From Favolaschia claudopus (lineage: Eukaryota > Basidiomycota > Agaricomycetes > Agaricales > Mycenaceae): a stretch of DNA of 64,000 nt. Numbering within the stretch: position 1 is the first letter of the stretch; every line of letters starts with the position of its first letter. The notes below the pieces were generated by a model. That model saw only the letters and a program-made list of their open reading frames with translations. It was not told the DNA's origin and ran no database searches. The DNA lies in contig JAWWNJ010000025.1 of assembly GCA_037176885.1 (NCBI GenBank), positions 1,612,001-1,676,000 of the forward strand, written 5' to 3'. Shown here one piece after another: positions 1-64,000 of this stretch. Position numbers and translations under genes: made by a program.

Positions 1-113
1 TTTTTCCCGTAACCGTTGTAGTACAAGTCTTACTCTTGAACGGTTGCACAACATTTGGTCTTGATAGAGACTAGAGCTTGGAGAGCCAGATGGGAGCAAC
101 GTCGACGTCGAGT

Positions 114-386
114 TCAAGTTGGTGGGACGGCAATAAGCACTATGTCATTCAGAAGGACAAGTTCGCGTGAGAGGTAGTCGACTGTTCCGGTAAAAAGATT
201 AAGAGGCAAAAGGATCAGCCCGAGCCAGGCTGAAGTTGCTTCGAGTGTTGAGGGCAATGCGTTGACAATCTGTGGAGGAGGAGGAGGAAAGTACATTGCG
301 GTGATCGCCATCAGGAAAGAACATATGACGGCGAAAGCCAGCTCGGTCGTGATCGCGATATTTGGAAAGTTCCACCGCCACGACAA
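114..386 (-). CDS. small putative membrane protein, 5' part of a gene at the window edge
   Basis: Reading leftwards from an ATG at 386 there is a 90-codon frame with two hydrophobic stretches, residues about 13-33 and 52-66, separated by a proline run. This suggests a two-pass membrane protein. I do not recognise the family. The frame stops at 114. The tail after residue 72 may be read-through into an intron, so the real gene may continue past the window's left edge. Its start lies only about 100 bp from the 3' end of SF3B2, in the same orientation. It could also be a chance frame. Confidence 0.35.
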   Translation of the reverse strand: MSWRWNFPNIAITTELAFAVICSFLMAITAMYFPPPPPQIVNALPSTLEATSAWLGLILLPLNLFTGTVDYLSRELVLLNDIVLIAVPPT

Positions 387-492
387 AAAATTCGCACTGT
401 TTCGCAGGATCGCGCAGGTCGCACTACAATAATTCTGCCCAACTAATTACACAGCGGAGACGATGACAACTATACAGCAAAAAATCGTTACT

Positions 493-2597
493 TCAGAACT
501 TAAACTCCTTGCCTTTCTTCGATGAGTCTCGTTCTTTCTCCTTCTGCTTTTTCGAACGCGAAGCCACCTCCTTCGCAACAAAGTCGGAAAAGTCCTCGCG
601 TGAGCCAGGTACGCCTGCCGATCCCCGCGAGTGCACCTCGTACTTGCGGCGCAGTTCCTCTTCGGACATACCCTCAAGCTCAGCAGCGTCAATGGAGACA
701 TCGACGCCATTCGCTTTACGCTGGGAACGACATCAGTCAATGGAGGTTAAACCAACAACAAAACGATGACCCACCTTTGTCGACCTCTCGTCTCCAAGAA
801 CCGGAAGGTTTCCATGCGAGGCAACAGCACTGACATCGTACCCGCGTTCACTTCCCATCAACCCTCTCACCGCGGTTTGCCTCTCAGGTACAACCTGGTA
901 CAGAGACCGCGGGCCCGCATCTGCAGTCTCTGATACAGCCCTTCCTTTACGCAGTTCAAGGAAGTCGGGAGTTTCAAGACCTGCAGCCACGGTAGAAACC
1001 ACGCTGGCCATGCCTGACGGCGTCTCCAGACCAGAAGGAGTCTGAAGTCCGTCGGCAGGTGCGGGAGTTTCCTCTTCGTCATCAGAGCCCTCAGCCGAAG
1101 ACTCGTCCGATTCCTCTTCTGCAAATTGGAGTCATTAGCGACATGGAGAACGATAATTGAGAAAAAAGCTTGCCTTCTTCGGGTTCGAGCTCGCCCCAAA
1201 GATTCTTGTCGACGGGTTCTCCCATCTATACGCGGTTATTAACTCATACTGAATTCGCGGTTATGACTCACATCTGCGCCGTCGCTTGCTTTCGGAAGAA
1301 CTCCAAATACATCACCGTAGAGAGGACGATTGTACTCATCGAGCGGCGGTTTACCCCATCCTCCTGGATGGAAGCCCCACTGGGCTCTAAATAGAAACTT
1401 GATTAGCAACAGAGCAACTCATAGCGGGACGGTAACATACCCTTCAGGGATAGGAGAATTGAGCCCAGGTATTCGTAATGTAGGATAACTGGGAGGAGGT
1501 CCGAAACGTTGCATGCTGATGAGCCACGGTGGAGGCGCGAGCGGAGGAATAGACAATGCTTCTACTAGTTCGGGAGAAAGGTCGCCCGGCCGTTTTTCCT
1601 TGAGCGAAGTTTCGAACTCTTTCCCTTCATAGTACCTATTGAGTTACAGCCGTCAGAGCTAGTACGCTACATGTGTAAAGATTCACTCACATCTCCCCAA
1701 ATCCTGTGACGGGCGGCTTGGTCTGAAACTTGAAGAACGCGTCGTGTAATTTCTGGTAGTCTATATCGACCTTCCCCATCTTCGGCTGTACCCTCTCCCG
1801 CGTCTTGGCCTTCAAGCTCATATTTGCCTCCTTTTCTTTCACTGCATCCCGCATGGTCGCAATTCCAGTATCGGCAATGTATGCCGGGAGTTGGAACGGA
1901 GGCTTTTCGATACCTCGTTTTCCTTGGAGGTAGTCGCGTTTGGCTGACCAGTGTATCGGTATAGGAATTGTATTTCGCTGTGATTTCAGATGCAGGAGGA
2001 GACGGGGGTCGGCAGCAGTGACGTCGGTCCATTCCACAACCTCAGGCTTCTTGACCAGTCGCTTGAGCTCTGCCACAGTGAGTCGCGAGAGTTTCCGTTG
2101 CTTCTTTTTAGATATCGGTTTGGCCTCGGCGTCAGAGTCACCCTCGGATGCCATATCATCGTCAGAGTAGATAATTTCGCCCTTTGTCCGAGCGGCGTCT
2201 TTATCCTGCTAAAGATTTCGAAACAATTTGAGGACCTCGATACGCAAGAAGATAGAGCTCACTGCAGATTCATCGGGAGGTAACTGAAAGCGAGCAAAGA
2301 CGTCGGAAAACGCTTCCAAAACGGAGCCGTTGGCATCCAACTGCTCAGGGACGTACTCGACATTGTCATCATCATCCACATTCATGGCATCTGTGCTGTC
2401 TGAGAGGACCTTGTCCTACAAGGCACAAGGGTTGAGGGAATTGTGGGGAATAACACGGTAAGCGACGCAACTTGTCGCGGTTGTTCTGCAACGACGGCGC
2501 GGCGTTGCTTGTGCTTGAGACGACGCAGCTGGTTTTTCGATTTTGTAGCCTTGACGCCGTTGACGCCATTGGGCTGGGTGGACGTTTGAGCGACCAT
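493..2597 (-). CDS. CUS1: SF3b splicing factor subunit 2 (SF3B145/Cus1)
   Basis: Subunit of SF3b, the U2 snRNP module that holds the branch-site duplex in the nucleus. The start is the ATG at 2597, after which comes the basic segment KNQLRRLKHKQRR typical of the family N-terminus. The diagnostic central DUF382 region is at 1687-2154 and includes LQGKRGIEKPPFQLP and PKMGKVDIDYQKLHDAFF. A PSP domain and a TPAG-type region follow at about 1640-730, and the protein ends GKEFKF at 493. About eight exons with short introns; the first intron falls after PRQ (donor near 2473) and rejoins at 2415 (DKVLSDS). Two other SF3b subunits, RDS3 and SF3B1, lie near the other end of the window. Confidence 0.93.
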
Positions 2598-2832
2598 GGT
2601 GCGCGACGAGTCGAAGTCCAAACTCGGTGCTTTACATCTGTTGTCTAGTACCCTTTCGGCTACAGAATTTTTGGATCCAACGCCTTGATTGTGCTCTCTG
2701 AACTTCTCGTTGGCTTCAGCGCTCACCACTTACCCTTCGCCGGCCTTTGCGTTCGGAACTGGGCGAATTGTCTCTTCGACGCGCTGCGGAATTCTAGATT
2801 TCTTTTCTACGTGAACTGCGTTCTGCACATCA

Positions 2833-4130
2833 ATGCAGTCCGACGATGTTATATGGTCGGTAATAAATCACCAGTTTTGCTCTTACAAAGTCAAGTAAGA
2901 TAACCCGGCTAAAAGCTGGGCTTGTACTCACACTCATCTAGAACAACCACCCAGAATTTCTGTCGAAATGAATACAACGTTACTGGATTCTGCAACAGAC
3001 AATCTTGTCCCCTGGCAAACTCGAGATATGCGACTGTCCGAGAAAGCGAAGGTCTTAACGATGCCTGCGTTCGCCCTCGATGTTTCTGACCTGCTCGTAG
3101 GCGTTTTGTATCTGTATGTCAAGACTATAGAAAGAGCACACTCCCCTGCGCACATGTGGGAACGGATAAAGCTTTCCAATAACTACTCCAAAGCTTTGGA
3201 ACAGGTCGGGCTAATGCACACGAGTCTACCAACTGAGCATCTCATCTGTCGCAGATCGACAGCGAGCTCATTCACTGGCCCAACTTCACCATCCATAAAT
3301 GCAAGCAGCGCGTCACGAAAATAACCCAATACCTCATCAAAATGCGGCGTCTGAAGCTGCGCCAACAGTGTGTGCTCGCTTGACCTAACATTCCCTGTTT
3401 AACCCTTTTATCAGACCGAAACTTGTGGGCATAAAAAAGAAATTAGACCGCCGCGAAGCGACTCGGGAGCGTAAAGCTCTCTCTGCTGCCCACCTAGAAC
3501 GTTCAATTGAGAAGGAGCTGATCGAGCGACTCAAGTCCAAAGCATACGGTGACGCACCATTGAACGTAAATGAAACAGTCTGGCAAGCCATCCTCGACCG
3601 CGAGAAAAACGGCGGCAAGGATCTCGAAAACGCAGAGCTGGACATGGAAGCGGACGAGACTGACGAAGAGGACGAGGAGTTGGAAGACGAAATGGACGAT
3701 TGGGGTGACAGAGAGTTCGTGAGCGACATCAGTGGGGACGAGGACGAGGATGGTCTCAGTGATTTAGAGGATGCGGCTGTGAGTCTACGGTTCCTATCTT
3801 TCGCCTTCGGTCATCTCACTCCCCGAAGGATGGTTTCTCGGAGGAGGAAGATGATGATGGTGATTCCGATGAAGATGAAGGTGACAGCGACTCTGCAGAA
3901 AAAACTGGCTCCAAAACAGCTCTTGGCAAGCGAAAGGCTGCCCCACAATCCAAATCTTCACGGAAACGGCCCGAAAAGAAACCGAGAAGTACATTCTTTC
4001 CCGTCGTCCCTTCTATCTCTAATTGCTCGCCTACAAAGGGCCACCGCGCGAGGGAGCACGAGTCGAGGTTGAATACGAAAACGAGGTCGAGAGTGTGCCA
4101 CTCAGCCGTGCTGCGCTCGCCAGTTGGTAG
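2833..4130 (+). CDS. MAK16: MAK16 ribosome biogenesis protein
   Basis: Nucleolar protein needed for 60S subunit assembly. The ATG at 2833 gives [19 protein letters not shown], the family start. Exons by eye: 2833-2894, 2942-3051, 3101-3204, 3255-3367, 3415-3778, then two more ending at 4130. Exon 2 holds FCRNEY and exon 3 holds [19 protein letters not shown], parts of the L28e-like Mak16 domain. Exon 5 carries [19 protein letters not shown] and [14 protein letters not shown], followed by the acidic Asp/Glu tail expected of this protein. Donors and acceptors are GT/AG and the frame is kept across every junction. Divergent from SF3B2, with about 235 bp between start codons. Confidence 0.95.
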
Positions 4131-4252
4131 TATCCGTGTGTCATCTATGTGCATTCCATGTATTACATTGGTCCTAATAGCAATTCTATATTACAAATCT
4201 CAAGTATGGAGTTCTAGCGTAGTAAATGGTGTAAATTCCAGGGTGCGATCGT

Positions 4253-5305
4253 TCATTCAATTTTGGCCTTGTTGGCTTGTTTGCGACGCTCCATCTCCTG
4301 TCGCGTCATTTTCGTTCCGAGTAGGGTGTCCCAATGTACAAAGAAGGGTTGCGCAAAGTTGGATTTTATTCCGATTTGCTGAAGCAATTTAGAGGTCTGT
4401 AGGACGACCAGAAGGACGGCATACCTGATGATGAATGTCGTGATAGTCTGCATTGTTCGAGGACATCAGCTGCAATGGATCGAATGGCAGTCGGTATCCG
4501 CAATGGTCATCGACAGTCTTGAAAGTCGCGATTGTGAACAACAGCGCTGCTTGGCGTGTACTCATCCTGGACAACGACTCGGCGAAGACCGTGCCGACCA
4601 TGTCCAGTAAGAACCCCTCGACAGGATGATTATACAGAGCACCATATGCGTAGGGAATATGAAGTCTATGGTGCCAGGAATGAAAATGCCGGTACATGAA
4701 CTTGTTCACATGCATGAATCGGTGGAGAAAGTACTGCCAAGTGTCAATTGCGAACCTGAAAGATGCTTAGCGTAATGTAATCGGCAGCTCGGGCGCACAT
4801 ACATGGCAACGACAAACTGGAACAGGGGGATGGCCCACCAGTATACATAGTACGCCAAACGAGAAAGAATTGGCTGCAAGGACTCGTCCGATCCAAACAC
4901 AAAAGACATTCCCCGGGAGATAGTGGCCACTTTCGCAGTATGGTCTGACACCACGGTGTGACCTTCAGACAACCAATAGAGCCCCATAGCGGTTTGAACG
5001 GCGTGTTGGAAAACTACCGCCCAAAAGACAGCCCCGCGAGAGGCGCGATTCCGAGATGAAACTTCTGCTGAAGGATGAATGCGGTACTTCTCGAGGGACT
5101 TCCAGTCTCTTGTGTCCAGGTAATGAAAGAAAAGCGAGAAGGACCAATACGCGACGACAGGAGCAGCCAGAGCGAGATGCTGGTCCGAGAACCCAGGTAT
5201 GAGGGATGGCTGGGACGAGTAGTACCAGGGCACATCCATGGGCGCAGTAGCATTCAGCGCAGAGGCATTCATCGCCGAGAGATGAGGGTCGGGAAAAAGA
5301 TCCAT
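4253..5305 (-). CDS. SUR2: sphinganine C4-hydroxylase (fatty acid hydroxylase superfamily)
   Basis: Di-iron ER membrane enzyme that hydroxylates dihydrosphingosine to phytosphingosine. Exon 1 (5305 to about 4803) encodes the N-terminus and several hydrophobic helices (LALAAPVVAYWSFSLFFHYL; VYWWAIPLFQFVVAMY). Exon 2 holds the histidine boxes HRFMH, HFHSWHH and later DIHH. Exon 3 (about 4384-4253) ends in a charged tail ERRKQANKAKIE, which fits a cytosolic C-terminus. The intron between exons 2 and 3 joins DIHHQ to QIGIKSNFAQPFF. Convergent with MAK16; the stop codons are about 120 bp apart. Confidence 0.92.
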
Positions 5306-5462
5306 CTCACCACTTTATTCGGCAGAGTTGATTAGTCAAAGCCGATGACCGAGTCTATGCAATCAAATATACTTTAACAAAAAATACAGTACATTTTACA
5401 GTCTCTGCTATATACTCCTTGTCTCGTACAGTGGACTCCGTGTTATGATTGTGCATTCCGAT

Positions 5463-6619
5463 TCAAGGTTCGTTCAAGTTGTTCAGTAAAGTCGTCAAGC
5501 ACCGTTTTGTGACCATGTCGCCCTTGAGCAGCACACTAAAGGTCTGGTCTCGAAGGGGCTCGGGCAGACACGCTCGAAGAGCCTCGCGCGCTCTAGCCGC
5601 ACGTTCAGACATTGAAGAGATTCTAATGATAAGTTCACACACCTCAAATTGTCACTGAGACGCAAGTAGCATCGTACGACATGCTTCAGTAACCTCACCG
5701 CCTGCGACTCCACCAACTGATTCACCATGTTGCTCAAGACTGTGCCTACGGCGTAGAAGCGCTCGTAGGTGTGGCAGATGTACGTCAGGCCTGTCTCGTC
5801 AAGCAATATCTTCTGCACAATAAAGATTGCGACCGTCTTGGAGAGCTCGGAGCCAGTTTCCATTATACGCAGACAGAGGGGAATGATCTCTGTCGACAAT
5901 AGGAAGTGGATTACGGTGTTATTATCGTTTTGCTGCGAAGAAATGAGGAAAGGAAGGGACAACAGAGATACGGACTCACTTTTACGAGTGCGCCAATGAC
6001 ACCAAGGGACGTGAGGCGAAGATATTCAAATGGCCGCGTTTTTGAAGTTGTGTTGAGGAAGGGGTAGAGGAATAGCGGAATATGAGCTATAGCAGCGAGT
6101 ATTCGTGAGTTCAGTTCAACTCAAGAATTATGAAGCACCGGACCATTTAAAAACAGTTGCCGGGTCTCCGAATGGGACGCCACACATTGTAGAAGGGCAA
6201 GGGCGTTGCATACGCGGTTCGAGACATGTGCGGTCAAATTTGGTGGTGAAAGGAGTGGGTAGACGGAGACAATCTCCTGCAAGAGAGCCGGCATGATACC
6301 TGCGAACCAACCGACCCTCAGAACAATAATGGAAGTTGCCATCGGACAAGAACGCACCAAAGGAGTGCCAAAGAACGAGAGCGAGGTCGTCGTATTGTTC
6401 CCTCTTCTTGCTGAGCTCGAGGAGGGCGCTCTCGCGGGTGTTTGGGTCCATGAGGTCGATTACGAGTGAGTATATTTTTCCATCTTCGTGGATTGCGAGT
6501 GCACTGTTGTTGGGCAGAAATTGAGCGACGGGCTGGTGGGGGACTGGGTGTGCAAGAGGTGCGGATAGCCCGTTGTCGCTATACAAGCCCCCTCGGGCGA
6601 ACGCGTGCAGCGTACTCAT
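5463..6619 (-). CDS. CAF40: CCR4-NOT complex subunit Caf40/Rcd1 (CNOT9)
   Basis: Armadillo-like subunit of the CCR4-NOT mRNA deadenylation complex. From the ATG at 6619, residues about 40-65 read [20 protein letters not shown], followed by WHSFGAFLS. Later exons give [51 protein letters not shown] and [20 protein letters not shown], all hallmarks of the Rcd1 fold. The last exon ends [17 protein letters not shown] at 5463. Five or six exons. The region upstream to PRO2's 3' end (6620-6818) is the promoter and shows no gene. Confidence 0.95.
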
Positions 6620-6818
6620 CCAACCGCCACTGTGCAGAACCGCCTAATTTCGGGATAGTCACAGAGTCACGTCACGGGCGCCTTGTGTGGACGGCTCCGA
6701 AACTTTGTCAGCACTTGTTTTTGCGTTTTTTTAGAGAGAGAAATGGTCCGGGATTTTATTTATTTGACATGATTACACGAGAATAAATGTACAACGGTTC
6801 GAGAGCGCCAAGGCATGG

Positions 6819-8321
6819 TCAGAACGGAACTGTCTTGACAATATCCGTATGCCTGAACTGCTTTTTACCAGAGCCAAACTCAGATGCGATATGCCCGCTC
6901 TTGCTCATGCTACGAAGCATGTATTTGTATATCACCAGCCCCTCCAGCCCAACAGGCCCACGAGCGTGAATACGCCCCGTGCTTATGCCGACCTCTGTGC
7001 CAAATCCATACCGGAAACCGTCAGCAAAGCGCGTGCTAGCATTCACAAACGTCCCTGCGCTATCCACGCCACGACAAAACGTCGCTGCAGCTGACTGGGA
7101 TTCCGTGACAATGCTGTCGGTGTGATGCGACGAGTGAGCGTTGATGAATCGAACAGCAGCAGACAGGGAGGGCAGGGTGACAACTGAAAGGGTAAGATTG
7201 AGATGCTCAGTTGTATAAGCTTCCGGTGTGGCTGGTTCCGCAAGAGAGAGGTTGGAAGGGGGAGGGGACAGTGTCTGAAGAGCACTTAATGAAGCAGGAT
7301 CGCAAAGCAGTCGCACTTGGGCTTGGAGAAGCGCGCGACCAACTGCTGGCCAGATTATTTGTAGAACAGACTCGTGTAATACGAGCGTTTCCGTGGAGTT
7401 GCACGCAGCGGGATAGTCTGTCTGAAGGTAGATAAGGACTCATCCTCAGCAAAGAAATTCGCACTTACCTTGGAATCAACCACCACACGAATCGCCTTTT
7501 CGATATCTGCCGATTCGTCAATATATACGCTGCACAGGCCGTCAGCGTGGCCCATGACAGGAATTCGAGTGTTGTTTTGTATGTTTTGGACAAGGCTGTT
7601 GCTGCCTCGAGGAATGACCAAATCAATGTATTGGTCCAGAGCCAGGAGAGATGATACTTCCGCTCGCGTCTGGATGGCTTGGATGTAGGAGGAAGGGAGA
7701 GATGATCGCGATAGACCAGATGATATGGACTGGGCGAGAATCTGTGTAGTTTTGTTTGATTCTTTGCCCCCCTTTAGAATTGCGGAATTACCTGAACGAA
7801 GAGAAAATGACAAAAGAAGATTGAGCTGTAGTGAATAACGTACCAGATTTGATAGCTAAAGCAGCGATATTCACAACCACCTCAGGACGCGCTTCAAATA
7901 TGACGAGTAGCACGCCTATGGGACATGATACACGATAGAGCTCGAGTCCGTCGTCCAATTCCTTAGCATAGGAGACAATTCCAGTAGGGTCAGGCAGCTC
8001 CGCAACGTCCAAGACTCCTTGCAGCATCGAGTCCCATTTGTCGCCTTTGTCAAGGTCTAATCGTTTCAGCAAAGATTCTGACATGCGACCAGCATCCACT
8101 TCGATCTGAGCAGCCTGATGTGCGCGGTAAGAGTGGTCCCATTACAGAGAGTGTCAAGTTGCCTTCAAATCTTCTTTATTGGCAGCGAGGATGTCGGTCT
8201 TGTTGGATTGAAGAGCTTGGTGAATGTGATTTAGAGCAGCAACACGTTCCGCAGAGGAAATCAATTGAGAATCCTCGAAGGCAACCTTGGCTGCTTTCGC
8301 TATTTCTTCAGCACTTGACAT
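6819..8321 (-). CDS. PRO2: gamma-glutamyl phosphate reductase
   Basis: Second step of proline synthesis: NADPH-dependent reduction of gamma-glutamyl phosphate to glutamate semialdehyde. Starts MSSAEEIAKAAKVAF at 8321. Exon 2 has ELPDPTGIVSYAKELDDGLELYRVSCPIGVLLVIFEARPE, exon 3 has the GNSAILKGGKES segment and the oligomerisation/NADP region, then comes TDYPAACNSTETLVLH with the expected catalytic Cys. The last exon contains VNASTRFADGFRYGFGTEVG and STGRIHARGPVGLEGL, the ProA signature. It stops at 6819 (VKTVPF). About five exons. The 290 bp between this gene and the next (8322-8614) hold only the promoter. Confidence 0.95.
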
Positions 8322-8614
8322 TTCAAGGTGAATCGAACGGTCAGCAATGACAGCAATACGAGCTAGAGTTGAGCGGAGTCAGAGAAATGATGCTGGCCGC
8401 GGCCTTCAAGTTGGAAGGTTCGCGAATCGGCCGAAGCCCGAAAGCGCCGAACTCAAGTCTTTTGGGCCTCTGGCCGTAGCTTACAATCCTCGCATTCATG
8501 ACTTTGCATTAATACTACAGCACACACACAATTTGAATGGGTATTTACATGAAAGGGTATGTTCCGAGAGATGTCATACAACATGGAGATCATTAAATCT
8601 TACACAAGCATGCA

Positions 8615-10802
8615 TCAACCACGACCGAACATTCCAATGCTCAGCGTATTCGCAGTATGCAAAAGCCCAAGGAGCTTGTACTACTCACTCAAATGAGCAA
8701 CTAAACGTGAATCGCATAAGAGAAACTGACCTTCTCCTCTTCCGAGTCCGAAAACATCGACCACGGCTCCCGCGCGTCGTTAAATTCAACCGCAAACGAG
8801 AAGGGAATGGCCTTTAGATCTTCGTAGCCTTCGTTCCACTCACGCAGCGCGCGCACTTTCCCTCTGAGATCCACCTGCTCAAGGACCTGCCCAGAATCCT
8901 GAGAAACAATGAGTATGATAAATACATTCAAGTGGCTTGGACCCATTACCCTCTCCTTCTGACTGCGATAGAAAAACACTGCAGATCCGACAAACTTGAA
9001 ATATCTCCGCCGCCATACAAGAGAGTCGCCGGTTTGAATCGTCACCCAGCCAGTGGTCAGATCCAGGTCGGCCTTGGTATTCTTGATCTTACTGCTTGCC
9101 AGTTGGATCTTCTTCTTACGCTCCTCCTCCTCTTTCCGTCGTGCCTGTTCTGCTTGTTGCGCTGCTTTCTCAGCCTGGGCTGCCTGCTCATGCCGCCACT
9201 CCTCCAAGCGCCGATGTTCCTCTATCCTCCGTTCCCTGCGAAGCATACCGCGAGTCAACAAACCATCTGGGATAAGTTGGAATTGATTGCTTACCTCGCC
9301 GCGCGCTTTTTCTGCTCCAGTTCACGCTGCTTTCGCTCTTCTTCGCGACGCTCAAGCTCCTCCCGTCGCCTGCGCTGGGCCGTCGCGTGTTGCAATTCAT
9401 TCTCGATGGAGCGCCGTCTATGTTCCTCTTCCTCTTCCTGCTCTCTGATGAAGGCCTGTTTCATGTTCAGAAATAAATCAAAAGTAGCCAACAAAGATAT
9501 GTAACATACCTCTTTCTGCGTCTTGATACGCCTTTGCCTCTGGGCTTCCTCTTCAAGTGCTCTCTGCTCCTCAATCTGCCGTTCGCGCTGAATGCGTTCC
9601 CGCTGTCGGGCTCGTTCGGTCGGATCCAGAGGTAAGGTGGTCCACTTCGACGGCATCGTCACAGACCGTTTCTTGATTCCTGGGCTACGCGGAGGAGCAT
9701 GACTAGGGCCAGCGCCGGGTATGGGGGACTCTGGCTTGACCACGACAACTTCATCTGAACTCGACGACTCTCGCCGGTTCACGACCATGTAGTCCGAATT
9801 GCTGCGGTGATGCGTCGTGAGCAACTGGGGCGGCCGTGGAGCCGACGCCCTCGGCGAGGAGTGCTGTTCCTCTCTGCGAGGATGCTCGGGAGGCTGCATC
9901 GAGAGGGACCGTCGGCCGCCTGAGGCGTCCTTCGGCGGAGGGGGCGGTGGTACGTCCTCTAAATACAGGCTAAATGGTTCGATGGGCCCAAACTCGTTAT
10001 CAAACTCGGGCTTCTTCTTTCGACGAAGCAGCGACGAGAAGACGCTTCCGCTTCCTTTCGAAGGCGGCGGAGTGGGGGTGGGTTGGGACGGCGAGGTACT
10101 GGCCATGGGTGGCTCTGTGAATTGTCCCATCTCGTCTACGGTCGGTTCTGCTGTGACTCGGTCGACTTGTATAACGTGCACGGAATCCGGGGAGGCTAGC
10201 GCCTATGTGGCAAAAGGATCGAAGGGGAAGCGAACACCGAAAATTATAAGCTACTTACGCTCTTGATGGCTTTGGGGGTGAGGTTGGATAGATGGTCGAC
10301 CGTAAGCGATGTTTGGTGCGCCTTTAGCGAAGAAACAATGGACGACGTCAAAACAAAGCCGAGCCGTAATTTGGACACCTTCACATTACCTGCAGCACCG
10401 TGCCTATCCTCCGCGAATGAACGAGCGCACGCGCGCGCCGCACTCCCGACACACTCTCCGGGATGATATTCAACAGGATGAAGCCATCATTCCCTTCCCG
10501 ATAAAAGGCGACAAATATCTGTTGAGGATCGTCGATCTTGCTCTTGAGTTCTGGGAGGCCGTTGCTCCCTGACGCAACCAGCTGGAAAGTGTCGTCCGTC
10601 TGAGCGGAGGAGTCGTAGGCCAATAGTAACCTGGAAAATTGGTCTAATGCAACGGGTGACACTGAGTAGATAAACGCGTACCAATTAGCTTCTCTGTTCA
10701 GTACTGCGTCGTACTCTGAATAACATTAAGAGCAGCTCAACATAGACCGAACAGCAGCCCACCTGCGAGAACGGTTGCGTGGTCAGTGAAATTGACCGCC
10801 AT
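8615..10802 (-). CDS. actin-associated protein: ADF-homology domain, proline-rich linker, coiled coil, PH domain
   Basis: The ATG at 10802 opens MAVNFTDHATVLA. The first exons form an ADF/cofilin homology domain (FIYSVSPVALDQFSRLLLAYD; DDPQQIFVAFYREGNDGFILLN). Next are SLYLEDVPPPPPPKD and other proline-rich, Ser-rich, disordered stretches, and a long Arg/Glu-rich helix (about 9610-9060) typical of a single coiled coil. The C-terminus is a PH domain (GWVTIQTGDSLVWRRRYFKF; WSMFSDSEEEK). I place the last exon after a 50-nt intron (8681-8730), encoding YKLLGLLHTANTL up to a stop at 8615, which would be the PH terminal helix. Probable cortical actin or membrane adaptor; no SH3 domain, so not Abp1. 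The last exon is the least certain part. Confidence 0.75.
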
Positions 10803-11489
10803 GGTCTCCCACAGAAAGAGTGCTAAATTGATAAAGCGCTACTCGAATGATCACTGTTGCGGTTGAGCTAAACTGCGGCTTGAAGGTTATAGTTTGCGAT
10901 TCTCAGTCAAAGAGAGATAAGGGATTGCCCAGAATCTCGAGGAGGATTAGAGTTGGAATACAGGTCGCAGTTGGCAGGGAACACGATTTATTGTCCTACA
11001 CAGCCACCAATGGAAGTGATCATCTCCTCCAGTTGTCCTCCAGCTTGATTGTGTCATTCAGCAATCTTCAGCAATTCAGCAGCAGATCAAGCAAATTTGG
11101 CATTGGAACAAGGCACAGAGAACGGTCGTCCAACCTGACGGCATCATGATAGGTGAGAGACGCTCGCATCCATGTATCTCGAGTCGCGCTGATCAGTGAA
11201 ATCGACTTCTCGCAACCGTCTTATATGCCGAGAATTCGAAGAGGTTGAATAGATGCTGCAGCCAAGCCGCACCATCATTCTAGGATGACCCAGGTCAGCC
11301 AAGTGAAGTCCCAACTTCCAAATGCGGCCTACTACCGCCCACGACCAAAAAAGGCAAAAAAAGGTCATGTCGCAAAACATCGTGGTTAATGAGTCCAAGA
11401 CTTCGATCTAAATCCCTCATGACGAGGAGAATACAACTACCGTATGAGAACAGGACCTAGTGCAAGACGCTCGCAAGCAGCCCTCTTCG
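10803..11489. other. intergenic region, no gene seen
   Basis: 687 bp between the 3' end of BCP1 and the start of the ADF-H/PH gene, both on the minus strand. It should contain the BCP1 terminator and the ADF-H/PH promoter. Frames of 80-100 codons occur on both strands but have no exon-like structure or family resemblance. Confidence 0.5.
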
Positions 11490-12476
11490 TCATACATATA
11501 CCTCGCCCATTTTAGCAACGAGCGCTTCCCACCGAGAAGCATCGACAAGCATGAGCCGACCGCGAACATCGAGACCAAACGAATCGGCTTCGCGAGGCTC
11601 TGGCGATGTGGAGAAGGGGTAGGAGATGGCGTGTGTAGCATGCTGTACAGCAAAATTGAAAGAAAGTTGAATATGAATGAATACGAAATGGGCAAGAATG
11701 AGAGGGGGGGCACACCTCTTGAATGCATGCATCCTCTGGATGGAAGAAATAGATGCCATCATCGGGACGTGTTTGTGTCGGTGGTTGGGACCCCTTTTGT
11801 TTTTTCGCCTTTTTAGACGACTTGCCCGCTGGTGCGCGATTTGCCAGGGCCTCCTCCTCGTCAAGAGAAAGATGGTAGGCTCGGGAAACAAACAGAAGGT
11901 GGGTGAATGCGTAAGGTTCAGACTAGATAGGCTGTTTTAAAATGAATCGCGCTGAAAGAAATCGATGGAACTCACATCCGCCAAGGCCCATTTGACCTCG
12001 TCAGAAAGCATCCTGTACATAGGAGGTACGGTCTGCACGGGCATGTTCACGAGCCTTTCACAGAGAACCAGCCCAACCTGGGTGTCCTGGCCCCGGAACA
12101 AGGCAGCAAGTGTAGTATTGAACGCAGGATCCGCCTGCGCGGATTTTTCGAAGAAATATTCGGCAAGGGCTGCGATGGCAGGGTGCGCTTGATGTACGTG
12201 CATATTTAGCACGGTGAGTAGTGCATATGGATCGCTCTCGAGTCCATCGGTCTTGATGGTAGTGCCCACGGTGGGCTGGGAGAGGATGAGGTCGGTGAGA
12301 GAGGCGAGATCGAAACGTTCGGCGTCGCGATTAAAGAGCTGGGTGAGAAGGCGTTTGATGGCATGGTAGTCGATTTTCGGATTCGGGTCGAAGAAATCGA
12401 AGGAGACGTCGACGAAAGAAACTGAGTCTGAGTCGGAGTCGGAGTCGCCCTCCTTGTCCTGCTTGCGCTTCGACAT
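11490..12476 (-). CDS. BCP1: Bcp1/BCCIP family nuclear export and ribosome biogenesis chaperone
   Basis: Bcp1 escorts ribosomal protein uL14 and is linked to nuclear export of Mss4 in yeast (family knowledge). The first exon from 12476 starts MSKRKQDKEGDSDSDSDS and continues VSFVDVSFDFFDPNPKIDYHAIKRLL, the family core, then HVHQAHPAIAALAEYF and LVLCERLVNMPVQTVPPMYRML. Exon 2 (about 11880-11715) encodes DEEEALANRAPAGKSSKKAK and DDGIYFFHPEDACIQE. Exon 3 ends DSFGLDVRGRLMLVDASRWE at 11490. The frame is open upstream to 12623, but MSKRKQ matches the family start. Divergent from FZO1. Confidence 0.93.
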
Positions 12477-12975
12477 GTCACACAAGTAACGCGATTTGTC
12501 GTTACGTCGCTCGTCGCGGAGGCCACACTTTTTATATTCATTTTTGCAAGTAAGTATCATTGTATGGAATACAGTATCGAGGAAGGCGACAGACATCGGC
12601 TTCCATGTATCATCACCAGGCAAATAATTACGACTCGAAACTTGGCGAATTCAAACAAGTCGGTTTGAGTCACAGAAATTCGGTTGGCGAGGGTGTCTCC
12701 TGGACTCTCTGGCAGACGCTGCTGAAACTTCGAACTAAGTTAAACGAGTTGACGACGCTGGATTTCCGATGTTCGCAGCGTACAGTATCCGTGCGGGTGC
12801 AGTGAGTTCTGGAAGCAATGACGAGAGTTGTCATGTGGGATGTAAACACGGCGTCAACAGGAAATTGATCTCCCCCCCACTTTCTTCTTTCGTCGTCGTC
12901 CATCACAGCGAGCTCACTCACGACCTCGCCGTCTCAAGCTCGCCTCAAGGCACCTAATACAAAATAATTACTACC
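12477..12975. promoter_or_regulatory. shared divergent promoter of BCP1 and FZO1
   Basis: 499 bp between two opposite start codons (BCP1 at 12476, FZO1 at 12976). It must carry both promoters and both 5' UTRs. Short frames cross it on both strands without any recognisable product. I see no clear TATA box or binding site that I would name. Confidence 0.5.
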
Positions 12976-15521
12976 ATGTCCGACACCATCGTGTCTACAG
13001 GGCCTGTCGCCAAGGCCGACGACGTCCAGGACCAATACAACCACCACAAGGACCGGTATGTCGACCGCCACCGTCCAGAGCAACGCTGACCCCAGCTACA
13101 GTCTTGTGGATGCCATAGACTCGACAAAATCTATCCTCAACGACCTTCGCGTCTTCAACAAGGACGACTGGGTCGTTCGCTACCCCCAACTCCGACCTGA
13201 CCCGGCCGCCCCAGACAGCCTCCACCGTTCGCTGTCCTTTGCCGACGACCCTGCTTCACAGACGTCGGTCAAGTTTGGCCTCACGCGTTCCGTCACTCTC
13301 GCCTCTCTAGATGCCGCGAAGGAGACCGAGCCCTCCACCACCCCGAATCCCCCCCCGCTTCTTCCGATTTCCACGTCCTTCGTCTCGACCTCAAGCTCGG
13401 TAGCTCATCGTCTGCCAGCTCCGCCGCATCCCTCGTCTCTCAGCTCGAAAAATCGTCCATTGCTCATCTCTTGGACGAGCGACTGGCCGCCTCTGTTGCA
13501 CACATTGATAAGCTCCGTCTCCGGGTTCAGGACACTTCCTCGAAGGTCCTCGTCACCGGCGACCTCAATGCCGGCAAGTCTACCCTCGTCAACGCCCTTC
13601 TTCGCCGCGAGATCATGCCCGTCGACCAGCAGCCGTGCACCACCGCCTTCTGCGAGGTTCACGATGCTACTGAAAACAATGGCGTCGAAGCCGTGCACAT
13701 TCTCAAGGATGCTGCGGCTTACAACCCGTTGGACGAGTCTACCTACACCGCAGCTGCCATCGAGGACCTGGAGGAGATTGTCGCCGAGTACGAGGCCAAG
13801 GGCTCTGAGCATCTGCTCAAGGTCTATCTGGCTGGCAAGGACCAGACTTCTCTGTTGTCCAACGGCACCGTCAACATCTCCCTCATCGATGCCCCTGGTC
13901 TTAACCGCGACTCTCTAAGACCACCGCTCTCTTCGCACGCCAGGAGGAGATCGACGTGGTCGTCTTTGTCGTCTCTGCCGAGAACCACTTCACTCTCTCG
14001 GCAAAGGAGTTCTTATGGACCGCCAGCAATGAAAAAGCGTATCTCTTCATCGTCGTCAACAAGTACGACCAGATCCGCAACAAGGACAAGTGTCGCCGCG
14101 TTGTTCTCGAGCAAATCAAGGGTCTTAGCCCTCGCACATACGAGGACGCCAGCGACTTGGTACACTTTGTCGACTCGGCTTCGGCTTCCAACGACGATGC
14201 CGAGAACAATGGCTTTGAGGAAATGGAGGCCGCCCTTGCGCTCCTTCGTCCTCACCAAGCGCTCCAAGTCCAAGCTCAGCCCGTAGAAACTTTCCTCCTC
14301 AATCTGCTCAGCGACGTCGAGCTTCTCGCCTCTGCCAACAAACTGGTCGCCGAGGCAGAGCTTGCCCAGGCCCGCGCCGAGCTGGCCGAGGCCAAGCCCG
14401 TCCTCGAAAAAGATGCGGTCTGGCCGGGACAAGCTCGAGGAGGGTCTCGAGGGCAATCGAGGAAGACGGCGTTGGAGAGGCCAGTGCCAAAGCCAAGAAA
14501 GTTCTCGGGAGATGCTCTGGACCAAGTCGGCAGCGGCAAACCCTTCGGCAACCTCCAGCTCCCGTCCTATCCCGGATTGTTGGCCGTTTGGGACTACGCC
14601 CGGGACGTCCGCCGCACCCTCCTCGATTCGCTCGACCTGTCGGTGAAGTTGGCCGAGGATGAGGCGCGAGGGATCACGTCCTCTGGCGTTGCTCGCATCA
14701 AAGACCTCGGCGAGGAGCACCTCCCCGCCGGTGTCGAGCGCAGCCGCCGCATCTTCATGCCCGAGGCCATGTTCTCCGCTGTCCGCCGTGGCAAGGGTGT
14801 CGCAGGCGGCAAGGGCGCGCTGAAGACCCGCAACGGAGGGAACGCTATCGTCGTTGCCGGTGGTGCGCTTGGGCTCGGTATCGGACTCGCTTCCCGCCCT
14901 GATATGCAGGAAACGACTTTCCTCGACCTCTTCGACGTCAACCACCAGCTCTGGGTGCACTTGGGCGATGGCAAGGAGTCTTCCAAGTCCAGCTCGGAGG
15001 CTGACGCGATCCCCGGCGCGCTCACCGTCGTTGGTGCCGGTGTTGGGGCTCTGACCATGGTTGGCGGACAGGCTATTGGCGTTCGCGGGGTCGTTGAAGG
15101 TATCGTCCGGGTTAGTGATTTCTTTGGGAACGAGACCGCACGCAAGTGGGCACTGCCTGTCGTCGGAGCAGTCACTATCGGCGCTGTCGTCTACGTGGTG
15201 CTCGAGCTGCCGAGTTCGATCCCGCGCACGGTCGGCCGGCGGATCAAGGCGTCTGTCGAGGCATCGGAGGATGACGAGAAACAATGGGAGTCGCAGCATG
15301 TCGTGCGGATTGGTCGGGAAACGCGTAAAGTTCTGCGGCTCGCGTCGTGGGATTTGCGGGAACGTTTCCGCGGTGCGATGGAGGAGCGAGGCAAGGAGGT
15401 CAAGAATGCAGAGGAGGGCGAGAAGCGGGCGTTGAAGGCGCAAGAATGGTTTGGCAGTGTCGGAGACCGCGTCGGCGAGGTTCGCGGAAAGGCACGGCTA
15501 GGCGAAGAATCGGCCATTTGA
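12976..15521 (+). CDS. FZO1: mitofusin Fzo1 (outer-membrane fusion GTPase), reading frame interrupted by about seven single-base indels
   Basis: Dynamin-family GTPase that fuses mitochondrial outer membranes. Start MSDTIVSTGPVAK at 12976; 40-nt intron at 13056-13095. GTPase motifs: G1 GDLNAGKST (13559), G3 DAPG (about 13890), G4 NKYD (about 14060). The C-terminus has paired hydrophobic segments (about 15010-15060 and 15150-15200) and ends at 15521. Following the conserved protein requires frame changes near 13341-13356 (C-rich run, one base short), 13914-13918 (one short), 14231-14236 (one extra), 14280 (one short), 14407-14411 (A run, one extra), 14451-14453 and 14506-14508 (G runs, one extra each). 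Almost all lie in homopolymers. Downstream of 14510 the frame is clean. Sequencing error or a decayed allele are both possible; no intron explains them. Confidence 0.85.
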
Positions 15522-15799
15522 GGGATCCACCATATAGATATAGGACAGCCTCAATCCCAATTGATTCGGTACATATATGCTTTCTGTTCATTTTCTTCCT
15601 AATGACCCCTCCCCACTTCTGATATTGTTTGGATCGCCATTGACGGAGTAGTCCTTCAATACCAACCTCACGTCTTCACGCTCTTTAGTCTGTCTTAAAC
15701 CATGCCTCTAACTACTCGAATCCTCGTAGTTTACGATCTATTGCACCTAGTGTATACAATGATGTACAAAGCTGGATTGAAATGACACTCAGTTTACAG

Positions 15800-17736
15800 C
15801 TACGCGTTGGGGGGTTTCTTGTTGTGAACGCGAGTATGGCGTGTCAGCTGGTCCGCGCGAGCAAAGGACTTGTTGCAGACATCACAGCAATACGGTTTCA
15901 AGCCCGTATGAATTCGCATCTGTGCAAGAATGAGTAATGGAGGCATAAAAAAGAAAGCGCAACATACGTGTTTCGAAAGATTTGACGACTCGGAAAAGGC
16001 TCTATTTCAGAGGTCAGTCGAAAAACAAGCACGGAAAAGGATCACTTGCTTGTCGCAGGAAGGGCATTTGAAGGGCTTGGACCCCGAGTGGGTTCGCTTG
16101 TGGATGGTGAGTGCGCCAGCGATGGCGAATGATTTTCCGCATCCCGGAACGTCGCACGAGTAGGGTTCTAGGAGTCCAGTCATAAGAGCGCCGAAAATTA
16201 GGGTGAAAAGAAGGCTACTGACTCTCTTGAGTATGTCGACGCATGTGCTGCTGCAGAGTGGCGGCCTCGGAAAAGTTTTGGTTACAAACTTTACACGTAA
16301 ACGGTCGGAAGCCAGTGTGGCTCTGAATGAAACGCTGATAAAAATTTTGGGGTAGGAGTAGGAAAAATACGAACCTGCAGATGTCTGCAGAGTTTCTGTT
16401 TGCTGGTAAACCCGTTCTCACCGTGGCGCTGACAGTCGCCCCAGTAGCAGTCGTAAGACGTCTTTCCCGAGCCGACGTGAACGTCGGTGAGATGTTTCGT
16501 GAGCTCGTCGAGTGAGGGGAAGCGCTGTCCACACAGCGACCATTCGCAGCCGTATCCGACAGGGTTAGTGTCTGGGAGCGGCGGGGAGATTTCGGTCGAC
16601 GCCGGTGACAATTCCAGGGCATCTTCGATAGGCAATTTGGTATTAAGAGGACAGTGGCAAGACTCAAAGCCAGGAGTGGTCAATTCCGAAGGCACCGCCG
16701 GGGCTTGAGAAGCAAGCCATCCATGAGCCTGCGGGTAGCGGCAAGGCCCGGCATTTTCAAAATCAGGAGTGGTGGTTTCCGAAGGCACCGCCGGGGCATG
16801 AGAAGGAAGCCATCCGTGAGCTTGGGGGTTGCGGCAAGGAATGGTATTCTCAAATTCAGGAGTGGTGGTTTCCGAAGACACCGCCGGGGAATGAGAAGGA
16901 AGCCATCCATGCGCTTGCGGGTGGCGGCAAGGCCCGATATTCATGCCGAGGTGGTCGTGCAGAAGATGGGAGGAGAGACGACAGAGCATCGAATCGACAT
17001 CTCCCGAGGATGGACCAGGGATCAAGTCGGGCGTTGGGTACACGGTGCAATCTTTCCATAGGCACGCCATCGCAAACGGGTCCGGGTGCGGAGGCACGGG
17101 CGCCGAGAGAGGGTGGCCGAGGTGGACGATGTTGACGTGCTCCGCCAGCTCTGCGAGAGTGGCAAATGGCGCTCCACAGTCACCCCACATGCATGAAAGA
17201 GACGGTGATTGAGAGTCTGCGAACGCACTGCTTGAGGACGGCGATGAGGGTGGGGGCGTCGGGACCGGCGTGATTTCGACGGGTGGCATTGGAACACTGG
17301 TGTCATCAAGCATTGGGATGCCACCCGAAGGAACGCAGTCGAGGGTACTCCCCCCGCCGCAAGAGCAGACGAAAGTCTTTAGAGATGGATCCCAGTTCCA
17401 TGACTCTGGGTTGTTGCGGGGCTCCTCGTAGTACGAGTGGAAGTCGGTGCAGCATTGCAGCTGCGTCGGGAATTAGACGCGCCGTTACAAGTGAAAGATA
17501 CGCACAAATTCATCAAAGCCGTTGCAATCCTGGCAGTTTGAGGCATCCTCGCAGACCAGATCGCAGTGGCTGTCGCGGCAAACGGCGTCCTCGTCCGAGC
17601 ATGCGACTACAACGCACTGATCTGTGCATTCGGAGGTCAAAGAGGGTACAACATGGCAGTCGGCGCAAGACGGAGCGGCGGATGACTTTGTGCGGTGAGA
17701 GGCCGGAACGGTGAGGACCATATTGGTGTGGTCCAT
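15800..17736 (-). CDS. ZAP1: Zap1-like zinc-responsive C2H2 zinc-finger transcription factor
   Basis: The start [15 protein letters not shown] (17736) is followed by Cys-rich exon 1 ([24 protein letters not shown]). The large exon (about 17459-16375) has two atypical fingers, [20 protein letters not shown] and [13 protein letters not shown], three repeats centred on PQAHGWL, then [10 protein letters not shown] and [15 protein letters not shown]. Later exons give [59 protein letters not shown] and [19 protein letters not shown], ending at 15800. This order of two zinc-sensing W-type fingers, an NPQAH-type motif and a DNA-binding finger array is that of yeast Zap1, which activates zinc-uptake genes when zinc is low. 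Orthology is inferred from architecture. Confidence 0.85.
16648..16940 (-). repeat. three tandem 93-bp repeats in the ZAP1-like gene
   Basis: Three in-frame units with an exact 93-bp period: the segment ggcaagg recurs at 16740, 16833 and 16926. Each unit encodes 31 residues with the pattern PCR(H/N/Y)PQAHGWL(P/A)S followed by AV.SE.TTP.FE. The last unit is the most diverged (WLASQ). The PQAH motif resembles the single Cys/His motif between the regulatory fingers of yeast Zap1, so extra copies may add potential metal ligands. Confidence 0.9.
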
Positions 17737-18508
17737 GATAGAGAGAGAGAAAGAGATAACTCGAAACTTTTGTGACCCAATTGTGACCACCAAGCCAATC
17801 ACGCGTCACAACCTGGAGGGTCCTCGTCTTCGATCATCTTGAACCCTCGCGGTCGACATCATCATGTCCATTCTCAGACTCTCGTTTTATGTCAAGCTTC
17901 ACTAGCTCAGCGTCCGAAGCGCGACTGCCTTGTGAGACTGTAAGACTTCAGAGAAAAATCAATAATACCTCAGGGAGAAAAGTATCCTTGTGCTCTTTGT
18001 GGTGATCAAAAACTTGATACTGTGCCCATATGAGGGCTCTTCCGAGTCAATAATAAAATCCCCAAACCTCTCCGGATCTGTAGTCGATGAGCATAGAATT
18101 TTTTGCCTGACATCAGACTTGCAGACTTACGAGCGGCTCATGTCAGCGATTCTCAATCCATCTATGTTACATATTAGTTTGTTCTACCCTCCGTCCGAAA
18201 TCGACACGAAATTACTCGAGTGAGGGCAGATTGAGGCGAAGACTACCTGCCCAATATCATGCTCTTGCGAAACCCGACGGATACAACAAAGTTAGTACAC
18301 TTCCGAATTAGGAAAGTGACGTTGGAGGTAACTTACAAAGGGACACATTGCGGGCCTTACTAAACAGCCTTGAACCCAGTTCTAGTTAGCGGTGTATGAC
18401 TTTTCCGACGGTGCGGCTGGGGAAACACGGCGCCTGATATCAGGACCAACCGATTAATCGATAAGTAACTTGATTTAAAAAGATGTGTACATGAAAACGG
18501 CAAATAAA
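17737..18508. other. intergenic region upstream of the ZAP1-like gene, no gene seen
   Basis: About 770 bp between ZAP1 and the tRNA gene. It should include the ZAP1 promoter. A 77-codon plus-strand frame (17990-18223) has no recognisable features. No repeats or transposon ends are apparent. Confidence 0.4.
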
Positions 18509-18596
18509 AACCGTTGATGGGACTCGAACCCACAGCCTTTGCCTGTGGTAGTTTCCAAATTAGGAAAGCAATGCACTACCTTTGTGCTACAACGGC
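18509..18596 (-). tRNA. tRNA-Arg (anticodon CCU) with a 16-nt intron
   Basis: Read on the minus strand. The acceptor stem GCCGTTG (from 18596) pairs with CAACGGT (18516-18510), the discriminator is T, and a T run (18510-18506) gives a Pol III terminator. D stem GCAC/GTGC; anticodon stem TTGCT/GGCAA; T arm GTGGG-TTCGAGT-CCCAT with a perfect B box GGTTCGAGTCC. The 23-nt anticodon loop is best read as TT-CCT-A, a 16-nt intron, then A, giving anticodon CCU. TTTCC around the anticodon can pair with GGAAA in the intron, the usual pre-tRNA pairing. The isotype depends on the intron position. Confidence 0.8.
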
Positions 18597-19042
18597 CGCT
18601 AGTGGTTTGAAAAGAAAACATCTAAGGACGTATTTTGGCCGAGTTTCCAAAACGGGACGATATTGATGATGTGTGACACATGTGACAGGTTGTCACGTCC
18701 AGCCGGCGACGTGAAGGAACCAGCGCGTCGATGATAACTCTGTCATTCCAGCAACAAACGAGGCTAGGTCATTCACATAACTTGCTTGAAAGACTTAAAG
18801 AGCGCTGGTATGTAACTCCGCTAAAGGATCTGATGCAGCAAACCCATCAATACGGGAAGGAAGGAAGGAACGGGAAAAAGAGCAGAAAAGAGCCATGCGC
18901 AAATTCATCACTCAACGCAACTCTCAAAGTGACAAAAGAACGGCTAGACTTCGCCGCGTGGTCAACGTCCGACTGGTCGTGAGGTGCACTCCTTAAAGAG
19001 CGGGGAGCATAGCGACGGAACGCATTCATCTTCCCTTCTATA
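18597..19042. promoter_or_regulatory. upstream region of the secreted peroxidase gene
   Basis: 446 bp between the tRNA and the peroxidase start. Around 18670-18697 there are three copies of a TGTGAC-type half-site: TGTGACA, TGTGACA and the inverted TTGTCACG. This could be a regulator site. No TATA box or coding signal that I trust. Confidence 0.35.
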
Positions 19043-21249
19043 ATGGCGAAACAGCATCTTCCTCTTCTTTTCTCTTTCTTCGCAAGTACCTACGCATACA
19101 CCTGGCCCTCTCCTCAACTCGATGCCCTGGAAGGAGCTCGTTGGGAGCAACCTCTTCACTTTTTTCTTCGACCATGCAACGCTTTCGACTTTGACCCCAA
19201 CGGGGCAGCCGCGGGTAGGGCTTCAGGACGCTCGAACGCCGCCGATTGGATTCGTACAGTGGGTGTATTCCTGGTCGAGTCCTGCATAAGTATTTGATGT
19301 AGAATGGACCTTGTAGGCATATCACGACATGGCAACATTCAACAAAATCGACCAAACAGGCGGACTGGATGGGTCGATTCGTTTTGCGGAGGAGCAGGCG
19401 CGAGCTGAGGTAATCTTCGAGTACGTTTATATCCCTCCTGTGATTGAAAGAGTCATTTTCAGAACATCGGCGATGGTTTCGCAAACACCTTGTCAAAAAT
19501 TGTGCCCTTTTCAAACCGATACGTTTCCGGTTCGTGCTCGGTCTTCCTCCACTAATCCACATTCGTCGTTAACCTCCGCTGTGTGTTGTTCTCAGTCGCA
19601 GATATAATCGCTCTCGGAGCAGTCATCGCTTTCGAGACCTGGTACGTCTCGTTCTCCTTCATCCACGTCCGCCGCGTCCCCTCACCCTCAAACCTTCTCA
19701 AGCGGTGGTCCCGAAATTACATTTCGGGGCGGACGTGTGGATGCAACGGAACCAAACACTGCCGGTGTCCCTAAACCGGACCAGGAACTCGACTCGCATA
19801 TCGCCTCGTTCGAGAAACAAGGCTTCACTAAGGAGGAGATGATCGGTCTCGTTGCTTGTGGGTATGTGTGCAGTCCGATCTCTCGTACATGATCACAGGC
19901 TCAACATCCCACTCATATTTCCAGCCATTCATTTGGCGGCGTACAGCACGCTTCCTTCCCCGACATTGTCCCTGAGCTGAATGATCCCGAAAACACTCGT
20001 CAGTTCTATTCTGAGGTTTCTTTCTCTCTCGGGGTGTCTGATTCACCTTTTTCTTTTTGCAGAGTCTAGTGCTCATTTCGACACGACACCGGTCAACTTC
20101 GACAACAAGATGTGTGTAGAGAAAATGGTTCTATTCCTGTATAACGTTGATCCTGATTTCCCCCAGTGCTACGGAATACATGTCCGGCACGACACTCAAC
20201 CCATTAGTAGTTGGCCACAACGACACGACAAATTCCGACAAGCGAATCTTCGGCAGCGACGGAAACGTTACCATGCGCGGGTGAGTTCCTGACCCTTCAC
20301 TAGGAATTCCACGCGTACCTAATATCATCGCACAGGTTTGCCGACTCCCTCGACGCCTTCGCATCCACTTGTGCGACCCTCATAGCGCGCATGATCGACA
20401 CGGTCCCCGCCGGTGTCAAGCTTACGGAGGTTTTCACCCCGCTCCCCGTGAAGCCCACCAGCCTCGACCTGATTCTCGTCGGAGACAAAATCCAGTTCTC
20501 CGGACAAGTCAGGGTGCGGCTCCCATTTCCTCACACCTGTCTTGTCATTCACATACTCAATTCATGTGGTGAATTTCAGATCTGGAACGCCACCAGGAAC
20601 ACTTCTCCTCAGGTCCGACTACTTTGGGCCGACCATACCGGCAGCAAGACCAACAACGCGACCCTCCCATTCAACAACGCGGGCGACTCGAGCAACGAAC
20701 GCAACTCATGGGTGGTCTTCAAGTTTGGCACGAACTCCCCTTTCCAGTTCATCACACTCGATGCCGTTGCGGGGATCACCAACATGCGCTTTGCAGTTAA
20801 CGACAAAATCGAGGACCAAGGCGGCCTTGGGTTTCCGGTGCTCGACGACATCTTCTTTTCTTCCACATCGTGTTACACGGGTGACCATGAAAACCCTTCC
20901 GGTGGGAGATTTGATATCGCGGTGAGTACTATACAACTTCGTTCACTTCGGAAACGGATTCCTGACCCTAGAATCCAAGGTACGCAACGGTGCGAATCCA
21001 ACCCGTGTCTACTTGGAGAAAGAAATACGTGACGCCACTGGTCGGACAACCATCCAAGAAATTGACGTTTCTCCTCCGACGACCTCCAGCCCCTCTGGTT
21101 CTCCAGCCTTCAGTATCTGGAGCTACAACCCTGGGAACGATCCCTCAGATCTCTCAGCAGTCTTCACTATTGGTGCGGAAGTCAACGGCGTGAAGGCCAC
21201 TCGGTCTAGTGTACAGCGTGCAGTTACTCAGTTCACGGCATGCGCATGA
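19043..21249 (+). CDS. secreted heme peroxidase (plant/fungal/bacterial peroxidase superfamily)
   Basis: From 19043 the product opens with a signal peptide, MAKQHLPLLFSFFASTYAYT. After an intron, the distal heme motif reads RTAYHDMATF with the Arg and His expected for peroxide cleavage, then IDQTGGLDGSIRFAEE. The proximal region is MIGLVACGHSFGGVQH, with the His ligand in a GHSFG rather than the AHT/AHS setting of lignin-type class II enzymes. Later exons (20391-21249) add a C-terminal beta-rich half with several NxT/S sites and end at 21249 (VTQFTACA). About 10 exons. Catalysis is inferred from the two His motifs; the substrate is unknown. It does not show the Mn-binding or surface-Trp context that I would need to call a ligninolytic enzyme. 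Confidence 0.78.
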
Positions 21250-21270
21250 TTCGACGCAGAATGGAGTTTG

Positions 21271-21348
21271 TGATAATACTAGTCAGTTGGTCGTTGGTTG
21301 GTTTAAATTATGATAGTACTAGTCAGTTGGTCGTTCGTTTGTTGGTTT
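21271..21348. repeat. short imperfect direct repeat in the 3' intergenic region
   Basis: Two copies of about 34-38 bp sharing TACTAGTCAGTTGGTCGTT, at 21277 and 21317, lie between the convergent 3' ends of the peroxidase and alcohol dehydrogenase genes. The downstream part is a GTTG/GTTT slippage-like tract. No coding role. Confidence 0.7.
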
Positions 21349-21461
21349 TAGTCATGACACACAGTCTTTTCTGCATATTCCCGTTCCCAGAGTTAGTGAA
21401 TATCCTCGTCATCAAGGTTCGTTTGTCAATGATACATGATTTCCTCAGTCGATTGACTGAT

Positions 21462-22697
21462 TTATTCGTCCTCTGAGATCTTTACAACCACCTTTCCCTT
21501 CGCATGTTTCGTCATGAGCTTTTCGAACGCCTGCTTGACATCGTCAAACGAAAACACCGAGTCAATGACAGGCTTGACTGCCCCTATCAACGAATGAGTG
21601 CGGATGAATGCTAGAAGATTGAAAGGATCACCTTTCTCAGCCAAATCGCGGACGATTTCGATGTGCGCTTTATCAAAATTGAGGGACGGTGTACTAAGAA
21701 CGAGTCCTCGTTAGCTACTGAATGTAGGATATGAATGCTTGACATACGTATATTTCCGGCCAACGCCACCCAACCACCGAGGGCGTAGAAAACCCTCGAA
21801 TAGTTGTCTGAGTAGCTCCGTCCACTCCTTACGAGAGTGAGGCATTGTGCCACCCCAGAGGTAGGCGCTTCCAGGAGCGAGATAGGCTTCACAATTCAGA
21901 TAGAGAGCAGGATCAGTGAGCCCGGCTGCATCGAAAAGGCCGTGGTATTTGGGGGACGGCGATTTGGCAAGCAACTGCTCTACCAACGGCGCCTCGGTGT
22001 AGTCTAGGAACTGCGCAGGTATGTAGGATGCTCTCCGTCTTTTGTGTACAGACTCACCTCATCCACACCAAGCCCAAGCAGGAAGTCCTTGTTTTTGGCA
22101 CTTGCAGTAGCGACAACTTTGCAGCCCATGGACTTGCAAATTTGTATAGCAGCTATTCCAACACTGCAACTGCCGCCGTTCACGAATACAGTTTGGCCAG
22201 GCTCGATGTGAAGATTATTGGCCAGGGATTGTTGGGCCGTCAGCGTCACGATCGAAAGGCCAGCAGCCTCGACCGCAGATAGGTTGGGTGGTCGAATAGC
22301 GAGCCTGGAGGCCGGGATAACGGCGTATTGAGCTAGGGTACCACCGCTCGGGAAAGCGTTCGTGCCGAAAACCTTGTCCCCAACGTTAAATTCTGTTCCA
22401 TTCGAATCGACGATCACGCCAGACAGCTCCATCCCAATAACGCACGGTCTTCGTGCGATGAAGCTGGGCAGAGTCCGCATTAACTTGTAATCGCTTGAGG
22501 TGCTTTCGTGAGCAAAGAAGCACTTATATGCTTTGTAGACAACCTTACGCAGGATTGAGCGCAACTGCGTGAACCTTGACCAGAACATGGCCTTTAGGGA
22601 GCTTCTTTGGGGTCTGGAGATCCGTTTTCAGCTGGAGAACTTGTGCAGGGTCGCCTTGTTTGACGGCCATCCAGGCGCTGAAAGTTGAGGTGGTCAT
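21462..22697 (-). CDS. zinc-type alcohol dehydrogenase-like oxidoreductase (MDR superfamily, enoyl reductase type)
   Basis: NAD(P)H-dependent oxidoreductase of the medium-chain dehydrogenase/reductase family. Start MTTSTFSAWMAVKQGDPAQV at 22697, then VLVKVHAVALNPA, an intron, and RPCVIGMELSGVIVDSNGTEFNVGDKVFG, the typical GroES-like part. The Rossmann part has GLSIVTLTAQQSLA and GQTVFVNGGSCSVGIAAIQICKSMG. The last exon ends KQAFEKLMTKHAKGKVVVKI at 21462. It lacks the structural-zinc Cys lobe, so it is likely a zinc-independent quinone or enoyl reductase type. Four or five exons. Its substrate cannot be read from sequence. Confidence 0.85.
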
Positions 22698-22928
22698 GAT
22701 GGATGGTTGCAAAGAATGAACGACACGTCAGCTAGCCCTTCGCTGGATGGGTGGAAGACGAGCAGTTGATGCGAGTTGCGTGTACATGGGAGACCTAGTT
22801 CGAGATCTCGAGACGCGCAGGCTGCTCTGGATTGCGTAACGATAAGATAAGATAACCGAGGATCTCAGAAAATATTGATGTGTGTATAATTTGTTCAAGG
22901 TAAGTAAGTACAGGATTTCAACACATAG

Positions 22929-24013
22929 TTAGAGTAGATGTAGCATGCACAGTAACAACAGAACAAAGCCCACGGCTCGAGAGTCAGGACCCGCAAGTTG
23001 GGTCGTCCCATCAACTAGTGGTGCCGATTGACCGATAGTATTATTGAGACATCCAAGCAAACCATCATCGATGCCTGCGGGCAATGGTGTGTCGGCGGCA
23101 GAGCTCTCGGGGGCAAAGGCAGCCGAATTGTTGTACCCATCCAGCGTCAACGCCAAGGAACTGGCACGGTAATATTGTACAACTTGCTCCGGCGCGGCCT
23201 CACTCGCGTTGAACGCTGTGGGTGTCGTGCCGTTGGAAGTCAGATTCTGCGAACAACCCGAGGTAATGACTGGGATGAGGTCAGTGACAGTTTGATTGTC
23301 TGCGACGAGGCGGAAGGTCGTCGCATTGGATTTGGATTGAAAGGCGGCCATGACGATGGGGCCGCCTGGGCGAGAGCTGTTATTGGGATCTCCGTACTGC
23401 ATGCAGATTAACTACTCGAGGTAGGATAAGACTGGAAAGCGGCTGACCTCGTTTGTGTACAAATAAGCAGCGTTGGCTCCGTGACCTGGATCAGACCCCC
23501 ATGAAAGAGGCCAGAACCAGAAAGGAAATCCACGGCCATTGACGCCACGGGTGTTGTATCCAGTGTAGCCGCTCCCAAACGTTCTACACAAAAATTCAGA
23601 TATGAATTTGAGAATACGCAACTGATGCAACTCACTTGCTTCCATAAATTTGGTCGCGTGTCGCGCCACCTACCGGTCGTGAACGATGCTAGAGCTGAAG
23701 AAGAAGCAGGATAGTCACCTGCGCGCCTTCCCGCGAATGTCTGCCCGCTCGAAATTGTGACGTTTTTCCCTCCCCCACTGCCGCCTGTGAAAATCGATGT
23801 GCTCGACCCGCCTGCAGATATGGTACCGCCTGGTGTTCCCTTTCCGGCATTTCCACTACTGTCGGAGTCATCGCCACTGCTGTCGTGGCCGCTCCCGCTG
23901 TCGCCAGAGCTTCCGCTGTCCCCGCCGCCACTGTCACCCCCACTATCGCCTCCAGCATCACCAGCTCTTCTTGCTATCGATGTCTCGCGGCGGGTGAGAA
24001 ATGGGACGAACAT
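22929..24013 (-). CDS. Gly/Ser-rich cell-surface protein with GPI-anchor-like tail
   Basis: From 24013 the first exon is a Gly/Ser/Asp low-complexity tract (about residues 18-60), then TISSGQTFAGRRAGDYPASS. Middle exons give GYNTRGVNGRGFPFWFWPLSWG and AAYLYTNE; the last exon (23402-22929) is Asn/Ser/Thr-rich with several NxT/S sites. It ends with the hydrophobic tail SRAVGFVLLLLCMLHLL, as in GPI-anchored wall proteins. No signal peptide follows the ATG at 24013. A short hydrophobic stretch, MRAVMLAFSIPLV, lies just upstream (about 24064-24026) in another frame and ends at a stop, so the true start may be there with a missed junction or an indel. I do not recognise a named family. Confidence 0.6.
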
Positions 24014-24609
24014 TGGGCTTAATATCAGACGAGGGGAATTGAGAATGCGAGCATGACGGCGCGCATATATAGTGAGTCCAGACAGTGACGCAAAGCAGTT
24101 CTACGGATCGAAAGTATACATCTCATACAGCTCTTGAGCCTCAGGTAGTCTCCACTCGGGAGTTGAGATGTATTGAATAGCTGAGGAGCGGGACACTGAA
24201 ATAGGATATTCTCCCGCGCTTGTGCTGCGACCTGGGGTAATCCTGTTGAATGCATTGCCTGCACTGAGTGGAGAAACTCTCGATGGTTATTTCGATTTGT
24301 CCGAAAGTTGGCCAGGACGGTTGACAATTTTTCTTTGTTCAGATGTGAATCTCGGCAGAATAAGTAGCTCAGAGGTTGACTAGAGCTTGACATGACCCAG
24401 ATTCCCAAAGAAAGACCACAAGGCAAATCAAGCAGGCAGAAACAACAATTCGAGCAGAACGGAGTGGTGGAAGTTCAAGTAAGCGATTGTGACAGTTGAG
24501 ATAGTCGGATCAAAAATCGACGGTAGCAAACGGAAGCCAGCCAGCTCAACTTGACTTGAGCCATCTACTTTAGTAGTCTACTCTAGACTTTGTCTCGACG
24601 ACGTCCGCC
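24014..24609. promoter_or_regulatory. divergent intergenic region between surface protein and MIR1
   Basis: 596 bp between opposite start codons. It should carry the MIR1 promoter, expected to be strong, with pyrimidine-rich sequence just before 24610. A 133-codon minus-strand frame (24025-24426) looks non-coding. Confidence 0.45.
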
Positions 24610-25772
24610 ATGTCCTCCTCCCCCATCCGCAACTGGGACGCACGGTACGCCCTACCATCCTACCTCTTTCTTCTTCCCTTACCCACTGTTTTTCAAGGCT
24701 GCTCGGCCCTGTGCCGCACGACTCCAGCTACTACGCCAAATGCATGCTCGGCGGTGCCCTTGCATGCGGCGTCACCCATGCCGGTATTACTCCCCTCGAT
24801 GTCGCGAAATGTAACATGCAGGCGCGTCTCTCATGTCTCTCCCTTTTTTTTTCTTCGCTTATCTTTTTTTTTCTTGCAAAAGGTCAACCCCGCCAAATAC
24901 AAGGGCTTGTTCCCGACGCTGGGTGTTCTCGTCAAGGAGGAGGGTCAGACTGGTATCTGGAAGGGCTTCGGCCCCACCTTCGTCGGCTACTCGCTCCAGG
25001 GAATGTTCAAGTACGGTCTCTACGAAATCTTCAAGGACACGTACATGAACCTCGCTGGCGAGGAGCTCACTGAGAAGTACAAGCCCGCCATCTGGCTTGC
25101 CGGTTCCGCCTCCGCCGAAGTCTTCGCCGACATTGCCCTCTGCCCTCTTGAGATGACAAAGGTCAAGATTCAGACCAGTGCGACCGGCACCTTCCCCACC
25201 GGCTTTGGCGCTGCCCTCGCCAAAATGAACGCAACCAAAGTCGAGACCCGCTTCCCCTTCGGTTCTCTCGGTCCTCTATGGTCGCGTCAGGTTCGCATTC
25301 ATCTCTTTTCTATTGTTGCGTCGTTGACATGTCGCGTCCAGATCCCCTACACCATGGCCAAGTTCTTCTTCTTCGAGAAGATCGTCCAGCTCTTCTACAC
25401 CCACGTCTTCACCGAGCCTAAGGACTCCTACAGCAAACCCATCCAGCTCGGTGTCACCTTCGGCTCTGGTTACCTCGCTGGTGTCGTTTGCGCCATCGTA
25501 TCGCATCCCGCCGACTCGCTCGTCTCCCTCCTCGGCAAGGCAGAAAACAAGGGTAAAACCGTCGGCCAAATCACTTCTGAAGTCGGTTTCGGAACGCTCG
25601 CTACCAAGGGTCTCGGCACTAGGGTTATCATGATTGGTTTGTCGCTTCTGCTTATTTTTTTCGTGGGCGTCATGCTGAGTATATGCTAACAGGTACATTA
25701 ACTGGCTTCCAATGGTGGATCTACGACTCATTCAAGGCTGCGATGGGTATGGGAACGACTGGTGGCAAGTAA
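24610..25772 (+). CDS. MIR1: mitochondrial phosphate carrier
   Basis: Inner-membrane carrier importing phosphate with a proton for ATP synthesis. Starts MSSSPIRNWDAR at 24610. After a short intron, HDSSYYAKCMLGGALACGVTHAGITPLDVAKCNMQ carries the first PX(D/E)XX(K/R) signature with the phosphate-carrier THAGITPLDVAKCNMQ motif. The second repeat has DIALCPLEMTKVKIQT and the third [39 protein letters not shown] ends the protein at 25772. Four or five exons; two small introns contain T-rich tracts. Protein-coding GC and codon choice suggest high expression. Confidence 0.96.
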
Positions 25773-26016
25773 TTGCTTAAAAAACGTCGGTTTCTCCGTG
25801 GTTTTCTCCTTGACGAACGTGTGTCTGATTTGTCCCGCTGTCGCTCCAGAATAGATGTGACGTCGGACTTGCATGCTATCTTACTTATACGACCTTGCCC
25901 TCTCCCTGCGTACATATTAGACTGGAATTTAATGCGTTCCGCCCACCCTCCTCACTCATACGTCGAATGATTTCGGGATAAAACATTCGAAAGCATTGTT
26001 ACAAAGTCTAATGTCC

Positions 26017-27600
26017 TTACTGGGCCTTGCTACCTTTGGCCTTTTTTCCCTCACGCGACTCGCCTGCTAACCAGGCCGCTGAGAAAATAAAGAACGCCAC
26101 ACTCGTGCTGATCGCGCCGGCATAGTAAGGCCATGCAGCGCTGAGGAACCTCGGGTAACCGTCGTGTCGCGGCGGCACAAGGGCTACGGTGGTTGAGCTC
26201 TGCAGATGCGTCCATCTGAGGGTCTGTCAGCACGTTCTCTCGCAAGGAAGAATATCGGATTTGTCTTACCCTTGTCGTTTATAGTCGACCACAAATTTGA
26301 ATACACCGTGGCGGTCCGGAGCCCGGAAGGTGGTAGAGTATGTGCCGGGCGAGCCAGCAACCGCCGGAAGAGCAGTACGGATATGAGGATCCAGCATCGT
26401 GAATTCGAGCTGCATATCCTTGATGCCTGAATACGGCTCCCAAGTCGCGGTTCTCGGGTGGAAGCGTGAGATATGGGCGGTGAATACCTATAAGATTTTT
26501 GAGAACGTTAAGGGAAAGCATGAACGAGGGTCACATACAAGGTTATCATTGGTAGTGTACTGCTCTTGAGGTATCGTTGAATTGACGAGATGGTGTGTGG
26601 TGCTGTCCAATCGTAGTACAAGCGATTCCTGGAACGTCCATGCCGCAATATCGCGGGCGAATCTGGCGTTACCAGATTTGACGCCCCTGAGAAATAGTTA
26701 ATCAAACATTCGCGCCCAAAACACGCAAACTGACTTAGAGACGTCCTTCTTGAAAAACTTGTCGCTCAACATATCCACTCCTCCCAGCCAAGTTACGCGG
26801 GCACCATTGGTGGTTTGGAAGCCGGACGCGACGCTGAGCTGACTACCGGCCCACAAGCCTTCGCCACCTCTCTCGGTTGCATCAACTAGAACGTCTGGTC
26901 CGCCCTCTGAATCCGCGGCAAAACTTTCCGCAGGCGCGTTGAGGATGGGTACCAGTAGCGGGTTGCTTCCCAGGACGAAGGGGACGCCGGAGAACCAGAT
27001 AGGCGACGTGTTCGGGGATATGATGAGGGACGACGCGGGGGCGTTAATTGGGATGACCGACGGCGGGTCTTTGCGCTCGGGGAAGAACGAGATTAATGGT
27101 GTTGCAGGGGGAGGGAGGATGAGAGAGAACTCGGAGGCCAGTGAGGTAAGCGGGGTTTGTTTTGCGGAGAGGCCGATGAGGAGGTTGGTTCCGCCGGATA
27201 AGAGTTCGACCAAGGACTGTGGCGTGATATCTTTGGCAAAGTCTGCGGAATAGCAGTTGAATTCAAGTCTTCAGAAATTCATATGACAGAATACTCACTT
27301 TTGGACTCGGAGGCCAAGATTACAATATGAGAGAACGCAGGAACATCAAAGTCGACTACAGATGGTTTCTCGTCCTTTGGCGCGCGAAATGTAAGGTTGT
27401 ATCCATGGTCTAGAGATTTCTCAGACTCCAGAACTGTCATTCGCGTGCAGCACACCTTTCAAGTCCTCATAGAAGAGACTAAAGTCTTTCTTGTGTGATT
27501 CCTCGACCAAGATGAGCACGGAATCTCCGTCACTGGATTTGGCGTGAAGAAGGCCAGAAAGACTCAAAAAAAATAGGAGGAAGGTGTATAATGAAAGCAT
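26017..27600 (-). CDS. WBP1: oligosaccharyltransferase 48-kDa subunit (Wbp1/OST48/DDOST)
   Basis: Subunit of the ER oligosaccharyltransferase that N-glycosylates nascent proteins. The ATG at 27600 gives a signal peptide, MLSLYTFLLFFLSLSGLLHA, then SVLILVEESHKKDFSLFYEDL and DHGYNLTFRAPKD, the GIFT-like start of this family. A central exon (27213-26744) has FGVPFVLG-like and WAGSQLSVASGFQTTNGARVTWLGGVDML; then DIAAWTFQESLVLRL, KFVVDYKRQG, and a single C-terminal membrane span YYAGAISTSVAFFIFSAAWL with a Lys-rich end (KKAKGSKAQ) at 26017. Five or six exons. Divergent from MRD1. Confidence 0.95.
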
Positions 27601-27772
27601 GGGCCGAGAGTTGCAGCCAGCACGACAGACCGAGTGTCGGAGGCCAGTGAACGAAAGTTACAGCAGAGTTGAGAAAGTTCCACGTCAGGTCACAAGCTAT
27701 TTTAGGAAACTGTATGTCCTTATTTGGTGGAAGCTTCTGAAATCTTGCAACCTTTTTTTGCCTTCTACCTCC
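27601..27772. promoter_or_regulatory. 172-bp bidirectional promoter of WBP1 and MRD1
   Basis: The two start codons (27600 minus, 27773 plus) are 172 bp apart, so both promoters and 5' UTRs fit here. A pyrimidine-rich stretch (ctttttttgccttctacctcc) lies directly before the MRD1 ATG. Confidence 0.55.
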
Positions 27773-30747
27773 ATGTCCCGACTCATCATTCAGAACCTCC
27801 CGGTCTATGTAACTCCAGCAAGGCTTAAAGAGCACTTCGAACAGAAGGCGGGGCCTGGGGGAACCATCACTGACTCCCAGGTTGCACTAAAATCCGATGG
27901 GACGTCGCGGCGTTTTGGATTCATTGGATACAAAACCGAACAGCAAGCACTGGCCGCGAAGGAATGGTTTCATCGTACATTCATAGACTCGACAAAAATT
28001 AAAGTCGACGTCGTCGAGGTGAGCACATTTTTTTCGACAACGGTGCAGCATTTTAACGGATGTTGGAAGTAGGGTGTAAAAGACGCGCCCGCACCCCGAC
28101 CGAATAAACGACCACGGTTGGGGCCGTCTCCCAATGAATTGAAGCAGGAACAGTCTGCGTCTGCGTCTAAGCCCTTGCCGGCTCCCTCCAGGTCGTCTGG
28201 CGAGTCGCAGCTTGACGAATTTCTTCAAGTCATGCAACCCCGGGGAACCAAGGGGAGAACATGGGCTAACGAAGCTGCGCCACCACCACCTTCGGACTCT
28301 CAGCCCGCTGACGACGCTATGCAAGACGAAGAATCGTTGCAAGCAGAGGGTCTCTCAGACTTGGATTGGATGAAACGACATATGTCGAAGAGCGCTGACG
28401 CAGTGGAGAAAGCATTCGAGCAATCGGATGACGAGGACGCCTCACCTCCTGTTCGTCAAGTTTTTTCTTGTTCCAGCCGCCGTTCCTCAGTATATGCTAT
28501 CAGCCACCAGCACCTTCTTCGCCTCAACCTCCGAAAGACCCAACCAAGGAGACCATTCTTCAGACATCCCGGTTGTTCGTTCGGAATCTGGCGTTTTCTT
28601 GTACCGAGTCGGATCTGCAGGAGCTTTTCTCGCCCTTCGGACAAATTTCTCAGGTGAGTCCGTAGATCTCATACACATTGTTGGTCGGGGGAGGTTGGCG
28701 ACGATGTCAAAACAAATAGGGACAGCAGACATTTGTGCATGTTGATCCAATTGGAATCCGATAGTAGAACTTTTTCTGAGCTTTTTTTCCTTCTCATTAC
28801 ATTCGTTCGTGGACCATCGGCTGACTAGACTTTTATCAGGTGAATATGAGTGTCCATTTTTGTTGCAAGATGACACGATAAATAGGGACAGCAGACCTTC
28901 GGGCATGTTGATCCTCTTGGAATCCGATAGTAGAAATATTTCTGACACTTCATTCCATCTATTTCTCTCGGGCATGAGCAACGATACTAACGCGCCGATT
29001 GTAGGTGACTATCATAATCCCTTTTCGATTTTGGGATGTCAAAACACATAGGGACATCAGACCTTCGGGCATGTTGATCCTCAGGGAAACCGATAGTAGA
29101 AATAATATTCTGATCTTTCTCTGCCTGCGAAAACCAACGGCGACTGACGATTTTTAGGTTCATATACCGCTCGATTCCGCTTCAAAGCAATCCAAAGGCG
29201 TTGCGTATGTGACGTTCAGTCAAGCAGCAGACGCTCTCACCGCGTACGAGAGTCTCGATCGCAAGTCTTTTCAAGGACGAATTATTCACATATTAGGCGC
29301 CGTCGACCGCAGACCGAAGTTCGAGGTTGAAGAGGGTCAGAGTGGGAAGAAGACGGTCAAGGGCGAGAAGCTGGCCCAGCGCAAAGCAACTGCCGGGAAA
29401 GAATTCAATTGGAGTATGCTCTACATGAACGTAAGCATGTCTTTCCCGGAACGATATCCTCGATTCTAACTACTGTACAGAGTGACGCTGTTGCATCATC
29501 CATCGCAGACCGCATGCAAATATCCAAATCTGAGATCTTGAATCCCGAGTCGTCAGACAATGCCGCCGTCAAACTCGCACTGGCCGAAACCCACATCATT
29601 CAAGAGACCAAGACGTATCTGGAATCTCAGGGCGTTCTTCTGGACTCTTTCTCCTCCCGTGCGCGCTCAGATACTATTATCCTGGTGAAAAACATCCCAT
29701 ACGGCACGACACCAGAGCAGATACGAGAACTGTTCGAACCACATGGTACCCTGACACGCGTGCTCGTCCCGCCAGCAGGCACGATGGCCGTTGTGGAATT
29801 TGGGGCGGCCGATGAGGCCTCAGCAGCTTTTCGTGCAGTTGCGTACAGGCGACTGGGTAACTCCGTTGTCTATCTCGAGAAAGGGCCCCAAGGGATGTTC
29901 GGAGACGGACCTGTGGGCCAGCCAATGGGCGTCAACTCGGCGTCGAATGCTCATGTCGTCCGGATCGCAGAGCAAGCCGTGGGTGAAGCGACCGAGGAGG
30001 AGCCTGCTTTGGGAGCAGGAATGACTCTGTTCGTGAAGAATCTGTCCTTCGCTACCTCAAGCGAGCGTCTGACGCAGATGTTTGGGACTCTGCCCTCATT
30101 CTCGTTTGCGCGGGTGCAGACTAAGCCTGATCCCAAGCGGCCGGAGGGGCGTCTGAGCATGGGGTATGGCTTCATCGGTTTCAAGGACGTGGACGGCGCG
30201 AAGAAAGCTTTGAAGAGCATGCAAGGCTTTGTCTTGGACGGACATGCGCTACATGTCAAATTTGCAGGCCGAGGCGCAGAGGATGCGGACCAGAGCAAGA
30301 GCAGTGTCACAGCAAAGAGCAGAACGACAAAAATGATCGTGAAGAATGTCCCCTTCGAAGCTACCAAGAAGGATATACGGGAACTCTTCGGGTGTGTCTT
30401 TTCGTGGGTTCGGTATTGTTCGCGGCTCATTAGCATCTTATTGTAGCTCTCACGGCCACCTCAAGTCTGTGCGTTTGCCGAAGAAATTCGATTCCCGCAG
30501 TCGAGGCTTTGCGTTCCTCGACTTCGTATCAAGACATGAAGCTGAGAATGCCTATGCTGCACTCAGGCATACGCATTTGCTGGGGAGACATCTGGTTCTG
30601 GAGTGGGCTGAGGAAGCGGAGCAGGACCTCGACGCGTTGCGCCAGAAAGTCGGGGCTGGCTTTAGTTCAGGAAAGGAAATGCCGGGCAGGAAGCGTAAAC
30701 TGGATATGGGACGGAAGGGTGAAGATGATCCAGAGGCGTTGGAGTAG
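27773..30747 (+). CDS. MRD1: Mrd1/RBM19 multiple RNA-binding-domain protein for 18S rRNA processing
   Basis: Pre-rRNA processing factor with five RRMs, bound to 35S/90S pre-ribosomes. Start MSRLIIQNLPVYVTPARLKEHF at 27773 (RRM1, with RRFGFIGYKTEQQA). A linker is followed by QTSRLFVRNLAFSCTESDLQELF (RRM2 RNP2) and, after a 504-nt composite intron, KGVAYVTFSQAADA (RNP1). RRM3 has DTIILVKNIPYGTTPEQIRELF, RRM4 MTLFVKNLSFATSSERL and YGFIGFKDVDGAKKAL, and RRM5 TKMIVKNVPFEATKKDIRELFG and SRGFAFLDFVSRHEA. It ends at 30747. The frame across the long intron is ISQ|VHIP, phase 0. See the separate entries for that intron and its RNAs. Confidence 0.95.
28703..28779 (+). ncRNA. intronic box C/D-like snoRNA candidate, copy 1 of 3
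   Basis: Element from GATGTCA (28703, C-box-like but weak) to CTGA (28776, D box). Contains ATAGGGACAG (28716-28725), followed by CAGA as a possible D' box, and GATAGTAGA (28760-28768). Both are complementary to adjacent parts of the 25S segment that I recall as CTGTCCCTATCTACTATC. TGTTGAT could serve as a C' box. No clear terminal stem. The second match lies seven nt from the D box, not the usual immediate spacing. Confidence 0.5.
28869..28945 (+). ncRNA. intronic box C/D-like snoRNA candidate, copy 2 of 3
   Basis: Best C box of the three: AGATGACA (28868-28875); D box CTGA at 28942-28945. The antisense stretches ATAGGGACAG (28882-28891) and GATAGTAGA (28926-28934) are the same as in copy 1. 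The middle (CCTTCGGGCATGTTGATCC) is shared with copy 3. It sits alone in the second sub-intron, so one lariat would carry one RNA. Confidence 0.52.
29035..29113 (+). ncRNA. intronic box C/D-like snoRNA candidate, copy 3 of 3
   Basis: GATGTCA at 29035-29041 and CTGA at 29110-29113. The first antisense stretch is one base shorter (ATAGGGACAT, 29048-29057), while GATAGTAGA (29092-29100) is unchanged. The spacer before the D box is two nt longer than in the other copies. Differences fall mostly outside the putative guides, which suggests selection on them. Confidence 0.48.
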
Positions 30748-31152
30748 ATTGTATACGCACACACTCTGGCTGTTGCTGATACATACGCGCGGGTCTTAGG
30801 CTACGACTGACTGTAAATTCTATCAACGCAAGAAGGACTGTAACGCATTCGAGGTATATGTCCGTCCAGAATGTGTACAGCGCCGTGTCAGAGTCTCAAG
30901 CAACCCAGCCGTCAGAGGGTGTTCTGAGAGGATGTCAGAATAGACTTGAGGACTCAGGTGAACCGCGCGTAGCCGAATAGCACAATAATGCATCCACTGT
31001 GTCCTGGGTAAGTTGGCCAGCCCGTTATATCGTTGGCGTCTATGGCGCGTTATCTACGGTGCGCCCCTGAGAGTTGCATAGAGAGGATTATGACATGGAC
31101 AAGCCTGGTGTGAGCATTTTTCATGCAAACTTGAATCGACGAGATGATTTCT
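30748..31152. other. intergenic region between convergent 3' ends, no gene seen
   Basis: 405 bp between the MRD1 stop and the stop of the CX9C gene. It should hold both terminators. No coding frame, tRNA or repeat that I can support. Confidence 0.5.
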
Positions 31153-31412
31153 TCACCATTTCCGCCCCATCTATACACGGAATACACTATAATTCAGACG
31201 AATCCACAAGAAAGCTGGACAACATATACCGCATCTCGCAGGCATTTTGCAAACTTGGCAAAGTCTTCTTTGCAAACGTCCTTGGTGACATCGGTATATG
31301 TCGCCAGAATGCATTTGCCATAGGCTGAGGCCTGAGCGGCGCAAGTGGACGTCGAATGAATCGCGAGACGCTTCAATGGTGTCGTGGCCGCTGTCGTAGG
31401 CGCGGTGTTCAT
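31153..31412 (-). CDS. twin CX9C mitochondrial protein (NDUFAF8-like)
   Basis: Small intermembrane-space type protein. Exon 1 (from 31412) begins MNTAPTTAATTPLKRLA and contains CAAQASAYGKC and CKEDFAKFAKC, each with exactly nine residues between the cysteines. That is the substrate signature of the Mia40 disulfide relay. A 53-nt intron (donor after LRDA) leads to an 18-nt last exon encoding MGRKW and the stop at 31153. The sequence resembles complex I assembly factor NDUFAF8/C17orf89, but small CHCH proteins are easily confused. Confidence 0.8.
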
Positions 31413-31583
31413 CGTGGTTGCAGAGAAGGGTGAACTTTGAAATGATCGTCGATCAATAGAAGATGCAATTATAGCAACTCTCGTCGCAGTCTCTTGAATC
31501 TTTTCAGAGGTTTCTACTATCGCAAGGTCTAATAAGTATTATATAGATTGCCACTATCGTACATCCCCGTCTACATATACAGA

Positions 31584-33619
31584 TCAATCCATCCTCCCAG
31601 ACTTGCTATACCCATATTCTCTCTCATGTGCGGAAGAATCGTCCGTCACAAATCGTCGCACCACCGTGAAAACGGCGATGACAATTAGGACGAGAAAGAA
31701 AACCGCGGTTAGTGGGTTGGCCATCACATACGTCTCCACAGCAGTCATCTTGTTGTTAAGATACTGCAAAGGACGAGTCAGAGGTACTGCAAGACACGGA
31801 GAGGAAGTTAACTCACTCTGGCCATTCGTTCAATGAGGTTCTCGGATTCTTTGGGTTTGACCTTCCCGTCAGCTATTCCTTCGAGTGCCGCGAAGATGCT
31901 AGGCGAGGTCAGTTTGATCGGCACACCTGATGGCTCTGCATCATAGTACTTGAGCACCTGTAGTTGAAGGTCTGAGTTACGCTCTTCACAGAATAGAAAC
32001 AAAATTGGCACCTGATGGTCAGCAATGATAACCCCTACGTCCTCAAGATCGTCCCCTCGAGGCTTGCGTAGCCCATACATGCTCTTCAACCAGCTTTGCC
32101 ATTTGTCAGCGTCCATCCACGTAAACACTACCGATCGTCCCGCCACGATGCCAGTGCCGGCTGTGCGTACGCGCCATTTGAGAGCAATATCGTGGAAACG
32201 GTCAGCGACTTTCTCTTTCGTGTCCGATCCTACGGCGGCGATGACGACGAGCGGCGCATGAGGTGCATTCATCACGCTCTGGAACGAATCTTGCATCAAT
32301 TCAAGCGAAGTGGGAAGCCGGTTGGCCATGAGCCACTTGGAGAAATCCACGTCGGAGGCATCAAGAGTGCGTCCGCCAATGTACATGGCGGATGCGGTAT
32401 GCGGGTTGCGGTCCTTGAGAGCGATAATGGCCCAAGGGGCGGTCTCTGGTATAGCATAGCGCTTCCGAAGTGCCGGGGCCGTTGAGGTGAAAACGAGAGG
32501 TGATCCGAGAAGGGGGGCCGCGAGACGAGAAACAGTATTCTATTTAGTGTCAGGACATCACGACGAGTTTCAAGATGTGGAAACATACTATGAGCTGCAC
32601 ATCGTCCGCAGAGTGTAGAAGAAGGTATATGACTGGGTTGTCAGTAACATAAGCGTCGATCTCTTCAGGTTGGATTGGCTGAGTGGCACTGGACGTTTCC
32701 GAAAAGAAGACATCAATGGTGAAAGAGAGAATCAGGGATTTTAGATACGTACGGCGCGATGGCTTTCTCTACGAATGCTTTCAATTGCTCGAGCTTGCGG
32801 CCACCGGTGTATTCTGACTTCTCGCCGCCAGGTGGGTAATAAACCAGAGTCGGATACCCGCTCACGCCTTGCGACTTGCACAACTTTTCGTCGGCCTCAC
32901 AATTCACCTCGGCGATGGTGATTTTGCCTTGCATAATCTTTGCAAACTGCTTCCAAACGGGGGCAAGCTTCTTGCAATGTCCACACCACGGTGCATAGAA
33001 TTTTACGAACGCGGCGCCCATGTTGATATTTTTATCGAAGTTGGTTGAATCCAAGACGGTAACATCTCCAGTGGGATTCAGAGCGGGAGCGTGAACCGGT
33101 GGGGTAGGCGGCAGTGGGGGCTGTCGGTTGGTGGGGGGCTTGGGAGGAGGAGTATGGTTGGCAAGGTATTTAGTAAGCTCGTCAAAGTCTCGGTTGCCTT
33201 CGAATTTTTCGACAAAGACACCATCGCGATACAGGTTCAGTTGTGGGTAGGCTTTTATGTTGTTTACATTGCAAAGATCTATCCAATTATGAGCACCAAT
33301 GGTGGCAACTCACCGAAGCGAACTGCGCACCTCCATTCACGGAGCAGTCTACCTGGGCAAGCTGCACGCCTCCGGTCGTTTCAGTGTGCTCGACGAGTTT
33401 CTCCCATGTCGGTAGGAATTTGCGGCAATGACCGCAGTATGGTGAAAAGTGCTCAACGAACCAGAGACCGTGTGCAACCGTGGACTCGAAATTTTCTGGA
33501 GTTAGTGGGGGTTTGAGAGAGGCTGTCTGAGCCGGCAGAGCAGCTGATGCAAGGGCGAAGGAAGTGATAAGGAGCGAGACGGGAAGCTCACTGAGAGCGC
33601 GAAGAATAGAGACCAGCAT
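31584..33619 (-). CDS. membrane-anchored protein disulfide isomerase with two thioredoxin domains
   Basis: ER oxidoreductase. The signal peptide at 33619 (MLVSILRALSELPVSLLITS) is followed by thioredoxin domain a with FVEHFSPYCGHCRKFLPTWE, then a proline-rich linker, then a second domain with AFVKFYAPWCGHCKKLAPVWK and GVSGYPTLVYYPPGG. Two redox-inactive domains follow (FSKWLMANRLPTSLEL; ILFLFCEERNSDLQLQVLKYY). One membrane span, MANPLTAVFFLVLIVIAVFTVV, comes near the C-terminus, with a short cytosolic tail ending at 31584. About seven exons. The architecture is like TMX3 or fungal Eps1-type PDIs; no KDEL-like signal, consistent with the membrane anchor. Confidence 0.88.
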
Positions 33620-33671
33620 CAGCGTTCCGGACAAGGAAGAGTTGATTTGATCTAGCTTGTCCGCTACTCTC
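33620..33671. promoter_or_regulatory. 52-bp divergent promoter of the PDI and CTK2 genes
   Basis: Start codons of the PDI gene (33619, minus) and CTK2 (33672, plus) are only 52 bp apart, so the core promoters must overlap the 5' ends of both genes. The frame of CTK2 stays open to 33657, but the first ATG is at 33672. Confidence 0.55.
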
Positions 33672-35073
33672 ATGCAGTCTCCGCCAACACCCCATTCGTC
33701 GTCAAAATACCACCACCCGTACTTCACCCCAGCAGAGGTCGAATATCTCTCCATAAAACAACGCGGAAAGCTCTCGGTTACCCAGGAAGACCGCGTTCGT
33801 CAGAACGCATGCGCATTTCTTGAATCCCTCGGCGCGCGTATTGGGTTGTGGGTTCTCCCAGTCTACAATTCTTCGGTTCTGAATAATAACTCGCACTCGA
33901 GCCAGTCCAAGGCGGACGGTTGCAACGGCCCAAAATCTATACCACCGCTTCCATCTCTTCTTTCCGCGCAAGGACTTCAATTATGTCGTGCGACTCGTTT
34001 TTCGTATCCTTCTGACACACACCTCAATGGTTTCTATGTAGGACGTCTCCCTTGCATCCTTATACGTCTCCACAAAGATGCACGACACGCTCAAGAAACC
34101 TCGTGAACTGCTCGCCGTCTCATATGCCATCCGTTACCCGGACCTCGTCGCCAAGTCCAAGCATCCCGGTGGCGAAATCGACATCGACAGTATGGATCAG
34201 CAAATCGTAGAACGAGACCGCCAGCGGCTTTTGTCTATCGAACGCCTGCTTCTTGAAACTGTGTGCTTCAATTTCACCTCCCGTATGCCATTCCCATACG
34301 TGATAAAGCTCGGAAAGACCTTCGGCGGTAGGATTTTCTGATCGTGCATACATGCATTGTCTAAAATCATTGAAGCAAGCAAGAAACTAACAAAACTCGC
34401 TTGGCGTCTAACCATTGACTGGTGGGCCGTTTTTTTTTGTTTCGCTTGGTCTTTCTCATTTACATAACCCAGCCATCGAACTCTCGTACCAATACAATAT
34501 CCTCCGCACATAGTTGCACTCGCTAATCTCTACGTCGCGGCGCTATTGTCCTCCTTTGAGCAACCCATAGCATCCGACCCGGGTACTCGTACTCCACACG
34601 AAATTGCAGCAATTCTTGGCAAGAACGGGGACTGGGAGTCAAAATACCAGGCTCAAGTTGACGATCTTGAAGGTCCTCCCTCTTTCTATATCCTTTCCGA
34701 CCTTTTATCACTCAACTTGATTCATACAGGAATCGCGCACACGATGCTCGATCTGTTGGTCCAAGGAGTGCAGATTGCGACCCTAAACAACACATCTCCT
34801 CGGACACCATCGTCGCCTTCACCGCATCCTTCGCCTCGCATGCCGCATCCCTTGATGGAGACGCTGGCTTCAAGTGTACCATACAATGCAGAACAGCTTA
34901 CCCGACTGAAAATTCAGATGCGGCAAACAGAGCACGAACCGCGTCCGCGACAGCCGCTCGGGAGCGCAGACCCCAGTGCATTGTATAGCGGTGACGACGT
35001 GGGTTTACTCGGCCGCAGTGAGGGCACTGTTAGATTTTTGTTTGGGCCTGCTGGTGCTGGGGACGATTTTTAG
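33672..35073 (+). CDS. CTK2: CTD kinase subunit beta, cyclin Ctk2
   Basis: Cyclin partner of the Ctk1 kinase that phosphorylates Ser2 of the RNA polymerase II CTD. Starts MQSPPTPHSSSKYHHPYFTP, then EVEYLSIKQRGKLSVTQEDRVRQNACAFLESLGARIG (cyclin box start). Next exons give KMHDTLKKPRELLAVSYAIRYPDL and ERDRQRLLSIERLLLETVCFNF, the helix pattern of C/K-type cyclins. After two introns come HIVALANLYVAALLSSFEQP and KYQAQVDDLE, then a Pro/Ser-rich tail ending FLFGPAGAGDDF at 35073. Six or seven exons. Confidence 0.85.
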
Positions 35074-35268
35074 TCCCGTAGTTGAATGCCATATGTAGCA
35101 TATTATTGTCTGCGTAGATTCCATGTACATGATATAGTATTCCACAGCTGTTCACAGCTAGGGATCTGTTAATCAGGCTTGAACTCGCTAAGGTATTCAT
35201 TCATTCATCCATGCGTTGAGCTGAAAGAGTTTCTTTACGTCTGATGGCATAGCAAGAGCAATAAAAAA

Positions 35269-37457
35269 TCATGTATTTTCAAAATTGATCAAGAAACCCG
35301 TCAAGTTCAATACAGGCAGCGCCTTCCACTCAGGCAGCCGAGCGCCTGGTATAGACAACAGATTTTCTACCGAATCAAGTTCCATCAACGGTAGCCGGAA
35401 TACGTCTTGCTTTTCCTTGGACACTTCCTTCACATGCGATCCGACCTCCAGATGATTCGTCGACAACGATATGAATCCTTCATAATTGGGGTAGAGCATC
35501 ACGTAGCCACGCAGATACACCAATTCGATGAAGTACTTCTTCCACGATTTCGTCCAGTTATTCGAGCGCACATTTGGGACCACGATTTGGTCGATTTCCA
35601 TGGTTGTTTCTGAAAGCCGATCCGCCAGATACGAATGAAACTCGCGCCAGTGCTCCGGGAAGTAAACGGCACCCCAACTGCATGGTATTTGGGACAGATA
35701 CGGAGTCGATGGCACGATGCCGTTCTCCGCGAAGATTCTTCGGGGATCGAACGCTCTCCTTCCTTCGGGATGTAACTCGATGTTCTTCTGCTGGTAGAGA
35801 CTGACCCCAAACAGTCGAAAAGTTTCGCCCGTAGATTCGCCATACCTGTACCGGAGAATGGCCATTTTGATCCAGGCATAGAAGAACGGAGAAAGCTCGA
35901 CATCGTCCTCCAGTAAGACCCCATAGCTGTGATTGGAATGAGGATACCAAGACTCCACTACCGCAGGCAGCAGTCCTCCGTGGATAACCCGCCGGTGCGT
36001 GAACATGGTGCCATGGTTCCACTGATATGCGTCAACGACCCGAATTGTTTCGAATTCCGACGACTGTTCCAAGTTCATCCGTAGGCTGACTGAATCGCCA
36101 AAATATCGTCCACGGCTTAGAGACGACAAGAGCCGCTCAAGCGAGCGAGTCCTGTTCTGCGTGATGATGCTGAGTTCTATTTGAGGTACGTGCCATCCTG
36201 TACGACAAGTCTTAGTCAGAGCATTATACAGATTATTGGAATCATACGCTGCCACTCCACCAATGAAAGAGAACCCATCCAATAGACGTAGGGTAGATCG
36301 TCGCGGGGGACGCGAACGATCACAAAACGGTCAATTTGCAGAAGTTGAGTAGCTGGCTCCTTCAGAGCAAAGATAACGTCTGGATTGCCATCAATCCGTT
36401 CAACCCAGTCAAGTATTGTCGTATGAACGAGTCGTGCAGTGGGATTCATGGCCTGGTAGGAGATATGACAGCCTGAGTCGTAGATTTCATGGTCGAGATC
36501 GGCGCTAGGTTCCGAGTACAGCAGAACTTTGACGGAGTGTCCGGAAGTCTGCAACCGACACATGAGTTTCACGAGGAGCCGCAAGTCACCGATGTTGGGC
36601 AGTAAAAAGAGAAAAAGACCCGCAGTAGTCGAAGAATGTTTTTGAGCCAGCGCAGAGAACGAAGAATGTCGAGGCTGATTACACCAGTCGAGATCAGGAT
36701 CTCCGTATCCTCGCACAACCCCTCCGTAACTAGTTTTGCGTGAATCTGAAACAGCGCGACCAAGCTCAGACCAGCTGCCGTGTATTTGGGAAACAAGGGA
36801 AGCGGGAAGCGCAAACGGAGGGAGAAGATATGAAGCCGGCCGCATCTCGCTTGACGGAGGGAGACACGACAGGTTATCGGAAGCTCCAGCAACGCCTCTT
36901 GGTCCAATCGGCACATCACCAAGTATGGGACAAAGGAGCATCCGGCGTGTGCGGTCGCTAAGACTTTTCATGTCGGTATCGTCAAGGAGGAGGAGCCATT
37001 TATAGGATAGTTGGGTAGCAGCTATGAGCACGCCAGCGCTCGGATTGCCGTTCCAAGAGTACAGAGAAACGCCAGGGCTGTATTCGCTGTCGGGTGCGGC
37101 GCGCAGGGTTTGGCGAATGGTGGTTCGTATTCGGGAGTGCAGGGACTCGGGGCAGACGATGAGAACTTGAGATACACAACTTGGCGGGCTGATGAGCAGG
37201 GATAGAGTATCGTTCAGAGTAGAAAGTGAGGCTAGGGTGACGGGAAGAACAGCAACTAAAGAGCCCGCTTCGACCACTGTGCCCGCTTTGAATAGATCGT
37301 CAAAACTTGTCAAGTTGAACTTGAAATCGCGGTTGCCAGAAGGAATTTCGTCAACTCGCTTCGTTGCGGGACGCTTCGATATGAAGATATAGCACGAGAG
37401 AAGAAAGGTCAGAAGGTAAGGTGCCTTGAAAAATATCCTTCTTCGTCCCCGCAACAT
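35269..37457 (-). CDS. glycosyltransferase-like type II membrane protein of uncertain family
   Basis: From 37457, MLRGRRRIFFKAPYLLTFLLSCYIFI is a short basic tail plus a single signal anchor, as in Golgi transferases. The large exon has LVAVLPVTLASLSTLNDTLSLL and LLLLDDTDMKSLSD, a GT-A-like beginning with an acidic motif. Exon 2 starts in phase 1 (QR|WHVPQIELSIITQNRTRSL) and has SYGVLLEDDVELSPFFYAWIK, SWGAVYFPEHWREF and NWTKSWKKYFIELVYLRGYVMLYPN, ending at 35269. Only one intron (GTATGA donor). I recognise a two-module layout, each with an Asp-Asp element, but cannot name donor or acceptor sugar. An in-frame upstream ATG at 37511 exists; the later one gives the cleaner anchor. Confidence 0.7.
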
Positions 37458-37758
37458 GGTCGCAGGAGCGAAAGATAATTGAACTTGACGTGACGTAACA
37501 AGGTCGCCCAAGTTCCCAATGCCATTCAGAACTCGAACTGCTCATTCCCCTCGAAGATGCATTCGACTTCGACCAAAAAATTAGATGACATGAATAAACT
37601 TGTACTGCGTAAGTGCCTGTAAATGTAATGCGTAGATCGTATAGCCTTAGGTTAGAGAGGGAAGCGCAGCTGCCAGATGTATGTACAGGGCCGCGGGCGA
37701 GATCCTATTTTGTTTTTCCATCCTAACTCGCTCTGTTGAAAGTCTAGAGAGGGCCCTA

Positions 37759-38991
37759 TTAGTTTGTTCTGATGGCAGCCTCTGCAAGAAGAAATAGAGA
37801 ATCGTCAAAAAAAAAAAGCCCAACAAGATAGGAGAAAAGGAAGACGAACTGAAGAACTCGTATGACAGCCAACATAGAGCGGTACTTGGCATGATTGTGA
37901 TCACACGAGGAGTGAGACCGCGAGCGTAACCCTTCAGACCGTCTTTTGCCCAAATGATACGCAATGCGTCCATCATGCCTCGAACGTTGCGAATTTCGGG
38001 GTCATGAGAGGTCCCTCTCGTCTGAAGGATGGTTTTCGCTACGTCCAAAGGCGTCGTAACGGCGGCGGCAACAGCGCCAGCAACAGCACCGGCCGTGATA
38101 TGCGTTCCTGGTGAATACTCGTGCTTGGGGTTCATGACACGTTTCAGCTGCTCATACACTGTGTATTGTATGGCGTTGAACGGTATTGAGATGGCAAGTG
38201 TTGTTGGGTATGAGACGTAGAATGCGCCGAGGCCCTCGTTTCGGAAAACGACCTTGGCGCAGGTATATACGGATCGGAATTCAGATTTGTGAACCTGCAT
38301 CCGCTGCTTGATGACTGTAAGTCAACATAGGTTCATTTGTGGGTGACAGAATGGTATATGCTAAACATATTGCACGCACCATCAAATGGATTCATTAACG
38401 CGTCCGCTGCGATGGTTGCAGACGCGCCAGCCAACGCTGGGACCTGTAAGAAAAGGTGCTTCGGCGAAAATACGGAGCACACTTACAAGTTGCTACCCAT
38501 TGCGAACCACCTCGATTTCCACCCGCCAGCTCTTTCACGGCTTCTAAAACACCAAAATGTACCGCGTGGGCGGGACCAGCTCCAAGAACAACGGACGAAA
38601 CACCCCTCCATAGTGCGCGCATGCCTTCGGTCGAAGAAATTCGAGTAAACGCCTGACCGACCCCAGTGTAGATTCCGGCCGGAGATGCAGAAAAAACTTG
38701 CATTCGAGTCTACGGTTGTGAGTTCATGCCTGAAAGTTTGTTGACTAGCCAGAGGGTGGTCTTACTTTGATACTATCGACGGGATACATAACCGCATGCT
38801 CAGATATACCTGCCTATAGAGCACTTGTATGGCATCTCAATCGAAACAAAAACGCGACTGACCAGTGCTCCTGCGAGCATATTCACCTACATATCAGGAG
38901 TTGAGAAGTGTATTGCAGAATAGAATGGTCTGGGCCTGACCGCAGTGCCAGCATTTGGCGGAAGCGCCTCGTAATCGACTTCGTCGGCCAT
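37759..38991 (-). CDS. MRS4: mitochondrial iron carrier (mitoferrin, Mrs3/4)
   Basis: Inner-membrane carrier that supplies iron for heme and Fe-S synthesis. Starts MADEVDYEALPPNAG at 38991. AGISEHAVMYPVDSIKTRMQV is the first carrier signature with the mitoferrin HAVMYPVDSIKTRMQ wording; ALMNPFDVIKQRMQVH is the second and TTPLDVAKTILQTRG the third. GLTPRVITIMPSTALCWLSYEFF leads into the last intron, which carries a T run, and the short last exon KAAIRTN ends at 37759. About seven exons. Neighbouring MIR1 (24.6 kb) and this gene are unrelated members of the same carrier superfamily. Confidence 0.94.
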
Positions 38992-39406
38992 ATCGTTTAG
39001 TCGCGTTTCTCAACGACGTGCCGGTCTAGCAGAGAAAGAAAAATCGAAGGTGGAGGGAAGAGACAAAGGACACTCGAGTACAACCGGCCTCAAACGGAAC
39101 GACTTGGAAGGTTCGCACACCGTAAAGCGGTGGGTTTTGAATGGCGAAGTACGTACATACGAACAAATACAAATTTACAAGGCACAGTACGCGTCGACAC
39201 GGCAGCCTTTCTTAGAGCATTAGTGCTGGTCTCTACATGATTTATGCTAAATATTACAGCGTTCGACAATAACCAGCAAGACGATCCATGCGAAGAAACA
39301 TGCTTCCGCTCGTCCGGGTTACTCGCCGGTCCGACTAAGGATCCAGAGCGGCGGTATAAAGATTCAATGAAAAGTATCACAGCCGTGTAACACACCGTGA
39401 AAAACA
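38992..39406. other. intergenic region, no gene seen
   Basis: 415 bp between the 3' end of SGF73 and the start of MRS4, both minus strand. It should contain the MRS4 promoter. A 149-codon minus frame (39090-39539) overlaps the SGF73 end in another frame and is not gene-like. Confidence 0.45.
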
Positions 39407-40558
39407 TCAACCTCTCCCAGCGAGGCTCAGAGAACCTCTCACTCCAATCCCCATGGCAAGATTGCCGTTGGAACTGCTGAGAGCGCCGACCAAGAGATCT
39501 CTGCAACACCTCAGCCTCTCCCTTCGTGGCACAAACCACGTCCCAGCGTCACAAGGAGCTGCCAAAGGCACGCTGATCATACCCTTGGTCGTCGCATCCC
39601 GTACCGCTTGCACCAACTCCTCCATCTCGGCTTCCGAGTCGATATCATCCAGATTCTCGTTATTGTCGTCCCCAACCGCCAGCCGAACAGCCGCTGCAGC
39701 AGATGCTTTCTTCCCAGCCTTCTTTGAGACGCCCGACTTCTTCAGCGAAGAGGGATCGACGCCAAGAGCGACGGCAGTCTCCTCAGCCAGCTTCTTCTTT
39801 TCCTGTTTCTCCTTCTCCTTCTTTTCCTTCTTCTCCGCTTTGGTTTCTTTCTTGACGGGTTCGACGAAATTAGGATTGTGCGCGCGTTGCCATTCTAGTA
39901 ACAGTTCGTCGTATTTGCGAGAGCGTCCTTCGACAGCACGTTTGGCACCCATGGAATGGGATTTGCAGGTGAGAGAACGAGAGCATGGTAGATTCTTGTC
40001 GTTTATCACACCGCATTGTTGGTCGAGATCGACGGGTCCCTTCATCCGCCCCTTTGTTACTTTCGTCGTTGGTTTGGCTTTCTTTTTGGGCGGCTGAGAG
40101 GGATCAGTGGGTTCCGGTGAAGCCTTGCGCTTCTTAGAACCTTTCTTGAGATCTGGCTTGTCTGTAAGGAACAAATTAGAATAGAAAAGGCACGACTTGC
40201 CCTCCACGTCCAGTCCTGCCTTGCCTTTCGCAGGTTTCTTTCCACCTGAACGAATAGTAGCACAAGTCACTGAGGCAACCAGCTAAGAATATTTTCAAAC
40301 GGAGAGAAGACTCTATCAACCTGCGTGTTCCGCCATAAAGCTGCGCAGGATGGGTTTGTCGCAATCTTTGCATTTGACGAGACCAATATCCGAAGTTGAG
40401 GTCAGTGGCTGGGAGCCAAAAAGCTTCATATCCCGGGCAGACAGCCATGAAGTCGGCGGTGAAGGCAGCGAGGCGGGATCCCCGGGCGGAGAGGCCGAAG
40501 GGAGGTCATCCCAGGACAACGGTGCAGCAGATTCAGCTGGTTTGAGTTTAAGTGGCAT
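39407..40558 (-). CDS. SGF73: SAGA complex DUB-module subunit Sgf73 (ataxin-7 family)
   Basis: Anchors the histone H2B deubiquitinase module in SAGA. Starts [20 protein letters not shown] at 40558. [23 protein letters not shown] is the N-terminal zinc finger, completed across an intron by CATIRSGG. The SCA7 domain reads [45 protein letters not shown] (positions about 40030-39890). A Lys/Glu coiled region and an acidic stretch ([16 protein letters not shown]) follow. It ends at 39407. Three exons. Confidence 0.92.
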
Positions 40559-40733
40559 TGGTCACGCTGTCACGGCCAAAGCACCGTTGCATCTCATTGC
40601 ATTCAGTCCCAGATACCACCAATCTCAGCCCGAACGATAGACTTTGGTGTACATAGCAAGTATTATAGATGATACAGTGGGTGCAATTTCTAATATGATT
40701 GCTGGCCCGATACTTGTACAGATGCTGAATGAA

Positions 40734-41334
40734 TCACAGATAGAAGTCGGGTTTGCGTGAATTAATGCCATATTCTGACAGTGCAGCGCTCAAGTCATCC
40801 ATAGTCAGTGCCGTTCGCGTCTTATCCTGAGACCGGATGAACAAAAAAGCAACGATTCGCAAATCAAAGCGAACCAACCTTATTCGAGTTGGGACCAGCG
40901 AACGGCTGGTTTGTCCGACTTCTGCCGCCTTGAGCATTGGTACGAATGCGAGCATGTTGGTACGCGTCCGCCGCAATGTCGGAGACAAACTTCTGCGCAG
41001 CGAGAGAAAGCAGACGTTTTCTGTAGACAGGAATGAGTGACGTTTGCAATATCTTTATGTGAATCGCGAACAAGCGGACGTCCTCGCATTCAAACCCGAC
41101 TCGTTGGAGGTAGTAGTCAGTAACCTCGTTCGGAATCTACCGCCAGGTTAAGTAACTTGAGTGCCGGAGAGCATTAATCGAACACACAAGGGGTTCATAG
41201 TCGTCGAGCATCAACATGAATTCAGCGAGAGTGCGATCTTTCCTGGCTTCTTCAGCGGCCTGGCGAGACTGCTGAGGACCCGAGTTATCTGAAGGCTGGC
41301 CAATAGGATAGGCAGGCTGCGAGGTAGAGCCCAT
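40734..41334 (-). CDS. TAF10: TFIID/SAGA subunit TAF10
   Basis: Histone-fold subunit shared by TFIID and SAGA. The first in-frame ATG is at 41334 ([16 protein letters not shown]); a stop lies further upstream in frame. [37 protein letters not shown] is the start of the histone fold. After a short intron, [26 protein letters not shown], then [31 protein letters not shown] to the stop at 40734. Four or five exons. SGF73, another SAGA subunit, is the next gene downstream, on the same strand. Confidence 0.94.
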
Positions 41335-41502
41335 GTCTTCGGCGTTGTCTACAGAGCAAGAGTTGCCGGCAATCACTGAATCAGCGGCAAGCGAGCTGCC
41401 TCAAAACGTGCACAAAGCTCGCTTAACTTTTTTCCGTTCAACCACCTACTTCCACTTGCTTCCTGTGAGTCTCTTCCCCCTCCTTCAACCTTCTACTTCA
41501 CC

Positions 41503-41596
41503 ATGATGTCTGAGGCATTTGGCTTTACGCGGGAGCGCACCCCGCACTGCAGAAACTTATCTCAGCTACCTTCGGGCACAAGCCCGCTTTTTCTGA
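41503..41596 (+). ncRNA. intronic box C/D-like snoRNA candidate with 25S antisense element, copy 1
   Basis: C box ATGATGT (41503-41509, consensus except the last base) and D box CTGA (41593-41596), 94 nt in all. GAGGCATTTGGCT (41512-41524), two nt after the C box, is perfectly antisense over 13 nt to the highly conserved 25S sequence AGCCAAATGCCTC next to the I-PpoI site. A GGGC...GCCC hairpin lies at about 41571-41584. No obvious terminal stem, and the D' box is degenerate. Confidence 0.65.
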
Positions 41597-41741
41597 TTCT
41601 TTTGTCCTCTTGCTCGTCTTTGCGTCTTGTCACTCTCGAGTTTTACTGACTGAATCCTCTTCCCCAGCCTCAGTATACGTGGATACCTGTGAGTTCCTTC
41701 ACCGTCTTCGTCCATCCTTCTTTCTACCTCCCTTCTCCGAC

Positions 41742-41835
41742 ATGATGTTTGAGGCATTTGGCTTTACGCAGGAGCGCACCCTGCACTGCAGAAATTTATC
41801 TCAGCTACCTTCGGGCTCATGCCCGCTACCTCTGA
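41742..41835 (+). ncRNA. intronic box C/D-like snoRNA candidate with 25S antisense element, copy 2
   Basis: Same 94-nt spacing as copy 1: ATGATGT at 41742-41748 and CTGA at 41832-41835. The 13-nt antisense stretch (41751-41763) is identical to copy 1, and differences between copies are mainly single C/T changes outside it. The apical hairpin is kept by changes confined to its loop (CACAAG versus CTCATG). Confidence 0.65.
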
Positions 41836-42056
41836 TCCCCTTCGTCTCTCTACTTGTTCGTTGCCTGCATGAACAATGTTTCTAACTGCTTTTCAGGATT
41901 GTAGATCCTGACTTCGTTGCTAGTAGCTCAGTACATGTATACGCATCGACCCAATTGTACGATTAAACCTTTGAATGAATTCTATCCTTCTTCTCCAGTC
42001 CACTCGCTCTCCTCCAAGTATATTATGCGTATACCCAACATGCATACCAGTCTAGA

Positions 42057-43622
42057 CTACGCCGTGGTCATCACGACATCCTCGTCTTTCACAGGTGGGC
42101 TACGTTCGGCGACCTCCATGGCGGTAAGAAGTGTCTCCATGTCTGGTGAAACCACGAATCGCTTGTTCACCTCTCCAAGAATTGTCAGTCGCTTTTCTGG
42201 GAGGTCGAGACAGACAGCATGCTGGAGGAACGAGGGCTGCGTCGCGGCAGTGACCTAGAATTCTCGTTTGGGATTCGTGAGTCCAGAGAGATTTTAGTCG
42301 GCTTACATCCAAAAGTATGCCATTGTGCAGACGCATTTTCACGGCGCCACTGCGGTAGACTTCGAGGGTTCCAATGAGACCGTCGATGACCGTTCTTTCG
42401 GGCTTTTTTGGGGGGGCGTCGGCGTCCGGAGGAGCAGTAGATCCTCGTGAAGAGTCCGGTGGTTTGACGTCGTCGGCGAAAGACACCCTCTTCGTGTTCG
42501 ATTCTGGAGGCGCTGCTTCTACCTCGTCGGGAATAGCAGCTGCAGGCGGCGAGAACACGGGAAATGGGCTAGGAAATTGAAAGAAGTAAAGTCTCTCTTC
42601 CCGCAAAGAGGGATCCTACAGAACATCAAGCTTCCGACTAAGAATACAACAAAGAGCGTACCTCATTTACGGGTTCTTGCTGTGAAAAATGTTCAATGAG
42701 ATCTTCGAACTCTTCCTCTTCCTCGCTCTCGCTCAGATCGAGTGCGTTCGCAGTATCTACGTCAGCAGCTGCATAAGAGAAAATCAGCACAAATTGAAAT
42801 GGGTTTAATCAAATGAACACCAACCAGCCGCTTCGATATTATCGACATCGACCGCCTCCTCTTTCTTTACTTTCCGTTTGGCATGGCGTCGCTCCTTCCT
42901 CAGACTTTCCGGAGCCATCCAATCCATTTGACGCACATCTTCCATGTCGATGATTTCAACGCCCTCGTCCGGTTCGGAGTAGACTTCTTCATCCTGCTCG
43001 GGCGGCTTTTCCTTCTCCTTGCCCTTCGAGTCATTATCTTTCTTTATGGAAGGTACAGCAACGCGGACGAGGCCCGCTCCGAGAGAAGCCTTGTCGGTCG
43101 TGGGTGCAGCGCTTGTAAAGTTTGACCGAGGAACAGATCGTCGGGCGTTGTTCCCTGACATGGCGGGGCCCATTGCAAACGGTCCGCTAGCCGTCATTTC
43201 CACTGCAGGACGAGGCCCCGCTCCGCGCCCGCGCCCTCTTCCATCTCCCCGTCCTCTCCCGCGGCCACGGCCACGGGACGACTCTTGGGGAATAGTAACA
43301 GGTGTAGGTTCCTGGCCGAGAGTTTAGGTGTGTTGCATCAAGTTGAACGAGAAAGGGATTACAGTTTTGACTTCTCTAGGGGAGGACACGACTCAGAGAC
43401 ACGTCCCCGGGACAGTTAGCGAGTACGCACTCAACCTTCTGCCGACGAGCAGGAAGAACGGGAGTAAACTTGAATTTCTGAGTGCCTTGGCGTGTAACGT
43501 CTGAGCTTTTCTTCGCAAGACTGCCAATGGCCTTGGACGAGCTGGCGCCAGAGCCTGACGCGTTGTCTGGCGATGGTGAGGCGGGGAATCCATCGATTTA
43601 CCTTGCAAAACTTACCGGACAT
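42057..43622 (-). CDS. RPC53: RNA polymerase III subunit RPC4 (C53)
   Basis: Subunit of the Pol III C37/C53 heterodimer acting in initiation and termination. Exon 1 is only ATGTCCG (43622-43616); exon 2 gives NASGSGASSSKAIGSLAKK and QGTQKFKFTPVLPARR. An RG-rich tract (GRGRGRGRGDGRGRGRG) follows, then KKDNDSKGKEKEKPPEQD and IIDMEDVRQMDWMAPESL. The C-terminal RPC4 domain has DGLIGTLEVYRSGAVKMRLHNGILLDVTAATQPSFLQHAV and LTILGEVNKRFVVSPDMETLL, ending at 42057. About eight exons. Divergent from XPT1. Confidence 0.92.
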
Positions 43623-43729
43623 GGACGCGATTTGAAGAGTCGAGCTCAAGACGCGACGTGCGATCAGCCATCAGTTTTTTTTGGCAAACCCATCTTCGCA
43701 ATCGATTGTCTGCTGCATCCCTTCAAAAA
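43623..43729. promoter_or_regulatory. 107-bp divergent promoter of RPC4 and XPT1
   Basis: Only 107 bp separate the two ATGs (43622 minus, 43730 plus). A T run at 43674-43681 and an A run just before the XPT1 ATG are the only visible features. Confidence 0.5.
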
Positions 43730-44925
43730 ATGGTCCAGCACCTCCGCGTCACCTACAATGATAGTAAGCGCTCGCACCACATCTCAAATCACACTATTCA
43801 CTCCCCATCCAAGTCCACAACTTAATTAGGTGGGTCCAGTGAGCAGCCAAAGAAAAATTGCGGCGACTGGAAGACGCGGAATCTCGAAGCCTCTCAGTCA
43901 CCGTATTCTAAAGCTGTCTCTCCTTCAATCTGGATGTCTGGATCTCACCGAAAAAACTCAGAAAATCGACGCCAGAACTTGCTCAATACAATCCTGACCT
44001 GCTTGTAGCCATTGGCGGCGGGTCAGTTCAAGCCGATTTCAATCGCTCTTCCCTGATTTGCTAGGAAGTGGATTTTTCCCCGCGCGGGTTATGCGTACCT
44101 TTCTGCGCGAGGTCACCGAGCATAAAGCACTTCAGATTCAGGCCATCGGTCTCTCACTATATGAGCCAGTGGAAGGTAAATAAATATTGTTCTACTTTGC
44201 GTGGTATTGTCTGACAAGACTTGGGTAATTTCAAGGCACCAGCGTAGACCAGATCGGCCAAGAAGTCATCCGCACTCAATGGCTGTGAGTAACAAGCACT
44301 GAGCCACCATATCGAGCTGAAAGCCTTGTGCAGCGGGCCAGATTCCGGAAAACTTCTTCTGGGCCGAAGGAATTTAATCGTGGTCTGTATAACATCCATT
44401 CGTCTTAGACGCGCAAACATTGACCTCCTCTTGCAGGACGAAGTCGACGACACCCGAAAAACCCTCCAGTCCGTTGCTTTGTTTCGCGTCGTAGTCATCA
44501 TACTAAAGTCGGGTTCTAGCTACGCGCTTTCTGAGCTTCAGAAAGATGTAGAAGTGGAATTGCTGAAATACCCTGAATCCGAGCGCGCAGCCCTGCGCGA
44601 GGCCACCAAGTTCGGCATCTTCGTCGTCCACAACAAGAATAAGGCCAAACTCGCTGAATTGCCTGCCGATACCCCGTATGTTTGATGTCGTTGTGCATTT
44701 ATCGCACTCATCTTTGCGCAAGATATTATGCGGGTGCTACTGTTGAGGATCTTTGGTGAGGGTGTCGCAGATGTTCGTAATCTTCGCATTGATCTTCTTT
44801 AGGCTCGACTACCCTTGGGAGGCGATGTGAGTGCTTTCATGAGATCGCCTGCATCGCACCAATTGTTTTACAGCGACATCGAGGCTCACGATCGTGACGC
44901 AGCGGCTGATAAGGCACACGACTGA
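43730..44925 (+). CDS. XPT1: xanthine/hypoxanthine phosphoribosyltransferase-like purine salvage enzyme
   Basis: Starts MVQHLRVTYND (exon 1, 43730-43763). A 16-nt exon (43814-43829) supplies IHNLIR, then exon 3 (from 43962) gives KSTPELAQYNPDLLVAIGGG and, across another intron, GFFPARVMRTFLREVTEHKAL. Later exons give GTSVDQIGQEVIRTQWL, RRNLIVDEVDDTRKTLQ (the PRPP-binding loop), YALSELQKDVEVELLKY and FVVHNKNKAKLAELP, and the end KAHD at 44925. Type I PRTase fold of the yeast Hpt1/Xpt1 group. Which purine it prefers is not visible. About nine exons, with several very small ones. Confidence 0.85.
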
Positions 44926-45084
44926 TTCCAGCGTTAGAGCAGGAACCGGAAGAGGCAACGTTAGAAACTGAACATACCCTGGGAAATCTCAAAAAATAAG
45001 TTATAACGCATGTTGTGTGATCAGGTTGTATCGAGTAAATGAGGCGGGAGTATATGATTAGTAGGTAGAATAGCAATACAAAGT

Positions 45085-46748
45085 CTATGGTTTATCCGCC
45101 GGGACATCTTTACTAGCATTCGGGTCGCTAATCTTGGTTGGGTCTGAACCATCAGGCTTTTTCTTGGGATCCCCCGTGAACTGGCCGATTGCCTCCCACA
45201 GCGTACCCGGTATCTCACTCGCCATCATCTCTTGCTCCTTCTTCAGCAGACCCTCGAGATAGTCCTTGTTCTGCCGAATATACTTTTGCTCCTCCTGATA
45301 CTGCTGTTGCGCCTCGAGACGCTTTTGTTCAAGGTATGTCAGAGGAACTGGACGATGTGGAGTGCTCTGCCGTTCGACGCATTATGAGACGAACAGAAGA
45401 AACAAGCGAAGCGACGAACTGGTGAAAGCCCCAGCATCGACGAGAAACTCGAACTGGCAATTCCCTGAGGTTTACCCTTGGTGTACTTCTCTACATGCAA
45501 AGCCTTGGATTCGGCTTCCTTCTTGGCGTATTCCAAGGGAATGTCCTTGCCCTGGTAGGCGGTAAGGATTGGCCGAACATCCTGAGGTTTGTAGATTCCA
45601 ATGGCTACAAAAATATAAGTATCGTTGTCTATCCTCACGAACAAAACTTGCATTCTAAGAACGGAATCATCGCAATGAGCCCCTTGTCATCAGGATTTCC
45701 GTTCCATTTAGGAATAACAATGGCATTTTCAGGATGGGTTGAAACATGTTCAGGGTTCGTGTCGAGCGAGATGACAGTTTCCAAAGGACGATTCAAATAC
45801 GACAAATCCTGGCGGCAATTTGTAGCGATACAGTCAGGTCAAAGGGAGACATAGGCACCTTAACAATTTTGCCGTTTATTGACCGCGTAGCCTCGCGGTA
45901 GAGGCGATGGCTGATGTAGAAGTTGTACCTGTCTAACTTGTCGAGAATGGGAGCAGCGGTCTGAAGAAGAAATATTATTCGTCTGGTACCGACAACATGA
46001 GTTTGACGCACATAGAAATTTTGTGAGGTGAAAACTACCACTTCATAAAATTGAGATATATACGCGAGGAAATAGTCTACGCCAGGGCGTTTCGCTGTTC
46101 GCCAACCGTGTTGCCGCTGACGAGTGTGAAATTTGGGGAAACAGAGATGATAGAGCAGAGACGCACATCCCAGGTAGAGGTGACGAGGAGGTCGTCTACA
46201 GATATTAAAAGGGTGTACGGTTTCTGGTGTGGGGCGGGGAGTGGGGGCGGGAGTAACTCCGGCCATGCGGGTTTGTTAAAGTACTGGGATGATGAGCAAA
46301 CGAAATGCAGACGGTGTAGGCGTACTCACATCGAATATGTCAGTGAAGCGCTCCTTCGTGCGCGAAAACCGCGTCGAAGGAGCGTTTTCAATGGTCTAGG
46401 GACATGAGGACGAATGTAGAGACGAACGGATCAAGGACCGACCATTTTCTTTGCTTTAAGCTCGAACTCATCCCATTCACGGCCCATATAGACGGCATTC
46501 AAACCGAATCCAAGCAAAAGAGCTGCAAATGAGATGCGACCGATTCTTCTTCGCCTTAATTCGACAGAGGAAAGGCTGTCCTTGGAAGACTTTGCACCAG
46601 TAGTCTGCTCTTCTTGCACTTGGGGAGAGAAATCAAGACTAGGGAGATTTGAAGATGGGGGTTGGTTTGGCAGCTGGGCCAAGGTCCGAGACGGGGCGAG
46701 TCGGAGGGCGCGACGAGGACCATTGCGAGCCAACGCGGCGGCGAACAT
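45085..46748 (-). CDS. TIM50: mitochondrial TIM23-complex receptor Tim50
   Basis: Inner-membrane receptor that takes presequences from the TOM complex to TIM23. The ATG at 46748 gives an Arg-rich targeting peptide ([21 protein letters not shown]). One membrane span follows, [20 protein letters not shown], then the matrix-to-IMS linker. The FCP1-like domain starts [18 protein letters not shown] and continues [45 protein letters not shown] and [20 protein letters not shown]. The C-terminal helix region has [22 protein letters not shown] and stops at 45085. About ten exons. Divergent from ARG7. Confidence 0.94.
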
Positions 46749-47057
46749 GGGGGAAAACAAAAAATTCCGGCTTATGTAATACCCGAGTTTTCTGAACTCA
46801 ACCGTCGACGCAGAAATCTAGTTTCTGCACTCAAATCCCTGTCTATGGGCCTTTGAGTAACGGAGCGACGGTATATCCATCCATCTCGTCCTCGACGGCC
46901 TTAATCTCGCTGTACTGCTCTGTATATCTGCAGCTTCGACCCAGAGGAATACATTTTTGCTATTTTACCCCAGCCAACCGCCAATCTCCCTGAGTCATTT
47001 TAACTTTACCCTTCATTTGCAAAATTACACGGGCGGCCTTCTATCTCTTCGACCACC
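46749..47057. promoter_or_regulatory. divergent promoter of TIM50 and ARG7
   Basis: 309 bp between opposite start codons, pyrimidine-rich on the plus strand ahead of ARG7 (tctatctcttcgaccacc). No gene, tRNA or named site seen. A TGACTCA-like Gcn4/CPC1 site, expected for an arginine gene, is only approximated by TGAGTCA at 46991-46997 (ccTGAGTCAtt), which is an exact palindromic core match. Confidence 0.5.
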
Positions 47058-48660
47058 ATGTCGCGTGTTTTCAGGCGACTTTCGTCAACCACGACGATAA
47101 CGGTCAAAGCAACCCCATCCAAAGACCACTTTCATCGTCAACTGCCCACCTCGTCGTTCCCCAAAGGTTATCTGGCGACAGGCATCCATGTCGGCGTCAA
47201 GAAGGTCGCCGGCGTTCTAGACGTTGGTCTCATTATATCCACCTCTCAACACCCAGCATCCGCTGCGGCGTGCTTTACTCGCAATGCATTCAAGGCGGCG
47301 CCTGTGGTGGTTTCTGACCAGATACTCTCACAAAACGGCGGCAGAGCACGAGCCGTAGTAGTCAACAGCGGTTGTGCCAACGCCGTCACAGGCAAGGATC
47401 CTCTCTTCATATTGCCTCGCTAACATCTGAGTTGCATCTCAAAGGCCGCCAAGGCTTGGACGACGCGTGGGCAATGGTTCGCGAGACCGACGCCTTGCTC
47501 CCTCCATTGTCATCCTCCTCCGCCCAAAATCACACACTAGTCATGTCTACTGGTGTCATTGGACAGAATTTGCCCATATCAAAAATCGTCCAGGGTATCC
47601 GCTCCCAGGCCGCGGAGGATCGCTCTCTCGCATCCGATTTTGCTGCATGGGAACGCGCTGCGAAGGCCTTCATGACCACCGACACGTTCCCTAAACTTCG
47701 CTCACGCGTCTTCACCATCAATGGGACCGATTTTCGCATGGCGGGCATGGACAAGGGCGCAGGCATGATTCACCCTGACATGGGCCCCGCGACGACATCT
47801 TTTGGGCCTTTACATGCTACTCTTTTAGGTTGTATCTTCACCGATGCGGCCGTGTCCCCGCGTAGTCTCCAAAGTGCCCTCACGTATGCCGTCGAACGCA
47901 GTTTTAACTCTATCAGTGTCGACGGTGAAATGTCCACAAATGACACCATCCTTGTTCTCGCCAACGGCGCAGCTCAACAAAACAATGGACAAGTGGTCGA
48001 GATTGACGAAGAAACTGACAAGCAAGGTTACGAGATTTTCAAGACCGAATTAACTCAATTCGCAGCGGAGCTGGCACAGCTCGTGGTACGCGATGGAGAA
48101 GGAGCAACAAAATTCGTCACCGTCAATGTCAAGGTTTGAAATCTGGCTGTGGAACTGCTTTCTTGAACTAAGAAAGCGATTTCCCCAGGGAGCTCCCTCG
48201 TACGAAGTCGCCCATCAGGTTGCCTCACGAATATCGACTTCAGCCCTTGTGAAGACCGCATTTTACGGTGAAGATGCCAAGTACGTCGTGGCGTTACGCA
48301 AAAACGCACAGCTCATCTCTTGCTAGTTGGGGACGCATTCTCTCTGCGGCTGGTTCCATCTCTGTTCCTCACCTAGACCCCAGCAAAGTCAGCGTAACAT
48401 TCTTGCCCTCGGACAAAACTGCATCGCTTCCTGTGCTCGTGAACGGGGAACCAGAGAAGGTGGACGAGATACGGGCAAAAGAAATACTCAGTCTCGAGGA
48501 ATTCGGGATCTGTGTCGACCTGGGCGGCCTCGGCAACGAAGAAGCAACATACTGGACTTGCGACTTCAGCTACGTATGTCGTGTTTTCCGGTTCTTCGGA
48601 TTGTTTGCTTACTCTTATGGTTAGGATTATGTTAGAATCAATGGAGATTATCGCAGTTAG
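47058..48660 (+). CDS. ARG7: arginine biosynthesis bifunctional protein ArgJ (ornithine acetyltransferase)
   Basis: Mitochondrial enzyme moving the acetyl group from acetylornithine to glutamate. The start MSRVFRRLSSTTTITVKATP is an import peptide; GYLATGIHVGVKKVAGVLDVGLIIS and VVVNSGCANAVTG follow. A 53-nt intron at 47392-47444 begins GCAAGG, so it is GC-AG type. Next are VMSTGVIGQNLPISKI, MAGMDKGAGMIHPDM (the conserved KGxG) and HATLLGCIFTDAAV, where Thr is the expected self-cleavage nucleophile making alpha and beta chains. After two further introns the end is DYVRINGDYRS at 48660. A 2-introns-then-short-exon tail is seen at 48545-48660. Confidence 0.95.
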
Positions 48661-48821
48661 ACTTTTAGTAGATTGTTGGAATGTGCACTTCCTATGTTAA
48701 TTAAAGTAGATCTGCCGACGGGGTTTTGCTTGGTACTGCGCAAAGGAATGGTTTATTCAGGAAACAGGATCTAAACCTCATTCATGAACGAAAATTATCC
48801 GAGCCTCTCTGTACATCTTTC

Positions 48822-50003
48822 TTATAGAGCACTGGCACCTAGAAGGGGGTGAGAAGAGTCAGAGGCGTCAAAAAAGTCTCGACGAACCTGTAATAATGTC
48901 GACCAATTCGTTGGTGATGGCGGCTTGCCGACCACGATTGTACTTCATGTTCAGCGAAACAATCATGTCTCCTGCGTTTTTGGACGCATTGTCCATCGCG
49001 TTACGACTGAAACAAGTTAGCAAATTGAAAGATAAACATTTGGGACCATCCTACCGGGCGCTGATTTCGCAAGCATGAGCTTCTGTCAGGGCAGCGAAGA
49101 TGGCGTTGGCGAGAGAGAACTCGGCAAGGTCCTTGGTAAAGTCATCCTCCATCTCGTACGCTTTGAAGCCCTCTTCAAACGCCTCAAATCAGCAAGACAT
49201 TGGGATTGAAGAGCTTGTTGACATACCGCTCTCTTTCAGACCCGCCTCTCCCCGAACCTCCACGGCGGCAGCCTCGTAGCTGATTGCAGACACGAATTTG
49301 TTGTAGATCAAGACAACAGAGTCGTACTTGACTCCGCTCTTGATGACCAGGTCCGCAACGCCAGCCGCGTCAGCAAAGGTCGGGACGTCTCTGCCTATTT
49401 GGTTGAAAGTCATGCGGAGGTTTGACGACATGGTGCGGGACAGTTGGGATTTGGACTTGTCACCGATGACCATGACGGGGGAGGCCGAATCGACTTCTAC
49501 GGGCTTGTTTTCCTCGGTGAGAAGGGGGGAGTCACTGACAGCAGCGAAAGCGCGACGCGTGGCCTTTGTCACGGAGGAGTGGATACCACCGCAGAGACCT
49601 TTGTCAGAGGAGACCACGATAAAGAGCTTGTTGTTTGGCCCGGATGTTGGCGAAGTTGCATGAGCGAAGACCTCTGTTCGAAACGCCGGAATTCAGGACG
49701 CAAAAATTAATATGACGCTGCATCACACACCAGAGTTCGCAATGCCATACTCTTTTCCTGCAGCCATCGCACGCTGGGCCTTTGCAAGCTTGGTAGACGC
49801 AATCATTTTCATGGACCTGTCCCCGAATTGAGAGATTATTTCGCCATGTCAAGGGACGGAAAGGACTTTGTGATTTTCTCGATATTCTTGACGGACTTGA
49901 GACGAAGCTCAAGTTCGCGGAGGGTGGCCATGTTGCGAGCATTTCCGGGGCCAGCTCCAGAAAGCGCGGACGGCGCGCGACTCAGCGTATGGCGAGCAAG
50001 CAT
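48822..50003 (-). CDS. ATP3: mitochondrial ATP synthase subunit gamma
   Basis: Central rotor stalk of F1-ATPase. Targeting peptide from 50003 ([16 protein letters not shown]), then [24 protein letters not shown] and, after an intron, [21 protein letters not shown]. The main exon has [18 protein letters not shown] and [17 protein letters not shown]. It ends with [30 protein letters not shown] and [21 protein letters not shown], the gamma C-terminal signature. The last exon holds only a few codons (GASAL, stop at 48822). Six or seven exons. Confidence 0.96.
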
Positions 50004-50101
50004 GGCGGTTGAGACCGGGCAGATACAAATAACCCAAAATAACAGAAACTCCGTTTTCCTTTTTTGGGTCGTCGCGCGATCGTCGCGTCTACTATCGTAC
50101 A

Positions 50102-53100
50102 TTATCTATACGGGCCAGTTATACTCGCATCCGTTGCGGCCAGCAGCGTCTGCAGCTGCTGTCCATTCCTTCCCCTCATCTCCCGCAACTCATTCCGCAG
50201 AAATTCTTCCGGATCACTCACATACGACACTGGGTCAGCTTCCGCTGTTTCAGACGCCGCCAGTCGCGAATACGCAGCTTGATAGCCCGCGGACTGTTCT
50301 TCTTGGTCGATCTCGGTGAGACCAAGCGAGGTGGTGTCGTCGACCGTCGTTTTACTTGCAGTCGCGCCTGCGAGATACTGGCTGCGGAATAGCTGGACGA
50401 GCGAGGTGAACGCAGCAGGCCTGTGTCGCGCGTTGGTAATGGAACACATATGGACGGTAGATCGAAGCATTCTTACCACATCTGCACATTTCCTTCCTGC
50501 ATCATATTGGTGCTGCGCGTCAACAGCCGCGTGTAGCCGACAACAGCCAACTTGCGATCCTTCTGAGGCATTAGCGGAACCTGAGGGACAACAAAGTTGG
50601 TCATGACTTGAGACCACAGCCTGCACCAGCAGTTAATACTCTCGCATTGACTCTCTGAAGATGACGTACCGCGGCTGAATCTCGTCAATAGTCTCAATAA
50701 CATAGTCCGGACCGCCGCCCTCAACATTGAGCGCACAACAGAAGAGCAAGAATCTCGCGAATAGATAAACAAATTTATCAGTCTTGCTCGACTGCATCCG
50801 CGTCAGAAGAGTCATGATGACACTCTTGAAGTATTGCCGCAGATCAACACTTGTTTGGTTGGGTGAATCAGTCCCGCAACACTGTTGGGTAAAACGATTC
50901 AAACTCACGGTCGGACATAGGTAACAACGGCTTGCAGCAGCTCAAAGCCCCACACATCGTTCAGCTTACTCGGAATCAGTCTTTGCTGCACGACGGCAAG
51001 AACATTGGCAATCTGCCCAGCCGCCATCATTTGGGCGCTACCACGCGCCAAGAATGCTCGCAGTAGTCGGACTAGTCCTGGAATACTGCCTTTTTGTTGC
51101 CATGTAGCCGGAGTAAATAGCAGTGGCAGTAAGGGTTGGTACTGCTCCGGTACAGTGTTCGGGTGGAGGGACAGCATTTGAGCGAGTAGTTGGAAAACGT
51201 ATGGAACATATTCTGTTTCCGACATCAGTACGAGAGCCATAAATCCGTGACAATGGTATCGCACGTTCTATATCTTGTTGTATGATGATGGTGAACGGTC
51301 CAAACAGTTCGGATTCGAAAGTTGGTAACGTTGAAGGAGTACCCTCGACCACAAACCTGAAAACATTCAGTAAGAATTCAGCTGTGGTAAGAAAACGGGG
51401 AGTACCTCATCAATCCTGATATACTCTCAAAGATATATTGGTCAAACAGAGGGTTACTGGGATTTTTAGATATGACACCGAGGATGCTGACAAGCCGACG
51501 CAAGGTTTGTTCGTAGCCGGGAGTAAGCGTTTGGCGGGCGGTGAGAATCACTCGCATGGCGCCTATAGAAAACGAATGAATGAAGAACAGTCAAAACCAA
51601 AAGTGAACCAGCGCACATTTCATCAGGTGGTCGTTCTCTGCCACCTTCTCTGCCGTACCTGCGCCCTCTATCTTGGACAGGAGGCTGGAAAGCAGCCCGG
51701 GGGCAATATCATGAATATCGGCCTGTGCGAAGCTGAAACAAACAAATTCATTAGGGCCAGAATATCGAATACAGCGGACGAACAGATTGGCCCCGTCTCG
51801 GCGAATGCTCAGGATGCGGTCAATGGTGATAGCAGCATATGTGTATGTCACATAATTTTGTGAAGCCAAATGCCGGACTAGCAGAGGTAGGACGGAGAGT
51901 AATTGAGGCTTGGTCAGCTACAAACAAAATGAATTACTGTTCAACGAAAAGAACACCATGTGCTGACCTGATTCCTGAAACTCAGCAAGTAGCGAATTGC
52001 ATCGACTTGTAAAATAGCGTGGACGGACCCCTCCTGCGCCTCCAAGTCCGAAAATACATGGTTGGAAAAGAATTGGACCACGTCGACGAGGGCATTGGTT
52101 GACGTCACACCCAGCTGTATAACATGAATGAAAATCTCGGAAACCGTTGCACAAACGCCCACCAACCTGAGACGTCGACCCACGAGTAGCGACGGCCATC
52201 ATCAGATAAATCGCCCCATCCTTCGCCTTCCATCCCTGGCCCTGAACCCGATCCTCAGCCGAAGCACTGTTATACTGCGCCAGCCCCATCTGAACCCATT
52301 TCTCGACCTCGGCAGTGGCCTCTCGTTCGAACCCACTACCAACCAACGCCTTGAGCACATCCGCAGCCGCCTGTCTTCGAGTCCGCCCATCTGCACCCGT
52401 GGAAAGCCCAGCCGCAGATGAAGTCGCCGAGTCAAAGAGGGAAAGCCGGATGAATTCCATAGGGTCGTCCTGGAACATCTCTTCGTCCGATTCGCGGAAA
52501 AGAACATTGGGGACAATGATGGATTGGATGATAGTTGAGAGAGTTTCGCCTGCAAATAAGGAGCTGTAGTGGTTTGATCGTATTGTGGCGGATAAAAAGC
52601 GAAGCGACTGTGAGACGAGCTGAATATGAAGTCGGCGACGTCAGAGATGAATCAGGAAATAGGTCAATGGATAATCACCGCATCATCCGAGAGGCCAGGC
52701 ATGTTGTTATTCCCTATCATTGTCCAGACACCCTGCATGAAAGACTGTATCGTCTGACTTTGCTGCAGTTGTTCTGGATACAGTTGTAGGAAGAGCTGTT
52801 CGCGAAGTGTTAATATATTGATTCAATTAACAAAAAAAATACTGCGGCACCTCCGCAATTTGGAGAATCCCTGTTTTTATTTGAGATGGTAAAGAAGCGG
52901 TAGTCTCATCGGGCTGTTCCAAAGCGGTCAACAAGAGAATTCAAACCATAGAAATGGCAAATGACTCACGTCGACACTCAATCCTGGAGGGTTCCAGCCA
53001 AGCAACTTTTGGAACCATCCGTCCGGAGGGTTGAAAAATTCGGCATGAGCGTCTTCTATTGCCGGAGGCAAATCCTGGCACGTAAAATCGTAAAATATCT

Positions 53101-53862
53101 CCATCAAAAGAGTCATGGTCTGCGCCTGAGCAGCGTATTCGCCAGTAGACGAAGACGTATCGAGTGTCGGGGGAGGTGTGAGGAGGAGTTGTGCCGTGTG
53201 TCGGAAAAGCGCGAGGAAAGGCTCCATAAATTTGGACAAGACGAGATTGATTTCCGTAAAGAGAGTATCGGAGCGCACATGGACGCGCCACTGAGCAAAG
53301 ATGGAATGGGAGGTTTGCAAAATGGCTAGGTTGGTGGAGGATGAGGTGGGCGATAGGGAAGCAGTCAAGTGCTAGACGTAGATTTAAGTGTCTTGCAATA
53401 ATGCACAAAGGGCACCAGGAAAACTGACATCGATGAGATCTGGCCACTTTGAAGGGAAATCGAGCTCGGCAATGAGAGATATGCTTTCGGCGGTTTGAGC
53501 CCGGATGGTTTTGTCTCCTGGATCCGCTGAAAGGGAGAGCATAGCGGGAACAAGACCCGCACGCAGAGCTGCCTTGTCTGCCTCTGAGAGTGGGTTGACA
53601 TCCTGGGGTTGTTTTCAGACGCGGATGGCTGAAAGACGTGGTGAGTATGTGAACGCACCTCTTCCCACCTGGTTTTGGCAATATTCTTTAGAAAGATGGA
53701 GCCCGCGAGCCTGATTGAGCGGTCTTTCGAGGAATCCAAGATGAGGGTCAATAGATGGGAAAGAAAGCCCTGCTGAACGCTGAGAGCATCTAGACTTTGT
53801 TCAGCAGCCTTTCTAGATTGAGGATTCAAGGACGCGAGGAGGAGGTTAGGGAGATCTGCCAT
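50102..53862 (-). CDS. CSE1: importin-alpha re-exporter Cse1/CAS (exportin-2)
   Basis: Karyopherin-beta that returns importin alpha to the cytoplasm with RanGTP. Starts MADLPNLLLASLNPQSRKAAEQSLDALS at 53862, the importin-beta N-terminal domain (SIRLAGSIFLKNIAKTRWEE). Next LDFPSKWPDLIDHLTASLSP and HSIFAQWRVHVRSDTLFTEI, the Cse1 domain, then many HEAT-repeat exons (for example DDPMEFIRLSLFDSA, YVTYTYAAITIDRIL, NPSNPLFDQYIFESISGLMRF, WSQVMTNFVVPQVPLM). Ends DASITGPYR at 50102. More than a dozen exons. The ATG is 83 bp from that of ARPC2. Confidence 0.95.
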
Positions 53863-53945
53863 GGCTGAAAGCAAGCGACGCGTTGTTATTATTAGACGCT
53901 GAGACCAAATACCCGCAGCAGTAACTCAGTAACTTACCCTCCACG
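53863..53945. promoter_or_regulatory. 83-bp divergent promoter of CSE1 and ARPC2
   Basis: CSE1 (start 53862, minus) and ARPC2 (start 53946, plus) share 83 bp. No TATA box is evident; the sequence is mixed, with TTGTTATTATTAG at 53883-53895. Confidence 0.5.
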
Positions 53946-55022
53946 ATGATCCTCCTCGAACCGCACAATGTTATCATCCAGACAACCCTCACCGAGAAAT
54001 TCGCAAAGCCATCCTCCGTAGACGTTCAGTTCGTCGACTACGACGGCGTCCGCTTCCACTTGTCCACCCCAGAGCGCAAGACCCTCCTCCTGCTCTCCAT
54101 GCACATCCGCTGTTGGGACGAGCTCGTCCAATACGGCGCTCTCGACGTCCTCCAACGCGAATACGGTTCCCTCCTCCAGCCCAACGCGGAACCGGACTAC
54201 AACGTCAGCCTGTCCATTGATCTCGACCAGATTCCCGCCAGCAACGGTGCGTCCTGGGACGCAACACAGGCAATTGGCTAAACTTCAATACATCTCATCT
54301 CAGAGGACCGCGAAAGCTTCATAACATCTCTCGCCCTCTTCAAACGTAACGCACTTGCCGCACCGTTCGAGCACGCCTTCGCTTCTCAGAAAGGCTTGGA
54401 CTCGGCGGGAACAGGCTCGGGCGATCTAATGCAGATCCACTACCGCGACGAGGAGGCAATATACATCCAGGCTTCGAACGACCGTGTCACCGTCATCTTC
54501 TCCACCATCTTCCGCGAAGAGACCGATCGGATATACGGAAAGGTGTTTTTGCAAGTGCGTTACAGATTTTTAATCTCCATTATCTCAATGCTGACCGCCA
54601 CCGCAGGAATTCGTCGACGCCCGGCGGCAGCCATCGATTCAAAACGCGCCTCAAGTCTTATACTCCAACCGCGACCCTCCTCTGGAGATTCGCCATCTCC
54701 CCAACCTCCGAAACTCAGACGACATGGGCTACGTGACTTTTGTCCTGTTCCCGCGGCACTTCGCCAACCCTTCCAATGCATCGGCGACCATCTCGCACAT
54801 CCAACTGTTCAGGGATTACCTGCACTACCACATCAAGTGCTCGAAGGCATACATGCATTCACGAATGAGACACCGTGTTGCCGAGTTCCAGAAGGTGCTG
54901 AATCGCGCAAAGACGGAGGTGGCGACGACAGAAAAGAAGACAGTCTCGTATGTGATTTCTGTTCCGTCAATCTTCTTGTTCTAATCCTTCTTTACAGTGG
55001 AAGAACGATGGTATCTCGTTAG
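53946..55022 (+). CDS. ARC35: Arp2/3 complex subunit 2 (p34-Arc)
   Basis: Core subunit of the Arp2/3 actin nucleator. Starts [19 protein letters not shown] at 53946, then [35 protein letters not shown] and, after an intron, [22 protein letters not shown]. Then [54 protein letters not shown] and [17 protein letters not shown]. The C-terminal helix reads [29 protein letters not shown]. The last exon adds GRTMVSR to the stop at 55022. Four or five exons. Confidence 0.96.
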
Positions 55023-55216
55023 ATCGCGCATGAATGTATTGTACTTATCAGCGGATGAATGTAATCATACGGCGCCGCGTGCGCACAAACTCAAATCATC
55101 TTGTCGATGTCGAGGCCATGTCGACGAACCTGCGCGCCACCACCATTTTAGCAAAGCTCGAATCAGATAGCAAGAAAATAGCATGACATTTTGATAGCAG
55201 CAGTACATATACATCT

Positions 55217-55863
55217 CTAACCCTTCTTGAAGCCTATAAGGACGCATTAAATAACATGCGTTCGGAGAGAAAGAAAGAAAGGGACGTACCCAACCGTCTG
55301 CGTTCATAGAAGAGATCCGTCCGACTAGCACCCAGATTGACAATTTTGGGACACCCATCGCGGTCCTTTTCCAGACGCGTACACTCTGCGCAATAGTACG
55401 CGTCCGAGATACCTACACAACCACAACCATGAATGAGTCAACCAACTCATAGTCATCCCGAACAAAGCAAAGCATGACGAACCGGGAGAACCGCAAATAA
55501 TGCACCGCCCACCATACGTGCCAAAGTTACATTCGTCGCAGATACGCACGAGCGTCTCGGGGCGCACGTACGAGTCGCACACGGGGCTGCGCGTGGTGAC
55601 TTTGAGCATCCGTGCATACATTCATACGGACACCGCATGCTCACCATTTTCCGTCGCACTTTTCGCAGAGACGGCCGATAGCTGGGTGGGATGGAAGCGA
55701 GGTGAGGTGAGACGGGTGCTGCTGATAATAAGACGGATTCGGAGACGCACCGATACCGGGCTGGCGGCGGCACATAATGAGATCTGGAGGGGGGTGATCA
55801 TGAATACAAGGCGCATAGGAGTGGCAGAGGAAGGCGGGACTGGCCTGGGTGGTGTTTCGACAT
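55217..55863 (-). CDS. RDS3: SF3b subunit Rds3/PHF5A
   Basis: Small zinc-knuckle protein of SF3b that contacts SF3B1 at the branch-site pocket. Exon 1 (55863-55845) encodes MSKHHP; the intron that must follow (55784-55844) begins GCCAGT rather than GT. Exon 2 gives [12 protein letters not shown], then [85 protein letters not shown] and GFKKG to the stop at 55217. All CXXC knuckles of the family are present. About seven exons in about 650 bp. Its partner SF3B1 lies 4 kb away on the same strand. Confidence 0.93.
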
Positions 55864-56376
55864 GGCTGCTCAGGACAAGCGAGTTGAACGCCGTGACGTA
55901 ACGCGTTTGTGTCTCTTGGAACGGTGTCCACAACGTTTGACTACCTATTCTACCTCCGCCGCTTCATACGTTTCTTAGCTACCTCGAGCTTTGAATCCAA
56001 TAATTTGTTGCTCTCCGTGTTTTCCGCAGCGGACACCCGATTATTTACAATGTCTCGTATTTAATTTCAAGTCCCCGGCGATGGCGCCGTTCTTTCCCTC
56101 TTCCGTCGACACGGTTCCCGAGTATTAGGCTTCTGTAGGCCGTCCTACGCGTCGAGGGCGGGTGGTTCGAGCGGCCTGAGCAATGGAGAATATGGATAAC
56201 GTGATGGTGGTGTTTTCTTTTCTGATCTTCCTTCGCTAGGACGGTCATATAAATTTCGTGCTTCTGTGTCGAAATTTCCGTCCTACGGCGTTGAATGGAC
56301 CTCTAGACTTGCCAGCGACATCTCCCTAACTGACTGACTTTTGACCGTCCACCCCTCATCCTCCCTATCAAAAAAA
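55864..56376. promoter_or_regulatory. divergent intergenic region between RDS3 and the disordered-protein gene
   Basis: 513 bp between opposite starts. AT-richer than its surroundings near 55990-56070. No frame with exon-like features, no tRNA and no repeat recognised. Confidence 0.4.
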
Positions 56377-57398
56377 ATGTCTACTACAGTCCCTAGCCCC
56401 ATGCCTCTCCCTCCCCCACCATCATCCGAAGACCCCGACGAGCCACTCGTCGGCGACTCCACCGCTGCTGCTGACGCCGACACCCCAGCCATTACCCTGC
56501 ACCTCACCGACCTCGCCTGCCCCGACCCTCTGGAAAAAGTAATACATTCATCCTGCGTTCACTAGCACGCCTCTCACGCGGCCACAGATCTTCCAGCAGG
56601 TCGAGGAGCAAAATGAGCTCCGCGCGCAGCAGGAGGCCGTCGAGGCCGCAGACCGCGTCGGGCGTTCCATCCCGCGCGTCGAATCGTCCGAGAACGTGAA
56701 AAAAGGCCGCAGGAGGGGCAGCATATCCATCTCTCGCTTCGGTCAGGTCAGCGCGACAATTTTTTTTCTTTCAAAAGTCGCAGTAGCTTATGACAGCAAG
56801 CAGCTCTCCTCGGACGCCACATCGGATGGCTCTAGCGCAGGCCCTACGACGCCCGCACTGTCCGACATAGCCGCCAAATCGCCATTCTTCCAGCAACAGC
56901 TCAAGGTGCGATCAATTTTTCTTGATGCGACCTGACAGTGAAAATTCAAATTTGCAGCACCAGAACGGCAGCCAGACGTCGTTCGCGTCCGGGGGCTCGG
57001 CAGACGACGACGCGGAGGACGACCACCACGTCACACATATGCACACGATTGCGCCAAAGCAGTCCTTGTCGCGCGCCATGGGAGGGTTCCTCCCACGGCG
57101 GTTGTCGCGTGCGCGGTCCGCCGCGGTGGTTATCCCCTCCAATGGAGGGGGCGAGAACGTCGTGATTGGGGTCTCGGTGGCGGCGGCGACGGTGGAGTTG
57201 GGCCCGGATGCGGAGGTGGCGGGGGCGTCTGTGCATGCCCCGGGAGCGCTTCACCACCAGACGAGCAAGGGGAGTATGGGCGGCGCGTCGCTGACGAATA
57301 AGTCGGGGTGGGCGACGCGAGCAGCCAAGAATTTCACCAAGAAGTTTCGACGGAAAAGCAAGATGCCGCTCGCAGAGAGCAGTACGGCCGTGGTTTAA
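56377..57398 (+). CDS. uncharacterised disordered protein with a basic C-terminal tail
   Basis: Starts MSTTVPSPMPLPPPPSSEDP at 56377 after an A run. About five exons by eye: Pro/Ser-rich start; FQQVEEQNELRAQQEAVEAADRVG (likely coiled coil); KKGRRRGSISISRFGQ; then SDIAAKSPFFQQQLK. The last exon (56958-57398) has DDDAEDDHHVTHMHTIAPK, GGFLPRRLSRARSAAVVIPS and the end WATRAAKNFTKKFRRKSKMP. Exon phases agree across GT/AG introns, so it is probably a real gene. The RRxSxS sites look like basophilic-kinase targets and the basic tail could bind membrane or nucleic acid. No known domain. Confidence 0.6.
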
Positions 57399-57635
57399 TT
57401 CTTTCCGTTTTCATATCTTCTCCCTGCATTGCTACCCCCTCTGCTTATCACCCCCACTGCTTATTACCCCCTACCCTCATGTGCATCTACATCTCTATCC
57501 ATTTTTACAACCAACCAATGTACTATATCTCGCTGCATCTCAGTCGTTACTTAGTCGTCGCACTCTCACTCGGGTCTCTAATATAGTCTTTTTGCATGGT
57601 CATATTGCAATGTGGTACGGAAAGACATGAACAGC

Positions 57636-58196
57636 TCAGATGTTGGACGGGTACAGCATCTGCGGAAGATGAGGACAGACTGAGAGCAGAATTGAGGACG
57701 ACTGACGATGCGGACACTTGCACCAAAGGCACGGGGCGGGAGATTTGAGCGGAATTTTGATTTTACGACGCCAGAGTTGCCGTGAGGACGGGTGACGCGG
57801 CTGCAACGCAGAGTTGTGTCAAAATACAAGATACAAGATAGGATAGCAGGAACACTGACCCCCAAATGACGCGGACCTTTGAGCCCTGAATTTCGCGCTT
57901 TGCCTTGTAGACATAAGCGATGCGTTTTCCGAGATAGAACTGGGCGTCGTCTTTGTTTGCGACGCCTTCGATCTGGATGAGCGATGTGTTCGGTCGCGAG
58001 TTGCGTTTCGCCCGTTTGTGGCCCAGCACACGGCCCTTGCTGTATAATCTATAAAACAAAAACAAAAAATGTTAGCACAACGCCATCCAGATGCATCCAT
58101 CCCAATCCACCCATTCCACTCTCAATTCCACCACAGTTTCCACCCAGCCCGTTCCCAATCACTTCCAGCGTTTCAAACTCACCTTGTAGAGCCCAT
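57636..58196 (-). CDS. RPL33: 60S ribosomal protein eL33 (L33/L35a)
   Basis: Exon 1 encodes only MGSTR (58196-58182), then an intron of about 130 nt, longer than most in the window. Exon 2 gives [50 protein letters not shown] and SKVRVIWG. After another intron, [31 protein letters not shown], and a short last exon MLYPSNI ends at 57636. This is the complete eL33 fold, a basic protein of the large subunit. A first exon of a few codons followed by a longer intron is usual for fungal ribosomal protein genes. I looked for a snoRNA in intron 1 and saw none. Confidence 0.97.
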
Positions 58197-58835
58197 TTGA
58201 TACTTCCTACCTTGCTGCTCGCCGCGACGGGGGACGGATGGTTAATGCTGTGACGTTGGGTCACAGTCACATTTCTCAGGCCTTCATGTTAACGTAATCT
58301 ATTTCTCAACTATTTCTGTCTTCCTCTATACTTTACCGTACTTTGCAGGAGTTACATGCGCATATGTATCGAACGAGCTCAGCATAAAATTAGGATTGAC
58401 GGCAAAACTGTTATTCACATCTTTGGCGCTCAGAGTTGTGCAGGATCAAGAACTAGAGTGCAACTCAAAGTCTCTTGGACGCACGCGCTTGCTTAACACA
58501 GAGAAAAAGAACAGAAATAGTAACAAGTGTCGGCAGGTCGAGCGCTCAGCAGGTCACAAGAGACGGCATTCGATTTGAACGGGCTTGTTAAGAAACTCTT
58601 CACCCCAAAATCACAACGAGACGGAGCGCCCAGTCGCTGAACAAGTTTCGAGAAAAAGATGTTGCGAGTTATGCACCCTAGCTTGAGCGTAATGCGATTG
58701 ACGCCCAGCGTGCGGACCGATGTTCAATGCGATTGTCGGTCGGACAGAAAGCTTAAACGTTAAACAGCCGCCAGCCCAGTTGGACGCGCACTGCGCGTCA
58801 AACGGCGACTTGCATTGCACGAAGAGAAATACACG
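58197..58835. promoter_or_regulatory. upstream region of RPL33, no gene seen
   Basis: 639 bp between the stop of the methyltransferase gene and the RPL33 start, both minus strand. It should hold the RPL33 promoter. Frames of 60-70 codons (for example 58396-58578) lack support. No ribosomal-protein box that I can name. Confidence 0.45.
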
Positions 58836-59717
58836 TTAGCCGCTATGCTTGACAAACCTGCCGACACGATGCCAAAACAGATGCTCGTCCGGCTCACCCT
58901 CCTTCCCCCAAAGCTTCTGCTCACTCCACATCCCAATGCTCTCCCCAGTAGCCACATTCACATCCGTCATCTCCGCAACCCAGACATGCGTCGGACGGTC
59001 CAAGCAGCATCCGTCAAACGCAACACGCCACACGGGCGTCCACAGACCCTGCCACCACGCGACGTCGCGCAGCGGGCTCCGAACGTGCTCGTAGAACAAC
59101 AGCTGACCCCCCGGCGCCAGAATTTCGCGGACAAGTCGTGTAAGCGTTTGTTGTGGATTCGGGATGCTGCAGAGCGTTAACAGGCTCACTAGCGTGTCCA
59201 CACGGACTCCCGCGCCGTCCAGCTGGGCTTTGATGGACGCCAAGTCTTCTGCGCCGCAGGGTCGTAGAATAAGTAGACTCCCGTCCTCTTCATGGTACCC
59301 AGCAGCATTCGCCCGCTCGCGAATGCCGGCGTGCATCATCTCGTTTGGCTCAAGGGCGACATACACCTTTACTGCTTTGCGATCGAAGTAGCCGACACTA
59401 TGACCTAGACCTGAACGCATGTGCATATTGAGTAGGCGTATACGGTATAGGACGTGGAGAAACAGCAGATTACCTGCCCCAAGGTCAAGAACGGTGCCAG
59501 TAGCGTGCGGGAGGAGCGAGAGCTTCGGCCCGCGGCCACCTTCGTCTGTGGGTTTTGCAAACGCAACCCAAACGGCTCCAAAGAAAACACGCGACAGAGA
59601 TGCTGGCCGGAAAAGAAGCGTCGGGTTCGCCCAGACTGCCTTTAGAGTAGGGAAAGTTGCAACGCGAATAGCAGCGCGTAGGTCGGCCAGAGGGCTCAGA
59701 GCAACAGAGACCTTCAT
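58836..59717 (-). CDS. class I SAM-dependent methyltransferase, METTL7-like
   Basis: The ATG at 59717 gives MKVSVALSPLADLRAAIRVATFP and two moderately hydrophobic stretches that may associate with membrane. Motif I is TGTVLDLGAG|LGHSVGYFD, completed across an in-frame 57-nt-class intron (about 59471-59412). VYVALEPNEMMHAGIRERANAAGY is motif II/post-I; VDTLVSLLTLCSIPNPQQTL and REILAPGGQLLFYEHVRSP are motifs IV and V/VI. Then WQGLWTPVWRVAFDGCCLDRPT, a phrase typical of METTL7/TMT1 proteins, and the end HLFWHRVGRFVKHSG at 58836. The substrate is unknown; animal relatives methylate thiols. Confidence 0.82.
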   Translation of the reverse strand: MKVSVALSPLADLRAAIRVATFPTLKAVWANPTLLFRPASLSRVFFGAVWVAFAKPTDEGGRGPKLSLLPHATGTVLDLGAGNLLFLHVLYRIRLLNMHMRSGLGHSVGYFDRKAVKVYVALEPNEMMHAGIRERANAAGYHEEDGSLLILRPCGAEDLASIKAQLDGAGVRVDTLVSLLTLCSIPNPQQTLTRLVREILAPGGQLLFYEHVRSPLRDVAWWQGLWTPVWRVAFDGCCLDRPTHVWVAEMTDVNVATGESIGMWSEQKLWGKEGEPDEHLFWHRVGRFVKHSG

Positions 59718-59951
59718 CCCAGAGCTGAGGACAAGACAAAGCTTGAAAGAAGGTTTATAAGGCTGTCGCCGCCGTCTGATTTTGAAGGAAAAGCGACTGC
59801 CATTTGGAAGATGGGAAAGATGAGATAGGAACCGCTGGGCGGCAAGCTCCGAAAGGCAATTTTCTACCATGAATAGACCAATAGACGCCCACTCATAAGA
59901 GATTCGGACAAGAGCAAAAATACTAGAATAATGACTAAAGTTATACATGGT

Positions 59952-62900
59952 TCAGATGAACACCTGCAGAGGATGCCTATTATACATGTTCGAGCCTTCG
60001 CTCAGCTCTCCCAGATCCGGGTAGAACGGGACGAGGGCGTCAGACGCACCAAGGTATAGTGCGTTGTAGATACGCCAGTAGACTTCCCGAACTTTCCTCG
60101 CGGGATGGAACAATCCCTGTAGCACGTAGCTCAGCAAAATTCCCGGTCCCAGCGTTACCCTCATCGCTTCAATGGCATCCATAACCGCACCGATAACATG
60201 CGGCGATGTCTCGAAACAATTCGGCCAAACCAAATTCATCAAGTGCAGCATCGAATCCTCGCACCCCAGACCAGCCACACCAAGCGCCAGATGCTTCACA
60301 ATCGTGCTCGCCGTCTGCCGATGAACGAGGTCCCGATCCGTCAGCGCATCCTCCAACATCGTCACAACCGAGTCGCAATAGTACGCCGATTGCGGGCCGA
60401 CGTACTCAAACACAAAAGACAGCGCCTTCAAGCATCCTGTCCTTACATTCAACTCCGCCGTCCGGTATTCGTTGAGAATCGCGGGAATACACGTGAACGC
60501 TAAATGGGAAAGACATTTCAGCGTTACTTGTCAGAACGAGGGAGAAAAACAACCACGCACGTCCGCAGGTTTCGGCTACAATAGCAATAGCGACGGTTGA
60601 ACACACACGACTTTGCCGCTCTTGCACACGAAGATTTGTTAACAGCACCGACAACACGTCTTGCGGACCCAAACTCTTGGCGATATATCCGAAGGAGTTG
60701 ACGGCCGCCCGTCGAATACCTTTCTTGTGAGCTTTCAGAAGGTCGAGTAGTTCAAAGCAGATTCGCATCCACTCTCGGGCGGGCACAAACTCAGCGCCAC
60801 GGTCAGCTGAGCGGTTTATCAGCATGGGGAAAGTTTACGGGCGTCTAAGGACTCACCAATACGTCCGATCAAGTTGATAGAGGCTTCCTGGACCTTTTCG
60901 TGTCTGTTACGAAGAATGGGGGTCATGCGAGGCACTATGAATGCTTCGTCAGTCCGTTTTTCATGGGGAAAACCGAGGATACTCACAAAGGTCCTTCACG
61001 GGAGGGTTCATCTGGGTCATACCAACGACATTGGCGATAGCCCCTTCAGCAGCTATGATGCTGCCCAAAGTATCGGGGTATTCTTCTCCAAGCTGTTCGA
61101 ACAGGACAAGTCCGAGCTTGCTCAGCAGTTGGTCCTCGCCACACTGTTTGATGACGATGGCAAGTCTCGTTGTGAGATCGGCAGCTTGCTGACGAACTTT
61201 GGCGCTCTTGTTATTGAGCCGCCAAAGGATCGTGGAGACCTGTTATATTAATTAGTTTGGAGACATTCCTTGAACACGAACACGTACAATTTGGGTTAGA
61301 TATGGTTTGACGCGGATACCCAAAGCGTTGACGACCGTTCCGAACCCATCCAGCATGACTTGGTCCTCTGTCGTCTGTTCCTGGAACGAGTAGATGATTC
61401 CGTCCACAAGTCGTACTTCGAGTCGCTCGTCAATGTCCGACGCTCCGAGCTTCTCGACCACTTTGGTGATTGTCTCCATCACCATCTTGCGGTACGGCTC
61501 TGCCTCGTCCTTGAGCTCGTTCACCACCCTGCCCACAATTTCCGCCACACCGGCTTTCTCGGCAAGCTCGACGGTAGTTTCCACGACCTGCCGATAATTC
61601 CGCCGATCAAGAGCCATCCGACGCACCCAAAATGCTTTGAAGAAGTCTGGCAGGATATCATGCTTGATGTAGGACGGTGTTACGCCCTCGGTCGCAGCGC
61701 ATTGTTTGACGACCTTAAGCACGATCTTCTTCATCTCCTCGTCAGAAGTCTGGAACTCCCGAATAAGAATAACAGTGACTTCCTTTGTGTAATAGGAGGC
61801 ATATTCGGGATCCATAAGCGGGATGATGAAACCAATGGCTTTGAGGAAGGCAGCGAGCCCCTTGCCACGATGAAGACGAATACCTGTCCAAAGCGGCTTC
61901 AACACATTGTCGAAAGACTCGATACCGTACGGCGCAGCGGCTTCTGCGAGAGCAGCAAGTCCTAAAGCAGTCATTGTCCGTACTTTCTGTTGTTCATCCG
62001 ACAATCCTTTCGCTATACAGTCGACAAGATTGCGCAAATGGGGGAGGACAGCGCAGCCCATCATGATGGCGATTTGCTGTACGATACGGATGCCGGTGTG
62101 TCTAGCCTGCCACGACTTTTTAGAACCGCAGACAGCTTTCAGGAAGGGAAGGAGGGATGGGATTCCGAGGGCGGAGGCGACAACCGAGAATGCGCGCGCG
62201 GTGGTGTTGCGAACGTACTCGTCGGCATGGTCAATATCCGGTCGCATGGTGGAAATCATATGAGCGAGACCAGCGGCTTTGGACAGATTGGAGATGATCT
62301 CCCGACCCTCTACACGAGCATAGTAGTCCTCGTCAATGAGCAGAGGTTCAATGACGACAAGAATTTTGTGCACATATGGGCGGACCAGGTCATCGAGCTT
62401 ATAGAGGACACGGTCAATGACCTTGACCAGAAGATGTCGTTCTTGATCCTCGAGCGTGCGTTCCATGAGCAAAGGTAAGATTTTATCGAAGAGAGGTCCG
62501 GCTCCAAATTCACGAGCTTTGTCGGTAATCTGTCTGAGAGCTGTTTTACGGACGGGAGGGGTACCGTTCTTAATTTTGAGGAGCAACCGCATGATTTTGC
62601 GTTCCTTCATCTCGTCCACAGACAGTTCTGTTTCGTCCTCTTCTTTGAGAATTTTCGCAAAGTACTGAGCATCCTCGGCCTTGAAGAAGGCAAGATTGCC
62701 GACGCCGGGAATTTCGGTGGGAAGGTCGGGGGCAAGACCAGCCGCGGCTGCAATGGCCGCCGCATCTGAACTCTCCTGGATTTGGAAGCCGCCAGGGTCG
62801 CCGATGGGTGTGGCCATTAATCTGCGAGGGGCCACAGACGGGGCATAGCCTGGGGGCGGCGTCACGATAATATATCCTGTAGCTGGCAAAATGGCGTCGA

Positions 62901-63639
62901 GTTCTTCGTCGCTGAGATATCTGTTGTGCTTGTCCTCCTGCATGATGCCCGGTGCATTCATGATGATGGGCGTCATAGGTATTTCCATCCCACCGTTGGC
63001 AGCCATTGGAGTCTGGTCCCAACGCGAGCGTTTGCTGGCGGCGGGCGTCTCACCACCAGCGGCAGGTGTAGCATCCCACCGCGAACGGCGCTTCTTAGGC
63101 GCAGAAGCTTCCAAAGCCTCCTTCGACCACTCTCCGGTTGAGCCAGGGTCAGCGTTTTCATCAGTCGGCTCCGCATCCCATCTACGCTTGCGTTTCGTGC
63201 TTTCCTTGCCGTCACTGGCTGCCATTGCGAGCTCCTTCGCAGCAGCAAGCTCCCGTGCAACATCCTCGAGCTCGGCAGCAGGGGGTGTTTTGTCGAGATC
63301 CATCTTCATCTTGCCTTCTTCCCTCTCGTGTCGCTCCTTCTCTTGAATAGCGCGTTTGACCCTCTGCTCCTCCTGCTCTAACCGCGAAAGACGCATGGCA
63401 TCTTTGTATCCTCCCTCAACTTCCTTGCCATCCTGTGCAGACTGAAATGCGTCCGCGCTGTCGACGGCTACTCTGTCGAACCGACGGTTGTGGTAATCGG
63501 ACTGACGAGCAGCAATCTGTCGTTTGGAGGCGGTCTCGGCGAAAGGGTCAACATTTTCCTCCTCTGCCAGGTCTGCGAATTCTTGAAGAATTTCCTTGGG
63601 TGCGGTGAATGAGTCAACGAGTCGCGGCGAGTCCGACAT
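59952..63639 (-). CDS. HSH155: SF3b splicing factor subunit 1 (SF3B155/Hsh155)
   Basis: HEAT-repeat scaffold of SF3b that clamps the U2-branch-site helix. One exon of 795 codons (63639 to about 61285) starts [21 protein letters not shown]. It contains several RWD(A/Q)TP U2AF-ligand motifs ([28 protein letters not shown]), then the p14-binding part and HEAT repeats, including [45 protein letters not shown] and [19 protein letters not shown], where the Lys commonly mutated in human tumours is conserved. Three further introns lie at about 61250-60490, and the last exon has DLVHRQTAS and [18 protein letters not shown]. It stops at 59952. Confidence 0.97.
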
Positions 63640-64000
63640 GGCTGCAAAGAGAGAAGCGCGGCAAATGGCATTGACTAAGTGCGTGGGAATTTGAACACTC
63701 GGCCATCATTCGGCTTTACTCTGCTATTTAAGCGCCCAACTTTTTTGCCGACTTCGTCTTGCACTTGTCCTGCACGCAGCACCACCAACACTCTCAACGG
63801 TGAGTCTGAGTTCTTTTTCATTTCATGATGAGTTCTTTGCCGCCCCAGTCGTAGCACTCGTGCCTTGACGAACGGCAGAGCACATAGCCAAACAGTTGCA
63901 CCTCTGATTCCTCTTCGCCCTTTTCTTTCTTTCTTCGACTTCATCTCACTCACTTCACTGCTTTCTAGGTATTTGTGAGTTGTCTCCCCTCCCTCGTCCG
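63640..64000 (+). promoter_or_regulatory. promoter and probable 5' UTR intron of a plus-strand gene beyond the window
   Basis: Upstream of SF3B1 on the other strand, splice-like signals appear: ACTCTCAACG|GTGAGTCTGAG near 63799 and a pyrimidine-rich CACTGCTTTCTAG|GTATTTG near 63969. They would bound an intron in the 5' UTR of a gene whose coding part lies past 64000. No ATG-led coding exon is visible here, so this is tentative. Confidence 0.35.

Follow-up and report, generated by a model that had tools for sequence, protein, structure and literature searches.

Three abutting, snR64-bearing intron units in the MRD1 gene of Favolaschia claudopus and their probable stepwise splicing

We describe a 504-nt intron in the protein-coding MRD1 gene of Favolaschia claudopus that consists of three units joined without any exon base. 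Every unit has a set of splice signals and one predicted snR64 snoRNA. The internal splice signals are intact in three genomic copies of this intron, and the snR64 pattern is restricted to these arrays. Judging from the sequence, the intron is probably removed by stepwise (i.e. recursive) splicing, one snoRNA-bearing lariat leaving at each step. The sequence finding is sound; the stepwise mechanism is well motivated and as yet unproven.

The window analysed is a 64,000-nt (64-kb) stretch of a 2.11-Mb contig from the 264.6-Mb F. claudopus assembly. This fits the published genome, whose size is 265 Mb and in which 86.8 % of the BUSCO genes are duplicated; RNA-seq was made for the same genome project (PMC10905254). 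At the gathering threshold, Rfam recognised one tRNA in the window (18509-18596). The MRD1 gene was modelled as follows:

27773-30747, forward strand: MRD1 (multiple RNA-binding domain protein 1) gene, start to stop codon, whose spliced product is F. claudopus MRD1
28019-28072, 28451-28503, 29431-29480 and 30392-30446, forward strand: the other four MRD1 introns of the exon model (54, 53, 50 and 55 nt)

This exon model was the sole solution matching the public protein within the splice-site ranges tried, intron 1 and the 504-nt intron being held fixed. Removal of all 504 nt together with the four other introns gave a protein identical at 752/752 residues to the public F. claudopus MRD1 (P0001, 752 aa). 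The 504-nt intron (28654-29157) separates a Q from a V codon within RRM2 of MRD1, at an exon junction that itself reads CAG|GT, and is nine to ten times as long as the other four (50-55 nt). Its parts are:

28654-28839, forward strand: intron unit 1, 186 nt, GTGAGT donor, CTGAC branch motif at 28821-28825, CAG acceptor
28839-28840, forward strand: AG|GT junction 1, zero-length exon and predicted ratchet point, CAG|GTGAAT in 3/3 copies
28840-29004, forward strand: intron unit 2, 165 nt, GTGAAT donor, CTAAC branch motif at 28987-28991, TAG acceptor
29004-29005, forward strand: AG|GT junction 2, zero-length exon and predicted ratchet point, TAG|GTGACT in two copies and CAG|GTGACT in one
29005-29157, forward strand: intron unit 3, 153 nt, GTGACT donor, CTGAC branch motif at 29144-29148, TAG acceptor

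The initial annotation had divided the intron into three units (186, 165 and 153 nt) and given every one a donor, a branch point and an acceptor; both the division and the two junctions proved exact. Every unit opens with a GTGA donor, contains a CTRAY branch motif and closes with a YAG acceptor, with zero exon bases between units. Branch adenines are predicted at 28824, 28990 and 29147; the first two had been placed at about 28823 and 28989, one base from the positions predicted here. Among the three genomic copies, the splice motifs of unit 1 are the same in 3/3 except for donor position +6 in copy L003, and those of unit 2 occur elsewhere as CTGAC and CAG, both of which conform to the consensus. 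The signature CTRAY-N5..20-YAG|GTRA has four matches in the 64-kb window when both strands are counted, and two of these are the MRD1 unit junctions. With the other two window matches as background, 0.008 signatures are expected per 504 nt (Poisson P for two or more, 3e-5).

Each unit further holds one copy of a 92-nt repeat, the second and third being 82 % and 75 % identical to the first. The snoRNA-like element that had been proposed for each unit is supported, and is snR64-like by its guide, its D' and D boxes and its rRNA match:

28697-28784, forward strand: predicted snR64 copy 1, box C region GATG at 28703, D' guide ATAGGGACAG at 28716-28725, D' CAGA at 28726-28729, second rRNA match GATAGTAGA at 28760-28768, box D CTGA at 28776-28779
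28863-28950, forward strand: predicted snR64 copy 2, guide at 28882-28891, D' CAGA at 28892-28895, GATAGTAGA at 28926-28934, box D at 28942-28945
29029-29118, forward strand: predicted snR64 copy 3, guide ATAGGGACA at 29048-29056, D' CAGA at 29058-29061, GATAGTAGA at 29092-29100, box D at 29110-29113

Within its own genome, the guide pairs perfectly with a fragment recognised as LSU rRNA (E value 1.5e-20), over 10 nt in copies 1 and 2 (ATAGGGACAG) and over 9 nt in copy 3 (ATAGGGACA), which has one pair fewer, next to D'. The copies can be told apart by single features, namely the loop in copy 1 and the T that precedes D' in copy 3. The second match (GATAGTAGA, 9 nt, all three copies) pairs perfectly with the LSU stretch adjacent to the guide target. 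The scanned 3-kb locus also has other matches of 9-11 nt, including one that exceeds the copy 3 guide in length. The case for an rRNA target is therefore built not on match length but on two adjacent matches together with homology. In C/D snoRNAs the fifth base from D' usually marks the target, and here that base pairs with the first C of TCCC. This C is predicted to be the equivalent of yeast C2337, by homology to snR64 rather than by a numbered alignment. Yeast snR64 has been linked to methylation of 25S C2337 (PMC2806949), and Neurospora crassa CD36, listed beside snR64 and U74, is intronic, with a 10-nt D' match and 26S Cm2299 as target (PMC2780460). The MRD1 elements resemble this family in their D' guide and 10-nt match, and in being intronic as in N. 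crassa; they differ in that three copies share one host intron and in their partly degenerate box C (PMC2780460, PMC2806949).

Box D reads CTGA in 9/9 copies across the three loci. Box C contains GATG in 9/9 and departs from RUGAUGA by one base in copy 2 and by two in copies 1 and 3. The second pair of the short D'-C' hairpin is CG, UA or AU and is paired in 8/8 distinct rows. This pairing percentage was reached by 5/500 shuffles, although sequences that are related to one another can outdo such a control, and of five hairpin measures two (pairs with changes on both sides, additional pair types) were not unusual (265/500 and 208/500 shuffles). Folding of the three snoRNA stretches was no better than that of shuffles (z 0.35, 0.38 and 1.20), though C/D snoRNAs need not fold better. 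At the gathering score no Rfam snoRNA family was found in the 64-kb window or in sequences L014-L016. Three sub-threshold families (TtnuCD23, snosnR64 and Afu_335) have AUAGGGACA and UAGUAGA in common with the window, the best score being 18.4 bits, below the gathering score (38 for RF00509). A score of this kind limits the formal snR64 label, not the claim of an snR64-like working. On their sequence features, the elements are predicted C/D snoRNAs of the snR64/U74 kind.

The strength of the internal donors was assessed by counting matches to the U1 snRNA complement over 11 positions, G being allowed for A. The two internal donors score 10/11 and 9/11; the first donor of the 504-nt intron scores 9, and the donors of the other four MRD1 introns 8, 5, 8 and 9. 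Joined to the upstream exon, the internal donors would read CAGGTGAATAT and CAGGTGACTAT and both score 10. At each junction a 3' splice site directly abuts a 5' splice site that would be rebuilt once the preceding unit has been removed, the arrangement by which recursive splicing is recognised, and the reading of CAG|GTGAAT and TAG|GTGACT as ratchet-like junctions is supported by sequence.

In the stepwise scheme that we favour, splicing of unit 1 would join the CAG of the upstream exon to GTGAATAT, recreating the strong donor CAG|GTGAATAT. Removal of unit 2 would join the exon to GTGACTAT, with the donor rebuilt likewise, and removal of unit 3 would join it to GTTCAT and restore RRM2 of MRD1. 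Each reaction would release one lariat with one snoRNA which, once debranched and trimmed, would become a mature snR64 guiding 2'-O-methylation of 25S rRNA at the equivalent of yeast C2337. Other orders of removal would yield the same mRNA, and incomplete splicing would retain stop codons.

All nine units of the three loci (9/9) contain a stop in the frame that begins with the first base of the unit; in unit 3 of two copies the sole such stop is the acceptor's own TAG. These stops also suit an arrangement in which only the first donor is active and chooses any of the three acceptors, the shorter choices leaving unit 2 or 3 in the mRNA. Retained units would then bring a stop, lower MRD1 and tie protein output to snoRNA output. 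Luo et al. noted for their own arrays that alternative acceptors of one donor give the same products as stepwise removal (PMC3596301). Against this stand the internal donors themselves, which at 10/11 and 9/11 match the U1 complement at least as well as the first donor does and are unchanged in 3/3 copies; we hold such a use of the first donor alone to be very improbable.

The snR64 pattern (guide, D', C' and second match) was searched over the whole 264-Mb assembly and gave nine matches, 9/9 of them in three MRD1 loci, each of which has the triple intron. The reversed pattern, used as a control on the same assembly, gave 0 matches, and the first 881 bases of the MRD1 gene, used as a query, likewise led to three loci. 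Exact scans of viral and prokaryotic contig collections, where little was expected, gave 0 and 0. The nine units cluster by position, each being closest to the units of the same number at the other loci, and the triple array is therefore older than the split of the loci.

Variable columns among the three copies amount to 9/233 in the snoRNAs vs 46/229 in the spacers (P 4e-8), and the core of snR64 copy 2 shows no change. Within the internal splice motifs, 2/28 positions vary, both neutrally with respect to the consensus (CTAAC/CTGAC and TAG/CAG). With all changes counted, the difference from the spacers (2/28 vs 46/229) was not significant (Fisher P 0.12); with the two degenerate positions set aside post hoc, the zero disruptive changes in 26 positions have a P of 0.003 at the spacer rate. 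Both junction signatures are intact in 3/3 copies, an outcome reached by 4 % of the simulations under neutrality. When the units of the window copy are compared with one another, 4/6 spacer comparisons are no more alike than shuffles, a residual kinship being seen for the 3' spacers of units 1 and 2 (3/1000 shuffles) and the 5' spacers of units 2 and 3 (27/1000). Since most spacer comparisons are shuffle-like and the splice signals are intact, the array looks old, and the splice signals seem to have outlasted the spacers.

These data bear on another course of events, in which the 504 nt leave as one intron from the first donor to the last acceptor, the internal sites being relics of duplication, and nucleases cut three snoRNAs from a single lariat. 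The product of whole-intron removal is the public protein, the outermost donor and acceptor are both good, and the internal motifs are not significantly less variable than the spacers when all changes are counted (P 0.12). Yet the internal donors, branch motifs and acceptors survive in 3/3 copies where 4/6 spacer comparisons in the window copy have become shuffle-like, a 504-nt intron would be nine to ten times as long as the other introns (50-55 nt), and the products of related arrays fit stepwise splicing (PMC3596301). Removal in one piece is rather unlikely in our estimation.

Relatives were compared as predicted proteins, the best 120 of 1279 MRD1 homologs being aligned. In this alignment 113/120 have, by our own reading, no extra residues at the Q|V junction, and seven have extra or replaced residues there; some gene models hold translated intron pieces at the very same junction. 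Six of the seven inserts were tested against shuffled inserts, P0051 being left out. Sharing of five-residue words had been uninformative (the reversed control matched 58/122 proteins), and shuffled inserts were used instead.

The piece in Lentinula edodes P0113 holds YRDIRPSGMLIL, which is the translated unit 3 of the sister copies (0/300 shuffles as good). The insert of Agrocybe pediades P0110 is clearly snR64 (0/300) and comprises two separate pieces in two frames, each covering the D'-C' part (0/1000 each), which implies two or more snR64 copies in this intron. Ahead of the second piece stand the residues SNY, which would correspond to A|GTAAYTAY, resembling GTGACTAT of unit 3, if the gene model took the unit boundary as its acceptor. 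A second A. pediades record, P0090, is without insert, which fits a gene model in which the whole intron has been removed. The Hygrophoropsis insert P0105 is suggestive (1/300), that of Suillus P0119 is not significant (30/300; halves 270/1000 and 100/1000), and those of P0017 and P0037 are not snR64 (136/300 and 152/300). A protein search with the intron-derived part of the Agrocybe record returned only itself among 7 candidates; with insert and flanks it gave 9 proteins, two of them new and both without insert.

The initial annotation had called for comparison of the same intron in related species: seen through predicted proteins, translated snR64 stands at the junction in both Agrocybe and Lentinula, with at least two copies in Agrocybe. 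Read in this way, the snR64-bearing MRD1 host intron is common to at least three genera, all Agaricales.

As to origin, the array probably arose by tandem duplication of a single snR64 intron. Because the exon junction reads CAG|GT, exact duplication of the intron between two AGGT sites leaves AG|GT seams. Exonic AGGT sites have been discussed as seeds of intron gain by tandem duplication, in the case of exonic duplications (PMC4974935). The array might instead have formed without tandem duplication, by snR64-bearing introns inserted side by side (the excision-and-insertion model) or by loss of intervening exons. Both routes are documented for fungal snoRNA introns (PMC3596301), and the 4/6 shuffle-like spacer comparisons agree with either. 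The presence of the same snoRNA three times points to duplication, however, as does the kinship retained by the 3' spacers of units 1 and 2 and the 5' spacers of units 2 and 3, and exon loss is unneeded, as 113 of the 120 aligned homologs lack extra junction residues. Insertion or exon loss is accordingly an improbable origin, and tandem duplication remains our preferred one.

Whole units may have been kept because a C/D snoRNA needs a branch point of its own a short way downstream. Measured from the last base of box D to the predicted branch adenine, the distances at the three loci are 45, 46 and 44 nt in unit 1, 45, 46 and 45 nt in unit 2, and 34, 37 and 37 nt in unit 3 (34-46 nt in all). 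In vertebrates, the location of most C/D snoRNAs relative to the branch point is conserved, the optimum being some 50 nt upstream of it, and AQR/IBP160 assists assembly (PMC8162545, a review). By analogy, this spacing rule may extend to mushrooms. If a snoRNA does need a nearby branch point, then the splicing unit, and not the snoRNA alone, would be the unit of dosage.

The closest known systems are the 'intron-intron-intron' snoRNA arrays (clusters II and III) described by Luo et al. in 2013 in noncoding host genes of Ascomycota (PMC3596301). Among 42 spliced products of a three-intron Euascomycetes array, 18 lacked intron I only, 14 lacked I and II, 10 lacked all three and none was of another kind, which was read as 5'-to-3' stepwise removal or as alternative acceptors of one donor (PMC3596301). 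As in those arrays, which have three units in Euascomycetes cluster III, the MRD1 units are complete snoRNA introns in direct contact with zero exon bases. Theirs lie in noncoding ascomycete hosts and are explained by exon loss, whereas the MRD1 array lies in a protein-coding gene of a basidiomycete, carries one snoRNA three times and more likely arose by duplication; neither 'snR64' nor 'Mrd1' appears in the main text of that paper (PMC3596301).

Recursive splicing of snoRNA introns over a size-zero exon was likewise reported from RNA-seq in 2016 for Candida snR57-snR55-snR61, which differs in being a noncoding polycistron of three different snoRNAs, with introns that have shared bases and a one-base exon (PMC5033589). 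There, nested and recursive splicing coexist, the nested pathway being predominant (PMC5033589). 'MRD1' is absent from the main text of the N. crassa snoRNA paper (PMC2780460), and no MRD1-hosted snoRNA array is described in the titles and abstract openings of the open-licence papers that literature searches listed.

Two further comparisons concern the form of the junctions. Recursive-splicing ratchet points of long animal introns also juxtapose AG|GT with zero exon base; unlike these, the MRD1 units are short, each holds a predicted snoRNA, and their ratchet points are predicted. Stwintrons, which had been named as a fungal parallel, are likewise compound introns that need consecutive splicing reactions. 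In the MRD1 array, by contrast, the donor, branch motif and acceptor of every unit read without interruption by a second intron, so that a stwintron reading of the 504-nt intron is ruled out and the nested comparison was the wrong one.

The array had initially been judged unusual. This no longer holds for exonless snoRNA intron arrays as such, whose stepwise-fitting products are already known from noncoding hosts in Ascomycota; it does hold for the protein-coding host, the basidiomycete and the repetition of one snoRNA together with its whole splicing unit, which are new. If the stepwise mechanism is true, snoRNA copy number would be raised by duplication of whole splicing units with the host protein left untouched, and a rule of one C/D snoRNA, one branch point would become testable in a compact natural array. 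It would also provide short and genetically simple ratchet points (steps of 150-190 nt) in a fungus whose RNA-seq has been made, so that the order of splicing and its coupling to snoRNP assembly would be measurable in the F. claudopus array.

More broadly, and tentatively, a snoRNA intron may be an amplifiable cassette in mushroom-forming fungi. Tandem, self-contained snR64 introns with AG|GT seams would then have been maintained in a coding ribosome-biogenesis gene from a time before the copies diverged, with at least two units in Agrocybe, and the recognisable snR64 supply might depend on recursive splicing within one coding exon junction.

Two further MRD1 loci were located in the F. claudopus assembly (G000):

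G000:C25:1970194-1970698, minus strand, MRD1 locus sharing the window's contig
G000:C66:472839-473346, minus strand, MRD1 locus

The former lies about 330 kb from the window's MRD1, in inverted orientation. When the sister copies L002 and L003, each with a triple intron, were compared with the window's gene, L003 was the closer over the first 881 bases (92 % identity, L002 89 %), whereas L002 was the closer over the 504-nt intron (93 %, L003 90 %). As the ranking differs between these gene parts, the MRD1 copies look mosaic from their sequences. The CTRAY..YAG|GTRA signature (branch motif, acceptor and abutting donor), which marks both internal junctions of this intron, was also encountered elsewhere in the window, at 11135 on the plus strand and once on the minus strand.

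The three predicted snR64 copies of the intron contain a second rRNA match:

window 28760-28768, second rRNA match GATAGTAGA
window 28926-28934, same match
window 29092-29100, same match

Its pairing site in 25S adjoins that of the first match, and box D lies 7-9 nt downstream, a distance exceeding the usual methylation rule; the match may be an accessory pairing element. The assembly yielded just one exact match to the 18 nt of the snR64 target:

L004 1466-1850 (G000:C56, near 257568), LSU rRNA fragment containing the 18-nt target

Nested inverted repeats flank this fragment (142 nt, 98 %; 57 nt, 100 %; 41 nt, 90 %), an arrangement resembling a MITE-type element having acquired rDNA. The assembly may lack the true rDNA array.

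Finally, translated snoRNA sequence is present in public MRD1 gene models of Agrocybe pediades (P0110), Lentinula edodes (P0113) and perhaps Hygrophoropsis (P0105), and these annotations are therefore likely incorrect at the Q|V junction, where the 504-nt intron lies in F. claudopus.
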